Of a stretch of 64,000 nt of DNA, positions 1-64,000 are shown one piece after another. The stretch spans positions 3,744,458 to 3,808,457 of the forward strand of contig NC_031476.1 of assembly GCF_000006565.2 (NCBI RefSeq). Direction: 5' to 3'. A program made the position numbers and the translations under genes. The notes under the pieces are model-generated. The model saw only the letters and a program-made list of their open reading frames with translations. It was not told the origin of the DNA and ran no database searches. The DNA is from Toxoplasma gondii ME49. Taxonomy: Eukaryota; Apicomplexa; Conoidasida; Eucoccidiorida; Sarcocystidae. The first letter of the stretch is position 1; each line of letters begins with the position of its first letter.

Positions 1-1653
1 TCCAGACGCTGTATATGTCCTTTGTTTTATTGGCTGCATGCAGCAGGGACTTGGGCGTTGAGGCATGTGCCGGGTCTTCGAACGCTCTGTGTTTCTTTTC
101 TCTCCCTTCTCTGACACCGCCACTCTCCGAGCGCCTTCCTGGCTCACGCGTTTTCGCTTCTCGTTCTCTCTTGGGTCGTCATCTCTTGCTGGCGTCTCTG
201 CACTTCGTTCCGTCTGCCGTCTCTTTTTCGATCTCAACAACGTCCCCCGCGACAGTCTTCCCTCCGTTCGCTCGCCCGGTTCCCTCTCTGCCGTGACTGA
301 AGTTTCTCTGAATCGCTTCTCTCCCGGATGGCCGCTTCTCGTTGTGCCCTCTGTTGCCCGCTTCGCTGTCTCTCGGCGTTTTCCTACGCCTGCGGATGAC
401 TGTCTAGACCGCGCTGGTTGCTGGCTCTCTCTCCGTTCCTTAGGACGAAAGGAGGAGAGATCCCACCGACTTCCCGGCGTCGCGGCGGCGAGGCGAAGGC
501 AACGGCGAAGAGCCGCTCAGCGTTGTCGCCTGTCAAAGAAGAAGGCGAAAAGCGAGAGACTGCAGACTTCGTGGACTTGGCTGGGGAAGGCTGGAAAGAT
601 GCATGCGTAAGTCCCGCGGCTGCGGACGGGGAAGCAGTGCTGGGAAACAGAATGGCGAAAAGCAGACCTGTGCAGAAAACGAAGGCTCGTTGCGGGCGAT
701 GCAGATGGTGCCGGCGCCTTTCGGCGATCCAACGACGGTTCTGACGAGTGGAAGGATAAATGAAAGGCGTTGGGCGGTTTCGATCGTCGGAGGTCCCCCG
801 TGGTGTTCAAGTCGCAGGCGAAGGAAACGGCCGTCGAGGGCCGAGGGTCGGCGCACTGACGAGACAGAAACGCTTTCACGAAAAAAAAAGGAACTCGTCT
901 GTGAGACCGCGCATGCATATCGATGAAGTCACGCGCAGGGTGCCTGCACAGAGAGGACAGAAGGCACAGCGAGTGGGCGAGCGAAGTCGCGGAGATTGCC
1001 CTCGCATGTCCACAGAGGGACGAAACGGTTGGCAGACCGGCAAACGGAACACCGAAGGAACATGGGAGAGGTGAAGAGGAAGATCAAGAGGAAACATGAG
1101 AGAGAAGAAGACGACGAACAAGAGAGAAAGAGCGAGAAAGACAAGAGAAGAAATGGAGGGAGACCGCGGACGAGGAAAAAAGAGAGATGGGATGCCAGAC
1201 TGGCCGAGATGTTGAGAGAGATATCGAAGCGCAGCTGCGCGAACTGGAATCCAAGAGAGACAAAGCGTAGGATGACGAGAGGCAAACAACGAGAGACAGA
1301 GAGACATTTCGAACGAAAGGCCAAGCGCTGCGCGCGAGCACCTGCTGCGCTTGTCCACCTTGTGCTAGTTGAGGCTGTTTGTTTGTCTGCTCGCGATGCG
1401 TCTATTTCTGCCTCAGATTGTAACTCTTCGACCAAGAGGCGAGACGACGGAAGAGCGAAAGGAGAGAAAGAAAGCAGTCAAGGAGGCACAACGGATGGCG
1501 CGCGTTGTGAAAAAACAGTACAAACAGTTACACAAAGTACGAGCGTCTCACTCCAGTCTCCGCCTACTCTACGCCCGATACACAAAGACGTCCTGTGTCC
1601 TTACTATCCACTCCCCAATGCAAATATACGCCTCTGTATCTTTATTCACATGC

Positions 1654-1784
1654 ATATATATATATATATATATATGAGACGGCGTCTCCCCCATATCCGT
1701 TTCTCTGTGACCTTCGGTACACTTAGTTGTACATATGTGCACATATATATTTATATATGCATATATATATATATATATATATGA

Positions 1785-1816
<32 letters not shown>

Positions 1817-1834
1817 GAATACATATATGTATGT
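1654..1834. repeat. (TA)n microsatellite cluster
   Basis: Two long alternating TA runs (1654-1675 and about 1741-1820) are joined by a short unique stretch and edged by ATGTATG/TATATGC words. The same composite recurs through the window, mainly in introns and intergenic DNA. Confidence 0.9.
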
Positions 1835-3320
1835 ATATGAGTGTTTGCTCGTGTCTTTGAGGAGGTAGAGAAACATGTGATTTGAAGGTGTGCCGATTTT
1901 TATGCAGGACGAAGAGAAGAAGTTGGCGGACCGAGCTGCTACGTCGAACGCGTATGATGTGAGAGAAGGCGTTCGCTGCGTGCGTCTGTGACGACGAGTT
2001 GTTCTTTCTCTTTTTTGCCTCCTGAGCGTTTGCATCGTCTGCATCTCGACCGGGCGCCTCGTGCCTTCGAAGGCAAAGCAGAGTCTCTGTTCTTCTCTCT
2101 CGCGGCGTTGTGTGTTTCGCCCTGTGCATGTCTGCTTCTGAAACCTGGCAACCTCTTTTCGCTTTACATTTCCATTCACGCAAGCTGGGCAATGTCCCCT
2201 TCCCGTTCAAAAGAGTCCTGTTGCTGAGACGCGGTTGCCTCGCTGCCAAGCATTCCTTCTTTCCTGGATTAACTCACACTTCACAGGCTTTTTGCTCTCG
2301 CGGTTGAAAGTGACAACCTGCCGTTCTCAGTTCGTTTCTCAAACAACTCGCGGACTGTCTAGCACAACCTCTCAATGAACGATCTTCGCGATTTCTCTGA
2401 CGCTCCGACATCCAGATGGATTTGCCTCCTGCGGGCCTCAGCCTTGAGCTCTGAAGCACAAGCGTGGAGCTTCGCCGTCCAACGGAGGGGGATGGTCATG
2501 GAAAGAACGGAATCTTCAACTGTCTGGTTGCGACAAATTCGCAAAAAGATGGAAACGCGACAAAGCGCTGAGGCGCCTTGGCCCGTGCGTCGAACGTCGC
2601 CGTCGGGGTGCCGCCTCTCGACACAAAATTCCACGAAAAAAAGTTCGCTGTCTCCACCGCGTTGTCGCCGCCCTCTCCGGAAGGCCACCGTTTTAACCAT
2701 GCTTACACAAAACGCTACTCTGCCGGCAAACGTTCATCGAATGACCATGCTTCCTTTGTGGTGTGCATCTCGCCTTTCTCTCTTTTCTCTCTTTCTCTCT
2801 CGGTTCCACGATTTGCCCTTTAGCTCTCGCCTCATTTCTGCCGTGGTCTCTCTCCTGGGGCACCCGTCTCCTTTCCCTCCTCTCGCTCCATGCTCTTCTT
2901 CGCCTTGTTCTCCTCTCTCGTCCTGTTCTCCCTCTTGGTCTCCCGTTCCTTCTCGCGCTTGTTGTCCTACTTGTTCTCTCTCTTGTTCTCCCTGTCTCTT
3001 TCCTTCTGGCTCTCTCAGTAAGCTATCTGCGGTGCCTACGGAACGCTTGACGAGGCCTTCGCTGTTCTAAGTTACTCCCCACTGTAGCGCGCGAAAGCAG
3101 CGAGCGAGGCGCAGAGGCTGCCACTGTGCTCGACTCACCAGAGCGGAAAGAGTTCAGAGAGGAGAAAGATTGAAAAGAAAAAACTTTCCGTCTCCCTAAA
3201 GGACCGAGCGCGGTCCGCGGCGCGTCATGCCCCTCACGCTATTCAGAGTCGCACCTCGTTACAAAACAAGACAAGTCACGCTGTCCAGCCTCTCGTACAC
3301 ACGGCCATACATATTCACAA

Positions 3321-3377
3321 GTATATATATATATATACATATATAAAAGTATATAATATATATATATATATATATAT
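3321..3377. repeat. (TA)n microsatellite
   Basis: Nearly pure TATATA interrupted by CATATATAAAAG. It lies just downstream of the stop codon of the minus-strand CID gene, so it probably falls in or beyond its 3' UTR. Confidence 0.9.
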
Positions 3378-3570
3378 CTACAGATGCATATAGGTGGATG
3401 CAGGATCGAGAACCGAAGAAGAGGCAAGGTGGAATGTCCACGTTTTTGTTCGTGTACGCTGTGCAAGTGTGTTTGATAATTCTTCCACATTTTGTCTTTT
3501 CGCACCCCTCTGCGTCCGGGCGTCCACCGCGCCTGTGAATTCCTCGGGGTCGCCGTTCCCTGCCCGTCCT

Positions 3571-4329
3571 TCACGAAGCAATTTCTTGCTCTGCGCTCCC
3601 CCCTCCCGAGGAAGAGACAGAGGAGGCAGGCGGCTCTGAATTCTCGGAAGGCCCCCGAGGCAAAACTGCTGACGAAAGCGAAGAAGGCGACGAAGCGGAA
3701 GAAGAGGAAGGAGACGTCGAAGAGGGCGCAGTGGATGGTTGACCACCGACGCCTTTGGAGGCTTGCTGACGAAGCGTAGTGTGAAGCGCGCGATCGACAA
3801 TTGTCTTCACTTCTCGGCAACGAACATGGCGAGCAAGGACGGCCTCCATGCGGGATTCGACTGTCTCCGCCAAACTCGCGAGTCGCTCCTGAACGCCATG
3901 TGAAGAAGCCATGTGACTCCATCGTGAACAACCCAACCAGCTCGACTCAGACTACTGTGTCTCACCCATCCCAGTTCTTCGTCGCCTCCTCACTGACCGA
4001 CGAACGCTCACCTCCATCGCTTCACCTCGAGCTCCCTCTCCTTCGTCATCTAGGAATCTGCATCGGCATCGCCTTGTCTAGCTCTGTTTGCACCTTTCAA
4101 CCTTTCCCTCTCCACTGATGAGCCTCTGCGTCTCTGTCTCTATACGCTTCCCGCCTGGCATTCGATACATCGTTCAGGCTGTTATCACTCGGCGTAAATA
4201 TACATCGTACAGAACTATAGGATAGACACGTAAAGATAAAGATACATAGTGTAGTATAACTGCAGAGATACGCACAGGTAACTTCAGAACGTTCTCACTT
4301 CCACATGGCACCCCCACATGCTATATGCG

Positions 4330-4364
<35 letters not shown>

Positions 4365-4365
4365 G

Positions 4366-4408
<43 letters not shown>

Positions 4409-6520
4409 GAGTGCATGCGCGGTGTTCACCCGCATACACGCATGTAGATGTGTGTATAGAGAGAAAGAGGAAATGGTGAAACTACATATTGAACAGGCAA
4501 ATTATGAACGTATCTCCGGCGAAAACCTGACTTCCCGTCTGCTCACTTGTAGATCGATTCTCTGATTCCACTCGAGTTCCAAGAGAACTCGTAGCTTCGC
4601 GCGGGTGGCTGCGCTGTGCGCGAGAAGGCGTTTTTGAGCAGCCTCTTCATTTTCTCGCTCGAGGTCCAACACCGCCGTCGCCTCGTCTTCCGGAAGCACT
4701 CCGCATTTGGAGAACTTGACGCGCTTCTGTCTCTGCTGCTCTTCCAGAAGTTTCTTCTCTCGCGTCAGCTGCGCAAGCTGCTGCTCCTGTTTTAGCCTGA
4801 AACGGAGCGCCACGAAGAGGAAGAAGATGAGAGAAAAAACATGTCTGTCTGAGCGAGAACGCGCGCAAGGAGAAACGACCAGAAACCGTCCGCCTGAGCG
4901 CGCCCAGGAACGCCGAAACGCTGTGACGTGGAAGCGTAGAAATTCTTTTGAATCTCCAAGGAAACAGTGTCTGGAATCTCACAGTTGAACGAAGCAACGA
5001 ACACTCAAACATACGATAACTGAAGCTCACGCAAATCCTTCACAGGCGTCTGAGATGTTTTCTTTCCTCTGACGCTCTGACGCTTTGCGTTGAGGAGCCT
5101 GGCACTCTGACTGAGAAGAGACAGGAGAGAACAGTACTCTTCTGTTGCCTTGCGTGATATCAATGTGCAACTCTGCCTCGACAAAAAAGGAACTGCACTT
5201 TGCCGTTTTTGCCGCTCCTCGCCATTCGTCATGATGCGACATCTTTCCAGGTTTTTCCGGCTCTCCACCGCGCTCTGCCTCTCCTCTCTCGTCTCCTTCT
5301 TGTCACGGTTGCCCTCGTTCTCTCACATCCGCGTTTCACTCTTTCGATCGCCTTTGCCTCCTCCGGCGAACGTCGAGCCGAGCCGTCCAGCCTGCGAGCA
5401 TCGAACTGCTGCGCTGGAAAAGGCTGACTGTCCCTACGTCGCTTGCTCACCTCGCGAGGCCTTTGTCTGCAATGGCGGACTGAACGGCGCGAATCGCCTC
5501 GAGAGCCTCCTTGACTGCGCCTCTGAAACGCGTCTCTCCCATTTCTTCCGGAAACAGAGCGTCGACGTACGCTGCGACGGCTGCGTCGTTTTTGGAGGGA
5601 AACTGCAGACTGAAGCTGTCGATGGCCGCAGGCAGACAAGGCGCCGAGGAAGCTGTAGCTACACCTGGAGGCGCGAACGCACTCGCGCCTCCCGCAGCGG
5701 CGGAGGGCGCGTGAGGAGAAGCAAAGGCGGGCAGACCGGAAGTCGGCGGAGAAGACGCAGAAGTCCTGCTCTCGAGCGGAGACAGTTTGAGCGTCTCCGG
5801 GGAGACAGGTGGAAGAGAGACACTCGGAGCGCCCTGGAGGAGAGCGAGGAAAGCTGCGCAGATAGCGTCTCCATTCTCGTTGTTTCCAAAGACTCGCCGA
5901 ACCTTCAAGATCTTGAAAACGCGGGAACTCGCGTCGAGAATCCCCGCATGGCGTTGCGCCACCTCGACGCAGAAGGCGCGAAGCGGCGCCAGCGCGAGTT
6001 GGAGGAGACACAGGCACCGGCGACTTGCGCTCTTCTGCAGTGCGTCGTTCAGAACGTAGAGGAGAAAGAGAAGCTTCTCGCTGTCGCTCTGGGCTTTGAA
6101 CGCGTCCATCCAGGCGCCGAGGAGGCAGTGCACCACTGGGTAATTCCCTCGGAACAGCAGCGCGTCGCTTGCAGCCACGATGCTCTCCATCGAACCTGTC
6201 AAGGCTTCCAGAGACACCCGAAACTGAGCAACCAAGCGACGGTCTTCCTCACTCAAACTCTCCAGAGAAACACAGGCAGGCAGCAGCGACAGATGCGCAG
6301 CAGACAGCGAACAAGATGCCAGCAGAGGCTGAGACGAAGAAGCGGGAGGCTGAGACGAAGAAGCGGGAGGCAGAGACGAAGAAGAAGGAGGCAGAGACGA
6401 AGAAGAAGGAGGCAGAGACGAAGAAGAAGGAGGCGAAGCGCAAGCAGGCGAGAGGACGTATCCACTCTCTTGCGAGGGGGACGCATGAGCAGAGGAGACA
6501 CTCATGTTTTCGACGAACAT
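3571..6520 (-). CDS. CID (RNA Pol II CTD-interacting domain) protein, RPRD/Rtt103-like, three exons
   Basis: Exons on the minus strand are 6520-5451, 4796-4547 and 3951-3571. The joins are GAG|GTGAGC..CAG|G (phase 2) and CAA|GTGAGC..TAG|TCTGAG (phase 0), giving about 566 residues and a TGA stop at 3571. Residues 1-90 are a low-complexity Ser/Pro leader with a SSSSLPP repeat. Residues about 92-230 match the all-helical CID/VHS-like fold: the core [15 protein letters not shown] corresponds to the family's LLYLANDVIQNS, and [11 protein letters not shown] corresponds to the KIWEERGVF helix. A Pro/Ser/Ala linker follows, then a charged coiled coil encoded by exon 2 and a low-complexity Ser tail. 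Known CID proteins bind phosphorylated Pol II CTD in the nucleus during elongation, termination or 3' processing, so I infer that role. RPRD, Rtt103 and SCAF types cannot be separated here; no RRM is seen. The start is the first ATG of the frame; a second ATG lies five codons on. Confidence 0.8.
4325..4407. repeat. (TA)n/(TATG)n tract in intron 2 of the CID gene
   Basis: Long alternating TA with interspersed GTATATATATATGTATA. It lies inside the 3952-4546 intron of the minus-strand CID gene. Confidence 0.9.
6329..6433 (-). repeat. 21-bp imperfect tandem repeat (about 5 units), coding
   Basis: On the + strand the unit is roughly GGAGGCAGAGACGAAGAAGAA, in about five copies that alternate between an AAGAAGCGG and an AAGAAGAAG ending. 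On the minus strand it encodes the seven-residue repeat SSSSLPP / SSSQPPA in the N-terminal leader of the CID protein. The unit is a multiple of three, so copy number can vary without a frameshift. Confidence 0.85.
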
Positions 6521-8020
6521 TGTTCTCGGGGAAGAACTCGAGTACAGAGAGAAAAAAGCCTGCGTGGGCGACGAGAGCAGAGAAGGCAGGCCGAAGAAGA
6601 GAGAAGGGCAGAGATCGGAGAGAGGAGAACAGAGAGAGAAGAACAGAGAGAGAAGAACAGAGAGAGAAGCGCAGAGAGAAGAGGAGAAGAAGAACAACGG
6701 AGAAAAGAAAGAGGAGGGAAGAAAAGGAAGAAACAGATGCAGACAGAGCGGGCCAGGAGCGGTCTTGGCGTTGCGGTGGAAGTCCAACAAAGAAGAGAGA
6801 CCCCAGAGAGTTTTAGAGAGAGAAATGCCTCAGAAAAAAAAGAGAGGAGAGAAAGGCGTCGCAGCTGACAGGGGTGTGCAGATGAGACAGGCCAGAACAG
6901 CACCAGCTGAGCAGTGAAGGAGAGGGCGGGGAGAGAAAGAAAAAGTCCTTCCAAGAAGGAGATTCTGAAGGATGCAGAAAGCGAATTGCCCTGCAAAAAA
7001 AGTCTGTCGAGAGACGCTGGAGTTCCAGCACAAGAGTTCACTCGAGTGATTTACGACAGCCGCAGCGAGAAAAGAAGAACGCGTAACACTCAGCCGCGCC
7101 CAGCTCGTGAGGAAGAAAAGAAGAAAGAGAAGAAGAAAGAGAAGAAGAGGAGAAGAAGAAGAGAACAAGAAAGAGAAACAGGAAGAGAGAAAGGAAGAGA
7201 GAAAGGAAGAGGGAATGCCGATAAATAGAGGACAGAGAAAGCCTAGAGTCCAAGACTTCCCCAGAGAGAGTCGAGGGAGAGAAGACAGAAAAACGTTTAG
7301 GTCTTCGTATACGAGCAAAGAAGGTTCTAGAAGAAAGAGACAGCGCAGAGAAAGCGAAACGCCTCTCCTCTCTGTTCACTCCCAGTGGGGTGTGAGCATA
7401 AAAGCCATCCCCACGGTATACATTCAGGATACCTTTCATGTTTCTTTTCTCACGACTTGTTCCTTTTTTTTCGTTTTTCAATTTCGAAAGCAAGCTTTTT
7501 TGTTGTTTTTCTCTCCCTTGAGAGTTGAGGGGCTCTAGTCCTTCCCTCTTTCTGGGGGGGGGCGAGGCGTCGAGCGACGAAGCGCTGTCTCTCCTCCGCT
7601 CGCGGCTGCGGGGAGAGGAGAAGGAACTCAAAGAGAACTGAAAGAGTCCGAGAACTGTATTTTTTGCCGCAGATGTCAAAAGGCGTTTGACTGCCTTTTC
7701 GTGACGACCATCTGGCAAGCCTTGAGTCTCTGTTTTTTTCCGTTAAAACTCGCTGAGGAGGAACTCGAAGCTCCTCGAATTTCTTCCGCACCTTGTCAAC
7801 CGCGCTCTCCCGTCCCTACCGGCGGTGATGTTCGTTTCTCCTTGCTGGCGGATCTTTGTTTGCTTCTTTCCGTCCAAAAACGCTTCTCGCGTCTTCTTCT
7901 CGTCCTTGGAACGCCAGCAGAGAAGCAGGAGAGTCGCGTGGAAACAGGCGCGGACAGAGAGAGCGACCGAGCAGAAAATGGATTTCCTGTTGTGAAGGAG
8001 TCTCTGTCCTCTTCTCCCCG
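6521..8020. other. Divergent 5' flank between CID and RNA Pol III genes
   Basis: The 1.5 kb between two divergently transcribed genes must hold both promoters and 5' UTRs. Positions 6560-7250 are almost entirely purine on the + strand (AGAGAGAAGAACAGAG-type repeats). From about 7440 to 8020 the + strand becomes pyrimidine-rich approaching the polymerase start. I see no TATA box or other element I can name. Open frames across the purine tract are compositional. Confidence 0.5.
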
Positions 8021-9262
8021 ATGGAGAGTCGCTGTTCTCCGTCTGTCGAGATGACTGGGAAGAAGCGAGTCTCTCCGGCGCCTGCGGCCGTCGTCTCGGG
8101 TGAGGTTGACCCTCTTGCCTCCCTCTCGCCTCGCCTCGGAGGTCTGAAGAACTGGAGAGACACGACGCAAAACGAGAGCGAGAAGACGTCTGGTGATGCC
8201 TCCGCCTCTTCTCCCTCTTCGTCGACGAGGCTGAGGTTTCCCTACGGCGCGAGCGTTCCTTCCGACCGAAGAATCCCCTACTGTCGCCCACCTGGGGGTC
8301 GTTCCTCTGCGAGCTCGCGGCCTTCTTCGTCGCCTTCTGCCGCTCCTTCTGCCGTTCCTTCTGCCGTTCCTCCGGCGTCCCCAGCTTCTCTGGAGACGCG
8401 CGAGGAGGGCGGCCGCGCGAAGAAGAGCGTTCGATTTGCCTCCGTTCCGAAGAAGAGCGCCGATTCTTCTTCTTCTTGTAATGCGACTGTGGCAGATCCT
8501 TACGCGTCGGGGAAGCCTGTCTGCACTGTGCCGGACAAATGGCGCTTGCTTCCGGCCTTCTTCGCGGCGAAGGGACTGGTGCACCAACACATTGAGTCGT
8601 ACAATTTCTTCGTGGACACTGAGCTGCAGAACATTCTCCGCGCGCCTTCCAATCGGCTCGTGAAGAGCGACGTCGACCCGTCGTTCTTCATCGAGTTCCT
8701 CAACATCTCCGTCGGAACGCCGCGCTACGAGGAAGGCATGATTCTGCAGAGACTCACACCGCGGATTTGCCGCACCCGCGAAATCACCTACGCGGCGCCG
8801 GTCTTCGTCGACGCGGAGTACAGCAAAGGCGACGAAATCATCCGCAGAAAGCATGTGGAAATCGGCTCGATCCCCGTCATGCTCCGAAGCCGCGTCTGCG
8901 TCCTCCACGGCAAGGATCCTCAAACCTTGCAGAGACTCGGCGAGTGCCCTTTCGACCCTGGCGGCTACTTCATCGTCAAGGGCACAGAAAAGGTGAGCCT
9001 GAAGCCAGGCCTCGGTCCGCGCGAAGAAACGCTGAACGCAAATCAACAGACAACAATCCCAGTGCTCTCCCCCCTCGAGACCTACGAGCGCAGCCTCGTA
9101 CACACCGAAAAACTCACATCGAAATATCACAAAAAAACGAGGGCCATACAAAAATATATGTACCCTAGGTGAGGGTGCAACCAGACGTGAGGGTAGAGAC
9201 ACAGACACATATTTACCGGGATTCGTAGATTCATCCATTCATGCATGTATACATGCATATAT

Positions 9263-9299
<37 letters not shown>

Positions 9300-12200
9300 T
9301 GTGTGTAACCATGAACGAATGGCTGCTTTTTTGTGTATGTGTCTCTTTGTGTGAATGTCGCGGTTTCCGTGGACTGTTGTGGCTGTCTTTGTGGTGGAGT
9401 TCGTTTTCCAAATTGCGATTGCTTCACAAATGCACTTGTGGGGTACGTGGTAGATCTGCTTGGGCAGGAGTCTCACCTCGCAAGCAGGCGTCTGCAGAAG
9501 CCTTTTTTCACTGCTTCCTCGTCCTGTTTCGCGACTTTCTCTCCAGGTTTTGCTGATGCAAGAGCAACTCTCGAAGAACCGAATCATCGTGGAGGTAAGG
9601 CGAGAATCGCGTCTATGTCTCACCAGGCATTTCTTCTCTCTCGCGCGTGTCTTCCCGTGGGTTCCTCCTCGTCGCTTGTCACCTGGGAAGGCGCATCTGT
9701 CCGCTTTTTCTGGCGCTTGCGATTTTTTTCCTTGCAATCCTCCTCCGGCGTTCCCTCGAGTAGACGCGTGCAGCTGGTCTTCAGACGCGCTTCCTGTTTC
9801 CTTCTCGCTGCACCAGTCGAGCCTTCCTCCTTCTCCTCGCAACTGCGCGTCCGCTCGTCTCCACCTTCGAGGACAAACACAGCGAGTTCTGTTTCTCCCT
9901 GGGACTTCCGCGCGATTTTGCTTTCCAAATTACGCAGATTCAGCCCACACACATCATCACGTAGATACATCAAAATGTGTATGTCTCTTCAAACATAAAA
10001 TTATATATATATATATATATATACATGTATAGGTATGCTTATATGCATATATGTGAAGGTATCTGTGTCTGTGATCAGGACGGTGTTTGTGTCGGCAGAG
10101 TCGCACCTTGGTTCCTTTTTTTTGAGACACAACGTGGAGCACGGCGTTTGTGCGCGGCGACTGGTTTTTGCGTTTCGTCTCGACGTCGCATGGACCTTTT
10201 ATTTCGCTCTGTTTTTTGCGTTTCGTCTCCACGGTGCTCAGACGGACATGAAGCACAACGTCTGTGCGACGGTGACGTCGGCGACGGCAGAGTCGAAGTC
10301 GCGGACGGCCGTGGTCCTGAAGAACAACAAGTTGTATTTGCGGCACAACTCGTTTCTGGACGACTTGCCTGCATGCATTGTACTACGCGCGATGGGGACG
10401 GAGACGGACCAGGAAATCATGCAGATGATTGGCGCTGGCGGGGCGCTCGCAGATGTGACGGGGAACACCGCGCAGGAGGCGGTTTCGCTCTCGCTGCAGG
10501 ACTGCCATACAGAAAATGTCCTGACTCAGCAGCAGGCGCTGTTGTGGGTCGGTTCGCGGATTCGGCCCAAGATGCAGGCGAAGGGATTTTTCACTCCGGT
10601 CGCGCGCGGCGCGCTGCTGTCCGAGCGCGGCGGCGCAGGCCGGAGCGCGAAGTCTGTGGTTGACGAGGCAGTGGACGTTCTGCACCGCGTAGTTCTGTCG
10701 CACATCGAGACGACGGGGAGCGACTTCCGCGCAAAGACGAGGTTTTTGTGTTTGATGATTCGTCGTGTGCTCGACGCGGCGAGCGACCCGTCGCTGATGG
10801 ACGACAAAGACTACTACGGAAACAAGCGCCTGGAGCTCGCCGGGCAGCTGCTCTCGCTGCTCTTTGAAGATCTGTTCAAGCGGTTCTGCACCCATGTGAA
10901 GAAGCAAGCGGACTACGCCCTCAGCCGGTACCACCAGGCGCGAGGCGGTGCAGGCGGCCTCGGATCGAGGAAGGACGAGGTGCCGTACCCCGACTGCTTC
11001 CGGAATCTGCCGACAGACATCATCACGCGCGGCATGCAGACGGCTCTGAGCACGGGGAACTGGACGATCAAGCGGTTTCGCATGGAACGCTCGGGCGTCT
11101 CGCAGGTCCTCTCGCGTCTGTCCTACATCGCAACTCTCGGGATGATGACGCGGATCAACTCGCAGTTCGAGAAAGGTCGCAAAGTCTCCGGACCGCGAGC
11201 GCTGCAGCCTTCGCAGTGGGGCATGCTCTGTCCCTGCGACACACCTGAGGGCGAGTCCTGCGGCTTGGTGAAGAACCTCGCGCTGGTGACTCACGTGACG
11301 ACGGACGAAGACCCAACGCCGATCTCGTCTCTCGCCTTCTGCCTCGGAGTCGAAGACGCCGACGCCATCAGCGGCGAGGAACTCCACGACCGCGGAACGT
11401 ACCTGGTCATGCTCAACGGCGCGCTTCTCGGCGTCCACCGACGACCTCGCCAGCTGATGAAGAACATTCGCTTGCTGCGGAGACACGGCGAAGTCGGCGA
11501 GTTCGTCTCCGTCCATGTGAACGAAGCGCACAAGACAGTGTACATCGCCTCCGACGGCGGGAGACTCTGTCGGCCGCTGATCGTCGTGGACTCCGGTCGT
11601 CCGCGACTCTTGCCGACGCACATGGCCCAGCTCGAGAACGGCGAGATGTGTTTCATGGACCTTTTGAGGAGCAGCATTCTCGAGTGGATCGACGTTAACG
11701 AGGAAAACAACTTGCTCATCGCCCTCAGAGAGGAAGACATCACTGCAGAGACGACACACCTCGAAATCGACCCGCTGACGCTCCTCGGCGTCGTCGCCGG
11801 CCTCATCGCGTTCCCAAACCACAACCAGAGTCCGCGAAACACATACCAGTGCGCCATGGGCAAGCAGGCGATGGGCGCGATCGCCTACAATCAATTCAAC
11901 AGATGCGACACCCTCCTCTACCTCCTCGTGTACCCACAAAAACCGCTCTGCAAATCCAGAACTCTCGACCTGGTCCACTTCGAACAGCTCCCGGCAGGTG
12001 CGGCCTAAACCCAACTCCAAGAGGGACTTCTTCACATCAAATCGAACATCTCGCAAAGATGTCACTCCGTCCACAGGACCATTGTCACTCTCTCTCGCCA
12101 TGTCACATCCGCACATATGTTGAGATACACACGTCCATGCATGTGTAGGTCCACATGCGAATCTGTAGGTGTCAATGTGTTTAAATGTGCTTTGTTTTGA

Positions 12201-12651
12201 TATACATATGCATTCATATATGTATCCATATACATATATATATATATATACATATATATATGTATATATTTATTTATTTATATAAATATATATATATATA
12301 TATCTGTGTACAGATATGCATATTTATGTCAGTGGTGAAGACGGTCGAGGTGGTTGTGGGTCCTGTTTGGTCTTTTTTTGGGAGAGCGAGACAAGGAATG
12401 CATCATACGGCGAAGCAGCTGTGACACTTGGTTTTTGGACGTTCGGGAGAAAGGCCTTCTTTCTCGCTTTTCGAAACGCGACCAGTGCAACTTGCTGCAT
12501 CTACACCCGGAGGATCTGCATGCGACTCAAGAGGGAGCACACCGTCACAGACAGTTGTCCATATATCTGTGTGTCTCTTTATGCGTACTTGTGTCGACCT
12601 ATCTGTGTATATTAAGGTGTACATATCCGGCATGCATCTATTTGTGTACAT

Positions 12652-12689
<38 letters not shown>

Positions 12690-14048
12690 ATGTACACAAA
12701 TATGTATGTATATTTCCTTTCGTACATATGTACGCATATGCATGTATATGTATGTGTGCGTGTATCGTTTGTTTCCGCTCTGTGTGTGTTTTTAGGTCAG
12801 AATGCAAGTGTGGCGATTATGAGTTTTTCTGGCTACGACATTGAAGACGCGATTGTGTTGAATCGGGGGGCGGTGGATCGGGGATTCGGGCGTTGCTTCG
12901 CGCTGCGGCGTTACTCTGTGGAGCTGAAGAAGTACTTCAACGGATCGACGGATCGAACCTTCCCACCGCCTGTCGCGCAAGCCTCCGGGCCAGGGAGCGG
13001 TAAGGCGGCGTCGGGACTGCACCGAAAGAGTTTTTTCCCGGGCGGCAGAGGCGCGGTTTCTCGTCGCTTCGAGGCGCTGGAAGACGACGGCGTAGTCCGC
13101 GTCGGCGAACTCCTGGAAGAAGACCAAGTGTACGTCCACAAGTTCTCGCCGACCAATACTCGGGAACATGTGAGCGACCCTCTGCAGCTGGACAACTCGC
13201 TGTACGCGCCGTCATTTGCGCGGTACAAGACGGTCGTTCCTTCCTACGTCGAGCGCGTCGTCTGCACGGACAACTCGGACGGCTGTCGAACCTACAAAGT
13301 GATGATGCGCCAGACGCGGCTGCCGGAACTCGGGGACAAGTTCAGCTCTCGACACGGCCAAAAGGGTGTCGTGGGCTTGATTGCCCCGGCCGAAGACCTG
13401 CCGTTCGCCGAGTCCGGATGGTGTCCAGACTTGATCATGAATCCGCACGGCTTCCCCTCGCGCATGACGGTCGGCAAAATGATGGAGTTGATCGCGGGGA
13501 AGAGCGCCCTGCAAGTCGGCGCCTGTCAGTACGGCACAGCCTTTGGAGGCGTCGGGGTCGAGACGCTCGGCGAGATCCTCGCGGCTCACGGCTTCCACTA
13601 CTCGGGGAAGGAGTACCTGACGTCGGGCATTACCGGCGAGGCGCTGCAGACCTACGTTTTTGCCGGACCCATCTACTACCAAAAGCTGAAGCACATGGTC
13701 CAGGACAAGATCCACGCGAGAGGCCGCGGACCGCGGCAACTTCTCACGCGACAGCCGACGGAGGGTCGCGCCAAGGAAGGCGGCCTACGCCTCGGCGAGA
13801 TGGAGAGAGACTGCCTCGTCGCTTACGGAAGCAGCGCGTTGCTGATGGAACGCCTGATGCTCAGCTCCGATGTCTTCGAGGCGAGTGTCTGCTCGACGTG
13901 TGGCTTGATGGGCTACGAAGGCTGGTGCCCGTACTGCAAAAGTGGAAAACACGTCGCGCCGATCCGCATGCCTTACGCATGCAAGCTCCTCTTCCAAGAA
14001 CTCATGAGCATGAACGTCTGCCCCAGGCTGCACATCAAGGAAATGTAG
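8021..14048 (+). CDS. RPC2: DNA-directed RNA polymerase III subunit RPC2 (second-largest subunit), four exons
   Basis: Exons are 8021-8992, 9547-9594, 10242-11997 and 12796-14048. The joins AAAAG|GTGAGC, GAG|GTAAGG and GGCAG|GTGCGG run phase 0, 0, 1 and keep frame to TAG; the product is about 1342 residues, against about 1130-1150 for human and yeast RPC2. The catalytic beta-like subunit transcribes tRNA, 5S and other small RNA genes in the nucleus. Pol III rather than I or II identity comes from DKWRLLPAF (about residue 171), the micro-exon MQEQLSKNRIIVE, KLYLRHNSFLDDLP and PTEGRAKEGGLRLGEMERDC. The GYDIEDA and GDKFSSRHGQKG active-site segments (the latter near 13333-13371) and a C-terminal CxxC...CxxC zinc ribbon (CSTCGL...CPYCK, about 1290-1308) are intact. 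The extra length is mostly a Ser/Pro/Ala-rich N-terminus and a Gly/Ala insert. A second in-frame ATG at 8051 is an equally possible start. Confidence 0.95.
9258..9297. repeat. (TA)n tract in RPC2 intron 1
   Basis: Pure TA run bordered by ATGCATGTATACATGCATATATCC and TGTTTGTGTG. It lies in the 8993-9546 intron. Confidence 0.9.
10000..10050. repeat. (TA)n tract in RPC2 intron 2
   Basis: TA run followed by ATACATGTATAGGTATGCTTAT. It lies in the 9595-10241 intron. Confidence 0.9.
12217..12690. repeat. Two (TA)n tracts in RPC2 intron 3
   Basis: Runs at about 12233-12302 and 12655-12687 lie in the 11998-12795 intron. The second is edged by TGTACATGTTTATATA and TATATAAACATGTACA, so the tract sits in the middle of a perfect inverted repeat (roughly 12642-12701) able to fold into one long hairpin. 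Confidence 0.85.
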
Positions 14049-15820
14049 CTGCGAACGCGCCGGGAGGGACCTCCGGCGACGCTCTGAAGACGAGCCGGCA
14101 GTCCGAGGCGGGTCGCCAGCTGGAGACCTCGAGACTGCGACCGTGACGGAGAGAAAGTGGACGCTCGGCGTCAGGTCGAAGAGAGGGAAAGCGAGAGGCC
14201 GGCGCCAGTGCGAAACAGCCTCAGCGTAAACATTCACGGAAAAGGATGAGAGAACCGCTCGTTCCAAAAACACAAACGAAGCGACAGAGTCAGGTGTGCA
14301 GACAGTCATTCGTCAAGCACTCAAGTTCACGAATGCACGTGCCCACATCTGTTCATGGATGTGCAGAGGCACTCAAAGCTTTTTCACACTGCATGCGTTG
14401 ATGCGCCGAGGAGAGGCCTTGCCGACTGATGGCTCCTGCGTCATTTGGTCTTCTAGCGTTCCAAGTAGCTGTGAAACGTCCTCAAAGTTCTCTCTGCGTA
14501 GATGATTGCTGGACACCTAGACCGACCCACTGACCATCTTCGCCTCGCGAGAAACTGCTTCTGAATCATTGTCAACTGTCTGTGCAAACTCGCCTTTTCG
14601 CGTCTTTTCACGCTTCCCAAGTCTACGAACTGGAAGCCCTTCGCGCGGTAGAAACGCACTTTCTGTCGAGTTTCCAGATACCAGAAACGGATGCGAAAAC
14701 CGACACGGACGGCGCCTAGATGACACGGCACAGACCAGGCCCAAGGGTCACGCAGTGCAACACTCAGAAAACGTGAATGGCTGTCTCTGCAAAGATATAT
14801 AAAATATATATAAAAATATATGTAATATAATATAAATAAATTATATAGCACATCTTATGCCTATATGTATATATATGTATAAATAGTATATTAAGCCCCA
14901 CTGCATATTGATGTTTGAACTTGTTTGTACTGCGCTGCCATTGGAAGAAATGTGTTTGAGTATGCGTGGAAAGCAGTACTCTCATGAGCGCGTTTTTAGC
15001 TTATGACAAGGCCGTAGTGGTGGGCATGCATAGCCCAATAACATCACCTACATTGGCCTGGAGGAGTTCGCATTTGACTCTGTGCAAAAACAAAGCTAGA
15101 AACGCGTGCGGCGAAAGAGTGCGTTTCTTGTTTGCAGATTGTGTCCTTTCTTCGCTTCTGATACTGGTTTGTCTTAACGCTTCGAAGCAGTTAAGGAAAC
15201 GGTCTCGTAAACAGAAAACGGTTTCGTTCACGGCCATTCCAGAAAAGGGATTTCGCGTCTTTTTTCTCTGTCTGCGTATGCGGGAAAGCCTCAATGACAC
15301 GCGCAATCTCTGGACATATTGATGAAGCAAACGGTGTCAAGCCTTCCAACAGGGTAGTCAAGTCGGAGACGACGAGAGACAGTGCAAGGACATCGTCAAA
15401 CCCTCACTGTTTTGCGTGCCGCTAGACTTTGCCTATGAGTGGCAAGCAGTGAATTTGTCTCTTTGTAGGCGGTAGCAACAAATTGTTTTCATCAAAAAAA
15501 AGCACTAGCCTTCCTCACTCGCTACGGAAGCGTCTCTTCTCGGCGACCGTGAGGACGTTCAGGGTTTAGCGTCCTTGCTTTCTCTCTTTGTTCCTTCTCA
15601 ACGATGCTGCAGCCTGACGGTGTTCTCACTCTTGAAGAAAACGCGTCTGACTGGACGGATGTCTAGCACTTCTTCTTGGGCTGCACGCAACCTCAGGCCT
15701 CGCCTCGCGGTGTTTCCCTCTACAGACTGATTTCAGAAGAAGTATTTCTGAGAAGCAGCAACCTCCGCTTTTCCTTAACGTTCTCTTAAACGAAACACTG
15801 TTGTGTGAAGTCCACCCTTT
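14049..15820. other. Convergent intergenic region (3' flanks of RPC2 and the 15.8-19.7 kb gene)
   Basis: I see no conserved coding sequence. An AT-rich patch (about 14795-14900) of imperfect ATATAA repeats lies in the middle. The region should contain both polyadenylation regions, but I cannot assign a site. Confidence 0.5.
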
Positions 15821-18165
15821 TCATCGTACTCGGCGGATGTCTCGGCGTCCCTGCTGGGGTGTACATACGCCCAAGAGGGCCCTCAGGTCCTCCTGCTGAG
15901 AGCGCCAGATGGATTCGGCTGTCGCGCGCAAATCGGGATCTTCACCTTTGTCTTTTTTCCGAATCCGTCCAGTTTTTTCTGCCTCGAGGGAACGCCCAAC
16001 GCATGCATTACGGTTCAGAGTCCCGAGGGTTCCTTCACTTCTTTTGCGACTTGACTTCTTCGCTTTCTTCTGATGAACTGAATTCACTCCCTCCTCTCGG
16101 CCAGCACCTCTTCCTTCGTCGAGTCCGCTCGTCATACGGCTGAGTTCTTCCAGAGAGCCAGAAGAAGTCTCGGGGTTCTCTGGAAGGCTAGGACAGGCTG
16201 GCCGTAAGCGGTCTCCGAATATAAGGCGGGAGTGGTAATCGCGCGTTCCCTCCACTTCTCCCAGGACAGCGCCTGTGCTGGAAGGGAGAAACGCAGAGAG
16301 AGGAAGAAATGACGGGAGAGGCGTGTGAGGAAGAGACAGCGGAGCGATGGTGGAAGACGAAGAGGAAGGAAGAGCGGAAGAAGACGAGAACGACGTTGGT
16401 GAAGAGTCAGATGAGGAAGAAGCCGGGGAAGGAGACAGGAGAGATGAAGAGACTTGATAAGTCTGCGGTGGCGGCGAGGAGCCTTGACCCTCGTAAGAGA
16501 GTGTGGCGACGGAGGTTTTAGAAAGATCTTCTGCACTCTTGTCCTGCTGTTTCCTCCTGTCTCCCGTCTGAAATGTCGGTTGAACCTGCCAGTTCGTCAG
16601 CGACTCTAAGGAAGGAAAAGCGCTTTCAAGGTTTGAAGATGGGAGAGTGTTCTCGCGCGTTATAAAAGGAAAAGCGGGGTCTCGCTTTTCCGACACACTC
16701 GCCATCTCGGGATCTGTGCTCGAGAGCAAACTCAAAAACGGATTGACTTCAAATGCCGGCGTGGTTCGCTTCTGCGTTCCAAGTAAACGTGTACAGACAC
16801 CCGAAACCTCCGTTCCGGAGTTCGGCAATGTCTCTGAGGCTCTTCCAACGAGGCCTTCAGTAACGGTGTCGTCTGGCTGACATAAAAGCGGAGAAGAGGC
16901 AGCAGAAGAGGAACAGGAGGATGGACGAGAAGAGGAAGACGAAGACGGCAAGGGAGCAGAGAAAGCAGAGGACAGGAGCGTTGAAGATGGAGAAGAAGCT
17001 GATTGTTTCAACAGAAGAGTCGATGACGAATCTTCACAGAAGGGAACGTGAACTGAGGATGGGGGGTCCGCTGTTTCCCCACAAGGTTGTCCGTCAGCGA
17101 AGATAGCAGGTGCGGTTGAGGCCGTTGTCGGCGAAGCACAATACCTCTCGGCCGGCGAGTGAGAACCGACACCGGGGTCCTCACAGGCATCTGAAGAACT
17201 GGAGGTTTCCTCCAGCTTTTCAATTCGAACGCTCCTCGAGGCGATCCCATCGACGTCGCATGCAGTTCCGCCTCGCGTCTCCCCATGAAAGTTCAGTCGA
17301 TCGGTCTGCTCTTGTTGCCTCAGGTGGAGAGCCTCGAGTTCGTCGCATGTCACAGTATGTACACGACATTCACCTGGCTTCTCAGTTGGTTCTTTGTCGT
17401 CCCTTCCTTCGTTTCGTTCTTCTTCGTTTCCTTCGTCGCTTCCTTCTTTTCTTTCTTCTTTTCTTCCGTCTTCTCTTTCGTCTTCTCTCTCTTCTTCTCT
17501 TGCTGCTTCTCCTTCTTCTTCCGTGTCTCCTTCCCTTTTTTCTTTTTCGTCTTCTCCGCTTTCTTTCTCTCCTGTTGCCTCTTCGCCGTTGCCGCCGCTG
17601 GCCGAGGAGGATCGTCTGTCGAGGCGACCTGCGAAAGGCGGAGGCGCTTCACTGGCGTCGAGCTTCCACACAGGGGGCGTCTTCTCTCCTTCGGAAGCGA
17701 CGAGGTTTGTGGCGCTTCTTTGAGGTGAGCAGAGCGACAGAGAGCTACCGCCGTCCACGAGTCGATCCATTCTTGCCTTTTGCGCTTCGGTCTCGAGAGC
17801 CAACATCTCTCTCCCCTCTTCCGCGCCAGGCGTTGTCGAGAGAGAAGACGAAGAGAAGGAAGAGGATGCCGATGCGTCAGCACAGGCTGCGACCGAAGGG
17901 CCATTTGCAGACGAAGCGGCTTCTTGGGAAGAAGACGCAAGAAGTAGGTCGTTTCGCTTCTTCCGCAAAGACTGAAACAGCGAATAAAGCAGTTCCTGTC
18001 TGGTCCGTTGCTCGTCGAGGGCGGCCTGTCTCCTCTCTCTCTCTTGCACTGCCTCGCGGCGACAAGCGAGAGTTCTGGCGGCCCTGCGATACCGCGAAAG
18101 AAGCTGTCTGAAAGCCGTAGTAACCAAGGCAGAACAAGCGACAACGCACTCAGTGCACCACGCGT
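15821..18165 (-). CDS. Unrecognised coiled-coil / acidic low-complexity ORF, probably the 3' exon of the next gene
   Basis: An open frame runs to a TGA at 15821. A strong acceptor (CTTCTCCTCAG|GCGTCT, exon start 18165) sits just inside it, and no ATG precedes the first ordered segment, so it is probably a downstream exon. It begins with an amphipathic Arg-rich coiled coil (from VVACSALVTTAFRQLLSRYR through QELLYSLFQSLRKKRND). There follow a Ser tract, a long Glu/Arg/Lys/Gly acidic region encoded by the CT-rich + strand at 17390-17580, Ser/Pro-rich sequence, and a basic tail with KKAKKSSRKR and RIRKKDK (candidate nuclear localisation or binding signals). I recognise no family. Linking it to the membrane-protein exon upstream is inference: the exact donor and phase are not resolved, so two separate genes remain possible. 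Confidence 0.5.
15857..15872. repeat. GGTGT-N4-ACACC family element (degenerate), coding
   Basis: GGGTGT-ACAT-ACGCCC has 6-bp arms with one G.T pairing. It lies in the last codons of the minus-strand ORF, where it reads GVCTP. Confidence 0.7.
16789..16800. repeat. GGTGT-N4-ACACC family element (degenerate), coding
   Basis: GTGT-ACAG-ACAC core; on the minus strand it reads SGVCTR in the coiled-coil/acidic ORF. Confidence 0.55.
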
Positions 18166-18755
18166 CAGACGCCTGAGGAGAAGCGCATGCATGCGAAAAT
18201 ACAAGAGGAAATCGAGCTGGAACCCACAGGACCCGCCACCGAGTCGGCAGAGCGAGAGCTACGTCGCGCGACACTCCGCCGGCTGGTACCGCAAAGAGGA
18301 GCGGTCGAAACAAATCAACAAATCAGGGGATGCGACCGCATGCCGAAGAGCACATCGGAGCGTTCTTGGAGTGCGTCAGAAAAAGACACTTGCAGATCCG
18401 AAAAGACTGGCCAATACCATAGTTTCAAGACAGGCGGTCTGATGGCTCACAGTTGCAGCGAACCTGGGCATGAATGGATAGAAAGCAGTGAAAGTACAGA
18501 CAACGGAGCCCCGGTCAAGGGATACGAAATGGACAGGTTTCGCGTTGTGATGTGGTTTGGGCCCACACCTAAAACTGTACCTCCAGTCCTGTCGGTCGGC
18601 GAGGTTCCTTTCTCGATGTCTGGACACCAACATCGCGATATACACAATGCGTTCCACAGGCACTGAAAGCGCTTTTCCTCACCCTTTTCACTGGGTTTAT
18701 CCCCCCCCCGTTCACAATCGGCTTGTCCCCCTTTGTGAACGCGTTCTACGTCGGA

Positions 18756-19689
18756 CGTACCCGTACTTCTTCCAAAGTGAGTGGAGTTTGTAGGCAAGAA
18801 CCAAGACTAACGCAGAGTAGACCACCACGCCGCTGCGCCCGCGCCACAGCCATGCCGCGCCTGTCACCGAAGTCCTCCAAGCTGGCGGAAACCGCCCTCT
18901 TCCCGACTTGCGTTCTGTCCCGATTGCCTGGAAGTAGGCACCCGACTTCGAGTTGTAGTCCGCCTCGTCACCGTTCGATTTCGCGTCCGCGAACTCCGAC
19001 CCATACCACCCCTGAGAGGAACGGTAGGCGCCCCAGGGTGTATGTACACCTCCGGCCGACCGCCAAGCGTTCTGAAAGGTGTGTGCCAAGGCGCGGGAAG
19101 ACTGCGCATCAGGCAAAATCCCCGAGTTGCCTGCTCGTCTGTCTCCATAGCTGCTCACCGAGGGCGGAAGGGGTTCACGCGTTGGCTGGTCGTGAGCGCT
19201 TTGCTTCCTGACCAGCAGGAAAGGTACCCATTGCCAGATCCTGGACAGCGGTGACAGAAGAAACCGCAACAGGCGGGCGAGCAAGGACAGGAACTTGTGG
19301 AGAAAAGTGGAGGCGCGGATCACGCTGCCAACCTCTCCGCCCCACTGAAGGAGCTGCAAAAGCAGGAGCCGCAAACCCTCCAGGACAGCGACACTCTCGC
19401 CGAGCAGCTGCAGAAAATCTCGCAGTGTCAGTGGTGACGGAGAGGCAGGCGGAGGAGGGAACGAGGCGGGAGGCAGTGAAGAGGCTGGAAGCGAAGGGGG
19501 AAACGAAGAAGTGGGGAAATGGGCGTTCTGGTAAGAGGAAAACGAAGAAGGAAACGAAGCGGTCTGCGCAAAAGCCCGCGGTGGCGCATAGACAGAGGTG
19601 GAGTTCTGAGAGGGAAGCGAACTGCTAGAAAAACGATCTACTCGCTCCTGAGATAGAAGGGTTGGAAGGAAAGCTCCGTTAGCATCCAT
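18756..19689 (-). CDS. Pro/Ser-rich membrane protein, N-terminal exon; family not recognised (weak Pex13-like layout)
   Basis: ATG at 19689 opens a frame of about 310 residues before a candidate donor (TACGG|GTACGT near 18756). Residues 1-80 are Ser/Pro-rich, ending PPPPASPSPL. Residues about 83-158 form long Leu-rich amphipathic or hydrophobic helices (LRDFLQLLGESVAVLEGL ... LLARLLRFLLSPL). A hydrophilic Ser/Tyr/Gly linker follows, then a clear transmembrane segment (VVVYSALVLVLAYKLHSLW, about 285-304) and a basic YVRRRTRS-type end. A Pro-rich leader, hydrophobic helices and a single C-proximal TM recalls peroxin Pex13. With the coiled-coil exon downstream it also recalls Pex14, but I see no diagnostic motif, so this is only a suggestion. 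I cannot settle whether it splices to 18165, because the best donor (phase 2) does not match the best acceptor (phase 0). Confidence 0.45.
19037..19050. repeat. GGTGT-N4-ACACC element, exact, coding
   Basis: GGTGT-ATGT-ACACC. On the minus strand it lies in the membrane-protein exon and reads GGVHTPW. Confidence 0.85.
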
Positions 19690-22600
19690 CGTTCGGGGGA
19701 GGAGACAATGACAAACAAAAACGGGAGAAAACGCGTGGGAAGTGGGGAAGCAGGCGAAGGTAACGCTGAGTGCAGGGATCGACGCAAGTATTCTGAACTT
19801 CGGGATCAAAAGCAGAGCCCGAACACAAAAGGTCGACGGAAAAGACGGTCGAGGTGCGAAAAAGAGCAAAACCGAAGCCGGGGCCGTACGAAAGCCAGTC
19901 GAACGAGGCGAGCTCCACGAAGAAGGGGAAAAAAGTAAAACGCGAGGAACAACCCGGGAAAACGTTCATCACTGAGGGACGGGTATTCTGGAAGGAAAAC
20001 TACACCAGGCTCTTGTTTGAGGTCTGGAAGTTGACAACGCCCGAATCCAAAACGGAACTGTTCCGATTGGACTCTACAGACACAGAGCAGTCATCGAACA
20101 GGGGTTCCTGCGAAAATGTACTTTCAGAGCGCAGGAAAACCACGCGTAGAATCCTTCTGCAAACCATGGAGAGGGATGAGTAAAAGCGACTAAGTAAACG
20201 AGTGAAAACCTGGCGGCGCCTGCCTGTGCAGTGGCAGACAAAATGAATGGCGATTTCGTTTCCTGTCCATTTTCACAAAAACAAACGAACCCCCTGTATG
20301 CAAAAAGAGTGAGACACGCGTGAAGCACGGAAATAATCGAAGAATTGGAACAAAAGCAAACGATGTACCCATTCCTAGATTCGCAGCAACAGGGAAAGCA
20401 GCCCTCACACGCTCGTTCAATCATGCGGCAGATCCCGGCGGCATTTTTAGGATTTGTAGAACGTGTGATCAACATGTTCTTGTTTTCATCACCCGATTTC
20501 CTCCACACGCACAGGATGATGTAACATGCTGGTGGCAAGTGCTACATGCTTGAAATGAAAATGCACAAAAAGCGGAAACCTAACTGCGTAAGCAACCCGC
20601 CTGAGCCGCTTCTCCCGCTGACCGCCACTCTTTGCCGGAGAGCGTTTGTCGACAGATCAAGGGTGTTTGGAGCGCTACTCTTCTTTTCGACGTCTCGGCG
20701 ACCAGGAAGACGAGAAAAAGGCATTTCTGCTTGGCTGAAGAACGCGATATCGGCAAAAAACCCTCAAGTATCCCGGAGGCGCCGTCGCTGATCGTCAGAT
20801 CGGTTACAGGTTTCTGCGTGTGACAAGTGCCTGTCAATCGGAGAGCTCTTGCGAAGATCCGTAGAGTGAAATAAAGCAAGACGAAACGACGGAAAGAGGA
20901 AAGTGATGCGAACGTTGTCAAGCAGAAATACAGTTGCAGTGCTTCTGTGAAAAAGGAAACTCAAACAGTTTCTTTACAACAGAGGCGCCCGACTAGGAGG
21001 GACTTGAACAGGAAGATTGAATTCAGGGCCAGTAGCAAATTGAAATCATTAGCAGCAATACCAAGTCCATCTCTAGAAAACGAAATGTATGAGAGGACCT
21101 TGGAAGCGTCCAGTGAAAGAGTGTAACACGCAGCTGTTGAACAGGCGCATATCGTGGAGACAGCGGACTCATAGAGTTCTACGCTCTCCAAGCGTTTGTA
21201 CGCGGTGATGCTGTGCTTAAGTGAAGTTTTCTAGACTCTAGTGCCCAGTGAGGACGTAATAAGAAATTCTCACCACTGCGCACGGATAGACATTCTTCAT
21301 TTGAAACAGGTACATATTTACACATATGTAGTGTATATTTCGATAAACAATTGTCGGTAAGTGGATAACAGGTGTACACTAGAGGTTTGAAGGAACGTGT
21401 CAATGGCGTTTCTCTTCGCAGAGTTTTTGGGGAAGATCTTGGTTCCATAGGTTAGCTAAATGATAGAGGGCGAAAAAGCCGGTGGATCACCGCGATTACT
21501 CTGCTTTGCCTTTGTTATGGAGAGTAACTGCGAATGCATGTCTACCGTTGCAGGGAGGCGACACGCTCGCTCTCTTTACAGAAAGTCTTTCCTCGCTTGC
21601 CTGTTTCACTCCTTTCGTGATGGTAGCAACGTGTCAAAATTCAGAATAACCTAAACAGCGAGAGGCGCATGCGCGTACTGCTGTGTTTCTTTAACACTTG
21701 CGCCGGATGAAGGGTTCACACGATGCGGAAAAAAGGCTTTCAAAGATGCGTGCGTAACGTAGGATACTCAATATCTGTTATGTTTCACGCGTAGGATATG
21801 GACTGAGGTTAACACTGTTGTCTCTCGTCCTCCGACGGTGCAAAATGCCTACCAGATCTACTTGGATCAGCCTCCGTGCAAGAGTCTCTTGGTTTGACGG
21901 ATCTGCCACACCTTTCCTTTACAGTTCAACAAATGTCTTTCTACCCTCGTCGAAGCCAGTATTTCTGTGATTGTGTGTCCAGAAGTCTGCAGTATCTGAG
22001 AACTCCCCGAGGACCAATTCCGGCGATGGGTTCTTTGAACGCTGTTGGATACGCTTGCGCCTTGCACATTTCTCTCTTTTTCTCGGAGTATCCGTTCTAT
22101 TCGAGGATAGATATATGATCTGGTTTCCGAAATACTAGGAAATGTATCACGGTGTGGCCTGTGAATGCGCCAGAGATTCGTAGAGAGCAACGAAACTCTA
22201 AGAGGAAGCCCCCGTCCGTGTTTTGGAGCATTCTGCCTCCGCATGGATTCTTCAGATTTCAGTTGAGATGTTCGCATTTTTGTCAAGAACGGTCCTTCGT
22301 CCCTGTCCTGGAAAAAAACGATGTAACGCTTTGCAGATCTGGGGATCGAGTCTCAGCAAGCCCAGATCAGAAAGAGGTGACACGACCACCCACAAACCGT
22401 CGTAAAAAAAAGATAGGGTGGGACCCATTTCAGCATGGCATAATGCGCCAGACTCCACTACGGAACGATATAAAGCAGTGCTGCGAACAGACTGACTAGC
22501 CACCGTCCGTTCTGCCTGTGTCAGAGAAAACACACTGGAAGGTCAAATTCTTCTGTTGAGTCCGCAGGACTGCAGCCGCACCAGGAGAAAGTCCTCGAGG

Positions 22601-22709
22601 GAGAAGAACTTTACGACAAACAAGTATGCAACCCTTTAAATACACATTCAAACACACACATATCTACATGCGTGCATGTAAACATCAAGTTACATACTAT
22701 ATATGCATA

Positions 22710-22745
<36 letters not shown>

Positions 22746-24137
22746 TATATTCTGTCTCTGTGTACTGGCATCCTGGTTTGAGTATGGGTGCGTACTAAAT
22801 TATCGGAGAAAGTACTCCTTTTTTCATCTGACATGTCTGAAGACAATTCTGTGTATCTTCATTGTTGTCAGACGATTCTGGTTTTCCTTCTGTGCCTCTC
22901 CTTCGATTCACCAGCCTTGACTCGCCAGTATTAGTATCGAACTATCCAGTGTAAGTCGACGTCGACAGTTCCCCACAGCTGTGTACGGAGGATATCGCAC
23001 CTTTGCTGCGTGCTCAAGAAAGACTTGAAACGGTTTATGACATAAAGAAGCTGCAAGTGGCTTGTGAAATGCCTCTGACAATCACGAAGGATATCTTCCT
23101 ACGGTAAAAGAAAAATCCTATCTTCGAAACCGGACCATGTGTCACATGTTGAATAGAAGAAGACTGTCTAAGCAATCTGCGGATTCTTTTGCTGTCCAAA
23201 TGCAAAGGCGTTTCCACTTGTTGATTGCAGGGCTGCACCACGAGTTCATCGGAAGAGAATTCATTCCTCCCCAGGCTTGCGTCTATGCACACATGCAAAG
23301 TCCTTCATTGTTGCCAGACACCAAGTGCGACGCATATGCGCGCTGCTTCTTTGCGACCCCAACAAGAAAATTTCACCCGGCAACTTGTTTTTTTCACAGT
23401 TTCACTGATTCCTGTTCTTTTCCATCCACACACATCGCCACTTCTCACCAATTTTTCGTGTTTTCTCCCGCGAATCTGGGTCAAAAGCTCATCCGGTTAT
23501 CACGCAGGCGCTCACGGAGGCCGCCCAACCCCAGCAGGTCCTCTTTTTCTGGGCCGTTTTCTGCGCTGTAGAAACGTTTTCTTCTTTGTTCTCTTCTATT
23601 ATATTTCTTGCGTCTCCCCATGCTCTAAGTGTCGCTTTTTCGGAGACTTTCTACGCGGGAAAAGTCCGATACGACTATCGGAACTCGATTCCTAGCAGCA
23701 CCTTTTCTCAAGCACAGAGTCGCGGGGCTTTGCCGCCGAGGTTGGCCAAGAAAAAGTTTAAGATTTGTCTCCTCGGTCGAGCTCCATGTTCATGACAGCG
23801 GAACAGAAGAGCAACGGCAACGGAGCTCAAGAAGGGCAGGCACACTTCGCGGCTTTCGTTCGCTTCTTCCCACGCCTCCTTCTCTCAGGCTTCTTTTCTA
23901 ACGAGACGACCGCCAGACGTTTCGAACAAAGAAACAGACAAATTCCACAAATTCCATATATCTCCCCCGCCCTCTTCCACTGGTTTCCGTTTCTACTGCA
24001 ACCTGGTCATGACACACAGACAAAAACATGACATGTATATCGTTTCCTTCTTCGTCGATGGTTGCGAGTATGCCTTCTTTTGTTGAAGTATGAGTGCATG
24101 CATTTCTGCGTCTTAAACTCGTCTTTTTTGTGGAAAG
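19690..24137. other. 4.4 kb intergenic region, no gene supported
   Basis: This divergent flank lies between the minus-strand membrane-protein gene and the plus-strand cap enzyme gene. Base composition is more even than around the genes. All open frames are short, rarely begin with a plausible context and show no conserved motif. A (TA)n tract is present at 22696-22750, and a pyrimidine-rich stretch (about 23340-23680) precedes the cap enzyme start. It presumably contains both promoters. A non-conserved gene or lncRNA could be hidden here. Confidence 0.45.
22696..22750. repeat. (TA)n microsatellite, intergenic
   Basis: ATATATGCATATATTTATATA leads into a pure TA run, followed by GATATATTCTGTCTCTG. 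Confidence 0.9.
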
Positions 24138-27100
24138 ATGCCTCCAGGGTTTCAGCCGACGAGAGGCGCCGCTTCCCGCAGCGCTTGGGGTGCAACTCCC
24201 TCCCCTTTTGCCGAACCTGAAGAGCACGAGGAGAGAAAAGGCGATACTTCTTCTGATTTTTCACAACAGAAAATGTCTCAGATTTCTTCGAGAATCGCTG
24301 CTTCAACCGACCCCCCGAACGCGGGACTCTCGACGATCGCGGGAAACCCAGCTTCAAGTGTACAGACAGTACCTTTCGACGGCGAGGAAGCCCCACATCC
24401 ACAGAGCCATGCCTTTCTCCAAAACACCTCTGCCTCTGCTTCTTCCTCGTTTTCTTCCTCCGCTTCTTCGTCTTCTTCGTCTTCTTCTTCCTCCGATTCT
24501 TCGTCTTCTTCGTCTTCTTCATCTGACGTTTTGCCTGTGGCTGTTGCTTCTTCTCCCCGGCGAGGCTCTGTTCTTCTTTCTCGCTTTGGAACGCCCAGCA
24601 GCGGACGCCTTCTTCCAGGTGTGCGGCTTCTCTCCTACGACCCCACAGTCGAAGGCTGCGTCGAGGCTTTTCTTGCCGAGTGCTGTGACGCGAGTCGACA
24701 AACCAATCCAGTGTCTAGACATCCCGAATCATATCAGTCCTCTTCTTCCTCGTCCTCCCCTTCTCTCTCTCCTTCGTTGTCTTCTCCCTCCTCGTCTTCC
24801 GCCTCCTCATCTTCCGCCTCCTCATCTTCGTCCTCTTCTTCTTCGCCCTCTTCTTCTTCGTCCTCTTCTTCTGTTGACCCTCCTTCGCGTCCAGCGCCGC
24901 GCGGCTTCGGGGAGGAGACGCGGCAGGAGTTGGTGGTGTCGGTGAGCGTGGGGAGTCTGGTGGGGAAGCTCTCGGGATGGAAGGTGAATCTGCCGGTGGC
25001 GCTGGAGACGATGCTGGAAGAACAAGTGGATCTCGATGTGATGTTTCAGCCGTGGGAAGCGAATGGCCAGTCTCGCGCGGGGGTGGCAGGCGACGAAGGA
25101 CGCGCGGCGCCAGAGGGAGAGAGAAAGCTGTCTTTGCAGAGACTGCTCCAGCGCCTCCTGCAGGCGAAGCGCAAGGCTTATGCGCTCCGACCTTCACGGA
25201 GACACTACCAAATCGTAGACACGTTGAAAGGAGACTCGGGAGGAGACAAGTCCGATCCGCAGCAAAGGCGGCGGCCGCAGCAGCAGGGGCGGAGCGACGA
25301 AGAAGCTGAGGAGGGACTCGGTGCAGGCCGCGTCCTCAGATACCGTCTCGTGTCAGAGGCCGATTTGGAAGAGCCGGACGAGGACATGGTCCCACAGGGT
25401 GCTCGCGAAGAGAAAGTAGGAGACCGAATTGTCGGGGAGACGGACGGAAACACCGCAGCAACACAACCAGCAAAGGAGACAGGAAACAAGGGAGATCGCG
25501 AGGTGCAACCTGCAGAGAAGAAGGAAGAGCGGGGCGAGTTGATAAGCGAGGCGAGTGCTGTTCAGCGAGACAGTGGAGCTCAGGAGAAGGAGAGCGTGAA
25601 CGCTCTGGGCGCTCGAACGGAGGCGGCGAAGCTCAGAGAAGAACACACCACTGCGAAGAGAAACAAGCGAGGACGGCAGCCGACCCGCGTGGAAGTCGTG
25701 GAGCGAATTCCTCTCGGCGCGCGTCTGATTTATCGACCTCGAAGCGACAATCACATTCGCCTTTCAGCCGAGTCGGAGATCGCGACGCTGTACACTCCTC
25801 GGTTGGAGAGGAGTCTCTCGAAAGTCCCAAAACTCGAGACGCAGATCGCGACCTCAAGCGAGACTGACGGTGCCTCTGGGCCGCGGTCAGAGGCGTCCGC
25901 CGGGGGAGAGGAGAACACCGAACACAGTTCAGGCGAGACAGCCTGCTTGCGAGAGGAAGTGATTCAGAGGGCGTGGGTGACGCAAGACGTCTGGGAGCTA
26001 CCTCCCGTGGACTGGTCGCGACAGGAGAGCCCCCACCGGCCTCGATGGAGACTGGTAGTCACGGAGGAAGGTGAAGTCGCAGACTGTCGGACTCCAGCGC
26101 CGACGCTGCTGCTTGCGGGGGGCGCATGGCGCGGCCGAGGAGGAAAGCCTTCGCGAGCTCTCGGCCAGCTGCCTGGGGGGCTCGGGAGGAAGGCCCCGGG
26201 TGTGAACGCCGCTGAAGACGCGAAACAAGACCGCGACGCAGAGGAACACATTGCAGACGACGTGGACCGCTATGAGGAGACCAAAAAGGTGTACGTACAC
26301 CTGGAGATATGCGGCGGGGCGCTGCAGAGACAGCTCGAACGCAGACAGCGCGGGCAGAGAAACGCGTTTGGAGCACTGGCGCTTCTGATCTTTGAAAATG
26401 CACAAGTTCTGGCAAAGTGGATCGACGAAATCAATGGAGACTTTGGAGGCTCCGGGGGGCCGTTCTACTTCCCGAACCACATGGGCGATGTCGTACACGC
26501 TGTACAGAAACACTACAATCAAAGAAGGCTCGTCAGTGCAGGACGATCCCGAATCGGAGGACTTCGTATTCATAACAACCAAGTAAGCGAAGTTACAAAC
26601 TCTTCACACAGACGTATACGAATACTTATGTACACGCATGTATACGTCTGTCATGACATCTACTGTTGTATGCATATGGATGTATATGGACATATATATA
26701 TATATATATATATTGCAACATACGCATTAACGTTATGCTTGCATGTGCAGTTAAGCGGGCTGTGGAAGGTAGAGTTCACAGGAGGTTTAACCTCTTTTTC
26801 AGAATTGATTTCTCTGTGTCCGCCTTGGAGGGTCCTCTGTGGGTCCGTTTTTATCTCCCCGTGCGTGTCTGCCGCTTCGTCTCCGCGCAGTGCTGTCTCG
26901 CGTGGTGTCTGCTGGAAGGAAGGCAGTGACGTCGGGGAGTCGCTGTAGTCCTCTATTTGACATGTACGTAGTCAGCGACAGTGGGGCTTTGTTTCAGACG
27001 GTGTTCCGACATGAACGTCTTCCATGTCCGTGTGTCGATTTCTCACTTGACCGTTTTCGGACGTCTTTCAGCAGTTTTTTTCGTGGGGTGTTTCTTTCAC

Positions 27101-28259
27101 CATGACCCAAGGACCACGAGCGGAATGGGGAACGTTCGTGGTCGGTTGGAAGTTCTCAGCGCCGCCTAGTCTTCGCCAGGTGTCTTTTATGAAGGCTTCG
27201 TTGCTTCTCTTCCTCCCATTCGAGCCTCTCTTTTGCTTTGCACCGACCGCACCGTTTCGATCCAGGTGAAGCGCCTGCTGATCAACAAGTACGTCTCGAT
27301 GGGCCAGACAGTCTTGGAGCTCGCATGCGGTCACGGACAGGACATGTGGAAGTACGCAGACCGCTGCATTGGGAAGTTCGTCGGCGTGGATGTGTCTGTT
27401 GCGGAAATTCGAGAGGCCCGGCGTCGTGTGCGTGAGGGACAAGCGGCGAGACATCTTCTCCAGCAAATGCTTCACCCGCCTGCGTTCCACGTGGGGAACT
27501 TGGTCGACCGACGAGCTCTCAGTTTCCTGCGCTCCGAGCAGTTCGACGTCGTCTCCATTCAGCTGGCGATACATTATATGGTCCAGACCGAGCAGCAGGC
27601 GAGAGAGGTACTCGGCCGAGCAGCGGCCCACTTGAAAGAGGGTGGCATGGTTCTCGGAAGCACCGTCTGCTGCGGCGCCCTCGCAGACCATCTCATTGAA
27701 CTCGCGTTCGTCTCGGAAGCCGAGGAGCCTCCCGAGACGCTCGGCGCAGACGCGGGACAAGGTGCAGGCGAAGGAGAGAAGGCGATCGAGAAGTGCGACT
27801 TCGGCAACGAGGTCTACAGCGTCACCTTCGACCTCGACACCGTCGACAAACTTCTCCAAGGCGCCCCTGGAATCGACCAAAACTGGATGGCCGCCAGGAA
27901 AGAAAAAATCAAAGCCGCAGGTACGAGCGCGAGGCCTCCACGTGGAGCGCTCCTCGGGCTGCAAAGGTCCACCTCAAATGACGTCTCTCCCCGAGTTAAA
28001 CGAACGAAGGAGAGAGTCCATGTATCTGCACACGCAATAAGATTTGCTGAAAAGCGGTAAATACCTATTTTTCTATTTGAACAAATACATATGCAAATAT
28101 ATATATATATATATATACATGTGTATGTATATTGGTATATGGATCTGTCAATATCTAGGTATCTATGTACAAATAAACATATACAAATGGATGAGTGCCT
28201 GCCTGTTAAATCCCCCTTTTGGGGTCGTTGTCTTTCGTCGATACATATATATTTGTATA

Positions 28260-28290
<31 letters not shown>

Positions 28291-29252
28291 TCATGTAGAT
28301 AGATAGACAGACGTAGTGGGATATGTGTGCGTGTAGAATTAGATACGCATATATATGTATATGTTTATATATATATATATATTTACTGAAGTTTAAGCGC
28401 ATATCTCTGCGTTCTAGAAGTTGTGCCCGTGTACATTTACATCTTGGGGGGTGGAGGGGTCAGGTTGTGTTTTCGTATGTTCCTTTTGCGTGTTTGTCAG
28501 CTGGTTCGGATCCGTCTGCGTGGAAGCAGTACTTGTTTGCGGATCTTCCAGTGGAGGCGCGCGCAGCCGTGGGCGAGCATCTGAGGAAACGGTTGGAGAC
28601 AGAGTTTGGGGTCGAGTATCACTTTTTTCTGTCGGACGCAATCGACGCGAAGGAGTTCGTCCTTCCCTGGAGGAGTTTTTGTGCAGTGGCCGCCTCACTG
28701 GGTCTGAAGCTCATGCTGAGCATGACGTTTCCGGAGTTTCTCGCCGCAGCTGCAGCCGATCCGGTCTCTGAGCGGGGGCTCAAGCGTTGGCTGGAGCGCT
28801 TGAACGCGACGAGTCGCCTAGACAAGCCACAGTTCGAGGCGTTCTCTCTGTACAAAGTTTTCGTGTTCAAGAAAGCGACTGCGAGTGCAGAGAAAGCTGG
28901 TGCAGCGCTCCACAGGGCGTCGCAAGGCTCCACCGCCTCTGCGCCAAGCTCGCAGCTGTCGCCACTCGGTGTGCCCTCCTCCACAGAGCCGCAGGTCTCC
29001 CAGCCCAGTGCGGACCTGGACGCGCAGCTCTCGGGAGACGTGCAGAGCGAAAAACGTCTGGGAAGCGGGCGCCAGGCAGAGCAGGCTGGGGTGTACGTAC
29101 ACCCGAGTGCTCAGCTAGCTGGCCCGGCGCGGGGCGGGGAACAAGTGACGCTGGATGGCAGCTTCCCCGCAGACAGAAACGCGTTGTTGGCTGGAGTGCC
29201 GCTGAAGAGAAAGAAAACCAAACGCGCGCAAAACCTGAACGAAGACCTGTGA
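24138..29252 (+). CDS. mRNA cap guanine-N7 methyltransferase with N-terminal Cet1-like triphosphate-tunnel domain, three exons
   Basis: Exons are 24138-26582, 27266-27920 and 28501-29252. The joins CCAA|GTAAGC..CAG|GTGAAG (phase 0) and GCAG|GTACGA..TCAG|CTGGT (phase 1) give 1283 residues. The C-terminal third is the SAM-dependent enzyme that N7-methylates the GpppN cap: cap-site entry HYNQRR...SRIGGLRIHNNQ (about 792-815), SAM motif I VLELACGHGQD (about 831), FDVVSIQLAIHY (about 908), GNEVYSVTF (about 995) and YHFFLSDAIDAKEF...PW (about 1073). The usual length is 350-480. The N-terminus has two polyserine tracts (24433-24527, 24737-24871). Then residues about 260-760 follow, in order, the strands of a Cet1-type RNA triphosphatase: VSVSVG...VNLPV, HYQIVDTL, RVEVVERIPLG...HIRLSAESEI, RPRWRLV and VYVHLEI. 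The metal-binding ExE acids of the first strand are not seen (V/S instead), and only one remains in the last. The methyltransferase call is firm; the triphosphatase-like call is from pattern reading. Confidence 0.9.
24433..24871 (+). repeat. Two polyserine-coding TCT/TCC tracts
   Basis: Tracts at 24433-24527 and 24737-24871 are runs of TCT, TCC and TCG codons giving almost pure Ser. They flank a short ordered segment (VLLSRFGTPSSG...YDPTVEGCVEAFLAECCD) upstream of the tunnel-like domain of the cap enzyme. Confidence 0.9.
26287..26302. repeat. GGTGT-N4-ACACC element, exact, 16-bp perfect palindrome, coding
   Basis: AGGTGTACGTACACCT. It lies in exon 1 of the cap enzyme, read as KVYVHL, exactly on the strand that would carry the second ExE motif of a Cet1-type triphosphatase. 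Confidence 0.9.
26691..26713. repeat. (TA)n tract in cap enzyme intron 1
   Basis: ACATATATATATATATATATAT run in the 26583-27265 intron. Confidence 0.9.
28097..28383. repeat. Three (TA)n tracts in cap enzyme intron 2
   Basis: Runs at about 28097-28118, 28263-28292 and 28366-28383, with ATGTATATTGG / CATATATATGTATATG spacers, all inside the 27921-28500 intron. Confidence 0.9.
29089..29104. repeat. GGTGT-N4-ACACC element, exact, 16-bp perfect palindrome, coding
   Basis: GGGTGTACGTACACCC in exon 3 of the cap enzyme, in its Ser/Gly-rich tail, read as GVYVHP. Confidence 0.9.
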
Positions 29253-29451
29253 AGGGAGGAAAGCCGAGAAGAGAGAAGTGCACAGACAACCGAAAAAAGA
29301 AAGCCGACCTGATGCACTCACGTCAGGCACAACCGGAGACAGCAGGACCGCCATCTCTTTCAGACGATCAGCTCCCCACTCAAAATCAAGAATTGCACAT
29401 CAGAATACGCATGCAGGTGCATAGATGTACATGTCCTATCCATGTACATGC

Positions 29452-29455
<4 letters not shown>

Positions 29456-29486
<31 letters not shown>

Positions 29487-30141
29487 TTTTGTCTTTCATA
29501 TAGATATAGATACACATATAGATCGGTCTATATATATGTATACGTATATGCATACGTATATATACTTGCGTTGGTATGCCTGGGTTGATCTTTTTGTAGA
29601 CGGATGGACTTTTTTTGAGGGGGCAAGAAGGAAGGAAGAGTTGGGGAGGGGAGATCAAAAGGAGGAAGGGACGGCGGTGATGAAGACGCTGGTTGGCGTC
29701 TTCCGTCCGCCGAGGTGCGCCGTTTCTGTGTTTCCTGCAAATTTCTTTTTCCATGATTGTTTTCAAATCGGAGATCATTGCATGCAACATGAACTTGCGT
29801 TCGCCGAAGACCTCCGGAATGGACGTGTCTCTGCAGCCGGGCGTCTCGGTGGATTCTCTGGGCCGTTTCGAGGAACCAAAATATCAAGGTGTCTCTTGCG
29901 ACGAGACACCAAGGTCCGTTCTCTCAGTCGCTCAACAAATTGAAAGTTCCCCAACGAACTGCGTAGGCTGCTCCTGTGTAGAGTTACTGACATGGCAGAC
30001 GCAAAACAACGCACGAGGAAAACACGGAAAACGAAGCTTTGGTCGCAGACGCATCCGTAGCAAAAATCGAGGAGCTGTAGCAGCCTCGAATGTTTCTCCT
30101 TTTTGCGAAAGGCTCATGTGATTTCTGAACTCAGAACATCA

Positions 30142-30172
<31 letters not shown>

Positions 30173-30708
30173 TTTGCACTGAGGTATTTATAGTTGTGTA
30201 TGCTTATACATACTCATGTTTACACATGTGTGTATGTGTTGGAATTAGTTCATGCACTGTGTGTAAACGCATATCGACGCGATTTTACTCTTTTGCTCAG
30301 TTGCATCCCTAATACGGAAAGCAACCGTACTTTAGAGCATTTTCCACGCATCAGGGAACGCGACAGTCTCCTCAACAGGCGATAGACATATAAATAGATA
30401 AACATATATATGTATCTGTCTACATAAATATATATATATATATATACATAATTATAAAACTATATATACATAAATATATATATATATATATATATCAGTA
30501 TAGTGTTTTTAGACTAACAGGAATCCACGGCGGACCATCGTGAGCAAGAGTAGAGAAGTTAAACGACGATTCCTTGTACGAGTCTTCCGAGTGAGATGTG
30601 ACACTGAGTGCCATCGTCCGAGAGCTGAAGTGAAGACACACCGCTGGAAGTCTAGAATTATCTCTCCAAACATATGTATCTCCATAAACAATCTGCCCTT
30701 GCATTCAT

Positions 30709-30739
<31 letters not shown>

Positions 30740-30740
30740 G
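29456..30740. repeat. Four intergenic (TA)n tracts
   Basis: Pure or near-pure TA at about 29456-29485, 30142-30170, 30425-30495 (with CATAAATATATA interruptions) and 30713-30740, in the 3' flank shared by two convergent genes. Confidence 0.85.
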
Positions 30741-30923
30741 GACATGAGTCACTGCAGTACACAATTTTGTATTTGGAATTGAACGTGAAAGTACGAGTGT
30801 TGCATAGAGTGGCAGGCGGCTTTGTCTCTGGCGTCTTGTTGGCGCACTCGGGGAGGGCAGTCGCAGTTCCCTTTGCCTTCCTGTCGAAGCTGTTTTGATT
30901 TCTCGAGTTGTGAGCTCCCGCGA

Positions 30924-30937
30924 GGTGTCGATACACC
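30924..30937. repeat. GGTGT-N4-ACACC element, exact, intergenic
   Basis: GGTGT-CGAT-ACACC, the same centre as the copy at 49501. Neither lies in a supported coding region. Confidence 0.85.
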
Positions 30938-31922
30938 CGAGCCGCGCTTTTGGTGGTCTGCGGTAGCGCTGCGGTGCGCATCTGACTTGCAGTTTTATCT
31001 CCCGACCTCGGACTGACAAAACACGGAGGTTTGTGAAGGACGAACACCCGAAAACGGCAGACGAGTCGAACGGAAACAAGGAAATACTCGCCATACCCCT
31101 GTCGCGCATGCAGACAACAGAAGAAAGACTGCACCACAAACCCCCGGGCTCAGCCAGTTGAACATACACACATGCATGCATTCGCAAGCGATTCAAGAGA
31201 CGATAATTGTACATGATTGGGTTCCCCCCGAGATTCGCTTCTCTCAAAGGGGCGACGTGTCCGCCGAGAGACTTTTTTTCGTCTCCCATTCAACTGATTT
31301 CCTCAACGCGCGCTCCCCCACGGATCTGTTGGAACCGAAAAAACGCCTCGGAATTCGGGGCTCAGGGGCGGCGTTCGCGCACTGCAGACAGAGGACATCG
31401 GGCGCCTACAGTTCGGCTCGATTACCCCGTATTGTTCCGCTCTCCAGCTTCTCGTAATCCTCAGCAACTGCGTCCGCATGCGAGGCCTTCATTTTCGGTT
31501 CACACGCGCATGCATCGCCCACTTCTTCACCTGCTTCTTGACGCCCTCACTCATTCCTCGCTGCCTGGTTCCGTCGCCGCGCCTCGAAGGATAACGCTCT
31601 TTTGCATTTCTTACACCACTGTCTCCTCGTTTCCATCTCCCCCATCAGCCCCCCCCTAATCCGCCCCCCCAAGGACACACCTACACAGACGTTCGGCGCT
31701 TCAACGACACAGAGATAACGGTGCTCTTCGTTTTCGACGACAGCCTTCAGTCCCTGCCTACGCGCACAAATTGCCCCGCGTGCACGCGCTCTCAACGGCG
31801 TCCGTCGACCCCGCCCTCCTTTTTCCGAGCTGTCCAAGGCGGCCATACCACACGCGAAACAGGCTCGGCCGTTCCCCTCGCACTTTGCAACTCTCACCCT
31901 CTTCTCCCCCAACGCATCTGCA

Positions 31923-34900
31923 TCAGTTTTGCCGAGAGGCCTCTTCCAATAGCTTGAGCAACGCGCGAGGGTCCTGAGGGCTTTGCGGGAGCGCGCCTGC
32001 CTTCAGGCTCGCGGCCCGCACATGTCGCTCGGCCGCGGCAAGCATCGCCTCGAGGCCTACAGACCCCGCCCCGGCGAACCGCCCCGCGGCAGCCGACGCG
32101 CAGGGAGAGGTGTCTCCTTCTGGTCCCGGATTCACTGGGCCTTGGAGCCCCAGCGCCGGAAGGAGACTCCGGGGCGTCTGTGGCGCACCCATACGCTGGG
32201 ACATGAGTCGGCGATCGGCCAGATCCTCGTCGTCCAGCGTCAGCGGGCCTCGGCTGGTGGGCGACGCCCCGCCAGCGCCGTCAGCTGGACGGCGCCTGCG
32301 GGAGACTCCAGCGTGTCCACAAGGGTCCTCGTCGGATGCCCGGGGCTTCTCGGCGGCACCCGCATGGAGCCCCGCGGCCTGATGTCTCTGTTTGACGAGC
32401 CGCTTGCTGGCCATCGATAGCGGGATGTACTCGGGGACCATCCACGCGGGGTCGACGCGGGTGTTGGTCATGGCGCACTTGTACAGGATGCAGGCGGCCC
32501 TCGCCGCTTCCAGTGTTTTGTAGTGCTTCAGAGAAAATCCGCTGCTCTTCAGACGTCCGTCCTCCCGCCACTGGCACCTCCAGAGCCGCCTCGCGACGTC
32601 GAAGTAAACGCCCGTAGGCAACGCCCCGATGGGGACCAACTCGTCTTCCTCGAGCCCCCCGGCGCGTGGTGTTCCCCCGCCTGAGCTCGGGGCTCCGGAC
32701 CCAGACCCCGCAGCCGAAGTCCCCGCGTCCTCACAGTGCGAGTCCTCGCTGTAGCTGCTGCTGTCTGTGCGGTCCCGTCGCCCCGACCCGCAAGCTCCCC
32801 GCGTTCGGCGCCCTTCGCCCTCTCCGCCTTCCGGCTGAAGCGCCCCATGCAGCAAACTCGCGGCGTCTGCAGGGGACGCCGGCCGAGTCCCCGGGCCTCG
32901 GGGTCCGGGCACAGCACTGTCGGAGACGTCGGAGGCCCCCTCCGCAAAAGCCGAGGCCTCGGGCGCCGACGCGGGGGACGTGGGGCCTGGAGGCGCAGGT
33001 GCTAAAGTGACGGGTGAGGCGGCGACTTCCCCGGCCAGGGCCGCGACGAGGCTTGGAGCCGAGCGAGCCGGTAAACCCACGGGGGCAGCCTTCTTCGCGC
33101 CCGCTCCCTCTGAAACGCCTATACCCAAAACGCGCTTCAAATTCTGGAGTTGGATCTCGAGCGGGGCATTTGCCCCGCAGGAGGCTTGGCGGGGTTCCGT
33201 TTCCTGGCGGCGTCGACTCGCGGCCTCCAGAGCCGCAAGGCGCAGGGCCGCAGTCGCCGCCAGGAGGCGCTGCTGCTCGCCTGGCGACATGCTCGTGTGT
33301 CCCCCTTCTCGCCCGTCAAGGCTTCTTTGTCCTCGCTCCGTCTCCGCTGCAGCCAAAAGAAGAGACAGATTCTGGCGCGTCTCCGGGGAGCACCTGGTCA
33401 GCAAGTCCCACGGATTTCCTCTGGAGCCCAAGGCGCCTGAAGCGCCCCAGGCATCGGCCTCTTCACCGAATACCGCTGAACCCGCAGTAGGCCCCCCGCG
33501 ACCTCCACGCCCCTCCTCCCGGTCCCCGGTTCCATCCCACGCGCGCCTGGCGGCCGCCTCCAAAACCTCGGCAGCGGTCAGAGGCGCTGCACGATCTGGG
33601 CTTCGCGGCGGAGTCGCCTGCAGGGCCTGCTCTGCTAAAGCCCCAAGAAGCGCCGCGGAAGCGGATTCCATTGCAGCTCCCACCGGGGACCTATGACCCC
33701 CGACGCCACCTCCGGAGTCAGCCTGTTGGGTCCGCAGAATCGCCGCCAAGTCCATACGTCGCCCTTCGCCCCCTCGCGGAACATCCCCCGAGGTCGCGGC
33801 AGACCCTCCTCTGGCCTGACGAGGCCTCTGCTTCACGTGCTGCGCCAGCACAGACATGACGGCCGCAATCGAACGCGCAGCATTTCCAGGCGCTTCCGCG
33901 TCGGTCTTTCCCACGCTTGCAGGAGCCGCCTCCGTCCGTCCGGGGATGGGCGGAGACCCCCAGGGCCCCGCTGCTGCTTCGCGCCCTTCCGCCAGCGGCC
34001 CAGCGTATGCTGGAGAACCTGGCGCTCCTGGACCAAGGCTCGCAGAGCCAAGAAAATGGGCGAGACGCCGGTGCGGCGAAGACACAAGCGAGCCGTAGGT
34101 CTGGGGTTTGCTCCACGGCGTTCCAGAGGAGTTCGGGGAGTGGATGAAAGGGGAGGAGACCTCCGCGGCGGGCGGAGGAGTGCCTCGACTCGACGGCGAG
34201 TACCCACTGGGGTTTGCATGCACTGCTGAGGACGAGAGGAAGGCCGCAGGAAGGGATAGGCCACCGCGAGAGGCACCAGGCCTGGCGTCCTGAGGCACAG
34301 GCACTGTGCGCGGGCGCTTCTGAACAGACACCTCGGTCTCGCGGCCCCCGCCTCGCAGTGGCTCCTCGCGGCTCGCATGGCCCGCGTCGCCCTGACGATG
34401 GTCCTCCATCGACACAGACAGTCCCCTCCGGGTTTCGCCGGGGGTCCCCCCATGAGGGGCCTTCCCGGTTAGTTGCTCGGCGGCAGCCACGGAGACATCG
34501 GAGCCCCGGCGAGGGCGCAGCGTGTGACCGCCCGAGACGTAGGCGCCCGGGGAGACGGCGCCGTCGCCGATCGCTCCAGAAGCTCCCAGGGGGGGGGCCG
34601 ACAGGCGCAGGAGGTCCCGGAGAGCCGGAGGCGAGCGGAGAGAGCAGATTTCGCGCAGCACAGAGGCGACTTCCGCCCTTGGTATCCGTCCCCCTTCTCC
34701 GTCTCGAGACGGTCCTCGTACGGTCTCGCTGGGTTTCTCTTCCTCGCTAGGCACCACTGGCGCCCCTTGAGCGACGCCAAAGATCTCCGCCTCAGATACC
34801 GGTTCCTCGAAAGTGAGCAAGGTCTGCTTCGACCTCCGCGAAACGGCTTGTCCCGCCACGAAGGCCGCATGCACGTGCTCCCCACCTTCTTCCGGAGAGT

Positions 34901-37900
34901 CGGCGTCACTCTCCGAGCTTCCCCCGTTTCCGTAGTCGCAGTCTGAAGCCCAGTCAAGCCGGAAGTCTAGGCCGTCACGGAGATCCGTGACTTCTGCGTC
35001 TGTCGCCCACAAACGGCGTTTCACTACCTCAGAGCCCACGTCGCCTCCAGGGCGCCCTGTTTCTCTTGACCCGTCGCCAGCGCGGACCTTCAGCTGGGCG
35101 TCCTCACCGTCCCCCGCCTTCGCCTGGAAGGGTGAGTCATGCTCCACCGTCCCCCAGGAGGGCCCCGCCGCCGCGGAGACACTTTCAGCGCCTGAGGACT
35201 CGTCTTCAGCCGAAGAGCCCGGCTGCCTCGAGCTGCCCGTCACCGTAGAGTCGCAGCATGTCCCTGCGGCCGTTCGCGGCAACGAATGTCGAGACCCAGT
35301 CGGCGACTGGTCGTCGGCCTTCGCAGGCAGGTCCGACAGACCCGCTGCCTGAGGAGGCGTTGTCAAGCTTGAGGGCGGAGAGCCAGCCGCTCTGTCGGCC
35401 TCCGTGGCGCGTCCGCTTGTCGCCGTCTCTGCCCTCGCCGCGAGTGCGTCAAGCTTGGGGGGAGATGTCTCGGGGGCCGGCGCGGGGATCAAGGTAGGAG
35501 ACACGGCGGACGCAACAGAAGCAGAGGAAGAGTCGGTGTCGTTGACGAACTGTTTAGAGACCGAAGGATCTCCGGGCACCGACGAGGAAGGGGCACCCGA
35601 AAATCCGTTCAAGACGGCAGCAGGTATCGTGCGAAGCGAGGCACTTGCGGTCGGGAGGAGGAGCCAGCGCAGGTCCTCCGGGGGGCTGTCGACATTCGGC
35701 GCAGCACCTGGACCGTTGAAGAAGAGAGAGTTTCCAGATGGCGGGTTTGCGTCTTTCGAGAGGTCGGCATCTGCGGAGAGAAACGGAAAGAATTCGCCTC
35801 GAAGTTTATTGGCGTCGAAAACCTCGAACGTCGCTGCTTGCCCCCCTACCACATGCTTCGCCCCTCGTTCTCCCAAATCCATCGACATCCCTGCCGCCGT
35901 CGTCGTCTTCTCCCTCGAGTCGGCTCCATCTTGAGAAACCAAAGGTGACCTCAACGACTCTCCTTTCGTGACCAGCGTCGAGTGTCTTTTCTCGAATCCG
36001 TCACTCGCTGTCGAGAGGCCGCGCTTAAACGACAGCATCCCGGTGCCTTGAGGTCTTCGGGAGTCGCGCTCGATCTCCTCCAGCAACTGGCTACCTGTCT
36101 CCGCTTCCCACGCCTCCTCAACGCTCAGAGGAAGACCGTCGCCGGCCTCCTCTCTCCAGGGCCACCGTCCGGGCCAGAGTCTCTGCAAGAGGCCCCGCAT
36201 GCAGGCCTTCGCTGTGCGGCGCGCGCAGGCCTCGCGTCGCTCTGGTGAAAGTGTATCCGCTGTCTCCTCGCCACTCGAAAACAGGTCCTCCTCCATCTCT
36301 TCGCTTGCGAGGCCTCCTGGGCTCGCGGGCATCCGCCGGCGACAACAGAGCGCCTGCTGCGTGGGGAAGAAAACCGCGAAGAAGAGATCCTCCTTCAGAG
36401 AGGAAGGCGGCGACGAGGACCAGGGGACTGAGAAATACCCACAGTTCACACTGAAGGCCTCTGCCTCCAACAGTTTCTGAATATTTTGCTGGAAGCCGCT
36501 GGCGTCAACAGGAGCGTCGCTGGCGAGAGGCCGCCCCACCGCCGAAGCTCCGAGGCGGTCGAAGGCGGCCGCGGCGCCTCCCCCTCTCCTCAGAAGTCGA
36601 GAGTTTGCGCCGCGCGTTTGCGGGCTGGCGGAAGGTTGAGAGGAAAAGAGGAGCTGCCGGAGAACTCTTTCAAGCCCAATAGGCCTGCGCCGGCATTTCA
36701 CCACAGTGAATGGCGGGCAGACAGAGGGCAGGACGCGGGCAGACCCTTGAGAACATGCGTGGGGTTTCGCGCGCGGTGCATGCGTTTCGTTCGTCTCCTG
36801 AACGAACGCTTCGAGGGTCTCCAGGAGAGAACACGGCGTTCCCGACGCGCGGCGAAGGTGGCGACAGACGTCGTGGAAACTCAAAGACTCAGACACCGGC
36901 GACTCTGACGTCTCTCTACACATCTCGTCGAGTTCCCGCTTCGCTTCCCCTCCGTCGTCTCGATCAGGATCTCCCTGCACCATCGTCTCCGCAGACCTGG
37001 CCTTTGTGTGATCTCCGCTTTTCCACATCTCGCTTGGACCAACAGATCCCGACGACGATGAAGCGCGTTGTGCTCCTTCCGAGAGGCGGGACTTCTCCGG
37101 GCAGAGACCCCGCTGCTCAGCGATCGAGGCCAACAGCTGTCGGAACTCGGGAGCGTCTGCGAAGGCCCCCCAGCACTCTTCCCGAAAGGTAAGGAAGGGG
37201 AGCAGTCGAGACAGAACAGCTCGAAATGCAACTTGGACCGAGACGAAGTCAAATACGCACGGCTGGATAACATCGTGGACCAACACAAGCACGCTTGCAG
37301 TTTCGTCCTTGGCGCTTTCGCCGTCTTTGGTTTCTGAAAAAACGTCCCCGCCATGATGTTTGAACTCTACTCCACACCCGTCGCCTTCGGTGCTGCTCAA
37401 TCCCGCCTTGTTTCTCATCCCCTCTCGCTGCAGGCCCTTCGTTTTTCCAGCGTTGCTCTCGCCGTGGACCTCAACAGTGGCATCGACCTCATCCTGAGAT
37501 TCGCCAGATCGCCCTCCACCCTCACATCTGCGGTTCTCTGCCTCACGTTCGTCAGTTTGATGAACTCCCGATTCCTGTTCCTCAGAAACCTCTTCCCTGC
37601 CTGCCTCTTCAGCTGTGAGGCCTCGGCGGCAGATCGCGACAAAATACTCAAAGGCAAACGCGTCCTCGCGCCACCTCAGGCCAAGTCGGAACGAACAAGC
37701 CAGACAAGTACTGGAGGAAATTCCGGCAGCTTCCTTGTCCATATGTGGAGAGAGCAAAGTGTCTTCTTCCTGCTTCACTTCTTCTCCCTGGACGAGGTAT
37801 TCGTCTCCGTTTGCAGTCGCTTTCTGGGCCTCCGAGCGGAGTCCTCTTGACCGGACAGCGAGAGAAGAAGACCTGAGAACGGAGAGAAGAAGACATCCGC

Positions 37901-40900
37901 AGCATGTCGCCTGGAGCGGGAGAGGCTCCGCAACCGTCGCCAACTTCGAGACGAGAGCATGCGCGAGCGCATGCAGATGGCTCACACGTCCGCGTTCCGC
38001 CTCGGCTTCTTGGAGAATCGCAAGCGGGAGATCCACGCCTTCGCTGGCACGCTCGGCAGTCCCTACACTCGGCGCATGCAGCTCCGGCCTCGGTCCGGTG
38101 CCTGTGCCTCCCAGCGCTCCCGTCTCGGAGCCTTCCCCTGAACTGCCATCGAACGCAGAAGCTCGCACAAAAGGGAGAGCTGGAGCGTTCGTTTCTCTCT
38201 CCGATGGCGTTGCGTCGGCCCCGAGAGGCAACTGGCGCCTCCAGTGATAGAGAAACTGCTGGAGTTTCTTGTTGCGGAACCAACTACAGGCCATCTGTCG
38301 GACGCGGCGAAGGCGCGCGGGCATTGGCTCAGCCGCGGCGGTTTCGTGGGCGTCCAACAGAAAGAATCTCTCCATCATTCGAGGCCGGCTCGCCTCGCCC
38401 GTTCCTCCGTTCTCGCAACCTCGAGGTCTCCACGCTGTCCCCTCTCGGCTGCCTCCTCTCTCCCCGGAGAACATCTGGTGAGAGACAGCCGCGTCAGGAG
38501 TCAGAGCTCGACTCGCGCCCCTGAAGCCTCTCCACGCCGGAGACACCGGCCTGCGACCCGAGTGAAGCTTCCGGTTGGGCGTCCCTGGAGCCGACGAAGT
38601 GGACATGCGTCGGCGACGGGTGCCTCCGCCTTCGGGGTCTTCGCGCAACAGGCCTGCACCGTCCGAGTCTGGCATCGCCTCTCTGCAGGGCGCCGACTCC
38701 GCGCATGCAACAGCCGCGCGCACAGCCAGCGGAACGCCTGTCCCCGCCTGGCGAACGACCCACACACCCTCGTCGGGACGAGACGTCCCTGCCCCACTGT
38801 CTCCCTTCTGACCCCACACACTCGTGGAGGCTGTGGCTGAGCCTCCGCGGGAGACCGATCCCGAAGCAGGGAGGAGTCGGAGTTTCGCCTTCGAGGAGAC
38901 GAAGGAGACGCGCGAGGGTGGATCTCGACAGCACATGAATCGCTCCCAAGGCGAAGCCGGGGCGACAAACGTAGGCGAAGTCCCTGAGGACGAAGTCGAG
39001 TTCTCCAGCTTCCCAGAAAGCCCCGACTCCGCCTGGACGCCTGGCAGGTCTGGGGACCGCTCTTCGGGAAGCACAAGCAGGGCGCAGGTGCTCCGAAGGT
39101 GATCGTCGTCGCTGCCATTGCTGTTGGTGCATCCCTTGAGTGACGCCTGCTTGTCCGGAGTTCCTGAAACTGTAATTCTCGCGTCGCGTGCTGCTGCGGC
39201 GATGTGGCGAGCGAGGCGGAACCCAAAGACCGTGGCGGGGATCCTGAATGCGTCCGAGGAGAAGAAAGACTGATTGTACATTTGCGCGAGCATGCTCTGA
39301 ACGGATGTCGACGTCCGAGCGGCAGACGAAGCGACGTCGTCGCATGCGGTGACACGCCGGCGCTTCGTGGCTCCAGGCGCTTCAAGGACAGTCGAGGCGG
39401 AAGTTTTCCCAGAAACTGCAAACGACGATGATGATTCGACAGGCACGTCGTCTTCTCCGAGTGTTTCATTGAAACGCGGGGGAATGACAGAGACCGGGCT
39501 CACCCCCGCGGCCTCGGAGTCGCTGCATGCATTTTGTAGAGTGGCCGAACTCTCCCTCGAACGGTCTGAGGAACTCGGCGAAGCTTCAAAGCCCCAAAAG
39601 GCCGGCGGCCCATCGAACACTAGGGGTGGGGCACACGAGAGAGCCATAGAAATGTTGCCAAGAGAAGAAACAGCAGAATGCTTTGTCGACGCAGAGAACG
39701 AAGGCCGAAAGGGGAGAAACCTAGCGATGTGCTCTTCGACGGCGCCTGTAGAGGAGACAGCTACTCCTGCCTCGTCCCTCCGGTCGCCACCGAGCGAAGA
39801 TCTTTGCCTGCATTTACATCTTGCCGAGAACCCAGGCGAGTCCTTCCGCCTCTGTTCGCCGTTCGCGCTCTGGTCACCGCGGGAGGGAAAGAGAGAGACA
39901 GAGAGACAACACTTGAGACACGGTCCCTGCGAGAGTGCGGTGTTCGCCCTAGATGGCAAGCGGATTTGTTGGAAAGCGGGACGCTTCGGCTCCAGAGAAA
40001 TGCGGTAGCAGAAGTGGAGAATGCTGTCTGCCTCGGCCGCCGGGACAGCAGCGGCGGCGGCGACGCCAGGGGCGAGGCTTGCGAGGGCCTCCGGTGCGTG
40101 TCGGGAGGACGCAAAGAAGACGGGAAGGAGGTCGAGGGAGGGAGACGCAATTTCACAGGGAACGCTTCCGTTGCAGCTGCTGTCCGTGCAGCTGTAGGCG
40201 AACTCAGGATCGCTCGTCCAGTCCCGCCGCGCGCTCTGGTTGTGGAAGGCCTTCGCCAGGTGTACATACACCTTGGGATTGGCTACCGCGGCGCTGAGGG
40301 CGGCGGTTCGGTCCAGCAGGACTTCGGTCGGCTGCAGGACAGAAGTCAAGTATACCTCGGAGAGGCGCCCCGCTGTCGGAGCTCTGTGGGAGGTTGTCGT
40401 CGACGCCTTGCGTGCATGAGTTTCGACCGGGGACGATTTCCCCGAGCCGCTTTCTTTCCTATCTTCGCGCGCAGGCGCGGCGCAGAGGTCCCCGATTGGA
40501 GCATTGCTCCAGGTGTCCTTTCCACTCGAGACTCGCATTTCTCCCAAGCCTTCGGTTTCGCGAGGCAGCTGACAGGATGTATGAACCGAAGCCTCCCAGA
40601 AAGCGTTCGTTCCGGAGGTCGAAATGCCACCGACGAGGGGCAGCCCTGAGAGTCCACGCCGTTTGGACGAAGAAACTGACTCGCGACTCCCCCCCCTCAA
40701 GTCCCCCGATGTGCCCGCGTCTGTCCCATTCGTCTGTTCGTGGATGCTGCATTCCTCAGCGCCCCCCGGGCTCGCATCCACGCCTTCGTTGTCCTGAAAG
40801 TCTGCCGCAATCGCTTCTGCAGCCGCGGCGATGTACGAGGCAGCTGGCGAGAGGTTTCGGGACCCTGGTCCCGCCGTCGGAATCGAGGCAATCCGCTGCA

Positions 40901-42173
40901 TGTGCTCTGCGTACCGCCTCTTCAGTTCTTCGTCTCCCTCCATCCTGCGGTGGATCCCGCCTCGGTCTACGAGCCTCGCATCCGGGGCCGTGGTCGGCAA
41001 ACTGCATGCGCCTCCTGTAGACCATGCGGAAGGGCCGAGAGGCTCCGGCAACCACAGACCGTCTTCGGTGTCCTCTTCGCCCAGAGGCTCCGCCATCGCG
41101 ATGATCGCCTGCGGAGTCATCAGACTCAGGGTCCTTTGGGGTGTACATACACTCGGGAACCGCTGGGGAGTCTGCGACGTCGGCCCCTCCGGGGTGAGGA
41201 AGGCCGTTCCCCGTGGGGAGCGCCGGCTGGAGTCGCTCGCTCGAAAGCCCGATGGAGTCAAGGCTCCCAAATGGCAGGTGGTTTGCTTCTCGAGCGAATC
41301 ATCTCCGTCTTCGGCTTCAGACGAACTGTTGCCTCCTGGGATTCCGTGGACTCGGCGAGAAATCAAGTGGCTTCGAGGGTTTGGGACAGAGCCTTCCTGC
41401 CTCTCAGGCGAGGCCGGCGGAGGCTGCCCACTGCGTGCGAAAGAAGACAGAATCTCTCGCGTCTGGTGTAGCAGCGTGTTGATGGAATCACCGCTGCTAA
41501 AGAGGTCTGGCTGTCCCTTCTCCCAAGTCCGGTCTGCAGTCTGAGCAGCGAGAGCACTCGCGTCAGAAGACAGGTTCGAGACCGCACAGACGATCTGCGA
41601 AGAAGTCCCCTGATGGCCTTTCTCGGGAGAGAATGTCTGCGCTGACGCCCCGTCCAAGCCCACCCTCTGGATTCTTCTTCCTTCACTGGAAATGCAAGAA
41701 GAATCTTTCGGTCCTGAAGGGAAGCCCGTGGAAGTTCGTGGAGCGTGGAGAGACGGGGAGAAGCCGAGCACCGGTCCCGCATGTCCTCGCGGCCCCCTGG
41801 GCTCCGCCTCTGCATGCAAAGGGTCCTCGACGAGCGCGGCAGCGCTGGGGTCTGCAGAAAACATTTGGAAAGCTGCTGCTTTTGCGGGCGCTGCTGGTTG
41901 CAAGTCGAGAAGACAGTCTGTCTGAGAAAGCAGGTTTACGCCGACGAACTCGGAGTACGCATCTGCGGGAATAGACACCAGAGGCTCTCTAGCCATCGCC
42001 GCGGGAGCGACAGCTGCGTTGCGGAGCAGCTGCCTCTCGTGGCCAGGTGCAGAGACTGCGGGAGTGGAAAAGGCAGGCGCCACCATTGCCCAGAAATGGC
42101 GCTGGCCCTCCTGACCCGCGAGGTGACCAGACGTACGGTCTGCGCCGAGACGCGACACTTCCGTCTTCGGCAT
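31923..42173 (-). CDS. Giant ApiAP2-domain transcription factor, single exon
   Basis: ATG at 42173 (MPKTEVSRLGADRT) opens an uninterrupted 10.25 kb frame to TGA at 31923, 3416 residues. One AP2/ERF DNA-binding domain lies near the C-terminus, residues about 3188-3235 (genomic 32469-32612): GVYFDVARRLWRCQWRE, then SGFSLKHYKTLEAARAACILY. It has the three-strand WRCQW core and the closing helix of apicomplexan AP2 domains. The rest is mostly Ser/Gly/Ala/Pro/Glu low complexity, with a Cys-containing, more ordered stretch around residues 1500-2100 (for example LPLQATCCGCLLLSVL, FREECWGAFADAPEFRQLL, FSVNCGYFSVPW). ApiAP2 proteins are nuclear sequence-specific regulators, so I infer that role; the target and stage are unknown, and I will not guess which numbered AP2 it is. 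The frame is open further upstream without an ATG, so the true start could lie in another exon, though the ATG used is plausible. Confidence 0.85.
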   Translation of the reverse strand: MPKTEVSRLGADRTSGHLAGQEGQRHFWAMVAPAFSTPAVSAPGHERQLLRNAAVAPAAMAREPLVSIPADAYSEFVGVNLLSQTDCLLDLQPAAPAKAAAFQMFSADPSAAALVEDPLHAEAEPRGPRGHAGPVLGFSPSLHAPRTSTGFPSGPKDSSCISSEGRRIQRVGLDGASAQTFSPEKGHQGTSSQIVCAVSNLSSDASALAAQTADRTWEKGQPDLFSSGDSINTLLHQTREILSSFARSGQPPPASPERQEGSVPNPRSHLISRRVHGIPGGNSSSEAEDGDDSLEKQTTCHLGALTPSGFRASDSSRRSPRGTAFLTPEGPTSQTPQRFPSVCTPQRTLSLMTPQAIIAMAEPLGEEDTEDGLWLPEPLGPSAWSTGGACSLPTTAPDARLVDRGGIHRRMEGDEELKRRYAEHMQRIASIPTAGPGSRNLSPAASYIAAAAEAIAADFQDNEGVDASPGGAEECSIHEQTNGTDAGTSGDLRGGSRESVSSSKRRGLSGLPLVGGISTSGTNAFWEASVHTSCQLPRETEGLGEMRVSSGKDTWSNAPIGDLCAAPAREDRKESGSGKSSPVETHARKASTTTSHRAPTAGRLSEVYLTSVLQPTEVLLDRTAALSAAVANPKVYVHLAKAFHNQSARRDWTSDPEFAYSCTDSSCNGSVPCEIASPSLDLLPVFFASSRHAPEALASLAPGVAAAAAVPAAEADSILHFCYRISLEPKRPAFQQIRLPSRANTALSQGPCLKCCLSVSLFPSRGDQSANGEQRRKDSPGFSARCKCRQRSSLGGDRRDEAGVAVSSTGAVEEHIARFLPFRPSFSASTKHSAVSSLGNISMALSCAPPLVFDGPPAFWGFEASPSSSDRSRESSATLQNACSDSEAAGVSPVSVIPPRFNETLGEDDVPVESSSSFAVSGKTSASTVLEAPGATKRRRVTACDDVASSAARTSTSVQSMLAQMYNQSFFSSDAFRIPATVFGFRLARHIAAAARDARITVSGTPDKQASLKGCTNSNGSDDDHLRSTCALLVLPEERSPDLPGVQAESGLSGKLENSTSSSGTSPTFVAPASPWERFMCCRDPPSRVSFVSSKAKLRLLPASGSVSRGGSATASTSVWGQKGDSGAGTSRPDEGVWVVRQAGTGVPLAVRAAVACAESAPCREAMPDSDGAGLLREDPEGGGTRRRRMSTSSAPGTPNRKLHSGRRPVSPAWRGFRGASRALTPDAAVSHQMFSGERGGSREGTAWRPRGCENGGTGEASRPRMMERFFLLDAHETAAAEPMPARLRRVRQMACSWFRNKKLQQFLYHWRRQLPLGADATPSERETNAPALPFVRASAFDGSSGEGSETGALGGTGTGPRPELHAPSVGTAERASEGVDLPLAILQEAEAERGRVSHLHALAHALVSKLATVAEPLPLQATCCGCLLLSVLRSSSLAVRSRGLRSEAQKATANGDEYLVQGEEVKQEEDTLLSPHMDKEAAGISSSTCLACSFRLGLRWREDAFAFEYFVAICRRGLTAEEAGREEVSEEQESGVHQTDEREAENRRCEGGGRSGESQDEVDATVEVHGESNAGKTKGLQREGMRNKAGLSSTEGDGCGVEFKHHGGDVFSETKDGESAKDETASVLVLVHDVIQPCVFDFVSVQVAFRAVLSRLLPFLTFREECWGAFADAPEFRQLLASIAEQRGLCPEKSRLSEGAQRASSSSGSVGPSEMWKSGDHTKARSAETMVQGDPDRDDGGEAKRELDEMCRETSESPVSESLSFHDVCRHLRRASGTPCSLLETLEAFVQETNETHAPRAKPHACSQGSARVLPSVCPPFTVVKCRRRPIGLERVLRQLLFSSQPSASPQTRGANSRLLRRGGGAAAAFDRLGASAVGRPLASDAPVDASGFQQNIQKLLEAEAFSVNCGYFSVPWSSSPPSSLKEDLFFAVFFPTQQALCCRRRMPASPGGLASEEMEEDLFSSGEETADTLSPERREACARRTAKACMRGLLQRLWPGRWPWREEAGDGLPLSVEEAWEAETGSQLLEEIERDSRRPQGTGMLSFKRGLSTASDGFEKRHSTLVTKGESLRSPLVSQDGADSREKTTTAAGMSMDLGERGAKHVVGGQAATFEVFDANKLRGEFFPFLSADADLSKDANPPSGNSLFFNGPGAAPNVDSPPEDLRWLLLPTASASLRTIPAAVLNGFSGAPSSSVPGDPSVSKQFVNDTDSSSASVASAVSPTLIPAPAPETSPPKLDALAARAETATSGRATEADRAAGSPPSSLTTPPQAAGLSDLPAKADDQSPTGSRHSLPRTAAGTCCDSTVTGSSRQPGSSAEDESSGAESVSAAAGPSWGTVEHDSPFQAKAGDGEDAQLKVRAGDGSRETGRPGGDVGSEVVKRRLWATDAEVTDLRDGLDFRLDWASDCDYGNGGSSESDADSPEEGGEHVHAAFVAGQAVSRRSKQTLLTFEEPVSEAEIFGVAQGAPVVPSEEEKPSETVRGPSRDGEGGRIPRAEVASVLREICSLRSPPALRDLLRLSAPPLGASGAIGDGAVSPGAYVSGGHTLRPRRGSDVSVAAAEQLTGKAPHGGTPGETRRGLSVSMEDHRQGDAGHASREEPLRGGGRETEVSVQKRPRTVPVPQDARPGASRGGLSLPAAFLSSSAVHANPSGYSPSSRGTPPPAAEVSSPFIHSPNSSGTPWSKPQTYGSLVSSPHRRLAHFLGSASLGPGAPGSPAYAGPLAEGREAAAGPWGSPPIPGRTEAAPASVGKTDAEAPGNAARSIAAVMSVLAQHVKQRPRQARGGSAATSGDVPRGGEGRRMDLAAILRTQQADSGGGVGGHRSPVGAAMESASAALLGALAEQALQATPPRSPDRAAPLTAAEVLEAAARRAWDGTGDREEGRGGRGGPTAGSAVFGEEADAWGASGALGSRGNPWDLLTRCSPETRQNLSLLLAAAETERGQRSLDGREGGHTSMSPGEQQRLLAATAALRLAALEAASRRRQETEPRQASCGANAPLEIQLQNLKRVLGIGVSEGAGAKKAAPVGLPARSAPSLVAALAGEVAASPVTLAPAPPGPTSPASAPEASAFAEGASDVSDSAVPGPRGPGTRPASPADAASLLHGALQPEGGEGEGRRTRGACGSGRRDRTDSSSYSEDSHCEDAGTSAAGSGSGAPSSGGGTPRAGGLEEDELVPIGALPTGVYFDVARRLWRCQWREDGRLKSSGFSLKHYKTLEAARAACILYKCAMTNTRVDPAWMVPEYIPLSMASKRLVKQRHQAAGLHAGAAEKPRASDEDPCGHAGVSRRRRPADGAGGASPTSRGPLTLDDEDLADRRLMSQRMGAPQTPRSLLPALGLQGPVNPGPEGDTSPCASAAAGRFAGAGSVGLEAMLAAAERHVRAASLKAGALPQSPQDPRALLKLLEEASRQN
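40258..40273. repeat. GGTGT-N4-ACACC element, exact, coding
   Basis: AGGTGT-ACAT-ACACCT. In the minus-strand AP2 gene it reads KVYVHLA, the same peptide as in the cap enzyme although the proteins are unrelated. Confidence 0.85.
41140..41153. repeat. GGTGT-N4-ACACC family element (one mismatch), coding
   Basis: GGTGT-ACAT-ACACT. It is in the AP2 gene but in another frame relative to the element than the copy at 40258, reading SVCTPQ. Confidence 0.7.
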
Positions 42174-45100
42174 GGTGAAGCAGAGAGAGGGAGACTTGCG
42201 GTGAAGTGCGAAGGAAGCAAGGGGAAGGAAAAACCTATTGGCTCCTGCGGAGGCAGCTGGAGAACCTCCGGACGCAACCGCCGCAAGTCGCGACAGGGAA
42301 GCGTCGTCGCCGAACACAGATAGAACCGGTCCCGCTCGCTGACAGTACACACCACCCTCGAAGGTTGTACTGCAGGGAAACTACAACATCACCTTTCCTT
42401 TCCCCTGCTCCGAAGAAACGAACCGTCCTTCCGAGGACTCGCGTCTCGCTGTGTCTGCGAGATGCAGTTCCTCGACAGCCCAAGAAATCAGGATCGCTGA
42501 CAGCTATCAGGTAAATGTCGCGTACCCCCGCCGCAATAGTCGATCCATCGTTTCGGCACAAACCGCCATCTTCGATTCCCCCGACGGGGGCGTGCACCCC
42601 TTAGCGCTGGCTTCCCGGGGCAGGGTTACGAGCGCTTACCTTGGTCTAGCGTTTGCGTTTCGACTTTCCAACGCCTCCCCAAAAGGTGGAAGTTTTCCGA
42701 TGCAGAGAGAACCGCTGTGCGAGAAAGACCTTTTGCTTCCTGAGTCTGGGAGTTGCAGTTCCCGCCGCGGATGATGGTTCGTGGACGAGAAACCGACAAT
42801 GCGCCCCTGTCTCAAGCTGAGCACGTTTCTGAAGAGCAAGGGCGTCGCAGTTGGAAATTCGCCTGGGTGGACCGTCTGGAAATGCACGAAAAGATCGGAG
42901 GGAACGGGTTTCGAGTGTCGAGAGCTGCGGTGAGGAGCGGCGCTCAGCCTGCAGAAACAGTTGCGGGATGGGCGCCCCCGGAAAAGGAAAACTGCTACGT
43001 TTCTGACAAGAACAAACCTGTTTTCTAACCTTTCGACTCAAGAGTGACCGGGTGCGTTTCGGGGTCCGCGCGACAAATGACAGAAAAAAACCGGGAATTC
43101 GAAGCCCGCAGCAAGGGGAGCGCGCCTGGAAATCACGCACATAGAGCTCTGCTCGACGCACTTCCGCCGGCACGTTGCTCGAAAAAGGAAGTGAAGGCAA
43201 AGCTCACCTTTCCGCCAAAAAGTTTCATGGAGAGATTCGTCAAAAATGCCAAACCCTGCGCCACGATGTTTTTCCTTCTGTGTGCCTCCCTACAGTTGGC
43301 AGCGCTGGAGTGGCAAACGCGGCTACATGCGCGGACGCGTTCGCGCTTCCGCTGGCCGGGTTTCTCCTGAAAAAAGGCAAACCGATCGCAATGCGAGCGT
43401 TTTGTCTGTAATTTAACTCAATAGGTCCAAATGCAACGCTGGAACGGTCGTTCCTGAGGGAGTGTGACAGTAACGAAGCTCCCGCAGTCCACCCGCCTCA
43501 AGAGGGCAGCGACCTGCGCAACGGTGTTGACGTTGCTAAAGCGTCGAGTTCCGCGCACACCGGATGCAATGTGGAAACTTGAGAGGTTTTCGGCATCGAA
43601 GAGGTGAGTTTGCGCCAGCAAGACAAGAGAGGGTGGAACTTGCCCTGCACACAGCGCCCGAAAACGTCCCGTCGGCTTTGCTCGTGCGCTTCAAAAACCG
43701 ATACACGAAAGTTGCTTCTCTCTCCTCGAAGCACCGAGTGACAGCGGGAGAAACACGCGCAACCCAGCCGTCAGCAAACCAGCGAGGCGTTTTTCCCAGC
43801 AGTTGCCTCGAAATACTGGTGACTCGTGCAGATAATCTTCATCCTGTTCCCCTTCAGCAGCAGGAGAACGGGAATGGGGAAACGGCGCTTGTTGGGGAAA
43901 CGTCACGGGGAGAGGGCAGCCGCAGCCAGCACGCTTGCTGCCGCGGCGAAAAAAACCTGAGAGCCGCAGTGGGCGCGACTTCTCAGAAAATTTTAAGAAG
44001 AATTACTCAGTTGGTTTCCTCCCAATTCAAAGTGTTCTCAATCACACTCAAGCGTAAAAATATGGGGAAAAGAACCGGAACGAACTTAGAGCGGCAAAAA
44101 GTGGGCACACTCGCGCTCACCACCAGCGCCCGAGCCGACGCATTTTGAGCCGCCCACCCCTGAGGTGACCAGCTTGCTCTCCCAATCCTTGCGCGCCCGG
44201 CTTGTTGCGGATTCACGAGGCAAGTAGAACTCGGAGTATCAAGACGAAGCTCGCGCGAAGATTCCCAGACATACCAATGTTCCGGAATGTATGGCACGCT
44301 CCCTGAACACCTGATCGCGTGAACTCTCGTCGAAACAGATGCCAGGGGAAGATTCGGACAGAAATAGTGGAATACTCTGTTAGGTAAGAAGTCTGTAAGC
44401 TGCACTAGTCGGGTATGACAACCACTTCCTTCCCTGGGCACAGTAGTGCGAATGTCGTGCCCCATCTGTTAAAAACATGCTCACATCTCAGCATTAAAAG
44501 TGTCTGCTGTTCCCAGCAACAATGCTGCGAAATCGAAACTGGGCAAGCGGCTGCCGCAGGTCTTCGTACAGGGAAGGGTGCCTCGAGCCTGCCTCGGGTC
44601 CGGCGCACTCCCTGCGGTCTGTGTGTGCTGCAGGGAAAAACTGGGGACGACGAGTGGGGTTTGCGTCTACAGCAAGCAAAGACAGGGTCCGCCGTGGCTC
44701 GTGAGGAGCGCGACGTCTCGCTCCCTTCCCCTGGCGCCATCTGCGTCTCTAAAAGTGTGGCATGCCGCTTATCGGCCACGATACCGAACACACTCGGCGA
44801 ACAAGCTAAGGAAGCAGCTTCTTCCTTAGACGAGCTCCCGGCATACAGCATCTCCAGGTGGGCAATGTGTCTCACCGGGTTTGCCGAACCAGTTAGTTTT
44901 CGTGTGATGCCGTACATGAGCGGGAGGTTCTCGCTTGAATGTGGAGGGACGCCGAGCAGAAGGCAGGCAGTTACTTCTTCGATGAATGGCGTCTACTAAA
45001 CTATTCATTCTCAGGTGGCTCTTCATGTAGTAAAACCCATGTATGGGGCCTCCAGTTTTTTTTTACAACTTTCCGCTTCAACCGATGCACGCCTCTAGCT

Positions 45101-45458
45101 GAATCATGCATCCGTTCTTGCTGCGCAACTGTTCTGATGCATTTTATCGCGGTGCACCACATTTGTTTCCTGGTCTATCCGCTTAGTCGTTCTTCACTAT
45201 GTATTGCCTGTGCAGCAGTTGCGAAGCAGACAATATCGCCACGGCATTCGAGTTAATTCAAACAGTTGGTACTGATGTGAGGTCTTCGTTCCCTTAGAAA
45301 GCTCAGGCTACGCGGTTAACGAATCCGACAGGCTGGTAATACCGAAAAGCATACCGTCATCAAGCAGCAGAAGTGGGCGGTTCTCACAAAAGAGAATAGT
45401 TAGCCATCAACCTCCATGGAGTTGTAGTTTTTGCATGGACTAGCAATGATTGACCGAC
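42174..45458. other. 5' flank of the AP2 gene; no firm gene
   Basis: The 3.3 kb upstream of the AP2 start, probably its long 5' leader and promoter. No conserved motif is seen on either strand apart from the weak open frame at 44415-44999, listed separately. Confidence 0.45.
44415..44999 (+). CDS. Possible hypothetical ORF (194 residues)
   Basis: A real ATG opens a 194-residue frame, Cys/Ser-rich at its start (SVCCSQQQCCEIETG) and ending SSMNGVY. The opposite strand is open over the same interval, there is no signal peptide or known domain, and no splice context was found. It may be chance or part of the AP2 5' leader. Listed because it is the only ATG-initiated frame of this size in the region. 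Confidence 0.2.
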   Translation: MTTTSFPGHSSANVVPHLLKTCSHLSIKSVCCSQQQCCEIETGQAAAAGLRTGKGASSLPRVRRTPCGLCVLQGKTGDDEWGLRLQQAKTGSAVAREERDVSLPSPGAICVSKSVACRLSATIPNTLGEQAKEAASSLDELPAYSISRWAMCLTGFAEPVSFRVMPYMSGRFSLECGGTPSRRQAVTSSMNGVY

Positions 45459-48167
45459 TCACAGGTTCTTTTCCCGGTTGTCCGATGTCTGCCGCTCTGC
45501 GGACGGCGTCGGCGCACCCTGCACATCCTTTCTTGTGACCGACATGTGCTTGCTCCGGTACAGCAGATTCTTCAATACGAAAAAAAGAATGACAGCCACT
45601 AAAAAGAAAGCAGCCAACCCGGCGTAGAGAAGCCAGTCGCCGTCGAGTTGGTTTCCAGCGCTTGGAATGTGAGCTTTCTGTTGCGCAGGCCCACCAGAAA
45701 TGCGGGCAGAGTCACCTAGGTCTGTTTTGACGCCTTCCGGTCTACTGAGAGTGCCGTATGTCAAACTAGGCGTTGACCGAATGTGCGTGTCTGATGCCTC
45801 TCCAGGAGGTCCAATTGAAAGGACAGGTTCCTCTGTCTGTTCTGAGCTCCGACGGGCTTTTTTATCTCGCTCAAAAATTGCTGCAGCTGTTACGGCATCA
45901 AGTGCTTCTGCCTTCTCTACATTCAACTTTGTGCGAAGGTTGTGAACGGCTGAGACATTCTTTAGCCGGTAAACTCCATTATCGTTCATGGCGAGAGCCT
46001 CTCCGCCACCACGAGACGCCAGTGCTGCTGCAGAGTCAACGGGAGCCTTCCTGTAAGTATTCAAGAGATGAGCAGCCACAGCAACATCATCGCCACGACC
46101 CGCTCTTCGTTTTCCGTCTGTGTCCGTTAAGGAAGGTGCATTCCTGATAGAGAGAAACAAATGCACACAGGAATGATGTGAGGAAAGAGCGTCCTGGATC
46201 GGACAATGTCCTGGCATCATAGCACCCACACATGAGCTCCGCGTTACCAGCAGCCTCGTCCAGACCAGCGATTACCTACGGAGACGCGTTATCCCTCGAG
46301 TGAAATGAGAATGCCTATGACATGTAGCGTTTTCAGCATCGCCCGACATACGAAAGAACCGACCACCGGCCAGATCGTGCATAAGTAAAAACTGTTACGT
46401 AATGTTGTAGAATTTTCTGTCAAGGTACGGACCAGAACGCGCAGCAAATTAGTGACGAGCGCTTTCCTTGCAAGATATGGCGTCTCCGTTTACCCCTGAA
46501 AAAGTAACGGGTGACTGTGCTAAAGAAACAGCTGATTAGCAATGTGCACATGCCCCGACGTGTAGAGCGTCCTGCCAGAAGCACCTCGAGTGTTGGTAAT
46601 ACTTAGTGTACCATCCGCGCGTCGTTTCGTAACTCACGTATATCGAGTATACATGCCGGTGTGATTCAGGAAAAACGACTTCCGACATGGGGCATTTGGC
46701 CTGAAGTCTTGATTATCAGGGAGCTTTGTACCTCGAAGTAGAGTTCTCGTGCAAAAATACTCTAGTTCAGCTGTGATTCGAAACCTACACAATCGCTGGA
46801 GTACGACACAAGGGCCACACGCCGTCTGCCACTGCCGCATCGCTGCCGCATCGAGCAGCGGCCTCACAAAGCGACTTGATAACCGACTCTGGAGTCGGGT
46901 GTCCTGCCATTCTGCAACAACGGGGTCGCACAACGCAGCCACAGGCACCAGACCAGCACTACAAAAGAGAAAGGTGAAGCTTCGGAGACCCAATACATTG
47001 ACTCAGATACATGCGCAGTGGAAACAGGGGCGCTGCACCGCTAGTGCAGGTAAGCCGCGAACACTCGACGCGTTCTGCTTCACAGCTAGGCACCCTCAAG
47101 ATCTGGAAACACGCCCTACGAACGTGGCAAATTTCTTCAGCAAGGATGTCGGTTACATTACGCTACGTTCGAGAGTGAATAAGGGAACACGTAGCTGCTT
47201 CTGCAGGTGTTCCCTTCCGAAACATGTAAACGCGGAATGTTTTCTGCCGCACCGTTAAATGTCGACACCCCTGTGACTGCTGAGTCACCGCCTGGCCCAC
47301 ATCGTTAGAGGAACTGAACTTACTCTTTGCCATTGATGAGGAGCGCAGGTACGCGGGATAGGTGTAGGTCGATCTGACGCTGAAGGAGAGCTTCCGCGTT
47401 GTCGCCAGTTCCGCATTCCGCCCCAATTCGCTCCACTGGGATACCAAGATCCTTCAGTTTCTTTAAGCTGCATTTGCTATCAAAAGGCAAGAATGCTTCA
47501 GCGATGCTGGGCTCGACAGATTCCTTTTCAGGTACCTTTGAAACGGGCCCGTCCTTTCCTGTTCTGCTCCCCCTCTTTTCCGCCTCTCTCAAGTCGGCAC
47601 CTGAGCAGTCTCGGCACCACGCATCGAGGTACGACCAGAAAGGCTGTTTGAAATGTTGCTGAAGTGCACGTGAACTGTCAGAGTTCGGGCTTGCTGGTTC
47701 GCTGAGTGCGTATTCGGCCACGCACAGCTGAAGCAACGTTTCTTCTACAACAGCTCGTCCATTGACATGTTCTGCAACACTCGGCGGCTCATCGACCGGG
47801 AAAGAACAGTAGCGGCCATCGCCAAGACAAAAACGGGAGCTCTGAGAATCTTCCCCCATGCTGAAGAGGTGATATCCTAGTCGAAGATTGATGGATGGTT
47901 TCTCAGAGGAAGTGGCTGAGTCGACTATAGAGTTTGCCCCGTCTCCGCTTCCCTGGTGCAGTCGGTCCTCCGCGGCTTCTCGTTCAAGTTGTACGATCAT
48001 TGGAGCAAGCCTCGACAGAAGGTCGACTGACGATGAGAGTGACAAGTCGACGTACAGAAGAGCTTCCACATTTTGGTAAGTAGCGCAACTTTCATCTGTC
48101 GGCTCTACCACAGTGCCAGGTCCGGGGGTCGCCAAGGCCTCATCTTCGACCGTTCCGCTCCCGTCAC
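45459..48167 (-). CDS. Vacuolar-sorting-receptor-like type I membrane protein (3' exons)
   Basis: Exons are 48167-47324, 46911 to about 46789, and 46143-45459. Joins are CAAAGA|GTAAGT..GCAG|A (phase 2) and probably ATTGT|GTAGGT..TCAG|GAATGC (phase 2). The first exon carries the lumenal landmarks of plant VSR/BP80 receptors in order: GDGRYCSFPVDEP, GRAVVEETLLQLCVAEYA, FWSYLDAWCRDC, CSLKKLKDLGIPVERIGAEC and RVPALLINGKE; the second continues ESVIKSLCEAAARC. VSRs carry soluble cargo from Golgi to a lytic or secretory compartment, so I infer a cargo-receptor role. The last exon has a membrane span (LLYAGLAAFFLVAVILFFVL) and a tail of about 35 residues without an obvious YxxPhi signal. The EGF repeats usual in VSRs are not seen. 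The signal peptide and protease-associated domain should lie upstream of 48167, but I could not find those exons. A candidate phase-2 cassette exon lies near 46634-46710. Confidence 0.6.
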
Positions 48168-49625
48168 CTGAGACAATATTTGAAAAAGATTCATTTTTCA
48201 AAGGCTCCATATCGGAAGCATATCATGGGTTCATGTGAATGAATGAGAACACGTAAAATCTGCAAGTCCTACTGGTATCTACGCGGAGCCGCAACCGCAT
48301 GTAAGGTAGGGAGGCTGAGCCCCCCCGTTCGCCTCGCAGACGCATGGAAAGCTGCGTCGGATATGGATTTCTAATACCATGTAGTCAAAATTGCTTGAAA
48401 CGGATTCATCTACGAACTGTTTAACTGAGTGTCAGATACGCGTTGCCTGTCCTAAGCTGGACCTGAACCAGTCACTGGCAGACAGCGCCGTAGCGCAAAG
48501 CCGGCGTGTGCACAACTGTGCGCGCAGAGAGTAACCCAGGGCACCTGTCGCAATGGAGCAAAACTATCCGCATTGTCTATCCCCATAAAGATTCTCAATA
48601 AAAACAAAGAAGTCTCTGTATGACTCCTCTTGAGGGTGTTATAATAAGGGACGCAACGAACCGCCACTCGGACTGCCATTATCTCCGCCCTTGTATGAGG
48701 TAACCGCTGCCGAATGTGTAGCTCGAGTAACTCGGCGGCCGTACTTCAGTACGTATGACTACGTATACGAGCCCGACAAGGATGAGTCAAGTTCAGTTGT
48801 TCATGACGAATAAACCATTCCTACTGTTCTTATCCCACGACGATAAAAGGTAGTGCGTGACAACGGATTTCGGAAGAGACTGCGAGTTGGACATCCTTGT
48901 AACGAAAACGGCGTCAACCAAAGAGGCGACCGTGTGACAGTAGGCCACGGTGGCAGGATGGCATGAGGGGGAGGGTGCCTGCTTCACAGGTCTAGCCTTT
49001 TACGCAGAAGTCGTTGCTGTAAAGCGCTGAATCTATCTAAGGCAATCCGTTTCAATAGTGGAGTCATGACATTGGCTTTGCCCAAGTTCACTCAGGAGAT
49101 TCACCCTTCACTTCGAAGCCAGCACAATCCAAATCAGATGCACTCCTAATGTTCGTAATGACCGAAATAAATGAAGTTCGGCCAAGTTTGCGAAACCGGA
49201 AGAAGCTTCCTGAAAACATGTAGAGAGAGAATGGCTCTCACAGAGCATGGACAGTGATGAGGTCGCCTGTGACGCAGTCGTACATCTTCGGAACTGTCGG
49301 CTACTTCCCGTGCTGGTCAATGCTCGCATACTGACATCAACCCCCACCCGGTCCATAGTGCATGTACCAGGATTATGACTATTGTTGTACGGGTGTTGAT
49401 AAAAGGGGGCAAACCTACAGGAAAAAACATCTACAGCTGCCACAGAAGATGAAGTATATCCATGCTGCGTTCTGCGTTGATAGTTCGAGATTTCAGCTAA
49501 GGTGTCGATACACCAGAATACTGTCGCGCGACTCTACTCGAACTTCGCAATCCAAAATTTACCGGCATGAACGGTAACTCGCGTCGAGGCGCCACAGAAA
49601 ACACTGTATCTTAGACGTAGCAAAC
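48168..49625. other. Upstream of the VSR-like exons; 5' exons not identified
   Basis: The acceptor ATTGTCTCAG|GT at 48168 shows that at least one more minus-strand exon must exist beyond it. I see no segment with signal peptide or protease-associated-domain character here. The 3' half is also the promoter side of the plus-strand secreted-protein gene and contains an exact palindromic element at 49501, 112 bp before that ATG. Confidence 0.45.
49501..49514. repeat. GGTGT-N4-ACACC element, exact, upstream of a gene
   Basis: GGTGT-CGAT-ACACC, ending 111 bp before the ATG of the secreted glycine-zipper protein, so in its promoter or 5' UTR. Confidence 0.85.
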
Positions 49626-50580
49626 ATGGGGACGGTCACGGCAGCGACGGCGTTATTTGTCTTGTGTCTTTCATCCCGTGGTGTTCTTGCAGAAGAGACC
49701 AAGGGAGAAAGCGAATTCATCAGTCCGTTTGCTGCGAATGTTGCAGGAGCGCTGACAGGAGCGGCTCAAGGGCTGGCCACTGGCGGGATTGCGGGCGGAA
49801 TCGTCGGCGGTCTCGCGGGTGGCCTCCTTGGGGCCAACATCGGTCAGCCACAGCAAGCAACTGCGCCGCCCAAAGTTGGTAATTTTCGCGATAGGCGGCA
49901 TGTTTTATGCGGATGTGCTTTCACGATGAATGCCTTTCAGCCGTGAAACTGATGCCCAGCAAGCACATGAAGATTGCGAAACGTGACCTACAAAGCATCA
50001 TCGGTGACCTTCGGCATGAAATCAGGAAGCAGGTTCGATTCTCCCACGCCTACGCAGCATGCTAAGACAGTTTCGACAGCAAATAGTCAGGTGTATAACG
50101 TCGAGAAGCAGTACATGAATACTGCCAAGCCTGGACCAAGAGCGCTGATGTACAGTTCTGACAGTTTTCTACCCGGTAGAGAGGCTGCTGTGAGCTATAA
50201 ACAGCACTAGCGCTGAGGGGAAGCAGGCAAAATCGCACATGCCTCTTATTCAGCGTTTTCAGGAAACCAAGCCACGAAACGACGTTCCACCCACATCGCT
50301 GTCGAATGTGCCTGTGGTAATGTTCTACGTGCCGCACCACACTATTACAGATTTACGAGGATTTCACGATAGTTTCAACAAACTGATCGGGTACGGCCTC
50401 GGCACCAGCAACAGATTGACGCGGAAAGAGGCATTGTTGAAGCGCTAAACGAGGCACGGCTATTTCGAGATTTCCCCTTTCTTCAAATACAATAACCATT
50501 CTCTTTTCAGCTGTCAGACCTTGCAGAGGTAGACAAAACGCCGGAATCGGCAGCAAAGAAGGAGGTCATTTTGGCTGACG
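49626..50580 (+). CDS. Small secreted protein with glycine-zipper segment (5' exons)
   Basis: The ATG at 49626 sits in a good apicomplexan context (GCAAACATGG). A signal peptide follows (ATALFVLCLSSRGVLA, then EETKGESE), then an Ala/Gly hydrophobic zipper (GLATGGIAGGIVGGLAGGLL, about residues 55-75). Proposed exons are 49626-49878, 49941-50032 and 50511-50580. The joins GTTG|GTAATT..TCAG|CC (phase 1) and AAGCAG|GTTCGA..TCAG|CTGTC (phase 0) give a charged helical continuation (HMKIAKRDLQSIIGDLRHEI, then LSDLAEVDKTPESAAKKE). The second donor is weak; reading through it would end 10 codons later at TAA. The 3' end is not resolved: a frame at 50703-50978 (LDVSASYFGKGPECAKV...) begins right after an acceptor but needs a different donor phase. 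Signal peptide plus a membrane-active-looking segment is typical of dense-granule-type effectors in these parasites, but I do not recognise a named family. Confidence 0.5.
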
Positions 50581-50702
50581 GTGAGGTCACGCACCAGCAC
50601 GAAACGAACAACATCGTCATGCTGTGATACGTCTAAGGTCCTCTCTAATCGTCTGGCTTGGATCTCTGGTCGTGGGCCGATAAATGGACTATGTGACTGC
50701 AG

Positions 50703-50978
50703 TTGGATGTGTCAGCATCTTATTTTGGCAAGGGCCCTGAATGTGCAAAAGTTACCTCAGAATTTTTCGGAAGAAGGGATGTCAGGCTGGTGATACGACC
50801 GACAGGCTTTTACCATGCAGAACGAATAAACTCATCCCCACTACCTGTTCCCCACCTTCAACGCAAACGAATAGAACTTCATTGCCAAAAACGCTTTATT
50901 CGTGTTCAAAAAGCCGTCGTTATTTTACCTGAGGCCAAACTGTTACCCTTGAGCTCACACACCCATGAGCATTACTGA
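50703..50978 (+). CDS. Possible 3' exon of the secreted-protein gene
   Basis: The open frame starts right after a GACTGCAG acceptor and runs 91 residues to TGA (LDVSASYFGKGPECAKVTSE ... ILPEAKL). Composition looks coding, but the phase-0 start does not match the phase-1 donor at 50580. It would fit an alternative donor a few codons earlier (AAGGAG|GTCATT). Confidence 0.3.
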   Translation: MDVSASYFGKGPECAKVTSEFFGRRDVRLVIRPTGFYHAERINSSPLPVPHLQRKRIELHCQKRFIRVQKAVVILPEAKLLPLSSHTHEHY

Positions 50979-51641
50979 GCGGACATGCATCTGACGTAAT
51001 CACTGCGTGAAGTCGAAAATTGATAGGGGAAAGTTCCCAAATAAACGAAAATGAACTCTCAGCATCTCGTAACGCATCCTTTGCATGGTCTCAACGTAGA
51101 TACGCGTGTCAAGCCGAAGTCGCCCTGTACTTTCATCAGATTCCCACTATTGTTGCTAACCTCATTCCCGGTATGGTCTGCGAAGATTACGCCCGTATCG
51201 AAGACGGGCGCTAGAATAACTTGCTGCCAGCTCTGTTCCGTAAATGGAAACCTGATTCGAGACGACGGCAATAATCAGCTTGCATTTTTCGTGCCACAGC
51301 TCGCCATTGATCGCGCAAACTACGGACTGACTGTGCCTCAAGCAATCAACAAGAAACCCAAGTGACATTACCCACAACTGATTCACCACACCCATACCGA
51401 GATTTAGAGACCATGCAGCCAACACGGTGATAGACTCCCATGTCCACACCACCAAAAGAAATGGCTTCAATGCTTGTCAAAACCATTTGTCCACGGGCAA
51501 TCACCTGTCACGAGACATTTATTCCCGCATCGCACTGGCACCCGCAACATATTTGGGGGGGATGAATTGTAAACACGCATGCACGTTCAACAGAGGCAGA
51601 GAAGTACTTCCGACTTCATAGTTTGACGTCCTTGTCTCTGC
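50979..51641. other. No gene supported
   Basis: Short open frames on both strands (for example 51051-51365 plus and 51162-51470 minus), without signal, motif or clear splice partners. It is probably the 3' flanks of the convergent neighbours. Confidence 0.4.
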
Positions 51642-52735
51642 TTATTCTCTTTTGTCTGTCAGCACTTCCACACCCCCGTCAGTTGACGCTTTAGATCTCC
51701 TGAACCACAAGCCAATAAGGAGCAAGGCAAATAAAATGAACAACGTCCCTCCAAACCACCCCGTACACAGGACACCATCTACCTCTCCGGCACTAGATCC
51801 TGGTTTTGCACCATCACCGTCTAAACCCCCCAGTGCCGGGACGTTAACCGGAACCCCGTCGGTGGCGGGGCTATTCTGCTGGTGAACCGGATCCATGCTT
51901 GTACCAAATGTGACCATTCACGTAATGAACACAGTCACAGAGGTCGCGGGACGTCTAACGGATCACACCTAGCCGCTGATGCTTATATGACTATCCTGCC
52001 ACGCAGAGGGCGACAATCGCCGTAGCAGTGACGGTATCGGTCATTACACCGCAGTGGACCCAAAACAGTCAGCAGAAGACAGCGAGACGTTTTCAAATGA
52101 TGGACCTGTCGGTTGGTTTCGGGCCGCGAGCGAACTAAGTCGGAGCGACGACTGAAAGCTCTCCAGACATACTACAGCGTAACGGTTTAACCGGGAAAGA
52201 TGCACCACAAATGGCGTTTCGCTCAACGAAGGATTCACGGGCGGGACGATGTTTTATGACATTGCATGTGCGCAAGTGATGTTGCATCGCTTAGTCTTGC
52301 GAAATAACAGAAAAAACACAAAAACCACCCAAAAAGGTCGAGAGGTGTTTCGCTGCTCGGGTACTACACGAAGCAATGGTGCACACTGCGAGACGCGACA
52401 CTCCCTCTTGGTACGCGTGCACTCGTCACGTTGCTTCTAACAAGACGCTGGTATCGCACGAAGCTATCAAGTTCACTGGATTGAAGAACTCTCAGACTTA
52501 CGCTTGAGATGCCAGGGTTACGGGAACCGTCGTTCCACACTGACAGCGGACTTTGCTCCGATGAAACTTCCCGAAAAGACCTTTTTTCACCGCCACCACG
52601 TTTGCTCTGAATATTCGGCGGACGAATGTAGGTTGTGCGCGAAGCACGTGTGAATGCGTTCGGCCCTTTTCCGCAGTTAGCAGGCATGGGCACAAACGAC
52701 GCAGCACAGTTAGTGTTGAGATTCTCTTTCAACAA
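51642..52735 (-). CDS. Type I membrane protein, last two exons; family not recognised
   Basis: The last exon (51878-51642) starts at CACCAG|CAGAAT and encodes a Pro/Gly/Ala linker. A single transmembrane span follows (WFGGTLFILFALLLIGLWF), then RRSK and a 15-residue tail ending TDKRE. The preceding exon (end 52502, donor TCAAGC|GTAAGT, phase 0 on both sides) reads back to about 52735 as a Cys-poor Ser/Arg-rich segment (FVPMPANCGKGPNAFTRASR). Its own acceptor and all 5' exons are unidentified. A second open frame over 52498-52707 shares the same donor with another phase, so the second exon's frame is less sure than the last exon's. The layout suggests a surface, micronemal or endomembrane protein, without family evidence. 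Confidence 0.4.
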
Positions 52736-53921
52736 ACGTCACGGCAGTCGTGCATACGTGAGCAATGAGTTTAACTGACACAGCACCCTTTTCTCGATAG
52801 GGTCCGCACAGTGCCGCTGCCGTCGGGAAACGATAGGAAGGCAGTGACTTTCTTAACCACGCATAAAGCTAATCCAGGCGTCCAGGAGGTAGAATTAACT
52901 ATAGCTTCAGATACAGTCTTCCACTCGGATGAAGGAAACTCTACGGAAATCCAACACCCGTGTCGTTCGATGCTTGCCGTCTGGATGTGCCGTTCATTGA
53001 ACTACAACTCGCGCGTTTGACACTCTGCAGATCCTGTTGCTGCCACTCAGCTGGAATGTCTGTACGTGCATGACAGACGTGCTGTATGCTTGCCATCGCT
53101 ACAGCCAATTATATCTTAGAACAGCGTTTCGATGAGTGGTACTTCCCTTCGCGCTCGTGGTGTGACAAACGCCATACGTACAAAACAGCAATCGCGATGT
53201 ACGCTTTGGGTGCAGTTCGAATACCTTGCAAGGGAATGAGTTACGCAACTTGCACTCTCCAACCTTTAAACTACGTGCACTGCCACATGCCTGTCTCATT
53301 CTTGGCGATAGTGTCGTTTCCTCCTCGCACGCTGTATAGTTTCGAACGCAGGCACACTTTTGACACCAAACCTCAATCAGTGTTTTCCAACAAACACTCG
53401 AGGTTTCTAAAATAGAGCCGTTGTGGACTGGTCGTCCTCGTCGGCACAGGGCACCCTCTGGGAGTTCGCAGTTCGCTCTACAACTCCACAAACTGGGTTC
53501 CTTGCACCTGCGTTTTGCCCAGCCCCACAGACATAACAGTACGGATCCCCACTGAAAACGCGTTCTGGACAGTGTTCGCAAAACAGCAGAAAACACACAC
53601 ACCTTTGCGTGTGGTTTTTGTGGATGCCTCCCACGGGTTTAGTGACACGGTTCTGCGTATCATGCTGCTTCTCTCTCACAGAAAAGCGTCTGAGTAGAAC
53701 TGCCCTCACGAAACTGCCAATAGGACATCACATTGTGAGTAGACATTCTCTCTGTACAAAGGATCTGCGATCGAGAACTGCACAACTCAAATCGAATCAA
53801 CTGAGATATGACGGGGCACCTCGGATACTGAATTTGGCTGGTGACACGACAAACCAACGACAATCCAGTCTCTAAACATAATCAGCCTTCAACATCCTGT
53901 GTTGCTACACGTCATGTGAGG
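52736..53921. other. No gene supported
   Basis: The region between the type I membrane protein and the 3' end of the mitochondrial peptidase. A minus-strand frame at 53407-53709 has seven cysteines but begins and ends in intron-like sequence. It could be an exon of the membrane-protein gene; nothing identifies it. Confidence 0.4.
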
Positions 53922-56900
53922 TCACGGGAACGGAAGTTCCGCTGCGGCGGATGCATCGTCTGCATGCAGTTCCTCTAAAAAGGGCTCCACAGGAAGTAGA
54001 TGAGGATTGTTCAAAAGCTGCTCTTTCTGAGTTTCAGAGAGAACGCCGGGACCGGCCAGCTCCAGAATGGGTCGGAGAGAACAGTCGATCGAGCCTCGAC
54101 GCAGAATTGCATGCAATCGTTTCCCTGTTTCTCTGTCGAAAGGGTCTTTCGCAAAAGCATGCTGCCAGGCGAAGCTCGACATAACGCTGCAGACAAGGAA
54201 TACCGGAGACAATGATGGGAGCGCGGGCGGACTGATGAAAAAAGCATATGCCCTCTCGTACTGAGAAAAATACTTTACAATATTCTTTTGCGTACATCGG
54301 ATACGGATTGACATGACGCGTGCATGGAGATGAGTATGAAAGAGAACGTTTGAAGCAGTCGAGGCAAAGGAAAACTGAAACTCAGAGTAAAAACGGTCCA
54401 CATTGGCCGCATTGAAAGAGAAAGACACACACCATATATCCCACAAGTACCGACACAAAAGAGGGGCAGACGGACCCTCCAGAAGTGCGCTTGTCCAAAC
54501 ATTCAGTGACTTTTCCCATTCAAATGAATACATATATTGATATATATATATATATATACCGGCAAAGAGGCAAAAATATGCATATGTAATACACATACAC
54601 ACATACATACATACACGTGTATATATATATATATATATATTCGGATACGTTTGCATGCTGTGTAACTCACTGAAGATTGTCGACAACGCCGGACCACGAC
54701 ACTGACCAAAGACCTATTTGTATCAACATCCATTTGTTGCATACACTCCACAAACACAGGTACGCGTTCTCGGTGCATGACACGAGATGCGCGAACGCTT
54801 TCACGCCCCCATTTATTCGAAGCTCTGCAGGCACCTCTGTTTTAGCGGAAGACGGGGAAAACGCGTGTATATCGAAATACGTCGGTGCATCGGCGCAGGG
54901 AAGCTAGATTCCCGGCCACACATTACAAAATCGGATTCGTAGGATTATATAAACCCCCTTGTTCTGGAGAGGATGTACTACGAGCTGGACTACAACTCGT
55001 TTGGATCTTGAAGACCGTTGTTTGCCGGATCCGAGTTCCACTGCGCTTTACAAGACCCAATGTGTTTGACGAACTACAGAATTCGGAGGGGAGTGACAGC
55101 GACCGTCACCTCACACACACAGCTGCCTCGCTGCCCTCTCGCCTTCCTAGTTCCGTCCTAAATGTCAAACGCGATGCTCGATGCGTCCACTCTCGGTGCA
55201 AGCGGCACCTCAGAGTCTCGCCGTTCGCCTCGGAAAAAACGCTAAGTTACATTCCGTGTAAAGAACAGTGAAAATGACTGCTTTACATAGAGGGTGGTTT
55301 TGGACCCATTGAAATGAACTATATTGTCGAGACACTGCTACAAAAGACGAAACCGTTTAGCTGGCATGTAATGTCTAGAGTAACCACGTTATCCGGAGGG
55401 CTTTCCGCTCCGCAAGCGCTCTGCGGTCCCCCGCTGCAGAAGTCCAACCGAGGAACGGCTTCCTTCGCGCTTCTCAGCAGACAGCTCACCGACAAAGAAG
55501 GTAGCAGAAGTAGCTCCCGCCGTAATGGACCAGGTGCTCGAACCGGGCCATTTGAGGCCTGCCGACGACGTCGCAGATCGGCTGCTCCGTCACGCCCGGA
55601 CGCGGGTCGCCAGCCAGCCAGTGGTGGCGGCTGAACGCGGTGTCCAAGCACCCGCGGAGCGCTGCGAGCTGGGCGTCGACGGCCTCGGGAGGCGGCGAAG
55701 GCGCCCGCGCGTCTCCCGAGCAAGGCGGCAGCTCGGAGACCCCCGGCACGAAGCTGTAGAAGGCCTGGTCGACGCATGCATGCAGGAGGAGCTGCAGCGC
55801 GCCGAGGTGCGCAAAGTTGCAGGCTTTGCCGCGCCCGTCCGAGCCGAGGGCAGGGCGAGCGCGTCGGGTCGGAGAGGCGAGGTATCCGTCCAACAGAGGC
55901 GCGCTGAAGTGTTCAAACAGGTTTGAGGGGAACTCGGCGAAGTCCACGGCACCGCGCGTTCCAGACAAGTGCTGCAGCTCGGTCTCGGAAAGCAGCGAGT
56001 GGAGAACATGGCCGCATTCGTGGAGCAAACTGCGAGTCAGCGAGGCAGAGAGCGACGTCGCCTCCAACAGGCGGTCCACGTCAGGCCCTGACAGGACGTC
56101 CGAAGGAAAGAAGCAAGGCCTCGAAAATCACCCGGAGTCACGGCAGGAAACCCCAGACTCGAGTCGACCAACGAACAGACTTGGGAGAGGCAAAACGTTC
56201 AATGTCGGCGAACCCAAGACCACCCTCACATGCACGGACACAGAGCCATTCTAGAGGTGACTCTTCGTCTCGGCACACACACACATATATGGACATGTAT
56301 GTGGATGCATGTCTATCTTTGTCTTTCGATCGATCTCTCGCTCCGGAAAGATGCATATGTGCTGTTCTCGCCCTTGCTTGTTCCGTGTCTCCTCCCCATT
56401 CTTGTCCCCTCATTCATGTGCATCCATCTCCTTATTCTCGCTGCAGCCTGGCTCGTCCCTCTTCCTTCCTGCCTTCCTTCCTTCTTCTCGCTCGGTCCTC
56501 ACCTGTCGGCTGTGTCATGTCGACCTCTGGAGGAGGCGGCAAGCTGCAGACGAGCGCAGCACATGGAATTTGTCGGAGTTCTTCTTCAACGGCAACCGTG
56601 GCGGTGGCGCTCGCCTCGTCCTCAGACGCGGCTCCTTCGCGAGAGAGGCGCTGCACTGCTGAGAGCCACAGAGGTCCCCCCAGTCGCCACCCTTGGCCGT
56701 GGGCGTACGAGAGACGCTTCGAGCCTCGCACGGTGAACTGTGCAAGCAACCTCGTCTTGCTGGGTCGAGCCCAGAGATCGAGATACAAAACGCCTCTCAG
56801 CGAAGACGAAGACGCATCAAGAGAGGAGGACGGCGGAGAAGCAGACGAAGAGGGAGAGAAGGAGAAGAGCCGCGAAGCACGGGAGGAGGGAGCCTCATGG

Positions 56901-59900
56901 AGTTCGTAGCGAAGGACGCTCCAGTGCCAAGTTTCTCCTGGATGTTGAGACAAACAGCAGTTTCACTTAACGAAAGCAATTTGTCTTTTGTGCACTCCGT
57001 TCGCCCTCTTTCCTCCTCACACCCTCTACACACATTCTTTATCAATTCTTCGCCTCGGTGGAATTCACTCTGGTCCTTTCGTAAATCCATTTTTACCTCC
57101 TCGTGAACCTCATCCCTTTTCTTCGTTGCACCACTCTTCTCCATACTGTTCCTCCCTCTCATTCCTTTCCTTGTTGACCCTGTTGCGGTTGAAACAAGAA
57201 CTTGAGTGTGAACATATCCGGTTCTTCACTCGGATATCGAAGAGGTTCGAACGAGCTTGCAAAACACCTTGAACTCAGCACTTGATACCCTTGCAAGCAA
57301 CGTGGTGCAGCTGAGAGAGGGGTCGCGAACCTACGATGCCCTGGCACTCGCGGCGCGAAATACAAAAGAGAGTCCGAGTCCGCCTTGAACACAGAAGACC
57401 TTTTAGAGGAAACATGCAGAGTAATGCGGACGAAGGATGCACGGTACAGTAGAGAAGATATACAGAGAAGAGTAGACGAAGGATAGAGGATGGAGCAGCC
57501 CATCAATGGAATTCAGGAAACAGACACTAACCACAAGCAGGGCGCAACAATTAAATTTCATCGAAACGGTAGACTGGAGTAAACGTTAACCCCCGCTTAC
57601 GTGGAGAACACAGGTCTTCTCTACATAGAGAACTGAGAAATTCAGTGTCGCACATGTACCTCCCGTATAAGACATATAGGAGATCGTAGCTATTCTACCT
57701 GTCAAACATACGAATCTATACATATCTATATCCTTACACACACACATCTATCTATATCGATTTCTACGTATGTCTAGATATAGATACATGCATCTTTGTC
57801 TGCGAACACAGTACACCTGAGAGCCAGTCAACAAGGCGACCGCTGAATAGATGCCGTGGAGAGGAGAAGCCCGTGGAAGGGGAGTTCGTATGAACATTTC
57901 AACACTGCCTGATGGGCATCGTTCACACGGTGTGTGCCTTTACCAGCATGCACAGGAAGGAACGTCTTTGTCGCGGAGAAGGTAAAAACGGTATCGCTTA
58001 CATTTACTTCACTCTCTCTCAAGTGAATTGATTATTCCGTTTTCGTATTTTTGTCGAGAGTACCTTGTTTCTCGTGTACACTCTATCTCGAATCTCCACA
58101 CGACTCTCTGTTCTATCCTTTCTCAACGGTATCCGGGTGATTCGCACAATCTATGGTTCAAACATTGAGCGCTGGTTACTTTGCACATTGAGTCTACACG
58201 CTCTTGCAAGGTTGCTCTCCCTATCTTGTCGAGTTTGCGCTGTCCTCTCTTGTTTTGCCGCGCAACGCGATCGTCGTTCTTCATCCTCGACCTTGCGTAT
58301 CTACTCGAATCTGTCAGGGGTAAAAGGGCGTTTTCTGAGAAATCGGAGACTTTGAATTCCCCACTAAAAACAACGCGCTTCCAGAAAAAACTCACCCTTC
58401 GCGGTAGGGGCTCTGACGAAACGAAGGCCGAGAAGACGCTCCACAACAGACTGCATCCCCTCGAGAAGATCGCGGATCGAAATGCTGCGCGCGCCGGTCC
58501 TGGGTGTACAGACAGCCCAGAAGAAAGAGCGCTAGAGGACGCGTGGAACTGGCGCCACGACGAAAAACGAATCGCGGAAAGCCGAGAGAGATACGCAGAC
58601 GAGAACTGCAGAGAGCGCGCTCTGAGGGAAATGCCAAGGTGGCGGGATAAGACAGAGATAAGAACATATGAAGGAAGAGGCGAAAGCGCAGTGAAAGCGA
58701 CACACCGGCGAAAGGACTACCGAACAGGCAGCTTGCTGAATCTGCTCTCTGTTGCTGTTTGAACGAGTCGCGATGTGTGTCAAACGAGAACCGTGGACAG
58801 GGGAGAGGCGCCTTGACGTTTTCAGCTTTCGTCACGTACGAGCCATCGGGTGTACGGACACTGTACGCCCGCAGCAGGAAAGGCAAATCCCAAGGGTCGA
58901 GGCCTTTGGCATCCCTGAGGAGGCCAGAAGAAGCTCCGAAGACCGACAGCGTCTTCAAATCCGATTCCACTCCCGGCTGCACAGAGGCAGGAAGAAGGAG
59001 GCCAGGAGAGAGGCGCGAACGTGCAGAGAGAGAGACAGCCGAGCGAAACACAAGAAAAGGATGGCAGTGAAGAGACGAGCGGAGGAAAGAGGGGGAGAGA
59101 CACGCGGTGAAACACACGACATCCACCAAACAAAGATGTACAGAAAGAAGAAGAGAGGAAGACAATACACGAGTGGAGGCCGCGGGAAATCCACGAAAGA
59201 GAGGGAACGACGGAGAGGCAGAAAGGAAGACGGAACCGGAGAGGGAAGACAAACAACAGGGAGGAAGAAGAACAAGAAGGCGAAGCTACAGAGAGACCAC
59301 ACCGGGGATGGAGAACACAGACAGAAGAAAACAGAAAGACAAGACGAAAGGCGGAGAAGACAGAAAAGGTGAGGCAAGGGAAGGCGTTCCTTCGCTGCTT
59401 CCAGCCTCCGCTCCCCGAGAGGCTCCTTCTTCCGAAGCAACTCAACTGTGTTGAGGCATGAGAACAGGAAGCTACACCCAAGCGGCACTCACCCACATCA
59501 AGCGACGGAATGGACCTCTGGGTGTGCAGTTATGGGAACGGATGGTGCCAATGAAGCGACGTTCACATCTTTGAAAGAAACAGAGCAAACCGAGATGCGA
59601 GGCAGTGGTCGCTCCTGCGTGTCTGCAGGACGGGTCACAGTCGCGCGGGAAGCAATCAACTCACTGACAGGAGTTTTCACGAGCTTTTCTGCGGAGACTG
59701 GACGACCCGCTCGACTCACAGCGACACCGACAGACGACTTCACTGACGTTTATGGACAGATGCTCACAAGAATGTCTACAGAAGTACCGCTGCACTTCTG
59801 CATGTATCGCGAGACCTACGGCAATACACACGCAAACGCCTAGAAACGCGAAGAAACAGAGAAGAGAAGAACTTAGCGTTGCAGTCGAGGTTCGGAGTGG

Positions 59901-62900
59901 CAGACTGAGATAGCGCGACGGACTCTAAGGGCGTCGAGGAGACGAGACAGAAAGGCGTTGATCTTGTCAGGTGTCTTCAGAATGCCATCTCTGAACGACA
60001 AACAAAAACGAGACACCAGCGATGAAAACAGGGACTGCCGCCGGCCCTGTGAATCCGGATCTCGCGTCGTCCACGACATCCCGAGAGACGCGAACGGACG
60101 CCGCTCCGTTCCTTGAGGAATCGCGGCAAAGCAACCAAACAGTGACGAACCGGCCACGGGGAGGTGTACATACACACCAGCGCCTCACCTCTGCGCGTAC
60201 GCCGTCCACGTCGGGTAGCCTCGCAGTTTCGCGAGTTCTTGTCTCAGATGCAACAGACGAAGCAGCTGCTTCTCGGTTTCCTAAGGAAAGCAGAACGGAC
60301 AAAGGTTTCCAGCACATGCCAGAAAAGCCTTCCATCACAACCACAGAGAAACCTGTTCATGCGCACAAGTGTGGCTACGAACGGTGCATGGACAGAGAGT
60401 GAACAGCTGTGGAGGGGCAGAAAAGACCGCTAGGATACATGGAACGATGTTCCAACAGAACGACAGATCGATAAACATGGCAGGAAATCAGTTAGGATAC
60501 ACGACATAGCTGTAGACGGATAGAAACATGGAGATACGATCGATATAACACCCGAAAGGCGCACCGCATTCTTTTCTTTAAATTCGCGAGAGCCTGGAAC
60601 ATTTCTACACATACATTCACGTATAGACACCTGAATGCGTCTGCGCGTGTTTCGGCTACTGGGTGTCGGCTCCGTTATCTGTTTCTTGTTTCTATTACCT
60701 TGTCGTCTTTGCCGGGAAGACGTTGCAATTCGTAGACTTCGCGACGCAGGCCAGAGTCTGCGGACTGCCTGGAAAAAGAACGCTGCCCGCCTCTGGCGAT
60801 GAGACCCCTCTCCAGTTGCATAAACGGAGACACACTGCCACGTGATCCACCCCCTTCCCTTTCTTGCTCTGTCCTCCACATATTTAAACAAATATACACA
60901 AGGTAACTATACATAATATATTTACCCATTCTATAACATAAAAATATTTATACATGCGAACATAAACCGATATCCCACAAACACACACACGCATATATAT
61001 ATATATATATATATGGATATATAAACAAACCATATACAGCTCTATGCGGATACACACATATCCCGTATACAGATGGAAGGATGCACTATTAACAGACTGA
61101 TGCTCAACTGGACTTTGATGAGTGAGTGCCCTCCTTGTCCTCGGTTACTTCTTTCCGAGGGCGACAGAGGCAGTTCGATGCATTTCCTCCTGAATCTGAA
61201 TCAGGGGAAGGTCGATCAACATAGAGATCTCCCCCAACGCCTCACCTGAGGATGACATGCGCCAGCTCGCTGTGAGCAGCGACGAGCACCTGGTCGCCCC
61301 CAGAGCCGCCGCGGCGACAAAGTGGGCGTCGTCTTGGAGAGAAGAACGAACGTTTTTCTCCCTGCAGCTGCGCCAGCAGACTGGCAGGAACGCCGGAGGC
61401 GAGCAGGACATCCGTGGAAACAAGGAAACCTGAGAACGGCAGCGCAGAGAAGCTCTGCTGGAACTCAGAGTCCCGCCAAGGGAAGCGGTCCTTCCCGATG
61501 TGCAGGCCGCCCTCAAGTCCACGGTGCACAATGTGGGGTGTACGCACACGATTCGTTTTCTTGACCGATCAAATCGAACCATGGAAGTGAGCAAAAGACG
61601 AGTATACAAAACCATGTCACGTCAACGTAGAGCCGCGCCGTCGCAACACGGCAGCAGCCCACCCAGGGAAAGCCTTTGCAGGTCCCAATGAAGAATCAAC
61701 GTTCGTTTCATGCAGGACAACGTGGAAGAAAAAAAGAGACCCGGACGCTAGCTCCGGTGCTCCGGAAAGTCGAGGGAGAGTCACACGTTCTGGAGACATC
61801 CAGTGGAATTGGAACAACGAGAAGCACGATTTACGAAAGGCAAAGCGCAGCGTCTTGGGCAAATGTACTGTCTCTTATGTGGATCGACGAGCTTGGTGAA
61901 TGCGTCTGCCAGTTTAGATGTAAGCAAACTTCGATTTGAGTTTTCAATTGGAGACACGGGTGATTCGAACGGGTTTCAGCATTCCGACTATGTTTTTAAA
62001 AATATTTTGCACTCGTAAAAAACGATCGGCGACCTTCTGTACTCTGCGGCGTCTCCTGCCGTTCCGCTATCCCAGCCGCCAGCGTCGCTTCCTCCGTCAA
62101 CAGCCTCAAATAGCGATCCTGAGGGAGAAAAAGGAAGAAGAGAAAACCTCCTTAGTTCCGTCGGTATATGGAGACCAGTCTCTTCGCCGAATGCGCTTGT
62201 ACAGAAACGCGAGTCACTTGGTCATGAATGCCTGCAGCTCCTCTTGCAAACACCCTCTCACAAAAAATGGTGCTGCAGTTAGAGGCAGGGCCACCGTAGA
62301 TACCAAGTCCCCACCCGCACGTCTACCCACACTGTTCACTTTTAAACGAATATATATATATATATATAAACATATATATATATATATATACGTCAGTGCA
62401 TACATATAAGTACATACAATCGTACATAAGAAGGGTGTGCATACACTCGTGCCTGTACGGCACCATCTACCGATCACCGAACACTGGAGAAGTCGTTCAC
62501 GTCCAGTTGCGCAGATATACACAAATATGGATATATATATATATATATATATGTTAATATATGTATTACAACAACGCGCAGACAGACGAGATGGTAAATG
62601 ATAGTCATCTTTTTCACTACGTGCAGAGGAACGCCGGCGACTGCACTTGTGTCGACAGACTTAATGGCGTACATGACTCTAAGCGCCTGTGTAGCAATCA
62701 GACGAGAAAACAATCAAACGTTTACCAAACAAAGACAGAGAACAGTCGCACTGCTCCAGCAGGGAGAGAAGGGGATCCACTCTTCGCTTACTTTCACTTG
62801 GGGTTCCAAGAAAACGCCCTGCTGCTCCATGGCGTCGCGCATGCTGCGAAGGACGAGAATTTCCTCCGTCGTCAGGCGATGCTTTTCTGCGTTTTCAGTT

Positions 62901-64000
62901 TGCGCGGAGGAAACTCCCGCCCCTTCGTCTCCTTCTGCCATGTTGCCCTCGTCTTCGCTCGATGCAGACGAGGGTGAGGCAGAAAGAGAGGAAGAAAGAG
63001 AGGAAGGAAGAGAGGAAGAAGAAGGATAGGACGTCGAGGGAGAAGAAGAGGCAGATGTGGAGGAAGAGGGCAGAGAGAGGCAGGAAGGAGCCTGGGCTTC
63101 CCTGGAGAGGGAGTCGCCCAGTGCCTCGGTGAGGCGATGCAGCTTGTCGTACACCTGAAGCAAACAGAGGGAAATAACGGTTTTTCAGAGAGGAGACCAA
63201 GAAGCAGGGACACCGAAGAGATTCCTTTCAAAGACGAGAAACAGAAAAAGACGTCGTGTCCATTAGCAAAGGAACTCGGAAGCCAGCAACACAACGCACA
63301 GTCGAATGCAAAAACACACACGGTTTCAGCCGTCAGTTTGTCAATTTGTCTCGGATGTAGGTACACCCCAACGCCCGACATATTTTTGCATGGTCTCACC
63401 TTGTTGTTAACATTTACGCGGCTCATAAAGTCCTGTACGTGAGCAACGACTTCGGCGCCCGCCTGCTTCCATCGAGGATCGGGGTGCACTTGTCTGTAAA
63501 ACAAAAGAGACAGTGGCACTGATTTGTTCCTTCCCTTTCTTCGACACTCTTCCGCTTTGGGTCTCTCTCGCTCCCAATGTCTGTACAGGCCAGAAGGAGC
63601 GGACGCCGAGTCGGCCGCGGCGGGCGCGCGCAGCTGCTCGAGAGGCTCGCACGAACTCGCGGGTCTCTCCAAACCAAGGCTGGTTCGAGAGAGAAAATAA
63701 GAGGACCCTCCCAGGCGTAGAAGAGACGAAGACGCAGGAGACAGCGAGCCGAGTGATAAACAGAAACCGCAGAAATCCCGGGGCAGTATCCTGCTAACTG
63801 CGGCGAGGACGCGAAGCCAGCGGTTCTGTTCGGGTGTACAGACACCCCAAGAAAGGCAACTGGAGAAGGAATGAAGAAGGCAACACACAAGGCGAACAGT
63901 TGTGTCAAAGCGCCTTACCTGAGCAGCTCCGAACCATCCGCGACTTTGCACAGAGTGTTGCTGACGGCATCCAGCGCCTGCACGGCGCGCCGGGCTTCTT
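53922..64000 (-). CDS. MIP: Mitochondrial intermediate peptidase (M3 metallopeptidase, Oct1/MIPEP), 12 exons, 5' end cut by window
   Basis: Exons: 64000-63919, 63493-63400, 63154-62792, 62118-62034, 61429-61290, 60280-60189, 59990-59924, 58976-58840, 58484-58396, 56937-56503, 56087-55490, 54186-53922 (TGA). All junction phases agree; about 814 residues are visible. MIP removes an octapeptide from imported precursors after MPP cleavage in the mitochondrial matrix. Family landmarks in order: NTLCKVADGSELLR / QVHPDPRWKQAG; a Ser-rich insert then LTTEEILVLRSMRDAMEQQG; LLHLRQELAKLRGYPTW; GILKTPDKINAFLSRLLDAL; LDPWDLPFL; GETWHWSVL, GVLYLDLWARPSK and FTVRG; the zinc site LLHECGHVLHSLL with downstream GTRGAVDFAEFPSNLFEHF (third ligand Glu); FEHLVHYGGSYFCYLL; and AFAKDPFDRETGKRL. 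Catalytic HExxH and the distal Glu are intact. Exons 62118-62034 and 61429-61290 and the donor at 61290 (GTGCTC) are the least certain. The targeting presequence lies beyond the window. Confidence 0.92.
54530..54642. repeat. Two (TA)n tracts in the last intron of the MIP gene
   Basis: Runs at about 54539-54557 and 54619-54641, with an ACATACATACATACA spacer, in the 54187-55489 intron. Confidence 0.9.
57710..57795. repeat. TATC/TATG simple-repeat stretch in a MIP intron
   Basis: ATACATATCTATATCC ... CTATCTATATCGATTTCTACGTATG-type sequence in the 56938-58395 intron. Confidence 0.6.
58502..58518. repeat. GGTGT-N4-ACACC family element (degenerate), intronic
   Basis: GGGTGT-ACAG-ACAGCCC, beginning 17 bp upstream (in minus-strand sense) of the 58485 splice acceptor of the MIP gene. 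Confidence 0.6.
58848..58863. repeat. GGTGT-N4-ACACC family element (degenerate), coding
   Basis: GGGTGT-ACGG-ACACTG, at the 3' end of MIP exon 58976-58840, read as SVRTP, seven bases before the donor. Confidence 0.6.
60163..60178. repeat. GGTGT-N4-ACACC family element (shifted arm), intronic
   Basis: GGTGT-ACAT-ACACACC, starting 10 bases after the 60188 donor of the MIP gene. Confidence 0.65.
60890..61075. repeat. (TA)n and TATACA-rich stretch in a MIP intron
   Basis: AT-rich sequence around a pure TA run at about 60994-61014, in the 60281-61289 intron. Confidence 0.85.
61537..61550. repeat. GGTGT-N4-ACACC family element (one mismatch), intronic
   Basis: GGTGT-ACGC-ACACG, about 110 bases upstream (minus sense) of the acceptor at 61430 of the MIP gene. 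Confidence 0.65.
62345..62565. repeat. Two (TA)n tracts in a MIP intron, with a palindromic-element relative between them
   Basis: TA runs at about 62349-62390 and 62530-62552. GGGTGT-GCAT-ACACTC at 62435-62450 lies between them. All are in the 62119-62791 intron. Confidence 0.8.
63353..63368. repeat. GGTGT-N4-ACACC family element (one mismatch), intronic
   Basis: GGATGT-AGGT-ACACCC, 32 bases past the 63399 donor of the MIP gene. Confidence 0.65.
63832..63847. repeat. GGTGT-N4-ACACC element, exact, intronic
   Basis: GGGTGT-ACAG-ACACCC, in the 63494-63918 intron of the MIP gene, about 70 bases past the donor. Confidence 0.85.

What the first reader, a model, noticed from the sequence alone, without database searches (positions are those of the whole stretch)
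24138..29252. Cet1-like triphosphatase domain fused to the mRNA cap N7-methyltransferase
Upstream of an unmistakable N7-methyltransferase, residues about 260-760 reproduce the order of conserved segments of a Cet1-family RNA triphosphatase: first strand plus VNLPV, then HYQIVDTL, an R/E pair in HIRLSAESEI, RPRWRLV, and VYVHLEI. In yeasts and Plasmodium the metal-dependent triphosphatase is, as far as I know, a separate protein. A triphosphatase-methyltransferase polypeptide lacking the guanylyltransferase would be an unusual layout for the capping pathway. The match is by eye, so it needs a profile or structure test.
Basis: partly seen in the sequence, partly recalled or inferred. Interest (0 to 1): 0.78.

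Follow-up and report, generated by a model that had tools for sequence, protein, structure and literature searches.

The report
Dead triphosphatase domain fused to cap methyltransferase
The enzyme that finishes the mRNA cap in this parasite carries, at its front end, a tunnel-shaped domain that descends from the enzyme for the first capping step but has lost the residues needed for that reaction, so it probably acts as a helper module.

Summary

The interpretation needs changing: this is probably not the working triphosphatase. The motif-A metal glutamates align with Val and Ser here. The second is absent in 20 of 20 aligned sequences, this one included; the motif-C one in 21 of 21. A separate gene in the same genome keeps these motifs. 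Most likely this is a pseudo-triphosphatase that docks, or binds RNA ends, for the methyltransferase. The closest precedent is trypanosome RESC1/RESC2. Nine literature searches showed no earlier description. Plasmodium could not be tested.

The parts
24138..26582 (+). Exon 1 (815 aa): variable N-tail, TTM domain, first segment of the methyltransferase
24573..24698 (+). Residues 146-187, 71-95% identical to 3 coccidian relatives; the second half aligns with the TTM N-terminal helix of Cryptosporidium
24699..24920 (+). Ser-rich insert between that helix and strand 1 (4-18% identity)
24918..26432 (+). TTM (Cet1-like) tunnel domain, strand 1 to last helix, with variable inserts
24930..24953 (+). 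Motif A strand LVVSVSVG; positions of Cet1 E305/E307 are V266/S268
25728..25775 (+). Strand IYRPRSDNHIRLSAES; H539 stands where the Pct1 strand has Asp (FDIRIS); R541 at the Cet1 K409 position (register by my count)
26286..26309 (+). Motif C strand KVYVHLEI; H721 at the Cet1 E496 position in the profile alignment (E723 if the register shifts by two)
26463..26582 (+). Start of the cap methyltransferase (FYFPNHMGD...HYN...LRIHNNQ)
26583..27265 (+). Intron 1 (GTAAGC...CAG)
27266..27920 (+). Exon 2: methyltransferase core (LELACGHGQD)
   Evidence: PF03291 hit
27921..28500 (+). Intron 2 (GTACGA...CAG)
28501..29252 (+). Exon 3: C-terminal half of the methyltransferase and tail
   Evidence: PF03291 hit

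Best explanation
One gene encodes a cap guanine-N7 methyltransferase with a Cet1-type TTM domain at its N-terminus. The domain has kept the tunnel fold but lost the metal-binding glutamates, so it is a pseudo-triphosphatase. Shown here by sequence and prediction: one polypeptide, the fold, the loss of motif residues, the separate triphosphatase gene with its motifs, and conservation across distant apicomplexans. Inferred: the domain is a non-catalytic module that serves the methyltransferase in cis, either by holding the 5' end of the nascent transcript in the remodelled tunnel or by docking the methyltransferase onto the true triphosphatase or RNA polymerase II. RESC1/RESC2 are the precedent for RNA-end binding by a dead tunnel, and Cet1-type proteins commonly pair with each other (recalled). 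Fold plus loss of catalysis: about 0.85. RNA-end binding as the main role: about 0.35. Docking: about 0.35.
Against: No experiment. The window's own exon 1 gives no Pfam or PDB sequence hit by itself, so membership rests on relatives and on a model of middling confidence (mean pLDDT 60.7, pTM 0.58). 8 of 17 whole proteins scanned show no PF02940 match. The family profile does not score the genome's own triphosphatase ORF above noise. The motif-C register is uncertain by two residues. The basic residues of strands 8-9 could not be assigned: two alignments disagree. Cryptosporidium keeps the first motif-A Glu (E in 9 of 20 sequences). The TTM-methyltransferase packing is not resolved.
Confidence: 0.65

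Rival explanations
1. The fused domain is an active RNA triphosphatase, giving a bifunctional first-and-third-step capping enzyme.
For: Cet1/Pct1 fold; R541 and the SAESE stretch retained; E723 could serve as a metal ligand if the motif-C register shifts by two; Cryptosporidium relatives keep the first motif-A Glu.
Against: Motif-A glutamates are V266 and S268 in the window; the E307 position is E/D in 0 of 20 and the E496 position in 0 of 21. [quoted passage not shown] A triphosphatase gene with these motifs exists elsewhere in the genome.
Confidence: 0.05
2. The domain is a docking partner: it forms a mixed pair with the true triphosphatase and so ties the third capping step to the first. 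(One branch of the best explanation.)
Against: No interaction data; no complex was predicted here.
Confidence: 0.35
3. The domain is an RNA 5'-end clamp: the remodelled tunnel with its invariant His holds ppp-, pp- or Gppp-RNA and feeds it to the methyltransferase. (The other branch of the best explanation.)
For: RESC2 binds 5'-triphosphate RNA in a tunnel lacking two metal glutamates. His is conserved in 20 of 20 and R/K at the K409 position in 8 of 20.
Against: The K409 and R393 positions vary across the family. After guanylylation the cap has no free triphosphate, so the ligand is unclear.
Confidence: 0.35
4. The fusion is a gene-model artefact: two neighbouring genes joined by prediction.
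For: No transcript data for the window were available.
Against: Exon 1 encodes the first methyltransferase segment in frame with the TTM domain; ten Cryptosporidium-type proteins and one transcriptome ORF have both parts in one chain.
Confidence: 0.02

Closest known systems
Cet1-like RNA triphosphatases (S. pombe Pct1, S. cerevisiae Cet1; PF02940)
   Same: Tunnel fold, C-terminal helix, LP and Y-P-RIS strand motifs in the same order
   Different: Metal glutamates lost, Asp to His in the Y-P-RIS strand, fused to the cap methyltransferase; Cet1/Pct1 are separate active enzymes
RESC1/RESC2 (GAP1/GAP2) of trypanosomes
   Different: Guide-RNA binding in RNA editing, not fused to a methyltransferase
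Trifunctional viral capping enzymes (mimivirus, vaccinia D1)
   Same: N-terminal TTM triphosphatase and C-terminal N7-methyltransferase in one chain
   Different: They have a guanylyltransferase between the two and an active tunnel (recalled); here there is no guanylyltransferase match
RNMT/Abd1/Ecm1 cap N7-methyltransferases (PF03291)
   Different: No TTM domain in these proteins (recalled; the solved chains are methyltransferase domains)

Membership tests
Cet1-like TTM RNA triphosphatase | Tunnel fold | tested here: met
Cet1-like TTM RNA triphosphatase | Profile match above curated cut-off (PF02940) | tested here: inconclusive
   Window exon 1: no match at E up to 10. C. hominis TTM piece 24.6 bits vs cut-off 24. 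Whole proteins: 9 of 17 scanned match at E below 0.1, none over the cut-off; 5 relatives not scanned
Cet1-like TTM RNA triphosphatase | Motif A ExE metal ligands | tested here: not met
   V266/S268 in the window; E307 position E/D in 0 of 20
Cet1-like TTM RNA triphosphatase | Motif C metal Glu (Cet1 E496) | tested here: not met
   H721; 0 of 21 E/D; a two-residue register shift would place a Glu (E723) there in 4 coccidian sequences only
Cet1-like TTM RNA triphosphatase | Basic gamma-phosphate ligands (R393, K409, K456, R458) | tested here: inconclusive
   K409 position R541 kept, R393 position Pro, the other two not alignable
Cet1-like TTM RNA triphosphatase | Metal-dependent triphosphatase activity | not testable with these tools
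   Needs purified protein
Cap guanine-N7 methyltransferase (PF03291) | Profile match over cut-off and RNMT/Abd1 fold | tested here: met
Trifunctional viral-type capping enzyme | Guanylyltransferase domain between TTM and methyltransferase | tested here: not met
   No PF01331 in exon 1 or in P0001-P0003 at E up to 10; a partial PF01331 match lies on contig C11
RESC1/RESC2-like dead TTM | At least two of three metal glutamates absent in a tunnel fold | tested here: met
RESC1/RESC2-like dead TTM | Binds 5'-triphosphate RNA | not testable with these tools
   Needs binding assay

The most novel reading that the evidence does not exclude
Apicomplexans as a group use a capping methyltransferase with a built-in dead triphosphatase tunnel, whose invariant His-containing site reads the state of the transcript's 5' end (or grips the true triphosphatase), making cap methylation conditional on the first capping step. 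As far as I know neither animals nor fungi have such a device.
Probability: 0.35. Interest if true: 0.78.

Novelty: new variant of a known kind. Interest (0 to 1): 0.62.

Why it matters
The layout of the capping enzymes has been considered a marker of eukaryote phylogeny (PMC2904801, passages). A triphosphatase-derived domain joined to the methyltransferase without the guanylyltransferase adds a layout that I know from no other group. It would give the TTM superfamily a second pseudoenzyme branch in RNA handling, beside RESC1/RESC2. The domain sits on a pathway expected to be essential and is absent from human RNMT (both recalled), so it may matter as a parasite-specific target.

Tried and rejected
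Single-sequence tests on the window's own exon 1 found nothing: PDB phmmer with max E 10 gave 0 hits, Pfam 0 families, NCBIfam 0. BLASTP of the domain against the genome's own triphosphatase ORF gave only weak matches outside the motifs, best E 0.030. The A6 profile does not find that ORF above noise (its one domain scores -2.3 bits, over motif A and the LP strand), nor the N-terminal piece of P0022 (4.6 bits against 3.8 for the best shuffle), although both match PF02940. The sequence link therefore runs through Pct1 and PF02940, not through the parasite's own enzyme. In one search the alignment program misplaced the C-terminal half of that ORF and motif A of P0022; I read the ORF's motif C by eye, where the Pfam match (residues 496-586, profile 150-221) supports it.

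A search for relatives in viral contigs gave 29 pattern matches, none confirmed. The window's TTM protein found only itself in the own genome (E up to 0.1, 10 candidates). PF03919 found nothing in the own genome or any control, so it says nothing. Plasmodium and Babesia are missing from the homologue lists. Only the 7993-7997 candidates sharing most words were scored, so this absence is not evidence. The many other methyltransferase matches only reflect the methyltransferase fold.

Literature: nine searches bore on the question; a tenth looked for transcriptome accession prefixes. No title or abstract start listed describes this fusion. Five papers were read by passages only. The library lacks most subscription journals and the Plasmodium triphosphatase paper. 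Considered and rejected: gene-model artefact, and an active enzyme (see rivals).
Full report
What is there. The window lies in a 65.3 Mb genome of 1959 contigs. ORF 24138..26948 (+) is open. Splicing 24138-26582, 27266-27920 and 28501-29252 gives one frame with GT-AG introns of 683 and 580 bp and a protein of 1283 aa. It aligns with Neospora P0001 over residues 1-1278, Besnoitia P0002 over 135-1276 and Cystoisospora P0003 over 107-1035. The junction NNQ|VKR agrees with those relatives, and Cryptosporidium proteins align straight across it. Exon 1 ends inside the methyltransferase, so it belongs to the same gene.

Methyltransferase half. PF03291 matches exons 2 and 3 at 80.1 and 47.3 bits and nothing else in the genome among 3 candidates scored. 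In P0001 the match starts at residue 723, in the part that exon 1 encodes here.

The N-terminal domain is a Cet1-type tunnel. The window's exon 1 alone has no Pfam or PDB sequence hit. Relatives give the link. A profile of ten TTM pieces (A6, the window's among them) finds one of 177,635 PDB sequences at E up to 10, S. pombe Pct1, E 5.2e-5 (best stretch 6e-4), with motif A, the LP strand, the Y-P-RIS strand and, weakly, motif C plus the last helix in order. A profile of 20 whole relatives finds Pct1 at E 6.2e-6 over its TTM half. PF02940 matches 6 of 10 TTM pieces at E up to 1, best 7.5e-6, and the C. hominis piece passes the curated cut-off. In whole-protein scans 9 of 17 proteins match PF02940 with E below 0.1 (P0003, P0006, P0008, P0010, P0013, P0014, P0015, P0017, P0019), none over the cut-off; the window, P0001, P0002, P0004, P0005, P0007, P0016 and P0020 do not match. 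P0009, P0011, P0012, P0018 and P0021 were not scanned, and P0022 is left out of this count as a different kind of protein. In a local control Pct1 scored 24.2 bits against 3.8 for the best of 300 shuffles and 3 reversals; in the same run the genome's own triphosphatase ORF and the P0022 piece did not rise above the controls by more than a bit.

Extent. The conserved block at residues 146-187 ends in a helix that aligns with the N-terminal TTM helix of Cryptosporidium. The domain therefore runs from about residue 168 to 765, with a Ser-rich insert (188-261) and further inserts. Strand blocks are 55-88% identical to three relatives and inserts 4-35%. This pattern fits a folded, constrained domain.

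The catalytic site is gone. By passages of PMC10201420, Cet1 E305, E307 and E496 bind the metal, R393, K409, K456 and R458 bind the gamma phosphate, and a single change in any metal ligand inactivates the enzyme. Which Pct1 residues these are I took from the motifs and my own counting. In the alignment the window has V266, S268 and H721 at the three metal positions. Counting the window with its relatives, the E305 position is Glu in 9 of 20 (all Cryptosporidium-type) and Asp in 1. The E307 position is E/D in 0 of 20. The E496 position is E/D in 0 of 21. An Asp of the Pct1 strand FDIRIS is His in 20 of 20. The K409 position is R or K in 8 of 20, including the window (R541); R393 is Pro here. 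The counted rows are A4's 22 minus those with a gap in the column; ten of them are close Cryptosporidium relatives, so these are not independent events. The motif-C register is uncertain by two residues because of a gap before the last helix; shifted, E723 would sit at E496 in the window and three coccidia but not elsewhere. The strand-8 basic residues were aligned differently by two methods and are left open.

The true enzymes are elsewhere. PF02940 matches one other locus of the genome, contig C12 (L001; 30.2 bits; 43.7 bits for the ORF). Its ORF reads LELEIEGRLG and, further on, DCRLAINLE, RRIKKRQSF and YEVETEL. By eye this is the catalytic set; the automatic alignment placed only motif A correctly. 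PF01331 (guanylyltransferase) matches contig C11 in part (35.3 bits, profile 159-194). A second copy of the fused domain was not found.

Spread. Proteins that align over both halves are P0001-P0003, Cyclospora P0004, Theileria orientalis P0005, P0006 and P0007, nine further Cryptosporidium-type proteins P0008-P0016, and unnamed P0017 and P0019. For P0004, P0005, P0007 and P0016 the TTM assignment rests on the alignment alone. P0018, P0020 and P0021 hold the methyltransferase and only part of the domain. P0006 is 86% identical to C. ubiquitum P0008, hence called Cryptosporidium-type. P0007 carries a transcriptome accession (GDKJ), so both parts seem to be on one transcript there; its organism was not resolved. 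GHVN (P0018) is Selenidium pygospionis by a table in PMC10304595 (passages). Plasmodium and Babesia did not appear, but the searches scored only 7993-7997 candidates.

How it probably works. A fold kept without its metal ligands, over the distance from Cryptosporidium to Toxoplasma, points to a non-catalytic job. RESC proteins GAP1/2 are called RNA triphosphatase pseudoenzymes (PMC12936278, passages), and RESC2 binds 5'-triphosphate RNA in its tunnel. By analogy the domain may hold the transcript's 5' end for the methyltransferase, or pair with the true triphosphatase to join the first and third steps. Both are inference, and I rank them about equal.

Novelty. Protozoan and fungal triphosphatases are described as TTM enzymes in a three-step pathway (PMC4791841, passages); viral chains join triphosphatase, guanylyltransferase and methyltransferase (domain order recalled). 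A TTM domain joined to the cap methyltransferase without the guanylyltransferase was not found in nine literature searches of open-licence papers. The public names shown for the proteins (for example mRNA capping enzyme large subunit family, Abd1p, cap methyltransferase) do not mention the domain, and the precomputed Pfam lists shown lack PF02940. I rate it a new variant of a known kind.

Noticed in passing
L001 (own genome contig C12, 2909463-2909738 -): Separate Cet1-like RNA triphosphatase gene with motif A (LELEIEGRLG) and motif C (YEVETEL) present and long inserts; probably the working capping triphosphatase.
   Followed up: partly
P0022 (1281 aa, record without organism name): A chain with PF02940, PF01331, PF03919 and PF03291 matches (PF01331 and PF03919 just under, PF02940 under, their cut-offs) followed by a ubiquitin C-terminal hydrolase (PF00443): apparently a triphosphatase-guanylyltransferase-methyltransferase joined to a deubiquitinase.
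   Followed up: no
window 24573-24698: Residues 146-187 are 95% identical to Neospora while the flanks are 18-29%; only the second half is explained by the TTM helix.
   Followed up: partly
P0003 residues about 885-959: The Cystoisospora model diverges at the exon 2/3 junction and loses the methyltransferase C-terminus, probably a missed last intron in that annotation.
   Followed up: no
window about 26693-26715, 28098-28118, 28265-28290, 29455-29484: (TA)n simple repeats in introns 1 and 2 and downstream of the gene.
   Followed up: no
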